A model generated the notes under the pieces. It was not told where the DNA came from. It saw only the letters and a program-made list of their open reading frames with translations, and made no database searches. The position numbers and the translations under genes are program-made. A DNA stretch of 30,459 nucleotides from IMG/VR virus record IMGVR_UViG_3300031774_000088, positions 1 to 30,459 of that record, one strand, 5' to 3'. The DNA is from a virus. Each line of letters begins with the position of its first letter. Within the stretch, counting starts at the first letter, position 1. Of the stretch, positions 1 to 30,459 are shown one piece after another.

Positions 1-1
1 T

Positions 2-1249
2 CTAGAGTTGATTGATATCCTTAGGGGTAAGGATCCATTTGCCAGGAAAGTCAGGAACCAAGACCTTGAAAAGTTGGCTGAAGGTGCTCAGGTTTCATCT
101 CCAACGAAAGCATTGATTGGTGAAGGTGGTGAGTCTGAATTTGTCATACCTCAGAGTAAGTTAGGTAGTTCTTATCAGAAACTATTAGAACATGTTATTG
201 GAATTATTACAGGTGCTGCTCGTGGGTTCTTGGAGAAACTTCCTGTTAGTGCTCTAACAGCACAGGGATTGCTTGGTGAGATTACTCGGATTGAAGCACA
301 ACTTGGTATTACACCTAAGCCTATATCTGAATTTAAAGGTGGTAAGATATCTAAAACACTTAAAGGTTTTGGTAAGAAAGGTAGTGATATAATTTACAAT
401 ACTATTAATAGGATAGAGGATGTAGTGAGTAGTGTAATAAGTCAGGTAGCACCAAATCCTCAATTAGATCCTGTAACTGTTGGTACTGGTGGACCATCTA
501 AGGAAGGTAGTTCTAATAATGAACCACCACAGCTGACTCAGAGTATGATCTCTGGTTATCCAGTTACATCTTATTATGGTGCTACTGCGGGTAGGAGTAG
601 ACCTCACGGTGGTGTTGATGTTGGTACTCCCGTTGGTACTCCCGTATCCTTCGCAGTTCCAGGTCAGATCCTAGCTGCTGGTAAGTACGGTGACTATGGT
701 AATCTTATGGATGTTTGGTTACCTAGTGCTAATATACAAATGCGTATTGCTCATCTAGTTTCCTTCGTAAAAAAATCTGGGAAATTTGAAGCTGGAGAGA
801 CTTTAGCTAAGACTGGTGGTGCAAAGGGAGATGCTGGTTCTGGTAGTTCTACTGGACCTCACCTTCACTTTGAGGTTGATACAATAAGAGATTCTACAAG
901 GTATGGTGGATCTGGTAATCCTTTACCCTACTCTGGATTTATCCAGTTAACTGGAGTACAACCAGGTCAGGGTGGTAATACTGGTGGACCTTCTCTGGGA
1001 GCATCATATGGGCATCCTCTCAGTTCTACTGTTAAATGGCCCAGTAGTGGTGGTTCCATGGGTGGACCTTCGCTAGCCCCTAACGAAAAGACTGGTAGTT
1101 CTATGTCCAAGCAGATCTCATTTATTCCTATACCAATAAAAGTACTAGAAACAGTACCAGTTCAGGTACCAGTACCATTTCCAGTCAATAAGAAGACTGC
1201 TAGATCATTTGGTGTTGATCCATTATCAGGTAGATACGGAGAACTTTAA
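2..1249 (+). CDS. Tail protein C-terminal part with M23 peptidase domain (5' truncated)
   Basis: The frame is open through the left window edge, so the gene is 5' incomplete; the first start-like codon (TTG at 8) is probably internal. Near the beginning, GEGGESEFVIP resembles the GE-x-G-x-E-x-VIP motif common near the C-terminus of tail tape-measure proteins. The middle carries a LytM/M23 peptidase signature: HGGVDVG, RIAHL and GPHLHFEV supply the zinc-binding His and Asp residues. M23 enzymes cut peptide cross-bridges of peptidoglycan, so this is probably a virion-borne lysin acting at DNA entry. The C-terminus is rich in Gly, Pro and Ser. The next gene starts at the stop codon (TAATG). It could be the tape measure itself or a separate tail lysin; the missing 5' end decides this. 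Confidence 0.75.
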   Translation, partial: LELIDILRGKDPFARKVRNQDLEKLAEGAQVSSPTKALIGEGGESEFVIPQSKLGSSYQKLLEHVIGIITGAARGFLEKLPVSALTAQGLLGEITRIEAQLGITPKPISEFKGGKISKTLKGFGKKGSDIIYNTINRIEDVVSSVISQVAPNPQLDPVTVGTGGPSKEGSSNNEPPQLTQSMISGYPVTSYYGATAGRSRPHGGVDVGTPVGTPVSFAVPGQILAAGKYGDYGNLMDVWLPSANIQMRIAHLVSFVKKSGKFEAGETLAKTGGAKGDAGSGSSTGPHLHFEVDTIRDSTRYGGSGNPLPYSGFIQLTGVQPGQGGNTGGPSLGASYGHPLSSTVKWPSSGGSMGGPSLAPNEKTGSSMSKQISFIPIPIKVLETVPVQVPVPFPVNKKTARSFGVDPLSGRYGEL

Positions 1250-2802
1250 TGGCTAATTTAGAAAAGTTTCCAAGCGTAGAAAATGTACATGAGGTCTTGA
1301 CCGATCTTCATGATCTTTTTGATGATCGCACTAAACTCCTCTCTACTATGTTTAAGGAGGATAAGTATAAAGATTTCTTAATGGCTGAGAATGTTCAGCA
1401 ACTTGTTGAGGCAGATAAGAGGGATGATGCTACTAATAATAGAATAAGAGCTGATCTTGCTGATGGATATGAAGTCCTTAAGGCAAAGACTTCTTTAAAG
1501 AAATTTTCAACTCGTGTAGATCCCAATAGTGTTCCACCTATGGATCTTGATGATATCAGTAGTGAAGATTTACTGGAGTCACAGGGATATACAGAGCAAG
1601 CACAAGAACCACAGATAATTGAGAGAGAAGGTCCACCAGGAAGAGATGGTAGGGACGGTAGAGATGGTGTTTCTAGTGGTAGTACTGATGCTCCCAAAGG
1701 ACCACCAACGACAACAACAGGGAAATCTCAGGCACCTGATAGGAAACTAGCTAAAGGTGGTGTAGTTAATCCTCTGGATGGACTATCTCTTGGTAGGAGA
1801 ATGGTTACCAATGATAGTACTACTAGACCTTCTACTAAGAGTTCTTCTCAGTCTTTGGAGGACATTGGATTAGTTGGTGATAAGAACCCTATTACTGCAT
1901 TAACTAAAGACCTAGGATTAGACAAGTATAAGAAGATATTATCTAAGGCAATGACACTGCCTATGAGGGCGGTTGCTGCTGGACTTGCGGGGTTATTGGA
2001 AAATATAACCATGCCTGGTGGTCAGTATGATAATGTTAAGGAACAAGTCAATTCAATATCAACCGCATTTGATTTACCTTCTACTTCTGTTCAGAAAAGT
2101 GAATGGGATCCTGGAGCATTAGGTAGTGGAACTACTATTGCTGATGCTAGTCAGACTAAGAAGTTGAATCTTCTCAATCCATTTGATTGGCCACAGATAT
2201 TAGATGAAGCAGATAAAGCTAGATCAGGTGAACGTGGTAATGTAGAAGGTGGAAGTGTTCCCAACAGCATAATGAATTATAATCAAAGGAATGCTGAATA
2301 TATGAAGATGTTGGGTGGTCCTAGTTTAAACTTGTCGCAGTTGATAAGTGGTGGAGGGGATTTGGCATCATCAATGAGTAATGTTCAGAGTAATATGAAG
2401 ACGAGTATCTCCAATCTATCAATGAGTTCTAAATCATTTGCTCAGAGTCAGCAAAATATACGTAATAGTATGAGTAGCATATTGACTGAGACTCTAGGTG
2501 GTATAGCACCTGCTGATGCTGGTTCATCTACGCTTAACCAAGATATTAATTCCTTAACAAACCAAGTACTTGAGAGTAATGAAGAGATAATTAATGAAGG
2601 TACTTCTGTTATGGTAAATAGTGGGAAGGAAATAATGAACAACATGCAAATGACTCTTGCTGCCTTTGGTTCTTCTTCATCGAAAGGATCTCCTGGTATT
2701 AAGAGTAATCCCTTACAATCACCAGAACTAAGTGTTAGTAAATATTTGATTAATGCCATCTCTATTGTTCAAGGTGGCGAGACCAATCACGATCTATTAT
2801 GA
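1249..2802 (+). CDS. Tail/baseplate structural protein with a collagen-like segment
   Basis: A 517-residue protein between the M23 tail protein and the hub gene, overlapping both neighbours by a few bases, so it is most likely virion structural. The first 100 residues are charged and helix-prone. A short Gly-x-Y run (GPPGRDGRDGRDG, about residues 127-139) looks like a collagen-type trimerising segment. A low-complexity Ser/Thr/Pro linker follows, and the last 150 residues are rich in Ser, Asn and Gln (SMSNVQSNMKTSISNLSMSS). I do not recognise a family with a known role. The position suggests a baseplate hub or tail-tube-associated protein. Coding potential is secure from the long open frame and junction spacing. 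Confidence 0.75.
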   Translation: MANLEKFPSVENVHEVLTDLHDLFDDRTKLLSTMFKEDKYKDFLMAENVQQLVEADKRDDATNNRIRADLADGYEVLKAKTSLKKFSTRVDPNSVPPMDLDDISSEDLLESQGYTEQAQEPQIIEREGPPGRDGRDGRDGVSSGSTDAPKGPPTTTTGKSQAPDRKLAKGGVVNPLDGLSLGRRMVTNDSTTRPSTKSSSQSLEDIGLVGDKNPITALTKDLGLDKYKKILSKAMTLPMRAVAAGLAGLLENITMPGGQYDNVKEQVNSISTAFDLPSTSVQKSEWDPGALGSGTTIADASQTKKLNLLNPFDWPQILDEADKARSGERGNVEGGSVPNSIMNYNQRNAEYMKMLGGPSLNLSQLISGGGDLASSMSNVQSNMKTSISNLSMSSKSFAQSQQNIRNSMSSILTETLGGIAPADAGSSTLNQDINSLTNQVLESNEEIINEGTSVMVNSGKEIMNNMQMTLAAFGSSSSKGSPGIKSNPLQSPELSVSKYLINAISIVQGGETNHDLL

Positions 2803-4052
2803 AGAAGCAGGATTTTACTCTAGAAAATTTAGTTATAGAAGTGGATGAGACTGAGTTTATTCTTACTAGGAATGAACTGCTTGAAATACACTATATGGAG
2901 GATATTACTAAGTCTAATATCGTAGTAGCATTGACAATCACTGATACTCAGTCATCTATTGTTTCTAAGCTTTTTGGTATGGAACCAATACTTGTATCAT
3001 GGACATGTAATGATACTACCGTTACATTGCCATTAATAATCTATGATATCAAGGATCGTGTATTATTCAAGGGTAAGAGACGAGCTACCATATATTGTTG
3101 TTCACGTGATGCTATTAATAATGCTTCTGCTAAACTCTCTATAAGATTTGGTAGTGGAGGGGGAGAATCAATATCTGATATAGTAAGGCGTTTACTTGAG
3201 ACTACATTAGGAAGTACTAAGACTATTAGTACTGACGATACAGAGACAAAGATATCATTCATCAGTCCTTACTGGGATCCATTTACTATAATATCATGGA
3301 TGTCATGGAGAGCCATTCCTGTAGTAGAAGAAGCAGAGTTTAAGCCTAGTGCTGGTTATTTGTTCTGGGAAACACCTAAGCAATATAATTTCAGATCTAT
3401 GGATTTGTTGTGTCGGGATGAAGTTAAGAAAACAATTTTAGTTGGACATGAAGATAAACCTGAGGACTACGATGAGAATGTAGTCCATGTTGATTCATTT
3501 ACTATTAGTGGTTCTAGTGATGTCTTTAGGGGATTGAATCTTGGTAGTTATAATAGTACGATGATGACTATAGATCTTAAAGATTTTAGTTATAAGGAGA
3601 TACCTTTCAATGTTAATAAGTATTATGATAGTATGGTGAAGATGAATAAAGATTCTGTACTACCAAAGTATTATGAGGATGTATTTGGGGATGGTTCACA
3701 GCAGATTCAACCAACTAGAATAATGTCTAGAGTGATTGACACTGCTATGTACACTGAGGGTAAGTACACGCAGGATTTAACAAGACAACTTTCACAGTCT
3801 ATGATAAGAAATCAATTCTTCTTCAATCAGGCTGGTACTTTTGAATATTATGGTGATCAAGATCTTATGTGTGGTGATATAGTGGATATCACTACCCTTA
3901 AGGGTAAAAATAAGGATATAGATACTGTTCAGAGTGGTAGATATATAGTAGGGAAGATTTATAGGCAATTTACTGCTGATTCAGAGCAAATGGTTACTAG
4001 AGTGACTGTCTATAGAGATAGTATGGGTACTGAAAATATGGAGGAAGTATAA
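2799..4052 (+). CDS. Baseplate hub protein, gp27/gpD-like (putative)
   Basis: A 417-residue protein close in length to T4 gp27 (391). The N-terminus has a beta-rich fold (DFTLENLVIEVDETEFILTR). The C-terminus has the pattern seen in tail hub proteins of the gp27/gpD type: GDIVDIT, then GRYIVGKIYRQF, then TRVTVYRDSMG. Such proteins form the trimeric ring that joins the tail tube to the central spike. It starts 4 nt inside the previous gene (ATGA) and its stop overlaps the ATG of the OB-fold hub gene, as expected for a co-translated hub/spike set. The family assignment rests on motif pattern and gene order, not a search. Confidence 0.6.
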   Translation: MKKQDFTLENLVIEVDETEFILTRNELLEIHYMEDITKSNIVVALTITDTQSSIVSKLFGMEPILVSWTCNDTTVTLPLIIYDIKDRVLFKGKRRATIYCCSRDAINNASAKLSIRFGSGGGESISDIVRRLLETTLGSTKTISTDDTETKISFISPYWDPFTIISWMSWRAIPVVEEAEFKPSAGYLFWETPKQYNFRSMDLLCRDEVKKTILVGHEDKPEDYDENVVHVDSFTISGSSDVFRGLNLGSYNSTMMTIDLKDFSYKEIPFNVNKYYDSMVKMNKDSVLPKYYEDVFGDGSQQIQPTRIMSRVIDTAMYTEGKYTQDLTRQLSQSMIRNQFFFNQAGTFEYYGDQDLMCGDIVDITTLKGKNKDIDTVQSGRYIVGKIYRQFTADSEQMVTRVTVYRDSMGTENMEEV

Positions 4053-6586
4053 TGAGATTAGAATCTGCTGCCCACGCTATTGGTAAGGATGGATTCAATT
4101 GGTGGATCGGTCAGGTGGAAAATGATGGTTCAGATCCTGATAATGACGGTTCTAGCCCTAAGGATTATGATTATACCAATAAGGTTAAGTGTAGGATAGT
4201 AGGGTATCATAACCCAGATAAGGTTATACTACCTACTACTGATTTACCATGGGCTACATGTATGTTCCCTGTTATGTTTGCTCAGAGGAGTGGCATAGGA
4301 ACTAATCAACAACTACAAATTGGTTCATGGGTTGTTGGATTCTTCATGGATGGTGCTTCGTCACAGTTACCTATGGTTATGGGTAGCATACCTGATGAGA
4401 ATCCTGAAGGTTCTTATAAGAAGGAGCCCAAGGAAGGTGAGGAGAATAAAGGATTCCAACCCATCTTAGCCCCTGATTATATTGATAAGAAGATGGGTAA
4501 AGGTGGTGGATCACAAGTTGGTGGTACTGCTGATACTGTTAGTACTAATGATAAATCAGGTACTAATGAAGCAGTTCCTGAAAAATCAACTGATGAATCA
4601 GGAACTACTGTATCAACTGTTAATCCACGTGGAGGTGGTGCTGTAACTCCTGATGCTGGTAAAGCAGCAGATGAGAGGAAGAAATATACTATACATGTAG
4701 GTAATGGTAAATGTGGGACACCTTCTGATGTGAAGATAAAGGGTGCTCTCGCTGAGTTCTTAAAGTTTGCTAGAGGTGTTGAGAAGAATGATATAGGTGA
4801 ATGGATTGATAAAAAGACTGGTAAGCTTGAGGATATGGAGGATAAGATAGAGGCCATTAGTGGTAGGATCCAGGGATTCATGGGTGGTGCCATGGGTAAT
4901 ATTAAAGGTACTGTCTTAAGTGAAGCAAATAAGCATATACAAAAGGTTGTTAATGATATAAAAATTCCCAATCCAGATTTACTACAACCTGCTAGAGATC
5001 AGTTAAAGAATATATCTGACCTTGTTAACTGTCTATTTAAGCAGATCTTTGATGAACTGGTGGATGTTATTGCTGGTATGCTTCGTGACCTACTGGAACA
5101 GGCTCTAGATGCTGCCTTATGCCTTGCTCAGGATATATTTGGCGATCTTTTTGGTGGATTGATGGATAAAATTATGGCGGGTTTAAACACTGCCCTAGGA
5201 ATTTTACAAGGTGCTCTTGGTGCTATCAAGGGTGCTGCTGATATGATTCAAGGATTGTCAAGTAAGATCCTTGATCTTGTTGATATGGTATGTGACGGTG
5301 ACCTATCATGTGCTTTAGGGTTATCGACCTTTGAGACTGGTGCTGGTGGCGGTAAAGAAGGTGAAGCAGATAAGAGTAAGAAGGCACAATCACAGTATGC
5401 TGATGCAGCAAAGGGAGCACTTAAGAAGAAAGGAACACAGATAATAGGCAGTGGTATACCCAACTCTCGTGGATTCACAACTGCTAAGACTTTGGTTGAT
5501 GGTAAGTTTGTGAAGAAAGCCTTTAATACTGTAACTGGAGAGTTTGCTGAGGTTGGTGCTCCTGGAACAGGAATCAGTTCTAAATCATTTGAGAAGGGTA
5601 AGAGTTTAGTTGAGAAATTTGATAGTATCTATCCTATTCGTGATAGTGATGGTAAGATTAATTATGCTTCTCTGAACTGTAGTCCTGCTAATACTAGGAA
5701 GGCACCATGCTTCCCTGAACTTGTATGGGATAATGCTCAGTCTACATCTATTATTAAAGCATTACCTATTATTGATGATATTGGATCGATGGTCGGTATC
5801 TTTATGAGAGGTAAAGGATCTGATGTTGGTGTTACTGCTAAGGTCAGAGCTATGTTTACCTGTAATGAACCAGAGGGTAGTGGTGCTGTTCTTAAACCTA
5901 TGGTTAAGAATGGTAAGATTGAGAAGGTACAGGTACTTAAGACAGGTATTGGTTATGGGTTAGATCCAGACAATACATACTGTCCTAGGGAGCAGGTCGT
6001 ATATCTCATACCAGATGCTGAGTTACAAGATTATGCTGATGAAGGAGATCTATTATATTTCCAACCTGAATGGGGTAATGAGAACGAAGCTAAGATGCAA
6101 GTGGTTGCCTTTAACCACGAATCTACTGGATATATGTCCATTTCTACCTTAGATAAGGATGATCCTATACCTGAGGGTGTAGGTTTACAGACTGCTGGTG
6201 GTACATTTAAGTTTACATTGAATCCAGTTAAGAAATTCCTTGACCTTGCTATACCAAATAACGCTGTTGCTATATGGGCAAATTGCTCAGATCTATTGCC
6301 AGTACTAGATACTTTAGAGGTACCTAATGTTGGTGGTGGTTATACTAAACCAGTGATTAAAGTTGGTCCTGAAGAGATAGGTACTGTACCAGTAGACACT
6401 AAAGGTAGGTTATTGAAACCAGTGATTACTAAGAAGACTATTGGATTTGTTAAACCACGTATAGTGGATCCTACTGGTACAGGTGCTCAGTTAGTACCTA
6501 CATATAATTACGTTGGTCCAACTAAATTTAAGGAATTATACTCTGCACAGACATACGTTGACTGTGTTGGTCACCCAGAACTATGA
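4052..6586 (+). CDS. Baseplate hub protein with gp5-like OB-fold domain
   Basis: An 844-residue protein. Residues about 45-115 match the N-terminal OB-fold of T4 gp5 and VgrG-type hub proteins: KCRIVGYHNPDK, then LPWATCMFPVM, then GSWVVGFFMDG and QLPMVMGSIP. I see no T4-type lysozyme domain. Instead there is a low-complexity linker (residues about 125-210), a long helical and hydrophobic region (about 225-450), and a beta-rich C-terminal part (about 540-844). The beta-helix spike that forms the C-terminus of T4 gp5 is encoded by the next gene, which overlaps by 4 nt. The wall-cutting activity appears to sit instead in the M23 protein upstream. The hub role is well supported by context; the function of the large middle region is unknown. 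Confidence 0.65.
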   Translation: MRLESAAHAIGKDGFNWWIGQVENDGSDPDNDGSSPKDYDYTNKVKCRIVGYHNPDKVILPTTDLPWATCMFPVMFAQRSGIGTNQQLQIGSWVVGFFMDGASSQLPMVMGSIPDENPEGSYKKEPKEGEENKGFQPILAPDYIDKKMGKGGGSQVGGTADTVSTNDKSGTNEAVPEKSTDESGTTVSTVNPRGGGAVTPDAGKAADERKKYTIHVGNGKCGTPSDVKIKGALAEFLKFARGVEKNDIGEWIDKKTGKLEDMEDKIEAISGRIQGFMGGAMGNIKGTVLSEANKHIQKVVNDIKIPNPDLLQPARDQLKNISDLVNCLFKQIFDELVDVIAGMLRDLLEQALDAALCLAQDIFGDLFGGLMDKIMAGLNTALGILQGALGAIKGAADMIQGLSSKILDLVDMVCDGDLSCALGLSTFETGAGGGKEGEADKSKKAQSQYADAAKGALKKKGTQIIGSGIPNSRGFTTAKTLVDGKFVKKAFNTVTGEFAEVGAPGTGISSKSFEKGKSLVEKFDSIYPIRDSDGKINYASLNCSPANTRKAPCFPELVWDNAQSTSIIKALPIIDDIGSMVGIFMRGKGSDVGVTAKVRAMFTCNEPEGSGAVLKPMVKNGKIEKVQVLKTGIGYGLDPDNTYCPREQVVYLIPDAELQDYADEGDLLYFQPEWGNENEAKMQVVAFNHESTGYMSISTLDKDDPIPEGVGLQTAGGTFKFTLNPVKKFLDLAIPNNAVAIWANCSDLLPVLDTLEVPNVGGGYTKPVIKVGPEEIGTVPVDTKGRLLKPVITKKTIGFVKPRIVDPTGTGAQLVPTYNYVGPTKFKELYSAQTYVDCVGHPEL

Positions 6587-7482
6587 CGGAATTGTTTCAA
6601 GGATCGGTTGTCGATAATGATAACCCTCAACACATAACCAAGTATCCAAAGAATTGGGTAATCAGGACTTCTGCTGGTCATACACTGGAGTTTGACAACA
6701 CAGAGGATGGTGAACGCATCCGTATGTATCATGGTAAGTCTGGAAGTTTGGTGGAAATGGACGAGAATGATGATACATATGTCATCTCAAATGGACATTT
6801 ACACCTAAATAGTGATAAATCTACCACCATTAAGGTGGGGAAAAACAAGAAGGACGATAAGCTGATCATTCAGGTTATCGGAGATGCTCACCTAAACGTG
6901 GAGGGAGACCTACACACAGAGGTTGAGGGAAATCGTTATGATCACGTTGACGGCGACTATGAGTTGAAGGTCAAAGGAGCAATCCAAATTGACTCTGCAA
7001 CAAATATTGGTATTCAAAGTGATAATGAGGTTCGCATTAATGCTAACACTCTTAAGCAGCGACTTACTTTCTACTTACTAGACATGGCTCTAGGTGGGGA
7101 GTTGCGTGAGATAGTCAATGGGAACCGTGTGATAAGCATGGCTAAAGAAGGTGGTACCTTTGCTATAGAAAGCGCAGGAGACCTTCGATTTAATGTCAAG
7201 GGTTGTCAATATGACAACGTAGGCAGAAACCACTACACAGAAGTCCAGGGCAAAGTAAAAACCATTGCTCATGGCAAAGATATTGATTGTATTGAAGGCG
7301 GTGCACCTTCAGGTATGGACGTTTCTAACTCATCTGGAGTTGGTTGGGAACTGAATACAGGCAGCACTGATGTACTAATAAACACAAACGATTTTACAAT
7401 GGCAGCGTCTGGCAAGGGTATGATGTCTGCATCTGGATCTGAATTTAGAATCAATTGTAATAGTGGTATCTACCTGAATTGA
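6583..7482 (+). CDS. Baseplate central spike, beta-helix (gp5 C-terminal-like)
   Basis: A 299-residue protein beginning ATGACG, overlapping the hub gene by 4 nt. The N-terminus (NWVIRTSAGHTLEFDNTEDG) matches the start of VgrG/gp5-type spike domains. It is followed by regular octad-like beta repeats: HLNVEGDLHTEVEGNRYDHV continuing into DGDYELKVKG. This is the VxGxxxxx pattern of the T4 gp5 triple-stranded beta-helix. The likely role is the membrane-piercing needle fitted under the hub. In T4 the OB-fold, lysozyme and needle are one polypeptide; here the needle is a separate gene. The stop codon overlaps the -35 box of the next promoter. Confidence 0.65.
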   Translation: MTELFQGSVVDNDNPQHITKYPKNWVIRTSAGHTLEFDNTEDGERIRMYHGKSGSLVEMDENDDTYVISNGHLHLNSDKSTTIKVGKNKKDDKLIIQVIGDAHLNVEGDLHTEVEGNRYDHVDGDYELKVKGAIQIDSATNIGIQSDNEVRINANTLKQRLTFYLLDMALGGELREIVNGNRVISMAKEGGTFAIESAGDLRFNVKGCQYDNVGRNHYTEVQGKVKTIAHGKDIDCIEGGAPSGMDVSNSSGVGWELNTGSTDVLINTNDFTMAASGKGMMSASGSEFRINCNSGIYLN

Positions 7483-7507
7483 CATTCTGACGTGAATGTC
7501 CTATAGT
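7479..7507 (+). promoter_or_regulatory. Sigma70-like promoter with internal palindrome
   Basis: TTGACA at 7479-7484 and TATAGT at 7502-7507 are separated by exactly 17 nt, a near-consensus host-type promoter. The spacer and part of the -35 box form a perfect inverted repeat, GACATTC-N6-GAATGTC (7481-7500), which could be an operator. It lies at the end of the spike gene and 17 nt before the start at 7524, so it would separate small-gene expression from the baseplate block. Confidence 0.7.
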
Positions 7508-7523
7508 AAGAACACCTACTAAC

Positions 7524-7826
7524 ATGTACGGTATGACCATATCTTCAAAACAGGCTAATATTCTCGTGGATTTCATCGACGAGGAAATGGCAGAATATGT
7601 TGAGAAGAAAGTAAAGGGAGTTGACCTGTCAGAACAGGGCAAAGCCTTTAGTACATACGAGGAGACTCGTACTGCTTTGATGGAGGTTAAGGGCTACGCC
7701 ACTGACATCATCAAGTATGCCAGACAACATTCTGGCACAATGACCACCCCAAATGCTTATCCTTTGCCCTATTATAGGGAGGATAATAGTGAGGTAATTG
7801 ATCCATGGCAGAATCAGAGTACCTAG
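7524..7826 (+). CDS. Hypothetical protein, 100 aa
   Basis: First gene after the 7479-7507 promoter. The product is acidic and helical for about 70 residues (FIDEEMAEYVEKKVKG), with a Pro/Tyr-rich tail (NAYPLPYYRED). No motif or family is recognised. The start ATG lies about 10 nt from the expected transcription start and has no clear Shine-Dalgarno sequence. The 3' end overlaps the next small gene by 22 nt. Believable because of promoter placement and dense packing. Confidence 0.6.
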   Translation: MYGMTISSKQANILVDFIDEEMAEYVEKKVKGVDLSEQGKAFSTYEETRTALMEVKGYATDIIKYARQHSGTMTTPNAYPLPYYREDNSEVIDPWQNQST

Positions 7827-7984
7827 CAAAATGTGTAGTGAACATTCCAGGACGCAAATTTACTCTTCTTAGCAATACTGCTGAGACCAGAGAGATAGTT
7901 TGTGAAGATCCTGATCAGTTCGAGAGAGTTCTGGAAGTTGTGAGAGCATCTTGCCAGACTGATGAAGTACAGTATGTTTATTAA
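7805..7984 (+). CDS. Hypothetical protein, 59 aa
   Basis: A short frame starting [19 protein letters not shown] and ending DEVQYVY, inside an otherwise empty gap between the 100-aa gene and the acyl-carrier-like gene. It overlaps the upstream gene by 22 nt and stops 2 nt before the next ATG, typical spacing for this phage. The composition looks like a small globular protein with alternating beta and helix. No known function. Confidence 0.6.
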
Positions 7985-7986
7985 TT

Positions 7987-8463
7987 ATGTCACACGCAGC
8001 AACTTACGCTGAAATTAAACAGATCCTAAAGGATACTAAACGAGTAACAAACGAGGTGCTACTACGTGTAGCAAAACTCGCAATTGCTGAGACTCTTGGA
8101 GAGAGATTGAAGGAGTCGGAAAACCCTATGCCAGATATTGAATGGGATAGTAAGTTAGGTGATGACCTAATGCTAGACTCACTAGATATGGTAGAGTTAG
8201 TAATGTTCTTGGAGGAATGTTTTGGCGTTGAAATCCCTGATGAGGACGCTGGTACTATCGTTACTGTTGGCGATGCCTTGGAAGTCATCAAGAAAAATAA
8301 AAAGAAAGCACCAAGAAAACGTAAGAAGGTTAACAAAAAGAAGAAGGCGACACCAGGGTCACCGTTGACTCAAAAGTTTACAGAACAGGTGGATGCTGCT
8401 TCTAGGAAATCTCAAGAATTAGATGCCGAGATAGAAAAGGCACTACAAGAAGATGAAACATAA
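7987..8463 (+). CDS. Acyl-carrier-protein-like protein with basic C-terminal tail
   Basis: A 158-residue protein. Residues about 20-102 match the acyl carrier protein fold. [17 protein letters not shown] contains the D-S-L motif whose Ser65 would carry 4'-phosphopantetheine, followed by FGVEIPDED and TVGDALEVI, the typical ACP helix II/III pattern. ACPs shuttle acyl groups on this thiol arm in fatty-acid or polyketide synthesis. Beyond the domain is a strongly basic stretch ([19 protein letters not shown], about 102-120) and then a helical acidic tail, not part of a normal 75-80 residue ACP. No acyltransferase or synthase is visible nearby, so it may borrow host enzymes or act as a protein-interaction module. 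The family call is firm, the role is open. Confidence 0.8.
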
Positions 8464-9193
8464 GAAGATCTATTATAATTATGTAATGGGTGGTAGTGAA
8501 GAAGCCTTTGGTGAGAAAATGGAACAGGACTTCTTCCCCGAAGATTACTTCGAGGAACCTGTATCTGCTCTCAAAGGGTATGATATGAACTACCGTCATG
8601 CTAAATGTCCAGCATGGAAGGATTACCACAGAAACACGTGGATAATGAAACAGACCTTCCCTGTTGGTATGAAGTATGAGAGTGAGAAAGAATTCTTGTC
8701 TACTAACCTAGCACAAGAGATCTTCGATCAATATTTTATGCTTGGTGATGGTTGGCTCGCTGGTCAATATCCAGAAGTTCAATTCAAACAGGGATACTGT
8801 TTTTGGACTGAAGAGTCTGACGTGTGGATAGAACAATTTCAACACCCTGATTTAACAAGACTAGGATTGAACGCAATACCTGGTGCCTTCCCCATATCTG
8901 TATGGCAAAGACCTGTTAATTTAGGATTCACAATCACAACGTATGACCAAACAATCTGGCTCGAAAAAGGATTCCCCCTCTGCTATATTAGATTCTCTAG
9001 TCAGAGAACAAGAGATGTCAAGTTTACACTTGAGAAACGACAAATCCCTGAAGAAGTCCATAAGCGACAGTTGCAAAGCCTCTGGCTCAAAGACTGGCAC
9101 AACGGATTCTCGTGGGATCTCATCCGTAAAAGGTTGAGGAAGGAGGAGGAAGATGAAAAGAAATGTCCTATGAATTTCCTATGGAACAAGTAG
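8453..9193 (+). CDS. Hypothetical protein, 246 aa
   Basis: Overlaps the end of the ACP-like gene by 11 nt. The product is rich in aromatic residues (Trp, Tyr, Phe), with blocks such as [20 protein letters not shown] and a basic/acidic C-terminus ([18 protein letters not shown]). No signal peptide or membrane segment. I do not recognise the fold. An out-of-frame overlap with the next gene (start 9163) continues the packed layout. The length and absence of a competing frame make it a real gene. Confidence 0.65.
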
Positions 9194-9444
9194 TTAAATT
9201 ATTTGAAGAATTCCGTGCTATTGACGGAGTGGGTGTATGTAAGGTATACTTTCTAAATGGAGTACCTTTTACATTTGACGAGGATATAATCCCCGAAGAT
9301 GATACAGAATGTATCAATGCTGAAGAAAAACCGCACTTTAGCAACGAAGACATATATAAAGGTAGTTCCTATCTCCTCGAAGAAGGATTCACACTCGAAT
9401 CTCTCGTAGAGGATATCAACGATCACCTTATTGATCAGGATTAA
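9163..9444 (+). CDS. Hypothetical acidic protein, 93 aa
   Basis: Starts inside the 3' end of the preceding gene, downstream of a purine-rich AGGAGGAGGAAG stretch that can act as ribosome-binding site. An in-frame ATG at 9181 is an alternative start. The product is acidic (FDEDIIPEDDTECINAEEK; ending VEDINDHLIDQD) and predicted mixed alpha/beta. No recognised family. Confidence 0.55.
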   Translation: MSYEFPMEQVVKLFEEFRAIDGVGVCKVYFLNGVPFTFDEDIIPEDDTECINAEEKPHFSNEDIYKGSSYLLEEGFTLESLVEDINDHLIDQD

Positions 9445-9467
9445 CGCCACCAACCCCAAGTGCTAAG

Positions 9468-9656
9468 ATGACGCTAAACACCGAGTTCCTAACAAAGGAA
9501 GTTAAACAATTGAAAAAGGAGGTTGCTTATCTAAAGGATATTGTCCTTCAGAATAATACAACTACAATATATGAATCTGAATTTGAATACACGACTTACT
9601 TAGAACACGCAGCTGATGAGTTATCACAGTACAATAAAATACCAAAACGATATTAA
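9468..9656 (+). CDS. Hypothetical coiled-coil protein, 62 aa
   Basis: A short frame with an N-terminal heptad-like segment (FLTKEVKQLKKEVAYLKDIV) that should form a coiled coil, followed by an acidic/aromatic tail. It lies 23 nt after the previous stop and 3 nt before the next ATG. Function unknown. Confidence 0.5.
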   Translation: MTLNTEFLTKEVKQLKKEVAYLKDIVLQNNTTTIYESEFEYTTYLEHAADELSQYNKIPKRY

Positions 9657-9659
9657 CGT

Positions 9660-9806
9660 ATGGAAGAACAGCAGCGAAAAGACATTCGCAAGACGGCTAA
9701 GAGACTTATTAAAATTGCCAAGAAACACCCAGAGTGGTATTCGGCATCTGATATAGAGTATGCCAAAAGCATACGTAAGAGGCTTAAGAAAAAGAAACAA
9801 AAGTGA
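9660..9806 (+). CDS. Small highly basic protein, 48 aa
   Basis: A 48-residue frame beginning MEEQQRKDIRKTAKRLIKIA and ending RLKKKKQK. About one third of residues are Lys or Arg, suggesting a nucleic-acid or acidic-protein partner. The stop TGA shares a base with the ATG of the next gene (9806). No family recognised. Confidence 0.5.
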   Translation: MEEQQRKDIRKTAKRLIKIAKKHPEWYSASDIEYAKSIRKRLKKKKQK

Positions 9807-10369
9807 TGCTAATTTCATTATTTCCATCGCCAGTTATCCATCACCAATTTGATATTAATGCTGGTTTACTCCAGTGGGTGAAGGATTACCATAAGCAAGG
9901 GGAGCACGATAATAATTCCTCTAGTTGTGGTTGGCACTCTAAATATGATCTTCACGAAGATCAAGAATTCTTAAATCATTTTCTTGTACTCCATGCTAAT
10001 ATAGCACATGGACTACATCATCTAACTCCTGCCCCATTTGTAATTAAGTCCATGTGGGCTAGTATAAATGGACCTGGAGACTTTAATATGTCACACTTAC
10101 ATGCTGGTGTGGATTTTTCTGGTGTCTATTGGATACAGACACCAGAATCTTCTGGTGACATAGTATTTGAGAACGATAAAGCAATTACAAGATATAACTG
10201 GAAGATACCAGAAGATGTTAGGAATGATTATAATTTACATGACAGCGCCTGGTTTAAACCAATGGAAGGATATATGTTAATCTTCCCTGCTGATTTGAGA
10301 CACAAGGTGGATAGAAATGAATCTCAAGAAGATCGTATAAGTATAGGATTTAATATTAAATTGAAATGA
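9806..10369 (+). CDS. 2OG-Fe(II) oxygenase-like protein (TIGR02466-type)
   Basis: A 187-residue protein; ATG 9806 is preferred over an in-frame GTG at 9803 because it forms a TGATG junction with the upstream stop. SHLHAGVDFSGVYWIQTPES (His97, His99), then MLIFPADLRHKV (His166) and RISIGFNIKL (Arg177), match the metal- and 2-oxoglutarate-binding pattern of the TIGR02466 family of putative Fe(II)/2OG oxygenases, often found in cyanophages. Such enzymes hydroxylate a substrate while turning 2-oxoglutarate into succinate. The substrate is unknown. The next gene, also an oxygenase, overlaps by 4 nt. Confidence 0.7.
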   Translation: MLISLFPSPVIHHQFDINAGLLQWVKDYHKQGEHDNNSSSCGWHSKYDLHEDQEFLNHFLVLHANIAHGLHHLTPAPFVIKSMWASINGPGDFNMSHLHAGVDFSGVYWIQTPESSGDIVFENDKAITRYNWKIPEDVRNDYNLHDSAWFKPMEGYMLIFPADLRHKVDRNESQEDRISIGFNIKLK

Positions 10370-10896
10370 AACTATCTAATGGTGAGGTGAAGATCATTGA
10401 TGATCTCATTAATGAACAACAGAAGATATCATTATATGTTGAGGCATGTTCGTTGCCATATCATATAGTAGGGAGTAATAAGTTTGATGTACAGGATATA
10501 AAAACTCAGAAGCCAGTATCATATGTGAATGAAGAATGGTGTCGTAATAATTTCTTTTGTAATGGTGTAGGTGAATACCTATCAGAGTTTTGTCCACCTA
10601 AGATAGAGAATGCGTATATTAATATGGGCATTCATTCAGAGAATCCTGATGTACATGTAGATAGTTCTTTACCCGGAGATAAAACTCTGCTATACTATAT
10701 TAATAGAGAGTGGAAGCATGAGTGGGGTGGTGAAACTATATTCTTAGATGATAATGCTAGGGAGATAGAATATGTCACACCATTTATACCAGGTAGAGTA
10801 ATATTATTTGACTCTACTATTCCACATGCAGCAAGGCAACAATCATTTGCTGGACCTGACTATAGGTTTACGCTAGCAATTAAGTTCAAATGTTAG
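10366..10896 (+). CDS. 2OG-Fe(II) oxygenase, prolyl-4-hydroxylase-like
   Basis: A 176-residue protein with a complete facial triad: HVD (His97, Asp99), then IPHAA (His154), and Arg167 in YRFTLAIKF for 2-oxoglutarate. WGGETIFLDD and PGRVILFDSTIPH are typical of the prolyl-4-hydroxylase (P4Hc) superfamily. Length is normal for the short phage and bacterial versions. It overlaps the upstream oxygenase by 4 nt and the CpeT-like gene by 7 nt, so three genes are probably made from one transcript. The target, protein or small molecule, cannot be told from sequence. Confidence 0.75.
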   Translation: MKLSNGEVKIIDDLINEQQKISLYVEACSLPYHIVGSNKFDVQDIKTQKPVSYVNEEWCRNNFFCNGVGEYLSEFCPPKIENAYINMGIHSENPDVHVDSSLPGDKTLLYYINREWKHEWGGETIFLDDNAREIEYVTPFIPGRVILFDSTIPHAARQQSFAGPDYRFTLAIKFKC

Positions 10897-11315
10897 AAGA
10901 GTTTCTTGAGTGGTTTGAAGGAGAATATAATAACTGGACACAAGCAGCCAGTTGGCCATCTCATTATGCTCATATATTATTGACACATGAGAGATTAGAG
11001 GGTACTAAGTTTAATTCAAATCAACGATACAAGTATAATAATGAGGAGTATAGGCATAAGGAGATAGAGATAGTACAACGTGACGATGAGATCATAGCCC
11101 TTAATCCTGTAGCTGATATACATTTTCGTAAAGAGGGTGATGCTTATATGGGTAGGAATTTTAAAGCACCATTAATCAATGGTGGATACCTCAGATCTGA
11201 GTGTATTTTGGAGAAGAATAAGTACACTGTGATGGATAGAGGGTTCGATGATAAGGGTGAACAAGTGTGGGGAAGTGAGTACGGTGCTTTTGTGTTCGAT
11301 AAACAGTATAAATAA
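10890..11315 (+). CDS. CpeT/CpcT-like protein (phycobiliprotein lyase family)
   Basis: A 141-residue protein. FEGEYNNWTQAASWPSHYAH resembles the CpcT/CpeT start (W-x-x-G-x-Y/F-x-N-x-x-Q-A...P), followed by QRYKYNNEEYRHKEI, a D-x-x-F-x-R-x-G-D segment and a C-terminal DRGFDDKGEQVWGSEYGAF, which fits the family's calycin-type barrel. In cyanobacteria these proteins attach bilins to phycobiliproteins; cyanophage versions exist, and for those the catalytic role is unproven. It is shorter than host CpcT (about 200). Its presence is the main pointer to a cyanobacterial host. The late promoter for the fibre genes overlaps its stop codon. Divergent, so moderate confidence. Confidence 0.6.
   Translation: MLEEFLEWFEGEYNNWTQAASWPSHYAHILLTHERLEGTKFNSNQRYKYNNEEYRHKEIEIVQRDDEIIALNPVADIHFRKEGDAYMGRNFKAPLINGGYLRSECILEKNKYTVMDRGFDDKGEQVWGSEYGAFVFDKQYK
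11307..11314 (+). promoter_or_regulatory. T4-type late promoter TATAAATA
   Basis: An exact TATAAATA, the late promoter -10 sequence of T4-like phages, with no -35 box as expected for the gp55-type late sigma. It overlaps the stop of the CpeT-like gene and lies 26 nt before the GTG that opens the tail-fibre block. By eye it is the only copy of the exact octamer in the window. Confidence 0.75.
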
Positions 11316-11340
11316 CTGGAGAACTTAATGTAGGGTACGT

Positions 11341-13104
11341 GTGGCAACTCGTAAGATATCAGATCTAACTCTACTGACTACAGTATCACCATCAGATACC
11401 CTTCTGTTGCTTGATAACTCAGATCCAGTAGATACTAATAAGAAGAGCGAAGTCGGTTCCATATTCAAGGCATTGCCTGGTGGAACACAGAACCAACCTG
11501 GACTGGCATTTGACCAGAAGACAGCAACTGGACTCTATTCAGCAGCGCAAGGAGAACTTGGAATCTCTCTCGGTGACTCGAAACTCTTATTAGAGAAGCA
11601 ATCAACATCTCTTGTATTATCTGCTAGAGATTCTGCTGATGCCAACCTTGACCTAACCCTACAGGCACTAGGTACTGGTGTTATCAGATTTGGTTCTGAT
11701 ATTGCTATTACTGATACAGTATTCAGTATACCTAACAGTTCAGATAATTCTAAGGTTGCTAAATTTTCAGCAACACAGATACCTACGGGAACAACAAGAA
11801 CTTATGTTCTACCTGATTCTGGTAGTGCCACTGATACAGTTGTTACATTAAATTCTACTCAGACTCTTACTAACAAGACATTAACTGCCCCTGTATTCTC
11901 AGGTACGTTAAGTGCTTCTAGTATGACCCTGAGTGGTAATCTCCAAGTTGATAATAATACCACACTCGGTTCCAGCAACATAGACACATTTACTGTTGCT
12001 GCTACATCCACCTTTAATGGTAATCTTACTATTAATGGTACTTCAACTGTTAATGCTGTTGCTACTCACACTGACGATATACAAATCAATCAGGCGAGTG
12101 GAGCAGGAACATATAAAAAGATTAAATGGTGGGATACCTCACAGAATACTAATGCTGGTAATTGGGCTGCTGACTTAGATGTCAGGTCTGATGTAGCAAC
12201 TAGGTATCTCGATTTAACATACTATGACCAAGACACTGCTTATACTTCTACAAACCACACATATGGTTTGAGAATTGCTAGTGTTGGATATACTCTACCA
12301 GTCGTTACCTTAGGTACATCTGGTGGATCTATCGATTCTTACAGTATCGTTAGTGGTGGTTCTAATATTAGTGGAACATTAACACCTGTCCTATCTGGTG
12401 ATGGTACAAACGCTGTAATCACTCCTGTTATTACTAACGGTGTACTAACTGCTCTTACCATATCTAATGGTGGATCAGGATATACAACAGCAAATATCAC
12501 CTTCACAACGTCAGGTGGTGCTATACAATATAGAACCTATGACAATGCTGGTGAAGTTGAGACTAAGAATGAAGTTATCCATACAGGTAACCTTTCATTG
12601 ATTAGTGCTATTGGTTCAGTTAATAATCTAGTTACTACTGGATCAGTTAATTTTGATGATGGAACATTTATACTAGACGATGCCAATAATAGAATTGGTA
12701 TTGGTAGAACTCCTACCACTCACAAGGTTGAAGTGGAAGGGGATATATACTTTACAGGATCACAGTTTATTGGTGGCGACAGTTCATCATTCACGATCCA
12801 GAAGAGGCAAGCTGCCTCAGCAATGTTGTTTAAAGCCCAATCAGGTACTACTGAAGTACAGATAGATGGATCAGGAAGACTAGGTGTCGCTAAGAGTCCT
12901 GCTAAAATTTTAGATGTATTGGGTGACAGTAATGTAGATGGTGACTTCTATGTTACAGAGACAGATTCTGTTAATAATGTTGGTGGTGCATTACATTGTA
13001 AACGCCTAAAACTTACTGACCTTAACGGTGCGGTTCAGACAATTACCGCCGATGATATTTCTGCTACCAGTAGAAATAAAGTTTACTTCCACGCATATTC
13101 TTAA
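11341..13104 (+). CDS. Tail-fibre-like structural protein, 587 aa
   Basis: Begins with GTG (MATRKISDLT...), with AGGG 5-8 nt upstream; there is no in-frame ATG closer to the late promoter. The sequence is a long beta-rich fibre: LTNKTLTAPVFSGTLSAS is a repeat motif common in marine T4-like fibres, and ITNGVLTALTISNGGSGYT is a Gly-rich beta motif seen in cyanophage structural proteins. The N-terminal part (DTLLLLDNSDPVDTNKKSEV) may attach to the baseplate. It heads a late block of five fibre or adhesin genes. No chaperone or enzyme domain is visible. Confidence 0.7.
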   Translation: MATRKISDLTLLTTVSPSDTLLLLDNSDPVDTNKKSEVGSIFKALPGGTQNQPGLAFDQKTATGLYSAAQGELGISLGDSKLLLEKQSTSLVLSARDSADANLDLTLQALGTGVIRFGSDIAITDTVFSIPNSSDNSKVAKFSATQIPTGTTRTYVLPDSGSATDTVVTLNSTQTLTNKTLTAPVFSGTLSASSMTLSGNLQVDNNTTLGSSNIDTFTVAATSTFNGNLTINGTSTVNAVATHTDDIQINQASGAGTYKKIKWWDTSQNTNAGNWAADLDVRSDVATRYLDLTYYDQDTAYTSTNHTYGLRIASVGYTLPVVTLGTSGGSIDSYSIVSGGSNISGTLTPVLSGDGTNAVITPVITNGVLTALTISNGGSGYTTANITFTTSGGAIQYRTYDNAGEVETKNEVIHTGNLSLISAIGSVNNLVTTGSVNFDDGTFILDDANNRIGIGRTPTTHKVEVEGDIYFTGSQFIGGDSSSFTIQKRQAASAMLFKAQSGTTEVQIDGSGRLGVAKSPAKILDVLGDSNVDGDFYVTETDSVNNVGGALHCKRLKLTDLNGAVQTITADDISATSRNKVYFHAYS

Positions 13105-13109
13105 TTCTC

Positions 13110-14108
13110 ATGGCTAATGGTGTACTAGCGACTTATCAATCCGCTACAACGAAATACTCTCATCAGTTCGTGGATCAGACCGCTAATCCCAATGGTCTGG
13201 TACGTGCTGATTTTCCAATGTATACATGTCCAGGTGCTACCATTACGAGTGGTTCACTAAGGATAATGAATACGACAGGATCTACTGCTACAGTAGATGT
13301 TGCTATCCAAGACTTTACTTGTCAAGTTGAGTTTGCTGCTCCTGGATCACAGAGTCCAGTGGTAGGTAGCTTCTCGGAATTTAGTTTCATTCCTAATCAG
13401 GATGTAACTAGCAGTCATATTATTGTATCTGGTCATAATGGTACAGCATATGTGCCTGGTGAGGTACTAACAGTATCTGGTGGTAGTTTGACTGGTACTC
13501 AAACAGCTACGGTAGTTGCGTGGGATTCTGCTAACCTTAAAGTTTGGTACAAAGATCCAGTAGGAGAATGGCCAACAACAGCAAATGCTGCATTTACTGC
13601 TGCTGGAGCAGGTGGTGGTTCAGGAACTATCACAGACTCTTATGTGGGAACTTGGGGTAGATGCGTTGCTTACGATAGATTACAAGGACACCTATTAGTA
13701 CAAAATGATAGTTTAATCAACAACGTTAGATCAAAGTATTACACAACACTTAACCAGCAACGGGTATCAGGTATTACTGGTGCTGGACAATTGAGTGTAC
13801 AGTCTAGATCACTAGAATGGCTTCCTTCATTAAGTACAGTCACACTGTACAATAATGCTAACCAGAGTGGTACTGCAGTTACTGCTGAGTGGAAGGAAAC
13901 GGGTGGTTCTAATGCTGAAGTTATTATTTCTGGAGTATCATACTCTAATGACTGTAATAAGATCCTTAAATCTTATCCAATACCTAATAATTCTGAAGTG
14001 AGTTTGACAGGACTGGTACTTGAACAGTGGCAGAACCTTTATGTTAGTGCATCTGCGGGTGCTGCTTTTAATTTCATTGGTTTTGAAGAAACAACAACAA
14101 TCTCTTAA
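13110..14108 (+). CDS. Structural protein in the tail-fibre block, 332 aa
   Basis: Five nt after the preceding gene and 4 nt before the next. The composition is beta-rich, high in Thr, Ser, Gly and Ala, without charge clusters, as expected for a virion protein. A central segment (VPGEVLTVSGGSLTGTQTAT) has the same Gly/Thr beta pattern as the neighbouring fibres. It could be a fibre-connecting or baseplate-peripheral protein. I do not recognise a specific family. Confidence 0.6.
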   Translation: MANGVLATYQSATTKYSHQFVDQTANPNGLVRADFPMYTCPGATITSGSLRIMNTTGSTATVDVAIQDFTCQVEFAAPGSQSPVVGSFSEFSFIPNQDVTSSHIIVSGHNGTAYVPGEVLTVSGGSLTGTQTATVVAWDSANLKVWYKDPVGEWPTTANAAFTAAGAGGGSGTITDSYVGTWGRCVAYDRLQGHLLVQNDSLINNVRSKYYTTLNQQRVSGITGAGQLSVQSRSLEWLPSLSTVTLYNNANQSGTAVTAEWKETGGSNAEVIISGVSYSNDCNKILKSYPIPNNSEVSLTGLVLEQWQNLYVSASAGAAFNFIGFEETTTIS

Positions 14109-14112
14109 TTAG

Positions 14113-17100
14113 ATGGCACTTACCAGACTAAAGAATGTCTTCACATCGAAGACAGGACGCTGCATATATGTCAACCCTGACGACTTTGATGCTTCGGATT
14201 CATTTGATAACAGGGGTAACTCTCCTAATAGACCATTTAAGTCTATTCAGAGGGCACTAATTGAGTCAGCTCGATTTTCTTACAGAACTGGTCAGTTTAA
14301 TGATGCTTTTGAAGCATTTACGATTGTATTATATCCATCGGACTATGTAATAGACAACCGTCCCGCAAAGAATACAGATGCCATACAGAAGGCATATATT
14401 GACGACGATATTCCCATACTATCATCTTCTTCTGATTTAGATTTACAGAACGCAGATGGCACACCTAACCCAGATAACTTACTCTACAGATTTAATAGTG
14501 CTGAGGGTGGTGTAATTGTACCTAGAGGTACATCTCTTGTCGGTATGGACTTGAGAAAGACAAAGATTAGACCATTGTACATACCAGATCCTGCTGCTGG
14601 TGCTATCGAAAGATCTGCAATCTTCAGGGTAACTGGTGGATGTTACTTCTGGCAGTTCTCATTCTTTGATGGTCCTCCCACTGGTGTATATTCAGACCCT
14701 GTACAACCTACAGCATCAACACCACCAACATATTCTCACCATAAACTAACATGTTTTGAGTATGCTGATGGTAGAAATGTATTAAGTAGTATCAATGATA
14801 CTGCTGGTAATGCTCTAACAATCACTGACTTAGATCTTTACTACCAGAAGGTTGCTAAGGCATTTGATGACATTCCTGATACTACAGGTGTTCTATCTGC
14901 TGATGAATTCCAGAAGAGAGTAGAAGAGAATAGGATTGTTGGTCCTAACACTTCTGGTCCTATTACTGTATCTGGTATTAGGACAGACTATATTAACCAA
15001 GGTGTATACACCACAACTGCTGAAGTTACTACTACGACACCTCATGGATTCTCTAATGGTACTCCTATACAAATCGAAGGCGTGTCAGGCAATGTTGCTA
15101 GTAGATTTAACGGCTCATATTTTATTACCGAAGTACCTACGACTACCACATTCAGGTACATAATTAAGGATCCCAACTCATCTGCACCTGCTAACAACCC
15201 AGTTGCTACAGGTTCTACAGTACGAGTTGAGATTGATAACGTAGATTCATCCTCACCATACATATTCAACTGTTCTCTAAGATCTACTTGGGGTACATGT
15301 GGTATGCACGCTGATGGTAACAAATCCACTGGTTTTAAATCAATGGTTGTTGCCCAGTTCACTGGTGTCTCACTACAGAAGGATGACAATGCATTTATTA
15401 AATGGGATGGTTCTACTTACATAGCTGGTAACCATACTGATGGTGATGCTATATACAAACCATCTTATAGAAACTACCATGTTAAGTGTTCCAACGATGC
15501 TGTTATTCAAGCTGTATCAGTATTTGCTGTTGGTTTCGCTGATCACTTTGTGGCCCTCAGTGGAGGAGACCAAAGTATCACCAACTCAAACAGTAACTTT
15601 GGTAGTACCGCACTAAGAGCAAAAGGATATAAGACTCTACCATTTACACAAGATAAGGCTGGTAAGGTCACTCATATCATACCACCTAAGAAACTAGCAC
15701 GTACATATAATACTGTTAGTGGGTACACATTTGCTGCTGTACTCAACAACAAGGAGATGGTTGCCACTCCTAATAATAATAGTCATGGCATTGCTGTTAA
15801 TGACTTCATTCGTGTTGATGCTATTGACTCTACTGAATCATATCAGGTAGTTAATGTAGCAACAGATGGTAAACTAACTCTTAATAGAGGATTTAGAGGC
15901 ACTGCTAATGGTACTGCAACAGCATACCTAGGTAGTATCGATGAGATACCTGTTGGTTATATTGCTCTTGATGTTCAGAAGATCAAGCACAATGCTTCAC
16001 AACAGAACCAGACATGGACATCTAGTACTACAGTTAGTGCTGATACATCCTGTATATACAATGGTAAATCCTATTGGACTTCTACTGGTGGTACTACTGG
16101 TTCTACAGCACCAACTTGGGATGCAGCACCACTCGCAAGGAGTGATGGTGGAGTCACATGGTCATATATTGGTGAAGTAAACACAAGACTATATCTCTAT
16201 GGTTATAGTTCAGAAGCAACCAAGCCACCCTACAAACTACAGGGTTATAACTTAGGTGCTCGTATCAATGACATATTATATGTCTCATTGATTGATGGTT
16301 CTACACCAACAATATTCAATGCAGCGATAACACCAACAGGTAATACATCAGTTGCTGATAATCATTTCACTAACATAACAACACAGGGTTATGTACCTGG
16401 TGATCCTAATCACCCACTACAATTTGACGACCAGTTAAGTACATGGTACGTCAGGATAACTGCTGCTACATCTAATAGTGCTACTACTGGTATTCATTAT
16501 CATCTAGGTAATGAAGCATTCTATAGTACATCACTATTCACTGGTGCTTCATACATGAAGCGTGTACCTGATAACAGGTCATCTAGAGATAGGACATATC
16601 GTGTAAGATATGTTGTAGACAGTTCAGTTCTAGCAAGAGATCCAATCAACGGTTATATTCTACAACCTAGAAATATAGCATTGGGTCAGAGTTATGAGAA
16701 AGCATATTATATCTACGACATTGAGAAGCGTGTACCATTAATATCTGGTTCACAGAATGGTATATACTATCTAACTGTGTTGAATGGTAAGATTGTACCT
16801 ACTGATGGTAATCTTAACCAGTTCGCATTCTCTCAGAATATTAACAACCTATATCCTCAGTTAGATAAGGATAACCCAACAGAAGATCCAGCAGCTGCTG
16901 TATCTGTAGCATCTAATACTGTTGTTGGTTTAGTTACCACAACTGATGGTGCTTCAGCAGAAGATTTATCTAGATCTATTACTAAAGAGATCTTAGATGA
17001 TTATATTAACGAAGCAAAGAATAACTACACTAACTATTCATCTGCTGATGTAGCTGTTGCCAATTATATTACTCTTGAAGCAAGAGATGGTGATGCTGAA

Positions 17101-18633
17101 GAGTTAGATCTAGCTCTAAGAATGATACCACTGAATGCTACTGGTGGTACTGACCTAGAGGTAAGACGACCAAGTATCCTAAGATCTGGTAACCATACGT
17201 TTGAATATGTTGGTTTTGGTCCAGGTAACTATTCAACTGGTCTACCATCTGTACAGAACAGAGTTCTTACAGAGAATGAGGTACTACTAGCACAGTCACA
17301 GAAGGAAGAAGGCGGTATCGCATTCTACTCTGGACTTAACAGTAATGGTGACCTATTCATTGGTAACACTAGAATTAGTTCTGTTACTGGTGAAGAAGAA
17401 TCACTAGACACTCCAGTATTATCTGTTGTTGGTGAGACTGCTAACTTACGTCCTACATTTGATGAGATCATTGTTAGGGATAAGATAACCATTGAATCCA
17501 ACACTCTAACCACAGAATTTAAAGGTAAGTTCTTAGTACAGGGTGAGACCACAGTAAATGATAGAATAACCTGTGCTGACATCACAGTTGGTAAGACAGG
17601 TGAAGCAAGTAAGAATATTGATATTGTTGCTAGTAGTCCTGGTTCAGGATCTGCTAACGATGGTGACTGGAAATTAATAGAACTACCTACACGTGGTGAA
17701 TACACAGGATGGTACTGGAATGGTACTAACTGGGTTAAGCATGGATTAACAGATACTGGTAACCTTGCTATAAGTGGTGGTAGTGGAGCTGGTGATGCTA
17801 CTGGTGATTTACAACTTAAGAATGGATTGGGTCTTGACATACAATCCACTGGTACATTAAATGTTAACTCAGGTGCTACTACACTTGGTGGTACACTAGG
17901 TGTAACTGGTCTTATCACAGCATCAAATGATATCGCACTCAACGGTGGTGACTTAACTACAAACCAGACAACATTTAACCTAATTAATGCTACAGCAACC
18001 ACATTAAATATTGGTGGTGCTGCTACATCACTCACACTTGGTGCTACTACTGGTACACTGACTCTAAGGAACTCAACAGTTAATGTTGATGGTGACCTTG
18101 AGGTTGATGGTGGTGATATTAAGGTTGGATCTACATGGTTCATCAATGATAATGGTGGTACATGTACATTACAGGGCATCGATGCTCTTGATGCTACTAC
18201 TGAGGCTACCATCGAAGCAGCGATGGATACATTCACTAACTTGACTTCTGCCCCATCTCTTGCTACAGTAGGTACTATTGGAACAGGTACATGGCAAGCA
18301 AGTATTATTAACAGAGCATATGGTGGTACAGGTATCAATACCTCAACACTATCTAATGGTCAGTTATTAATTGGTTCATCCTCAGGATTCTCTAAGGCAA
18401 CAATAACTGAGGGTAGTGGAATATCTGTTACCAATGCTGCTAACAGTATTACAATCGGAAACACAGGTGTTAGGTCATTTGCTGTCTCTGGTTCAACACA
18501 AATAAGTGTCAATGCTTCTACAGGAACATTAACACTAACTATAAGCAGCGACTCCAATGCTTATGGTAAGCGTACAGTAAGTACGTCAGCACCTAACGGT
18601 GGATCTAATGGAGATGTCTGGTACAGATATTAA
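14113..18633 (+). CDS. Very large tail-fibre protein, 1506 aa
   Basis: The longest gene in the window. The N-terminal region (GNSPNRPFKSIQRALIESAR; then YPSDYVIDNRPA) resembles the start of parallel beta-helix, pectate-lyase-like phage fibre proteins. Residues from about 1230 onward carry fibre repeats (LNIGGAATSLTLGATTGTLT, DGDLEVDGGDIKVG) and a YGGTG-type motif, followed by a short conserved-looking tip ending GGSNGDVWYRY. It is probably a long or side tail fibre trimer. No intramolecular chaperone domain was identified. The next gene starts at the base after the stop, so co-translation with the adhesin is likely. Confidence 0.75.
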   Translation: MALTRLKNVFTSKTGRCIYVNPDDFDASDSFDNRGNSPNRPFKSIQRALIESARFSYRTGQFNDAFEAFTIVLYPSDYVIDNRPAKNTDAIQKAYIDDDIPILSSSSDLDLQNADGTPNPDNLLYRFNSAEGGVIVPRGTSLVGMDLRKTKIRPLYIPDPAAGAIERSAIFRVTGGCYFWQFSFFDGPPTGVYSDPVQPTASTPPTYSHHKLTCFEYADGRNVLSSINDTAGNALTITDLDLYYQKVAKAFDDIPDTTGVLSADEFQKRVEENRIVGPNTSGPITVSGIRTDYINQGVYTTTAEVTTTTPHGFSNGTPIQIEGVSGNVASRFNGSYFITEVPTTTTFRYIIKDPNSSAPANNPVATGSTVRVEIDNVDSSSPYIFNCSLRSTWGTCGMHADGNKSTGFKSMVVAQFTGVSLQKDDNAFIKWDGSTYIAGNHTDGDAIYKPSYRNYHVKCSNDAVIQAVSVFAVGFADHFVALSGGDQSITNSNSNFGSTALRAKGYKTLPFTQDKAGKVTHIIPPKKLARTYNTVSGYTFAAVLNNKEMVATPNNNSHGIAVNDFIRVDAIDSTESYQVVNVATDGKLTLNRGFRGTANGTATAYLGSIDEIPVGYIALDVQKIKHNASQQNQTWTSSTTVSADTSCIYNGKSYWTSTGGTTGSTAPTWDAAPLARSDGGVTWSYIGEVNTRLYLYGYSSEATKPPYKLQGYNLGARINDILYVSLIDGSTPTIFNAAITPTGNTSVADNHFTNITTQGYVPGDPNHPLQFDDQLSTWYVRITAATSNSATTGIHYHLGNEAFYSTSLFTGASYMKRVPDNRSSRDRTYRVRYVVDSSVLARDPINGYILQPRNIALGQSYEKAYYIYDIEKRVPLISGSQNGIYYLTVLNGKIVPTDGNLNQFAFSQNINNLYPQLDKDNPTEDPAAAVSVASNTVVGLVTTTDGASAEDLSRSITKEILDDYINEAKNNYTNYSSADVAVANYITLEARDGDAEELDLALRMIPLNATGGTDLEVRRPSILRSGNHTFEYVGFGPGNYSTGLPSVQNRVLTENEVLLAQSQKEEGGIAFYSGLNSNGDLFIGNTRISSVTGEEESLDTPVLSVVGETANLRPTFDEIIVRDKITIESNTLTTEFKGKFLVQGETTVNDRITCADITVGKTGEASKNIDIVASSPGSGSANDGDWKLIELPTRGEYTGWYWNGTNWVKHGLTDTGNLAISGGSGAGDATGDLQLKNGLGLDIQSTGTLNVNSGATTLGGTLGVTGLITASNDIALNGGDLTTNQTTFNLINATATTLNIGGAATSLTLGATTGTLTLRNSTVNVDGDLEVDGGDIKVGSTWFINDNGGTCTLQGIDALDATTEATIEAAMDTFTNLTSAPSLATVGTIGTGTWQASIINRAYGGTGINTSTLSNGQLLIGSSSGFSKATITEGSGISVTNAANSITIGNTGVRSFAVSGSTQISVNASTGTLTLTISSDSNAYGKRTVSTSAPNGGSNGDVWYRY

Positions 18634-19722
18634 ATGAGTATACCATTTTCGGAATCGATAGCAGATAGACTTCTGGTATCACAAAATTCAGGATCAGGCA
18701 GGGGTGCCGCCACTCGTGTTAAGGACGGTGGTTCTTGGCGTTGGTCTGATATGGTGTATGCGAAGCACAATGGTAGTTACCAACGTGTTAAAGAAGCATA
18801 TGTCAAGACAGCAGGTACATGGCAAACATGGCATCATTCAGAGAATGTATTTACATTCTATCTTGAGTTGCCATTGAATAATAATACCAGGTGGGGTAGT
18901 GGTTCACTTCCTGCCAATTGGACACATGGCTATGGTAATCAGGGTAATAACCAATACCAATATGCCTTTAACTTATCACATTGGTTAGTAGGTGGTGCTT
19001 ATATCTCACCAACACTAGGTAGAGCATATCAATCTGGTGATGTTGTACGTGGTCACATTAAAGTTAATGGGACTATGGAAGCAAGAACATGGAATGATAG
19101 TGGTATCGGTGGTAATGGTAATTCAACCAATGCTACTTACGGAGCACTTCAGATACCTGACACAGCAGGTAACTCCACTCACACTAGAATATACTTAGAA
19201 GTTACCAGTAATGGTAAGATCGCAGGATATGGTGGTAATGGTGGTGCTGTAGCTGGTGGTGGTGCTAATGGTGGTGATGCCTTATATTTACGTAGAGAGG
19301 CATGGATTGAGAATAATGGTAAGATCTGGTCTGGTGGTGGTGGCGGTGGTTCAGGTGCTAATGGTTATTGTGTAGGCACATACTATTACAACTATAACTG
19401 CGGTAAGAACTGTTACAGACAAGGATCAGGTAATAATTATAATACTGCCTATGGTGGTGGTGGAGGTGGCGGTGCTACTTCTCCTGCTGGATCAGGTGGT
19501 AAGAATGGTAATAACTCCTATGCCCAGTCTGGTAGTGCCAATGGTGGTGGATCAGGTGGTGGTTCCGATGGATGTAACTCATCTGGAGGAGGCAGTGGAG
19601 GAAACCCAGGACAAAATGGTAATGGGTCTTCATATAATGGTGGACAAAATGGTCGCTATATATGGGGAAGTAATTATGTTAAACAGTGGATTGCAACTGG
19701 AGACCGTAGAGGACGTACCTAA
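18634..19722 (+). CDS. Glycine-rich tail-fibre tip adhesin
   Basis: A 362-residue protein. Residues 1-75 form a small N-terminal domain (SIADRLLVSQNSGSGRGAAT; WRWSDMVYAKHNGSYQRVKE). From about residue 195 the protein is dominated by glycine blocks (IAGYGGNGGAVAGGGANGG, IWSGGGGGGSGANG, YGGGGGGGATSP), the signature of polyglycine-II sandwich adhesins such as gp38 of S16-like T4 relatives, which recognise the host receptor. The loops between Gly blocks include a Cys cluster (YCVGTYYYNYNCGKNCYRQ). It follows the 1506-aa fibre directly, fitting a tip adhesin. Receptor unknown. Confidence 0.7.
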   Translation: MSIPFSESIADRLLVSQNSGSGRGAATRVKDGGSWRWSDMVYAKHNGSYQRVKEAYVKTAGTWQTWHHSENVFTFYLELPLNNNTRWGSGSLPANWTHGYGNQGNNQYQYAFNLSHWLVGGAYISPTLGRAYQSGDVVRGHIKVNGTMEARTWNDSGIGGNGNSTNATYGALQIPDTAGNSTHTRIYLEVTSNGKIAGYGGNGGAVAGGGANGGDALYLRREAWIENNGKIWSGGGGGGSGANGYCVGTYYYNYNCGKNCYRQGSGNNYNTAYGGGGGGGATSPAGSGGKNGNNSYAQSGSANGGGSGGGSDGCNSSGGGSGGNPGQNGNGSSYNGGQNGRYIWGSNYVKQWIATGDRRGRT

Positions 19723-20180
19723 TGGCAGAAGAAGTAAAGCAGGAACCTCAATTTAAAGTATTCGGTGCCGATAAGGTAAAGTTTACTGTTAAATCTGTGG
19801 ATAGCGTTGAGAAACTAATCAACGTCAGTATTTCTTGCGACGAATTAAAAGAGCAACCAGAGGATATCTGGATAGATGCTACAACACTAGAAGCAGGTGT
19901 ACCAACACGTATGCAGATTGCTGATCGAGTGTTTGGTATTGTTGCTCAACAGAAAATCAGAGAGTCTGATTGTTCAGGTAACTTGAGTGATGCTAGTAAC
20001 ATCAAGAATCAAGAGCAGACAGTCACAGCGACTGAGTTAGAAGTACATAAGGAGGCTATGCATAAGCAGAGAGCCAACCATTATGACCCACTACTAACAC
20101 AGACACAGATCACAACTATCTTCCATGAAGATGACTTTGATTTCCAATTTGAAAATCTTATGAAGGAATTGAACGAGTAA
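19722..20180 (+). CDS. Hypothetical protein, 152 aa, fibre-linked
   Basis: The ATG overlaps the stop of the adhesin gene, and its own stop overlaps the next ATG (TAATG). The N-terminal half is a beta-rich region (FKVFGADKVKFTVKSVDSVE), the middle is polar, and the C-terminus is helical and acidic (HEDDFDFQFENLMKELNE). It could be a fibre assembly factor or small virion protein given its position; no motif supports either. Function not assigned. Confidence 0.55.
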   Translation: MAEEVKQEPQFKVFGADKVKFTVKSVDSVEKLINVSISCDELKEQPEDIWIDATTLEAGVPTRMQIADRVFGIVAQQKIRESDCSGNLSDASNIKNQEQTVTATELEVHKEAMHKQRANHYDPLLTQTQITTIFHEDDFDFQFENLMKELNE

Positions 20181-20896
20181 TGTATGATATTACTACGAAC
20201 AAATCATATGACATAGCAGCATATGGTTTTGGAACTAAGATAGAACAGCATGGGTTTGAGATACTATCATGTGTATCAGCTCGTGAAGGCAAGAAGATAT
20301 TTGGTAATGACCCTGATATAACTGAGGTTGTACCAGAGTTTGACATACTTGCTGATTGGATTACTAAGAACCCAAGTGGTAAGGTTGCTGCTAATGAGGA
20401 TTTGATCAGAAGATATGGATTACATAACGCTACTGTACATCACAGATCTATACTATTCACATCTAAGTGGAAGTCTGATGCTCTGACTATGCCTGATCAT
20501 AGTCTATTGTATCATCCTGGTTCATACTCACAGTATAAATTACCAGGTGTTGTTAGACTTACATCACAAGAGAAGGATGGTTCAAGTGTATGTGTAGGTC
20601 CATTAGATGCTAAGAACTATGCTCGGTATGTATATAAAATAGATGAGAGTACAACGTTTAAACCTAAGACTGTTGGTAGTATAATAGTACCAACAGAAGA
20701 CTGTTTCGTACAAGGATTTAAACTCAATAAGCACATGGCATTCAAATGTAGTGTTGATGAGTGGCAGTCATTAAATATAACCAAGGCAATGTATTTGCTG
20801 GAGTTCACAACCAATGAAGTCAACGCAGTAGAATGTGGTAGACAATGGTTACAACAATTTGAGGACGGATTAATTGAATTTGTATCAAGACCCTGA
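20180..20896 (+). CDS. Hypothetical protein, paralogue A of a duplicated pair
   Basis: A 238-residue protein sharing a clear core with the product at 21050-21748. LHNATVHHRSILFTSKWKSD aligns with LHNRCLLFTSGVWMSE. LLYHPGSYSQYKLPGVVRLT aligns with LMYKPGAYCNFKMAGMTRLT. SVCVGPLD aligns with AICVGPDP. Both then have an IVPTEDCF / VVPTQNMW strand and a helical tail with a conserved Trp. I do not recognise the family. Following the adhesin, a role in fibre assembly or as a tail protein is possible but unproven. Confidence 0.6.
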   Translation: MYDITTNKSYDIAAYGFGTKIEQHGFEILSCVSAREGKKIFGNDPDITEVVPEFDILADWITKNPSGKVAANEDLIRRYGLHNATVHHRSILFTSKWKSDALTMPDHSLLYHPGSYSQYKLPGVVRLTSQEKDGSSVCVGPLDAKNYARYVYKIDESTTFKPKTVGSIIVPTEDCFVQGFKLNKHMAFKCSVDEWQSLNITKAMYLLEFTTNEVNAVECGRQWLQQFEDGLIEFVSRP

Positions 20897-20900
20897 GGTA

Positions 20901-21053
20901 ATGCTAAGTAAAGATTATAGACTGAGACTCTCAATCATTGCATGTAGTGTGAGATTGAAGAGGGAAGTATCCTTAGAGGATATGACTTGGGCTACTAAAT
21001 TAGTACAAAACAACAACCATGCCAGAGGAATCTGGGAACGAACTGTGTTATGA
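20901..21053 (+). CDS. Hypothetical protein, 50 aa
   Basis: A 50-residue frame between the two paralogues, starting MLSKDYRLRLSIIACSVRLK and continuing with LEDMTWATKLVQNNNHARGI. It lies 4 nt after paralogue A and its TGA overlaps the ATG of paralogue B. The amphipathic helical, basic pattern (E-x-x-L-E-D-M-x-W) is similar to small proteins I associate with cyanophages, from memory only. Function unknown. Confidence 0.5.
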   Translation: MLSKDYRLRLSIIACSVRLKREVSLEDMTWATKLVQNNNHARGIWERTVL

Positions 21054-21748
21054 CAACATGTGATAAGGTTATCCAAGACTTCGGTCACGAGATAACCGTT
21101 CTATATTATAACAACGCAAAAAAAGGATTTAAGTTCATAGGTGATGACCCGGAAGGTAAGGTCATACCTGTGAGAGAAGAGGTAAGAGATAGAGTATATA
21201 ATAAACTAGGTATCACTGGATACGATAAGAATGTACCAGCAAAAGCGTGGTTAGATAAGTTTTATTTACATAACAGATGCTTACTGTTCACATCAGGTGT
21301 GTGGATGAGTGAGACTGCTGGAATACCTCATGCTCTCATGTATAAACCAGGAGCATACTGTAATTTTAAGATGGCAGGTATGACCAGACTAACAGCACTG
21401 ACAGATGATGCCAGTGCTATTTGTGTTGGACCTGATCCACATGGTGACATCATAGGCTATTACAGGAGAATGGTACATGATGTACAGTTACAGATGGACT
21501 TCGTACCACACTCTGAGTTAACAGTGGTTGTGCCAACGCAGAATATGTGGTACAATGGTACAACGGTTAATGCTGGCACACCATTTAGGATTACTAACCC
21601 AGGTAAACTGAAGTTGCTAAAACCAGGATATGTGATAGAATTCTGGCTAGACGGTGTTGACATCGAACAATCTATTACTGATTATGTACAAATGTGGGTA
21701 GATCAGAAGATCATACTAAAAGAGAGACATGGGAAGAATAAACCATAA
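21050..21748 (+). CDS. Hypothetical protein, paralogue B of a duplicated pair
   Basis: A 232-residue protein, related to the product at 20180-20896 over about 150 residues (see paralogue A for aligned motifs). Lengths are nearly equal, but the N-terminal 60 residues have diverged, with a DDPEGK / NDPDI match remaining. This looks like an old tandem duplication with the 50-aa gene in between. The C-terminus ends QMWVDQKIILKERHG. Start ATG overlaps the stop of the 50-aa gene by 4 nt. The role is unknown. Confidence 0.6.
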   Translation: MTTCDKVIQDFGHEITVLYYNNAKKGFKFIGDDPEGKVIPVREEVRDRVYNKLGITGYDKNVPAKAWLDKFYLHNRCLLFTSGVWMSETAGIPHALMYKPGAYCNFKMAGMTRLTALTDDASAICVGPDPHGDIIGYYRRMVHDVQLQMDFVPHSELTVVVPTQNMWYNGTTVNAGTPFRITNPGKLKLLKPGYVIEFWLDGVDIEQSITDYVQMWVDQKIILKERHGKNKP

Positions 21749-21998
21749 ACATCTCTCAAGGGACGAGTTTGAGTTCCTACTAGACACTATGATGGAGCAT
21801 GAGCCTGACCATCCTGTAACAGAATGGTTAAAAAGAGCATGGTGTATTAATGATTGTGATTCTAATATTAGAACAGGATCAGAACTAGGCTACAAGATGA
21901 TGCAGTATCACTTAACTGAATTTGATGAGGAAGATGATGATTTCTATGAACAGTACTGGGGTGATGATGAGGAGGAGGAATTAGAATGGGACGAATAG
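21729..21998 (+). CDS. Hypothetical acidic protein, 89 aa
   Basis: Starts 20 nt inside the end of paralogue B. The N-terminus is mixed charge (DEFEFLLDTMMEHEPDHPV) and the C-terminus is a dense acidic block (FDEEDDDFYEQYWGDDEEE). Very acidic phage proteins can mimic DNA or bind basic partners; nothing here proves that. It precedes a small membrane-protein ORF and the first methyltransferase. Confidence 0.55.
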   Translation: MGRINHKHLSRDEFEFLLDTMMEHEPDHPVTEWLKRAWCINDCDSNIRTGSELGYKMMQYHLTEFDEEDDDFYEQYWGDDEEEELEWDE

Positions 21999-22165
21999 AT
22001 CCTAAAGAATACATGCAAGAGGGTTGGGATAGTTCCCCACATCTAGCAGTTCATCCATACAAACGTGGATCACTTCATAATAAGGTGGGCATGTGGGTCA
22101 TGTGGACATACTATGTGTTATTCACATGTATGGTGATCAGATTGATCTGGGTACTCAATACATGA
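21986..22165 (+). CDS. Small putative membrane protein, 59 aa
   Basis: A 59-residue frame (MGRIDPKEYMQEGWDSS...) with one strongly hydrophobic segment near the C-terminus (MWVMWTYYVLFTCMVIRLIW, residues about 36-55), so probably a single-pass membrane protein. Its start overlaps the 3' end of the acidic gene by 13 nt and its TGA overlaps the methyltransferase ATG (22162) by 4 nt. That junction supports both frames being used. Confidence 0.5.
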   Translation: MGRIDPKEYMQEGWDSSPHLAVHPYKRGSLHNKVGMWVMWTYYVLFTCMVIRLIWVLNT

Positions 22166-23082
22166 AGGACACCATACTATTTGGTGACTGTAGAGAAACA
22201 CTGAGTGCTTTCTTACCAAAGACTGCGAGGATGTGTGTTACATCACCACCTTACTATGGTCTACGTGACTATGGTGGGGAGGACAGTCAGATAGGTCAAG
22301 AACAAACTCCAGAGGAGTTTATACAAAATTTAGTAGAAGTATTCCGAGGTGTGCGTGATGTGCTTACAGATGATGGAACTCTTTGGGTTAATATTGGCGA
22401 TAGTTACTATAACTACAGACCAGGTAGAGGACAAGGACTGGCAAAACAAACAGTATCAACTACTAAGCAAGACCTACCAGATGTGTGTCCTCGTAGAGGA
22501 AATAGACTCGATGGACTCAAAGAAAAAGATTTAATAGGTATACCATGGATGCTAGCATTTGCTCTACGTGCTGATGGATGGTATCTAAGGCAGGATATAA
22601 TATGGCACAAACCTAACCCTATGCCTGAGTCAGTCAAGGATAGGTGTACTAAATCACATGAGTACATATTTCTATTGAGTAAGAGTCAGAAATATTATTA
22701 CAACAACGAAGCAATTAAAGAACCAGCAAAGGACTGGGGAACAAGAGATAGAACTAATGGTAAGTATCACAATGAGGGTACAGGACTACAACCACACTCA
22801 GGGCTAAGTAAGAGCTACCCAACTAAGAACAAACGTAGTGTATGGAGTGTAACTAATAAGCCTTACAAGGGTGCTCACTTCGCATGTTATCCACCAGACT
22901 TGATTGAACCATGTATTAAGGCAGGTAGTGAGGAGGGTGATATAATACTAGATCCTTTCATGGGTAGTGGCACCACAGGCATGGTTGCTCAAAACCTAGG
23001 CCGTCACTACTATGGTTGTGAATTACATGAGGATTATGGTAAATTGATACGAAAGAGGATACCAACGCAACTACCACTATGA
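22162..23082 (+). CDS. DNA methyltransferase, beta class (N6-adenine or N4-cytosine)
   Basis: A 306-residue enzyme starting MKDTILFGDCRETLSAFLPK. ATG 22162 is chosen over the in-frame 22093 because it makes an ATGA overlap with the upstream gene and places motif IV at the family's usual position. Catalytic motif IV is TSPPYYG (residues 27-33), and the S-adenosylmethionine-binding motif I, DPFMGSGTTG, is at 264-273; the IV-to-I order defines the beta class. TSPPY suits N4-cytosine enzymes but does not rule out N6-adenine. The target recognition region lies between. The nuclease gene 0.4 kb downstream suggests a modification partner or protection against host restriction. Confidence 0.85.
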   Translation: MKDTILFGDCRETLSAFLPKTARMCVTSPPYYGLRDYGGEDSQIGQEQTPEEFIQNLVEVFRGVRDVLTDDGTLWVNIGDSYYNYRPGRGQGLAKQTVSTTKQDLPDVCPRRGNRLDGLKEKDLIGIPWMLAFALRADGWYLRQDIIWHKPNPMPESVKDRCTKSHEYIFLLSKSQKYYYNNEAIKEPAKDWGTRDRTNGKYHNEGTGLQPHSGLSKSYPTKNKRSVWSVTNKPYKGAHFACYPPDLIEPCIKAGSEEGDIILDPFMGSGTTGMVAQNLGRHYYGCELHEDYGKLIRKRIPTQLPL

Positions 23083-23084
23083 GT

Positions 23085-23104
23085 GGACAGTTGATAAACT
23101 GTCA
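23085..23104 (+). repeat. 20-bp palindrome, family copy 1
   Basis: GGACAGTT-GATA-AACTGTCA, an 8-4-8 inverted repeat with one end mismatch, 2 nt after the methyltransferase stop. Related copies lie at 29281-29300 and 30353-30372. The -10-like TATATT begins 29 nt downstream. It is followed by A-rich sequence, not a U-tract, so this copy is a poor intrinsic terminator. Confidence 0.65.
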
Positions 23105-23141
23105 CAAGGGTTCCCCACTTTGGAACTTGTGGCTATATTAT
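23103..23141 (+). promoter_or_regulatory. Hairpin and weak -10 region upstream of 23165
   Basis: CACAAG-GG-TTCC (23103-23114) pairs with GGAACTTGTG (22-bp apart, 23122-23131), giving a bulged stem. TATATTATA (23134-23142) is a good -10 match, but no clear -35 box sits at the right distance. Together with the 20-bp palindrome this forms a 60-nt structured leader before the nuclease operon. Confidence 0.4.
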
Positions 23142-23164
23142 AGTTTAGTACCATGAGGTCTACT

Positions 23165-23443
23165 ATGAAATTAACCATTTCAAAGCAAGGTTTAGTCAAC
23201 AATGAGGAGTCATGGAACGATGATCTATCCACCCAACAACTCGTACGAACTGCTGTACATGCTGTACTTAAGCAGTTGGATCAAGAGGTTCTCGAAGAAT
23301 GGGAACTAGATGATGACTCTATTGAAATAGAATTTCATCACAACAATGTTATCTACAAGGGTACAGCAAATCCTAACGCAACTAATTCAGAGTTCGATGG
23401 GTATCCACCATATTATAACAGAGTCGGAGGTACAGCAGAATGA
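23165..23443 (+). CDS. Hypothetical protein, 92 aa, ahead of the nuclease gene
   Basis: ATG 23165 (MKLTISKQGLVNNEESWNDD) is preferred to the in-frame ATG at 23153: it has GAGG six nt upstream and lies about 17 nt from the expected transcription start. The product is acidic, with a helix (QLVRTAVHAVLKQLDQEVLE) and a beta hairpin (IEIEFHHNNVIYKGT). Its stop overlaps the nuclease ATG by 4 nt. Small acidic proteins beside a nuclease could be regulators or inhibitors, but no motif shows this. Unknown function. Confidence 0.6.
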   Translation: MKLTISKQGLVNNEESWNDDLSTQQLVRTAVHAVLKQLDQEVLEEWELDDDSIEIEFHHNNVIYKGTANPNATNSEFDGYPPYYNRVGGTAE

Positions 23444-24006
23444 AGATTAGAGATTTCAACGCTGTTACACCACCATTAGATACACCACGTATGTTAGATT
23501 TCTTGTACGCACTCAAGAAACTAAAATGGAAGGAGGGTACAGCACATGAGCATCAGATACGTGACCTACTCGATGAGTATGGCATAGTATATGAGTATCA
23601 ACCAAATGGTTCACAACAGTTCCCTGACTTTAATATCCCATCACGTTGGGGTACAATAGAATTAGAGGCCAAGTCTAGTAAGCAGGGACATCCCACATAT
23701 AATAGTGGTAGACCACATAAGGATGGATTGTATGTCTTTACATCAAAGAGACATGACTCTACTACAGTATACTGGGGACGTGATGTTCTCAAGGATGATA
23801 AGAGAGTATTATATGATGAGTACCTAGCAAAGCAGAAGGCATTGCTTCAGGAGTATCAGCAGAAACCTGAGTGGAAGGATGACCGTGGGTTTGACTTTTA
23901 CAACAGAGAGATGTATACTCAGAGTGGTGGCAAGGACTATACAGATTACTTTACCCACAAGGACCGTAACACATGCGAGGAGAATGTATATAATCACTTC
24001 CGATGA
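23440..24006 (+). CDS. PD-(D/E)xK nuclease-like protein (putative restriction endonuclease)
   Basis: A 188-residue protein. FPDFNIP (Pro62-Asp63) followed 13 residues later by ELEAKSS (Glu76-Ala-Lys78) fits the PD-(D/E)xK catalytic site, with a helix upstream (EHQIRDLLDEYGI) as in that fold. The later GLYVFTSKR and TTVYWGRDVL strands suit the core of small type II endonucleases. It sits between two methyltransferases, overlapping the second by 23 nt and touching the gene before by 4 nt, so an R-M-type function is the leading idea. It could instead be a recycling or homing-like nuclease. The assignment rests on motif spacing alone. Confidence 0.55.
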   Translation: MKIRDFNAVTPPLDTPRMLDFLYALKKLKWKEGTAHEHQIRDLLDEYGIVYEYQPNGSQQFPDFNIPSRWGTIELEAKSSKQGHPTYNSGRPHKDGLYVFTSKRHDSTTVYWGRDVLKDDKRVLYDEYLAKQKALLQEYQQKPEWKDDRGFDFYNREMYTQSGGKDYTDYFTHKDRNTCEENVYNHFR

Positions 24007-24862
24007 CTGTATCAATGCGTTAGATGGATATGATCCTCACTCATTTGATACATGTATAACTGATCCCCCATATGGTATGGGCATGGAACACTGGGATCAT
24101 AGTGTCCCAAGTGTAGAAATATGGCAAGAGGTACACAGGGTACTCAAACCTGGCGCATTCTTGCTATCTTTTTGCTCACCACAGTTATATCACCGCATGG
24201 CATGTAATGTGGAGGACGCAGGATTTGAGGTCAAAGATCAGATCATGTGGATGACCACAACCAAGATGCCTAAGGTCAACAGATTGAAACCAGCACATGA
24301 ACCCATTGTCGTTGCTCAGAAGAAACCAGATGGTAGTCTCCAAGATAACCATAACAAATATGGAGTGGGATTCATTAACACTGTGGATACCAGGATACCA
24401 TGGGATAAGGATCCACCGAAAGGGTGGGTCGCTCAAGGTGGAAAACGTAGAACCTTTGGTAAAGAGGGTAATACGACAGGTGGTGGAGCTGAGTATGGTA
24501 CTGTAGATGCTAATCCTGATGGTAGATACCCATCTAATATCATAGGTGAGGTACAACCAGAGCATCAGAAGTATTTCTATGCGCCTCGTGCTACTCGTAA
24601 GGAGAAGGGAGCAGACAATGATCACCCAACAGTTAAACCAGTATCCTTGATGGATTACCTGATACGTGTGTACTGTCCACCTAAAGGATGGGTATTAGAT
24701 CCATTTTGCGGGTCAGGCACCACTGGTGTGGCAGCATTAGCATTAGAGAGGTCATTCTTGGGCATTGATAGGGAGGATAAGTATGCTACCATCGCAGAGC
24801 AGCGGTGTGCAGATGCTGAACTGCCCACTGAGGTGTTCCCAGGTATGATTCCTGGTGTATGA
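23984..24862 (+). CDS. DNA methyltransferase, beta class (likely N6-adenine)
   Basis: A 292-residue enzyme. Start ATG 23984 has GCGAGGAGA just upstream and gives the normal N-terminus MYIITSDDCINALDGY; extending further upstream would overlap the nuclease more deeply and add non-conserved sequence. Motif IV is DPPYGMG (residues 27-33), typical of N6-adenine enzymes, and motif I is DPFCGSGTTGVAA (from about 239); HPTVKPVSLMDYLI before it is motif X-like. The different motif IV from the upstream enzyme implies different targets. The 23-nt overlap with the nuclease gene suggests translational coupling, as in compact restriction-modification pairs. Confidence 0.85.
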   Translation: MYIITSDDCINALDGYDPHSFDTCITDPPYGMGMEHWDHSVPSVEIWQEVHRVLKPGAFLLSFCSPQLYHRMACNVEDAGFEVKDQIMWMTTTKMPKVNRLKPAHEPIVVAQKKPDGSLQDNHNKYGVGFINTVDTRIPWDKDPPKGWVAQGGKRRTFGKEGNTTGGGAEYGTVDANPDGRYPSNIIGEVQPEHQKYFYAPRATRKEKGADNDHPTVKPVSLMDYLIRVYCPPKGWVLDPFCGSGTTGVAALALERSFLGIDREDKYATIAEQRCADAELPTEVFPGMIPGV

Positions 24863-24892
24863 TATAGAAGTAATCAACAAAGGATCACACTT

Positions 24893-25072
24893 ATGTCTTC
24901 TTACAAGGTTCTATGTAAGCAAGTATCCTATTTCTATGTGAATGTGGATGCTGAAAGCGAGAGATCAGCAGAGGAGCAGTGTGAAGTTGTGGATCTCCAT
25001 TCAGGAGACACAGATTATGACGAATTAAATGACCAGCAATGGTCAGTTCTTAGTGCTTCGGAGGTACTTTAA
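24893..25072 (+). CDS. Hypothetical protein, 59 aa
   Basis: Begins MSSYKVLCKQVSYFYVNVDA and ends with the acidic VVDLHSGDTDYDELND and then SASEVL. It is a beta-then-acidic pattern seen in small phage proteins. It starts 30 nt after the methyltransferase stop and its TAA overlaps the next ATG. No family recognised. Confidence 0.5.
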   Translation: MSSYKVLCKQVSYFYVNVDAESERSAEEQCEVVDLHSGDTDYDELNDQQWSVLSASEVL

Positions 25073-25326
25073 TGGCTAAACTAACAACCAATGTATCAAA
25101 TTCACATCTCAAGAATGCTGTGAAAGCACTAACCGCTTGGACAGACAGGGTTGAGAGTGGTGAATTTGAACTCGAACCTGGTACATATCAAGCATTTAAG
25201 GGTGCTCGTGAGCATATCTCATGTGAGATAGCAAAGCAGCATCGTCAACGCAAGAGGAAGATCAATGTTAACATTGTTTCTGATCCAGAGAGGCAGAGTG
25301 CTCTGAGGATGCAGTATGAACGATAA
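25072..25326 (+). CDS. Hypothetical protein, 84 aa
   Basis: A helical protein with a basic C-terminal third (CEIAKQHRQRKRKINVNIV), hinting at nucleic-acid binding. The start overlaps the previous stop (TAATG); the end overlaps the next small gene by 11 nt. No motif beyond charge pattern. Confidence 0.55.
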   Translation: MAKLTTNVSNSHLKNAVKALTAWTDRVESGEFELEPGTYQAFKGAREHISCEIAKQHRQRKRKINVNIVSDPERQSALRMQYER

Positions 25327-25480
25327 TCATTATGCATTACCAGTATACTTCACCAAGACTGAGGTTAAGTTCCTCAAGTTCTGTTTGAGTGAGAGTATGA
25401 GTTGGAAGTATCACAATAAGGATACAACACAACAACAGATTATCCTTAAGAAGATACACCAATTATCTGAGCAGGAGTAG
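25316..25480 (+). CDS. Hypothetical protein, 54 aa
   Basis: MNDNHYALPVYFTKTEVKFL followed by a Lys/Gln-rich helix (TTQQQIILKKIHQLSEQE). The frame fills the space between the 84-aa gene and the metalloprotease region with 11 nt overlap upstream. Unknown function. Confidence 0.45.
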   Translation: MNDNHYALPVYFTKTEVKFLKFCLSESMSWKYHNKDTTQQQIILKKIHQLSEQE

Positions 25481-25481
25481 T

Positions 25482-25661
25482 ATGCTTCGCACAATGAAAC
25501 TATTATTTGTTATCACTGGAGTTTGGTTTCTACATTGGTTATGTCTCATTCCATTTGCATTACAGGTCACCGTCAACAGAGGCGCATCACAAATGCCTTC
25601 ATTGACTGGTATGTACCAAAGTATATCGGTAAACGGTATAAATTGGACTTCAATATTATAA
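25482..25661 (+). CDS. Candidate small membrane protein overlapping the protease gene
   Basis: A 59-codon frame starting 1 nt after the previous stop: MLRTMKLLFVITGVWFLHWL, with a hydrophobic segment to about residue 28 that looks like a signal anchor. It overlaps the metalloprotease frame by 121 nt if that gene starts at 25541, far more than other junctions here. Both could be real, or this one may be a chance frame or a short leader. The good hydrophobic N-terminus and tight upstream junction keep it in the list. Confidence 0.35.
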   Translation: MLRTMKLLFVITGVWFLHWLCLIPFALQVTVNRGASQMPSLTGMYQSISVNGINWTSIL

Positions 25662-25987
25662 CGAAGGGATGTAAGCGTGAGGGCATCTATGGTGAAATGG
25701 GTGTGCTCGATGAATTACATCGTCCTAGACTGTTTGAGATAGTATTACACTCTGGTTTATCCAAGTGGGACTATCTCACAACACTAGCACATGAAATGAT
25801 ACACGTTAAGCAGCGTGTACATAAGGAGTTCGTTACCAAATACGATACGAACTACTGGCATAGGGAGCGTGTTCCGTCCTCAACCAAGTATGAGGACGAA
25901 CCATGGGAGATAGATGCTCGGAGTTGGGAGAAGTACATAGCTATGAGAGCTATTCAAGAGGGTGTGGTCAATGTGACACCTGAATAA
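25541..25987 (+). CDS. SprT-like zinc metalloprotease
   Basis: A 148-residue protein from ATG 25541; an in-frame TTG at 25523 is a weaker alternative. TLAHEMIHVKQ (HEMIH at residues 84-88) is the HExxH zinc site with catalytic Glu85, and a later PWEIDARSW supplies an acidic residue suited as third ligand. Overall size and the FIDWYVPKYIG start fit SprT-like domains, related to proteases that cut DNA-protein cross-links. Next to DNA methyltransferases and a helicase, a DNA-linked task is reasonable but inferred. Followed by a terminator-like hairpin. Confidence 0.65.
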   Translation: MSHSICITGHRQQRRITNAFIDWYVPKYIGKRYKLDFNIITKGCKREGIYGEMGVLDELHRPRLFEIVLHSGLSKWDYLTTLAHEMIHVKQRVHKEFVTKYDTNYWHRERVPSSTKYEDEPWEIDARSWEKYIAMRAIQEGVVNVTPE

Positions 25988-26005
25988 GTGACCATAATAG
26001 CATGA

Positions 26006-26050
26006 AACCTCGTTGGTATGCCCTATAATATGGGTATCAACGAGGTTTTT
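26006..26050 (+). terminator. Terminator-like hairpin that hides the helicase ribosome-binding site
   Basis: AACCTCGTTG (26006-26015) pairs perfectly with CAACGAGGTT (26038-26047), with further TA and CCC/GGG pairing inward, then a T5 run: a good intrinsic terminator after the protease gene. The 3' arm includes GAGG (26042-26045), the Shine-Dalgarno of the helicase (ATG 26053). The loop contains TATAAT (26024-26029); a transcript starting there would lack the 5' arm and leave GAGG free. Confidence 0.75.
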
Positions 26051-26052
26051 CA

Positions 26053-27300
26053 ATGCAACTCCGTCCACATCAAGAGCGAACACTTGAAGCGATGCGCTCT
26101 AATGTGACAGGCACAGTGTTCATACCCACAGGTGGTGGTAAGACTATTTGTATGATCAAGGATCTAGAGGAGAGATTACACTCTGCCTTTGGAGGTCGTA
26201 CACTTACAATAGTATGTGCCCCACGTATTATGCTAGCAATACAGTTAGCACAAGAGTTCGATGCTAATCTACCTGATGATATCAAGTTCACAATAGGTAG
26301 TGTACACAGTGGTGATTCACCCTATTGGAGTAGCACCGACACTGATGAGATTGAACAGTTCATTGATAACGCAACTAAGTTCAAGTCTCACACAATATTA
26401 TTCACAACATACCATTCTTTACACAAGATCAAGAAGTTTGGTAAGCACAATCTATTCATTGATCACCTATACTGTGATGAGGCACACAACGCAACACAGA
26501 GAAACTTCTTCCCTCATGTATCAAACACAGCATTGAATAGCATGGTGAGTTATTTCTTCACTGCTACACCAAAGTATAGTACTAAGCATGAGCGTGGTCT
26601 TAACAATCAGGAAGTATTTGGTGACAATCTCATCACTGTAAGTGCTGATGAGTTGTTAGAGTGTGGATCAATCATCCCACCAACAGTCAATGTACATACA
26701 ATTGATAGTGTACGTAGTAAGAAAGAGATGGCACACATCGATGCTGACACTATTATACATGTAGTTGATGCTGAAGACGCACAGAAGGTGCTTGTAGCTG
26801 CCCCTAGTGCTCGTATAATCAACCAAATGCTATCACATACTGATTTGTATACTCAACTCAAGTCACGTGGTTACAGCATCCTACGCATTACCAGTAAGCA
26901 TGGAGCGTGGATAGATGATAAGAAGGTCAATAGAACACAGTTCTTTGATCAGTTACACGCATTAGGAGCAGAGGATGGTGCTAAGTTCGTACTTCTACAC
27001 TATTCTATACTCTCTGAGGGTATAAATGTAGCAGGACTGACCAATGTAGTGCTTCTACGTAACCTAGGTGTGGTAGAAATGGCGCAGACTATTGGTAGAG
27101 TGATCAGATTAGATAAGAATGACCGTGAGGACATTACTAATGGCACACTACAACCAACAGCATACCAGAACTATAGAAAACCAACTGGATTTGTAACCAT
27201 TCCAGTGTATTCTAACTATGGTAAGAACACTGCTGGTAGAGTACAAAGAACAGTCAATACTATCTTCAATGAGGGTAAACCAGCAACAGCATGGATCTAA
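26053..27300 (+). CDS. Superfamily 2 DEAH helicase
   Basis: A 415-residue enzyme with SF2 motifs in order: Q-like RPHQERTLEAM (I-preceding), Walker A PTGGGKT (25-31), DEAH (142-145), FTATP (motif III, about 169-173), SEGINV (motif V, 321-326), and QTIGRVIRLDK (motif VI, from 345). The closest patterns are UvsW/RecG-style and the helicase part of type I/III restriction subunits (RPHQ, TGGGKT, DEAH). It is shorter than T4 UvsW (about 500) and has no nuclease domain. The start is set by GAGG seven nt upstream. It overlaps the next oxygenase by 10 nt. The role could be DNA branch migration, repair or motor partner of the nearby nuclease. Confidence 0.8.
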   Translation: MQLRPHQERTLEAMRSNVTGTVFIPTGGGKTICMIKDLEERLHSAFGGRTLTIVCAPRIMLAIQLAQEFDANLPDDIKFTIGSVHSGDSPYWSSTDTDEIEQFIDNATKFKSHTILFTTYHSLHKIKKFGKHNLFIDHLYCDEAHNATQRNFFPHVSNTALNSMVSYFFTATPKYSTKHERGLNNQEVFGDNLITVSADELLECGSIIPPTVNVHTIDSVRSKKEMAHIDADTIIHVVDAEDAQKVLVAAPSARIINQMLSHTDLYTQLKSRGYSILRITSKHGAWIDDKKVNRTQFFDQLHALGAEDGAKFVLLHYSILSEGINVAGLTNVVLLRNLGVVEMAQTIGRVIRLDKNDREDITNGTLQPTAYQNYRKPTGFVTIPVYSNYGKNTAGRVQRTVNTIFNEGKPATAWI

Positions 27301-27902
27301 CCCTTACAAACGATCCTAGAGGGCATACAGCAATGATTGAGACCATGTTCAGTATACCATTGATTCGTATTAAATGTGATCGATGGTTGTATAAGAAGAA
27401 TAAACTATTAGATCTCATCCCCCATGATGATATGGACAAAGGGGATGAGACTATCATATCAAATTATCAAGGTGCTAATAACCTTACAGGTAGCATCACG
27501 GACATATTATCACCAGAACTAGACCAAGTGCGTCAACAGATAGGTGGTGGTGCTCGTATCGTACGCTCATGGTTTGAGAGTGCTGATAATAATATGTTTC
27601 ATCCACCCCATACACATGGTCATGGAGGGTGGAGCGCAGTATTATTTGTAGACTACGATCACTCAGTACATACAAGCACTATATTTGTTAGCCCATTCAA
27701 TCATTTCATCAATGGACTACAGTTACAGTACAGACCAGAGTGTACTGAGGGTGATCTCATACTATTTCCTAGTATGTTATTACATTACACACTACCTAAC
27801 ACATCAAATGTGCGTAGAACAGTGTGTTCATTCAATCTAACTGTTGATATGGACAATCTACCCTTGTCATGGACACCTGACGAACTGGACCTCAACCAGT
27901 AG
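27291..27902 (+). CDS. 2OG-Fe(II) oxygenase-like protein
   Basis: A 203-residue protein overlapping the helicase by 10 nt. HPPHTHGHGGWSAVLFVDYD (His107, His109) followed by ILFPSMLLHYTLPN (His165) and RRTVCSFNLTVDM (Arg175/176) gives the same layout as TIGR02466-type oxygenases, with His-x-His in place of His-x-Asp. It is about the size of the 9806 gene but clearly diverged from it. The cluster of histidines before the barrel is unusual. Substrate unknown. Confidence 0.65.
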   Translation: MDLTLTNDPRGHTAMIETMFSIPLIRIKCDRWLYKKNKLLDLIPHDDMDKGDETIISNYQGANNLTGSITDILSPELDQVRQQIGGGARIVRSWFESADNNMFHPPHTHGHGGWSAVLFVDYDHSVHTSTIFVSPFNHFINGLQLQYRPECTEGDLILFPSMLLHYTLPNTSNVRRTVCSFNLTVDMDNLPLSWTPDELDLNQ

Positions 27903-27927
27903 ACACACATGGTCAGAGTGCTATAAT
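27900..27927 (+). promoter_or_regulatory. Sigma70-like promoter with leader inverted repeat
   Basis: TAGACA (27900-27905) and TATAAT (27922-27927), spaced 16 nt. Just downstream, GTTGAG (27934-27939) and CTCAAC (27952-27957) form an inverted repeat in the untranslated leader. The promoter follows the oxygenase stop and precedes the small genes from 27987. Confidence 0.55.
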
Positions 27928-27986
27928 TAATATGTTGAGAGGAAATCACCACTCAACCACCCCATGATCATTTACTCTCTTTTCCA

Positions 27987-28115
27987 ATGAGCATTGCTAC
28001 TCCTTCAGTTAGTCCTCAGTTCGTGTATTATGCGTTCAGATCATGCCAAAATGGTAATGACCTGCTACAGCGTATCGATGACCTAATCCTTGATAACGTA
28101 TTACTCAATAGATAA
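27987..28115 (+). CDS. Hypothetical protein, 42 aa
   Basis: MSIATPSVSPQFVYYAFRSC then QNGNDLLQRIDDLILDNVLL. It is the first frame downstream of the 27900-27927 promoter, filling most of the 235-nt gap before 28138. No clear Shine-Dalgarno and no known family; the 42-codon length makes it tentative. Confidence 0.4.
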   Translation: MSIATPSVSPQFVYYAFRSCQNGNDLLQRIDDLILDNVLLNR

Positions 28116-28137
28116 CAACAGTAGCACAATCTAGATC

Positions 28138-28383
28138 ATGCCCCATGAACTACCATACTCTAAGGGAGATCGTATACAAGTAGATGGAGAAGTGGGTGTC
28201 GTTAATTTCATCGGCACCCATTATCTTACTCTCACGACGCATGAATGGGAAAACAAGAACACACTACATGGTGTGTCTCAGACTAATGTTCTCATCTATC
28301 GTCATCTCTGGCCAACCATTCAACTCATTAAATCCAATGTGGAGTCTAACTCAAATGAACATCACATCGATTCAAGCATGTGA
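28138..28383 (+). CDS. Hypothetical protein, 81 aa, small beta-barrel-like
   Basis: Starts MPHELPYSKGDRIQVDGEVG then VVNFIGTHYLTLTT; this KGDRI-x-V-x-G-x-V-N-F-I pattern of alternating beta strands suggests an SH3/KOW-like small barrel, a form I associate with small cyanophage proteins from memory. The C-terminus is polar. The end overlaps the next gene by 29 nt. Role unknown. Confidence 0.55.
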   Translation: MPHELPYSKGDRIQVDGEVGVVNFIGTHYLTLTTHEWENKNTLHGVSQTNVLIYRHLWPTIQLIKSNVESNSNEHHIDSSM

Positions 28384-28555
28384 CCAAGACGTAACCATCG
28401 TCACGCAGAAGAAGAGAAGAGGAGTATATTGGAGCTATGAACACTTGAATAAGTTCTATGGACCATTCAAGAGTGAAGGACAGGCAGTCAATGATGCCAA
28501 AACGTATAGTAAGTATGGCACTACAAATAGGAAGTTCATTCCATCATCCACTTAA
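28355..28555 (+). CDS. Hypothetical protein, 66 aa
   Basis: ATG 28355 (MNITSIQACDQDVTIVTQKK), overlapping the previous gene by 29 nt. The sequence RRGVYWSYEHLNKFYGPFKS and GQAVNDAKTY reads as a compact basic/aromatic domain. A longer in-frame extension upstream exists but lies over the 81-aa gene. No family recognised. Confidence 0.45.
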   Translation: MNITSIQACDQDVTIVTQKKRRGVYWSYEHLNKFYGPFKSEGQAVNDAKTYSKYGTTNRKFIPSST

Positions 28556-29126
28556 TATTGATAAGAAACTCCTAGTGATTACTCATCTGGGTAAACATAT
28601 CATAGAGGAGTTTAATATTAATAGACATGAGTTGGAGTATAAGAACTTCAACCATTATCAAGAGGAGACGATTAAGAAGACAGGGCAAGGACAATCAATT
28701 GATATGGAGCAGTATGATGCTGCGCCTGATTGTGATGGTAGTGGCTGGTGCCTTGCCCCATTAATATACAATGGTAATGATTACACAAGGAATAGTAATC
28801 ATATGCCTAAGACAACCAAGATATTAAATCATATTGGTCATACATCATACACAGGCATAGCAGTATTATATCCTGAGTATGGACTAGACTGGCACTATGA
28901 TGATGATCAATTCATAGGACATGACTTGTGTCAGTTCAGAGTATTCTATACACTAGATGATGGAGGCGGAGGAGCATATATTGAAGTAGAAGAGACAGAG
29001 AAGAAGATAGTAAAGAGATACTTCAGAGAGAGGGAGTATGTATGTTTTCATAGTAAGAAAAGACACAGAGTATGGAATGAAGGTATTCTACCAAGGTATT
29101 GTCTAGTAATTGACGTTTTGAAATAA
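28515..29126 (+). CDS. 2OG-Fe(II) oxygenase-like protein
   Basis: A 203-residue product from ATG 28515; in-frame ATGs at 28458, 28491 and 28494 are possible and none has a clear Shine-Dalgarno, so the start is uncertain. DWHYDDD (His127, Asp129), KRHRVWNEG (His184) and RYCLVIDVL (Arg194) give a 2OG-Fe(II) triad in a beta-rich C-terminal half, with a helical N-terminal half. It is unlike the three other oxygenases and may act on a different substrate, peptide or nucleotide. The 3' end abuts a 240-nt regulatory gap. Confidence 0.55.
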   Translation: MALQIGSSFHHPLNIDKKLLVITHLGKHIIEEFNINRHELEYKNFNHYQEETIKKTGQGQSIDMEQYDAAPDCDGSGWCLAPLIYNGNDYTRNSNHMPKTTKILNHIGHTSYTGIAVLYPEYGLDWHYDDDQFIGHDLCQFRVFYTLDDGGGGAYIEVEETEKKIVKRYFREREYVCFHSKKRHRVWNEGILPRYCLVIDVLK

Positions 29127-29280
29127 ATGTTATTCTAAATGTATCTGTGCGTGGATACTCAAGGATAGTATCCTGAGAATATAGTGTGCTTAATGAGAAT
29201 AAAACATGGTGTAAATGGAGTTAAATGTGCGGACTTAGTGTGGTCTAAGCCTGCGGCGTACCAAATGTCAACCACTCGGA
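29127..29280 (+). promoter_or_regulatory. Structured intergenic region with two hairpins
   Basis: GGATAC (29153-29158) and GTATCC (29168-29173) pair, and the alternative CTCAaGGA / TCCTGAG (29158-29177) overlaps them, so two folds compete. Further on, GCGG-A-CTTAG (29229-29238) pairs with CTAAG-CC-T-GC (29245-29254) around the loop TGTGGT, a strong stem. Neither has a U-tract. A weak TTGACG (29110-29115) with TCTAAA (29134-29139) at 18 nt could start a short RNA here. Confidence 0.45.
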
Positions 29281-29291
29281 GGACACTTTGA
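29193..29291 (+). CDS. Possible 32-aa ORF
   Basis: ATG 29193 to TGA 29289-29291: MRIKHGVNGVKCADLVWSKP and then AAYQMSTTRRTL. It is highly basic and spans the 29229-29254 hairpin. No ribosome-binding site stands out, and the stop falls within the 29281-29300 palindrome. It may be chance; listed because the gap otherwise holds no frame. Confidence 0.25.
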   Translation: MRIKHGVNGVKCADLVWSKPAAYQMSTTRRTL

Positions 29292-29300
29292 GAACTGTCC
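29281..29300 (+). repeat. 20-bp palindrome, family copy 2
   Basis: GGACACTT-TGAG-AACTGTCC, 8-4-8 with one internal mismatch (C-C). It is followed by ATTTTTATT, so it also works as a terminator-like hairpin on the + strand. The -10 box of the next promoter begins 30 nt downstream. Confidence 0.65.
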
Positions 29301-29307
29301 ATTTTTA

Positions 29308-29336
29308 TTGCAAGTTGCCACCTTTGGCCTTATAAT
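29308..29336 (+). promoter_or_regulatory. Sigma70-like promoter
   Basis: TTGCAA (29308-29313) and consensus TATAAT (29331-29336) with 17-nt spacing. The expected start, about 29343, gives a 23-nt leader before ATG 29366. Strong enough to be a host-polymerase (early-type) promoter for the three small genes that follow. Confidence 0.75.
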
Positions 29337-29365
29337 TAGAAAGTAGTCACAACAGATTAATTCCA

Positions 29366-29662
29366 ATGGCACCCGCCAAAACTACAAAACCCGTCAAAAA
29401 ACGGGCAACTCGCAAGAAAAAGCAAAAGGACGTACTTTTTGACGTTTCTGAGATTTCCACAGCTATTATGACAATAGCCATAAAAGATCAGAAAGTATGT
29501 ATAGTATTCCAAGGGCAAGAGAAGGAGTACATTTACAACTACTCTGAAGATCTCACACTATTTGTGAAAGAGATAGAGAAGTTTGTAAGTGAACAACATC
29601 TATCACTTGGGCGATACTTTAACACTTTGGTTAAAGATGGCAAACTTACTCAAAATGTATAG
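29366..29662 (+). CDS. Hypothetical protein with basic N-terminus, 98 aa
   Basis: First gene after the strong promoter. The N-terminal 25 residues are nearly all Lys/Arg/Thr/Ala (KPVKKRATRKKKQKD), like a DNA- or RNA-binding tail. The rest is a small alpha/beta domain (IAIKDQKVCIVFQGQEKEYI; FVKEIEKFVSEQHLSLGRYF). Being promoter-proximal it may be an early host-takeover or nucleic-acid-binding protein; no family is recognised. Confidence 0.6.
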   Translation: MAPAKTTKPVKKRATRKKKQKDVLFDVSEISTAIMTIAIKDQKVCIVFQGQEKEYIYNYSEDLTLFVKEIEKFVSEQHLSLGRYFNTLVKDGKLTQNV

Positions 29663-29664
29663 TA

Positions 29665-29847
29665 ATGAGTAAAAGTAGTAGGAACTTAAGAAAGTCACAG
29701 CATTCATCATTTTCTCAGAAAAAGAGAGAATACTACGAGAATGCTGACTTATCTGATAGTGGATACCTGGACATGTTATCAAATAGGCAGAGAATTAATA
29801 AGACCAAAGACTTAGATTACGATGAACTAACCGACTTTGGAGATTAA
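29665..29847 (+). CDS. Hypothetical protein, 60 aa
   Basis: Two nt after the previous stop. A Ser/Arg/Lys/Gln-rich N-terminus (SKSSRNLRKSQHSSFSQKKR), then an acidic tail (YDELTDFGD). Likely intrinsically disordered. Unknown role. Confidence 0.5.
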   Translation: MSKSSRNLRKSQHSSFSQKKREYYENADLSDSGYLDMLSNRQRINKTKDLDYDELTDFGD

Positions 29848-29851
29848 CCCC

Positions 29852-30034
29852 ATGGACTATCAATCAGTGATCACACATTACCATGAAGGTAAACTTAACC
29901 CGGAGGAATGTGTGTCCTTGATTCAATTCCTACTGGACACAGATCTTATCAACAACTATCCAGAATTACTGGAGGTTGGTGACTACTACGTCGCAGAGGG
30001 TTTGTGTTACTTTGTGCCTACAATATCATCCTAA
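29852..30034 (+). CDS. Hypothetical protein, 60 aa
   Basis: ATG 29852 (MDYQSVITHYHEGKLNPEEC) is preferred over an in-frame TTG at 29837. The helical body (VSLIQFLLDTDLINNYPELL, then EVGDYYVAEGLCYFV) has a two-helix shape of a type I associate with cyanophages from memory. It is the last + strand gene before the convergent - strand genes. Function unknown. Confidence 0.55.
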   Translation: MDYQSVITHYHEGKLNPEECVSLIQFLLDTDLINNYPELLEVGDYYVAEGLCYFVPTISS

Positions 30035-30042
30035 TAGTTTAC

Positions 30043-30105
30043 ACCCCGAAGGACAGGAATTGCACCTGTCCAATGTAGAGTATGTTTGTACTATCCAACT
30101 CAGCT
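30043..30105 (-). other. tRNA-like remnant between convergent genes
   Basis: Read on the - strand, GGACAGG-TGCAATT-CCTGTCC (30051-30071) is shaped like a T-arm and AGCTGAGTTGGATAG (30091-30105) like a tRNA D-loop with its GG. But the D stem does not pair, no anticodon arm forms, and no partner for the acceptor-side CCTTCGG is present. So it is at best a decayed tRNA, or a hairpin that only resembles one. GGACAGG...CCTGTCC also echoes the 20-bp palindrome family. Confidence 0.3.
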
Positions 30106-30133
30106 GGATTTTTTTCAATCCAGCGTTGGTTTA
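30101..30133 (-). repeat. 33-bp exact direct repeat with hairpin, copy 1
   Basis: Identical to 30378-30410. It holds the inverted repeat CTGGATT-N6-AATCCAG and, on the - strand, begins with the TAA stop of the gene at 30131-30310. On the - strand the stem follows the stop by 7 nt, in terminator position, but no U-tract follows. Confidence 0.85.
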
Positions 30134-30310
30134 GTCCTCATCCTCAAATTTGAGTTCGTGATCGCATTCTATGACGGACTCCCAGAGAGAGTCAAATGCA
30201 TCCTCGTGAGAGGGAGGAAGGTCCAGCGAGGCGACCCCGCTGAGACACTCATTCAAAAGAGCGTGCTGCTCTGAGTTGAGTGTGATCGTGAATTGGTCTT
30301 TGATTTCCAT
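30131..30310 (-). CDS. Hypothetical acidic protein, 59 aa, - strand
   Basis: Starts MEIKDQFTITLNSEQHALLN and ends WESVIECDHELKFEDED. The ATG at 30310 is preferred over one at 30349 because the -10 box TATTAT lies between them. That -10 is so close that the transcript would begin near the ATG itself, with little or no leader. It is the only complete - strand gene; its end overlaps copy 1 of the 33-bp repeat. Small helical protein, role unknown. Confidence 0.55.
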   Translation of the reverse strand: MEIKDQFTITLNSEQHALLNECLSGVASLDLPPSHEDAFDSLWESVIECDHELKFEDED

Positions 30311-30315
30311 ATACG

Positions 30316-30322
30316 TATAATA
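30316..30322 (-). promoter_or_regulatory. -10 box for the - strand gene
   Basis: TATTATA on the - strand, 30 nt from the 20-bp palindrome at 30353-30372. No good -35 box at 17 nt. The ATG at 30310 is 6 nt away. Confidence 0.4.
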
Positions 30323-30352
30323 CACGAAAATGGGACACCAAACACACAAAAG

Positions 30353-30372
30353 GGACAGTCTCTCAACTGTCC
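30353..30372 (-). repeat. 20-bp palindrome, family copy 3
   Basis: On the + strand GGACAGTC-TCTC-AACTGTCC; flanking AG/CT bases extend the outer stem to AGGGACAGT / ACTGTCCCT. On the - strand it is followed by TTTTGTGTGTTT, so it can end transcription of the upstream - strand gene, while a -10 box for the next gene lies 30 nt further. Confidence 0.7.
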
Positions 30373-30377
30373 CTAGG

Positions 30378-30410
30378 CAGCTGGATTTTTTTCAATCCAG
30401 CGTTGGTTTA
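30378..30410 (-). repeat. 33-bp exact direct repeat with hairpin, copy 2
   Basis: Identical to 30101-30133, and likewise starts on the - strand with the TAA stop codon of a - strand gene (30408-30410). The two copies are 277 bp apart. Confidence 0.85.
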
Positions 30411-30459
30411 AGATCTAGCAGCGAACCTGCGTCTGACTTCTGCTTCGATGTCCTCATTG
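30408..30459 (-). CDS. C-terminal end of a - strand gene (partial)
   Basis: Open from the right window edge: the last 16 residues NEDIEAEVRRRFAARS then TAA at 30408-30410. Too short to name; the basic/acidic helix is an ordinary protein terminus. The gene would continue to the right of the window and be transcribed toward the 30131-30310 gene. Confidence 0.5.
   Translation of the reverse strand, partial: NEDIEAEVRRRFAARS

Follow-up and report, generated by a model that had tools for sequence, protein, structure and literature searches.

Palindromes at a fixed distance from the -10 box: probable upstream halves of a promoter class in T4-like cyanophages

What is the function of a 20-bp palindrome that occurs three times (at 23085, 29281 and 30353) in one fragment of viral DNA, each time about 30 nt from a -10 box? 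The fragment, referred to below as the window, is the whole 30.5-kb stretch of DNA analyzed here (30,459 nucleotides), and its source is a T4-like cyanophage. The closest named records are the Prochlorococcus phages P-HM2, P-SSM7, MED4-213 and P-HM1. Baseplate and fibre genes occupy the first half of the window; from about 21 kb onward it encodes DNA methyltransferases, a ResIII/DEAD helicase, 2OG-Fe(II) oxygenases and many small ORFs without assigned function. A search of the window against Rfam gave no matches.

The question is of general interest. T4-like cyanophages are among the commonest marine viruses, and they start transcription without the T4 regulators Alt, ModA/B, MotA and AsiA; a 2010 review, which recorded the absence of alt, modA/B, motA and asiA from cyanomyoviruses, called their early and middle control unclear (PMC2984593). 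In our opinion, each palindrome is probably the upstream half of a phage promoter, where it would serve as the site of a putative dimeric activator, with early genes as the probable targets. The grounds for this reading are sequence patterns, and they are set out below together with the alternatives.

Dyads and predicted promoters in the window

All three palindromes are present, each one mismatch away from GGACAGTTN4AACTGTCC, and their number is above chance: dinucleotide shuffles of the window contained 0.15 palindromes on average, and three copies were reached in none of 100 shuffles. The earlier note listed these three copies only. All of them are real, but the list was incomplete, as a position matrix identifies five strong (highest-class) dyad sites in the window, including two more degenerate ones of the same geometry (25974 and 27871, both on the plus strand). 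The sites and associated elements are as follows.

7718 to 7737, plus strand: weak candidate dyad TGCCAGACAACATTCTGGCA, 32 nt ahead of TATTAT, score 21.3; carries no weight in the conclusions
23085 to 23104, plus strand: dyad copy 1, GGACAGTT-GATA-AACTGTCA, composite score 28.4, gap 31
23136 to 23141, plus strand: -10 box TATTAT of copy 1, predicted +1 at G23148 (from geometry)
25974 to 25993, plus strand: dyad TGACACCT-GAAT-AAGTGACC, score 26.6, gap 30, upstream of the ResIII/DEAD helicase ORF (26053 to 27300)
26004 to 26050, plus strand: strong terminator-like hairpin with U-tract, -25.1 kcal/mol, z -7.0, the loop of which holds the helicase -10 box
26024 to 26029, plus strand: -10 box TATAAT of the helicase promoter, predicted +1 at A26036, ATG at 26053
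27871 to 27890, plus strand: dyad GGACACCT-GACG-AACTGGAC, score 26.9, gap 31, within the 3' end of ORF 27291 to 27902
27922 to 27927, plus strand: -10 box TATAAT of the 27871 dyad, predicted +1 at G27934, downstream gene uncertain
29281 to 29300, plus strand: dyad copy 2, GGACACTT-TGAG-AACTGTCC, score 26.3, gap 30
29331 to 29336, plus strand: -10 box TATAAT of copy 2, predicted +1 at G29343
30317 to 30322, minus strand: -10 box TATTAT of copy 3, predicted +1 at the A of the ATG at 30310
30353 to 30372, minus strand: dyad copy 3, GGACAGTT-GAGA-GACTGTCC in the minus-strand reading, score 27.1, gap 30

The gaps had been given as 29, 30 and 30 nt. The values for copies 2 and 3 (the latter on the minus strand) stand; the gap of copy 1 is 31 nt to TATTAT, and 29 nt only if TATATT is taken as the -10 box. 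In each of the five window promoters, an R-T initiator lies exactly at the predicted +1. The ORF downstream of copy 1 begins with an ATG at 23165, 17 nt past the predicted +1 and preceded by GAGG, and ends at 23443. Downstream of copy 2, ORF 29366 to 29662 (phrog_4357, function unknown) starts 23 nt past the predicted +1. Copy 3 precedes an ORF predicted to be leaderless (30310 to 30131), and a leaderless start is common to the related loci.

Conservation across loci follows the dyad. The helicase downstream of the 25974 site has orthologues in about 30 other loci (31–48% amino-acid identity), and a dyad is found at the same place upstream of most of them, while the sequence between the dyad and the -10 box is unrelated and often contains a different terminator. 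The dyad of copy 3 is likewise conserved in four orthologous loci. Gene families that recur downstream of the element are CobS, a large VWA/peptidase-like protein, the helicase, and small proteins without assigned function.

Spacing and promoter anatomy

The earlier note proposed a regulator site shared by the three copies, upstream of their promoters, and this proposal is supported, since cyanophages keep the spacing at hundreds of further sites. At least 120 viral contig stretches carry the exact palindrome, and most of them show a -10 box in the flank at the same distance. Among 63 non-redundant exact palindromes, 43 have a TATAAT-like hexamer 30–32 nt away, compared with a background of less than about 1 per other position. 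A scan of relatives for the distance from palindrome to -10 box, which had been suggested as a check, showed a preferred spacing instead of random distances: when the gap was left free (a dyad followed by 15–45 nt and TATAAT), 90 of the 101 non-redundant viral sites had it at 30–32 nt, 48 of them at 31 nt. In a larger set of 494 non-redundant sites, the gap is 31 nt in 257, 32 nt in 114 and 30 nt in 98.

Iterated refinement of a position matrix gives the consensus as a degenerate inverted repeat, GTGMCASTT-N4-AASTGKCAC, followed after a gap of 31 by TGCTATAATAA. It should be noted that the matrix was trained on sites having a -10 box, so that the -10 part of the consensus is to some extent built in; the gap distributions of the free-gap search and of the exact palindromes are unaffected by this. 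When the 494 sites are aligned on the -10 box, no -35 consensus appears and there is no TTGACA signal 16–18 nt ahead of it; the -10 box itself carries a weak TG extension. Neither of two further positions had been used in selection: 12 nt after the first base of the hexamer a purine is found in 95% of the sites, and T follows at the next position (+13) in 76%. We infer that this purine is the first transcribed nucleotide, since it stands where +1 is expected. The first start codon lies 15–24 nt past the +1 so placed in 59 of 105 genome sites. Relative to it, the dyad spans approximately -63 to -44 and is centred near -53; the earlier placement of the regulator site, near -41 to -61, is supported in putting it upstream of the promoter and is shifted here in its exact position.

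Distribution, timing and the putative regulator

The element is abundant in marine cyanomyoviruses. Relaxed dyads (up to three mismatches) with a -10 box at 29–32 nt number 6 in Syn9, 9 in P-HM2, 16 in P-SSM2, 15 in S-PM2, 15 in P-TIM40 and 10 in P-SSM7, i.e., 6–16 in these six genomes, whereas about one such site is expected per complete cyanomyovirus genome. Strong sites by matrix number roughly 10–23 per marine cyanomyovirus genome, and T4 and Ma-LMM01 contain none of either kind. A stricter pattern, searched for in 17 phage records, gave 44 matches against one control match. These include matches in freshwater S-CRM01 and a single one in S-TIM5, and none was found in T4, P-SSP7, Ma-LMM01, HTVC008M or phiM12. 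Syn9, the sites of which are degenerate, also has no matches under the stricter pattern.

The timing of these promoters is suggested by gene location. Strong P-HM2 sites fall in a small-ORF cluster at 33–40 kb and near a few further genes, and none lies by metabolic or structural genes; the metabolic genes of P-HM2 are all of the middle class (PMC5082946). The promoters would be mainly early, since the sites concentrate in the small-ORF regions that precede gp25 and none is found close to metabolic (middle) or structural genes. The presence of the element at cobS and at the adjoining large peptidase-like gene may speak against this assignment.

The mechanism that we propose for the promoter reading is that the duplex dyad, at approximately -63 to -44, is occupied by a symmetric protein dimer. 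Standing on a fixed face of the helix, about three turns from the -10 box, the dimer would hold host RNA polymerase on promoters that have no -35 element, and activation would probably proceed through contact with the alpha C-terminal domain or with sigma region 4. If the promoters are early, the binder should be either a host factor, although hosts show no such regulon, or a protein carried in the virion. A phage-specific dimeric activator of unrecognised fold, which is virion-borne (or else a host factor without a comparable regulon) and which places the first genes of the phage under positive control, unlike those of T4, is conceivable but less likely than not. No recognisable DNA-binding domain that would mark an activator was found in 37 conserved P-HM2 proteins, each of which recurs in all or most of the five other cyanophages.

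A variant of the activator reading holds that the phage hijacks a host regulon, the dyad being bound by a cyanobacterial transcription factor that uses the same site on the host's own genes. Early phage genes normally depend on host machinery, and cyanophages with host-type NtcA and Pho promoters have been described (Sullivan et al. 2010, PMC3037559). Host genomes, however, contain the element in chance numbers only, and we consider this variant unlikely and have set it aside. The strong consensus has two matches in 201 host-family genomes, where base counts alone predict about 1.7, and the full promoter pattern has 18 matches in bacterial and archaeal genomes totalling 257 Gb, a number of the same order as the chance estimate of about 9. 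The sole Prochlorococcus match lies on a 189-kb contig, the sampled part of which encodes phage structural-type genes together with the methyltransferase cluster of the window. Moreover, the motif differs from the NtcA site GTA-N8-TAC. Very degenerate host sites may exist. Because host matches stand at the chance number and the Prochlorococcus match is on a phage contig, the element belongs to phages and not to their hosts.

Somewhat less probable still is that the dyad is the operator of a repressor, e.g., one responsible for late shut-off, and that unaided host sigma-70 polymerase drives the promoter. Repression, like activation, could make use of a dyad in a fixed position, no activator emerged among the scanned core proteins, and a -10 box with a weak TG extension can function without a -35 element. 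The missing -35 element nevertheless argues for a need of help. In addition, the dyad is centred near -53, beyond the upstream edge of the core footprint of the polymerase, and a steric block would not demand a spacing as strict as 30–32 nt.

With the dyad, one promoter class can be defined exactly and searched for, and its start sites can be predicted to the base. The dyad also delimits a regulon of mostly uncharacterised small genes with a likely role in host takeover, and it can be used as bait for the missing regulator.

Duplex site and nested terminators

The earlier note also raised the possibility that palindrome and promoter form a terminator-promoter unit, and pointed to U-rich runs that follow copies 2 and 3 and not copy 1. 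Locally this is true, but it is no property of the element as a whole: of 440 sites, 15 have a T-run after the palindrome and 18 have one on the opposite side. An initial count of pairing between the arms, made on the 494 sites, gave significant tables; that set included loci fetched by the exact palindrome, and the count was therefore repeated on 105 sites taken from whole genomes and the window. Among these, Watson-Crick pairs between the arms are, at each of the eight positions, as frequent as independent variation of the arms would give, and covariation tests gave p=0.50 for S6 x S15 and p=0.54 for M3 x K18. At the variable G/C position (6/15), the mismatches G-G and C-C are as frequent as pairs.

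Thus, it is very improbable that the palindrome acts as RNA, i.e., as a stem for termination or processing that closes the upstream gene and lies next to a promoter: the T-rich stretches after copies 2 and 3 and the stable fold of copy 3 RNA (-16.3 kcal/mol, z -3.9), which tops the list of terminator-like sites, are in its favor, but the arms vary independently, T-runs are no commoner after the palindrome than opposite, the RNA of copy 2 does not fold through its own arms, and termination would not require the following -10 box to lie at a constant distance. The lack of covariation, together with the lack of a T-run, rules out a hairpin or terminator as the conserved function. For the same two reasons, the palindrome is, as judged from these sequence comparisons, a duplex site whose two equal half-sites are each read on their own, in the manner of a protein dimer.

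Terminators are nevertheless part of the arrangement. Predicted intrinsic terminators lie between the dyad and the -10 box in 79 of 440 sites (about 18%) and in none of the simple shuffles. At such sites, the predicted terminator of the upstream gene is nested, as a separate hairpin, inside the promoter of the next gene.

Comparison with known systems

A novel early-gene regulatory element of Syn9, similar in P-TIM40 and conserved and abundant in T4-like cyanophages, was reportedly described by Doron et al. in 2016 (ISME J 10:1437). Syn9, P-TIM40 and further T4-like cyanophages carry the dyad, which is likely to be that element. For this reason, discovery of the element is not claimed here, an earlier description being likely. 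A literature search by half-site AACTGTCC gave nothing on cyanophage promoters among the matches listed, and a search for ACTGTCC together with cyanophage gave only unrelated papers.

Three known promoter classes resemble that of the dyad. In the late promoters of P2 and P4, which depend on the zinc-finger activators Ogr and Delta, an interrupted dyad likewise replaces the -35 element at several promoters per phage, and it is centred near -55. The P2 consensus is TGT-N12-ACA (PMC3931495), which differs from GTGMCASTT-N4-AASTGKCAC, and the cyanophage element is used at 10–23 sites. Ogr/Delta (PF04606) was found in none of the 13 records searched; its absence from these records and the mismatch of consensus argue against an activator of this family.

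T4 middle promoters, from the same phage superfamily, also combine an upstream box with a sigma-70 -10 box and have no -35 element. The MotA box, at -30, has no dyad symmetry. No cyanophage searched contained MotA (PF09114) above the cut-off, whereas the T4 control was found at 3e-63, and the element is in turn absent from T4; a MotA promoter was rejected for lack of MotA in the cyanophages searched.

In NtcA-activated cyanobacterial promoters, a dyad again takes the place of the -35 element, with NtcA bound upstream of a TAN3T -10 box. The NtcA site is centred near -41 and reads GTA-N8-TAC, in contrast to the cyanophage dyad, which has its own consensus and lies near -53.

Predicted leaderless starts and the small minus-strand gene

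In the small minus-strand gene downstream of the third palindrome copy, the ATG is itself the predicted +1 (window 30310), and the same coincidence is predicted at its orthologous loci L031, L034, L053 and L077. This is a conserved, putatively leaderless start common to these loci. Zero-length leaders are also found in other gene families located 3' of the dyad. The gene is bracketed by a direct repeat, an arrangement that resembles a cassette:

30131-30310, minus strand: small gene
30103-30136 and 30377-30410: copies of CAGCTGGATTTTTTTCAATCCAGCGTTGGTTTA, a terminator-like hairpin, about 274 bp apart

The helicase promoter

The TATAAT box of the promoter preceding the ResIII/DEAD helicase gene forms the loop of another terminator-like hairpin (window 26004-26050; z -7.0).

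The palindrome in other settings

In an alternative layout, a TTGAC -35 box immediately follows the palindrome, with the -10 box about 25 nt away (loci L002, L003, L020, L044, L072, L091, L117 and L100). A tRNA gene often adjoins this layout, in which the palindrome may serve another purpose.

Two contigs binned in a freshwater Microbacteriaceae MAG (L207, L210) carry the same dyad/-10 promoter pattern and numerous tiny ORFs; they are probably misbinned freshwater cyanophage.

Conserved cyanophage proteins (P-HM2 core proteins; loci L127 and L128) include several copies of DUF6561/Sm-like paralogues.
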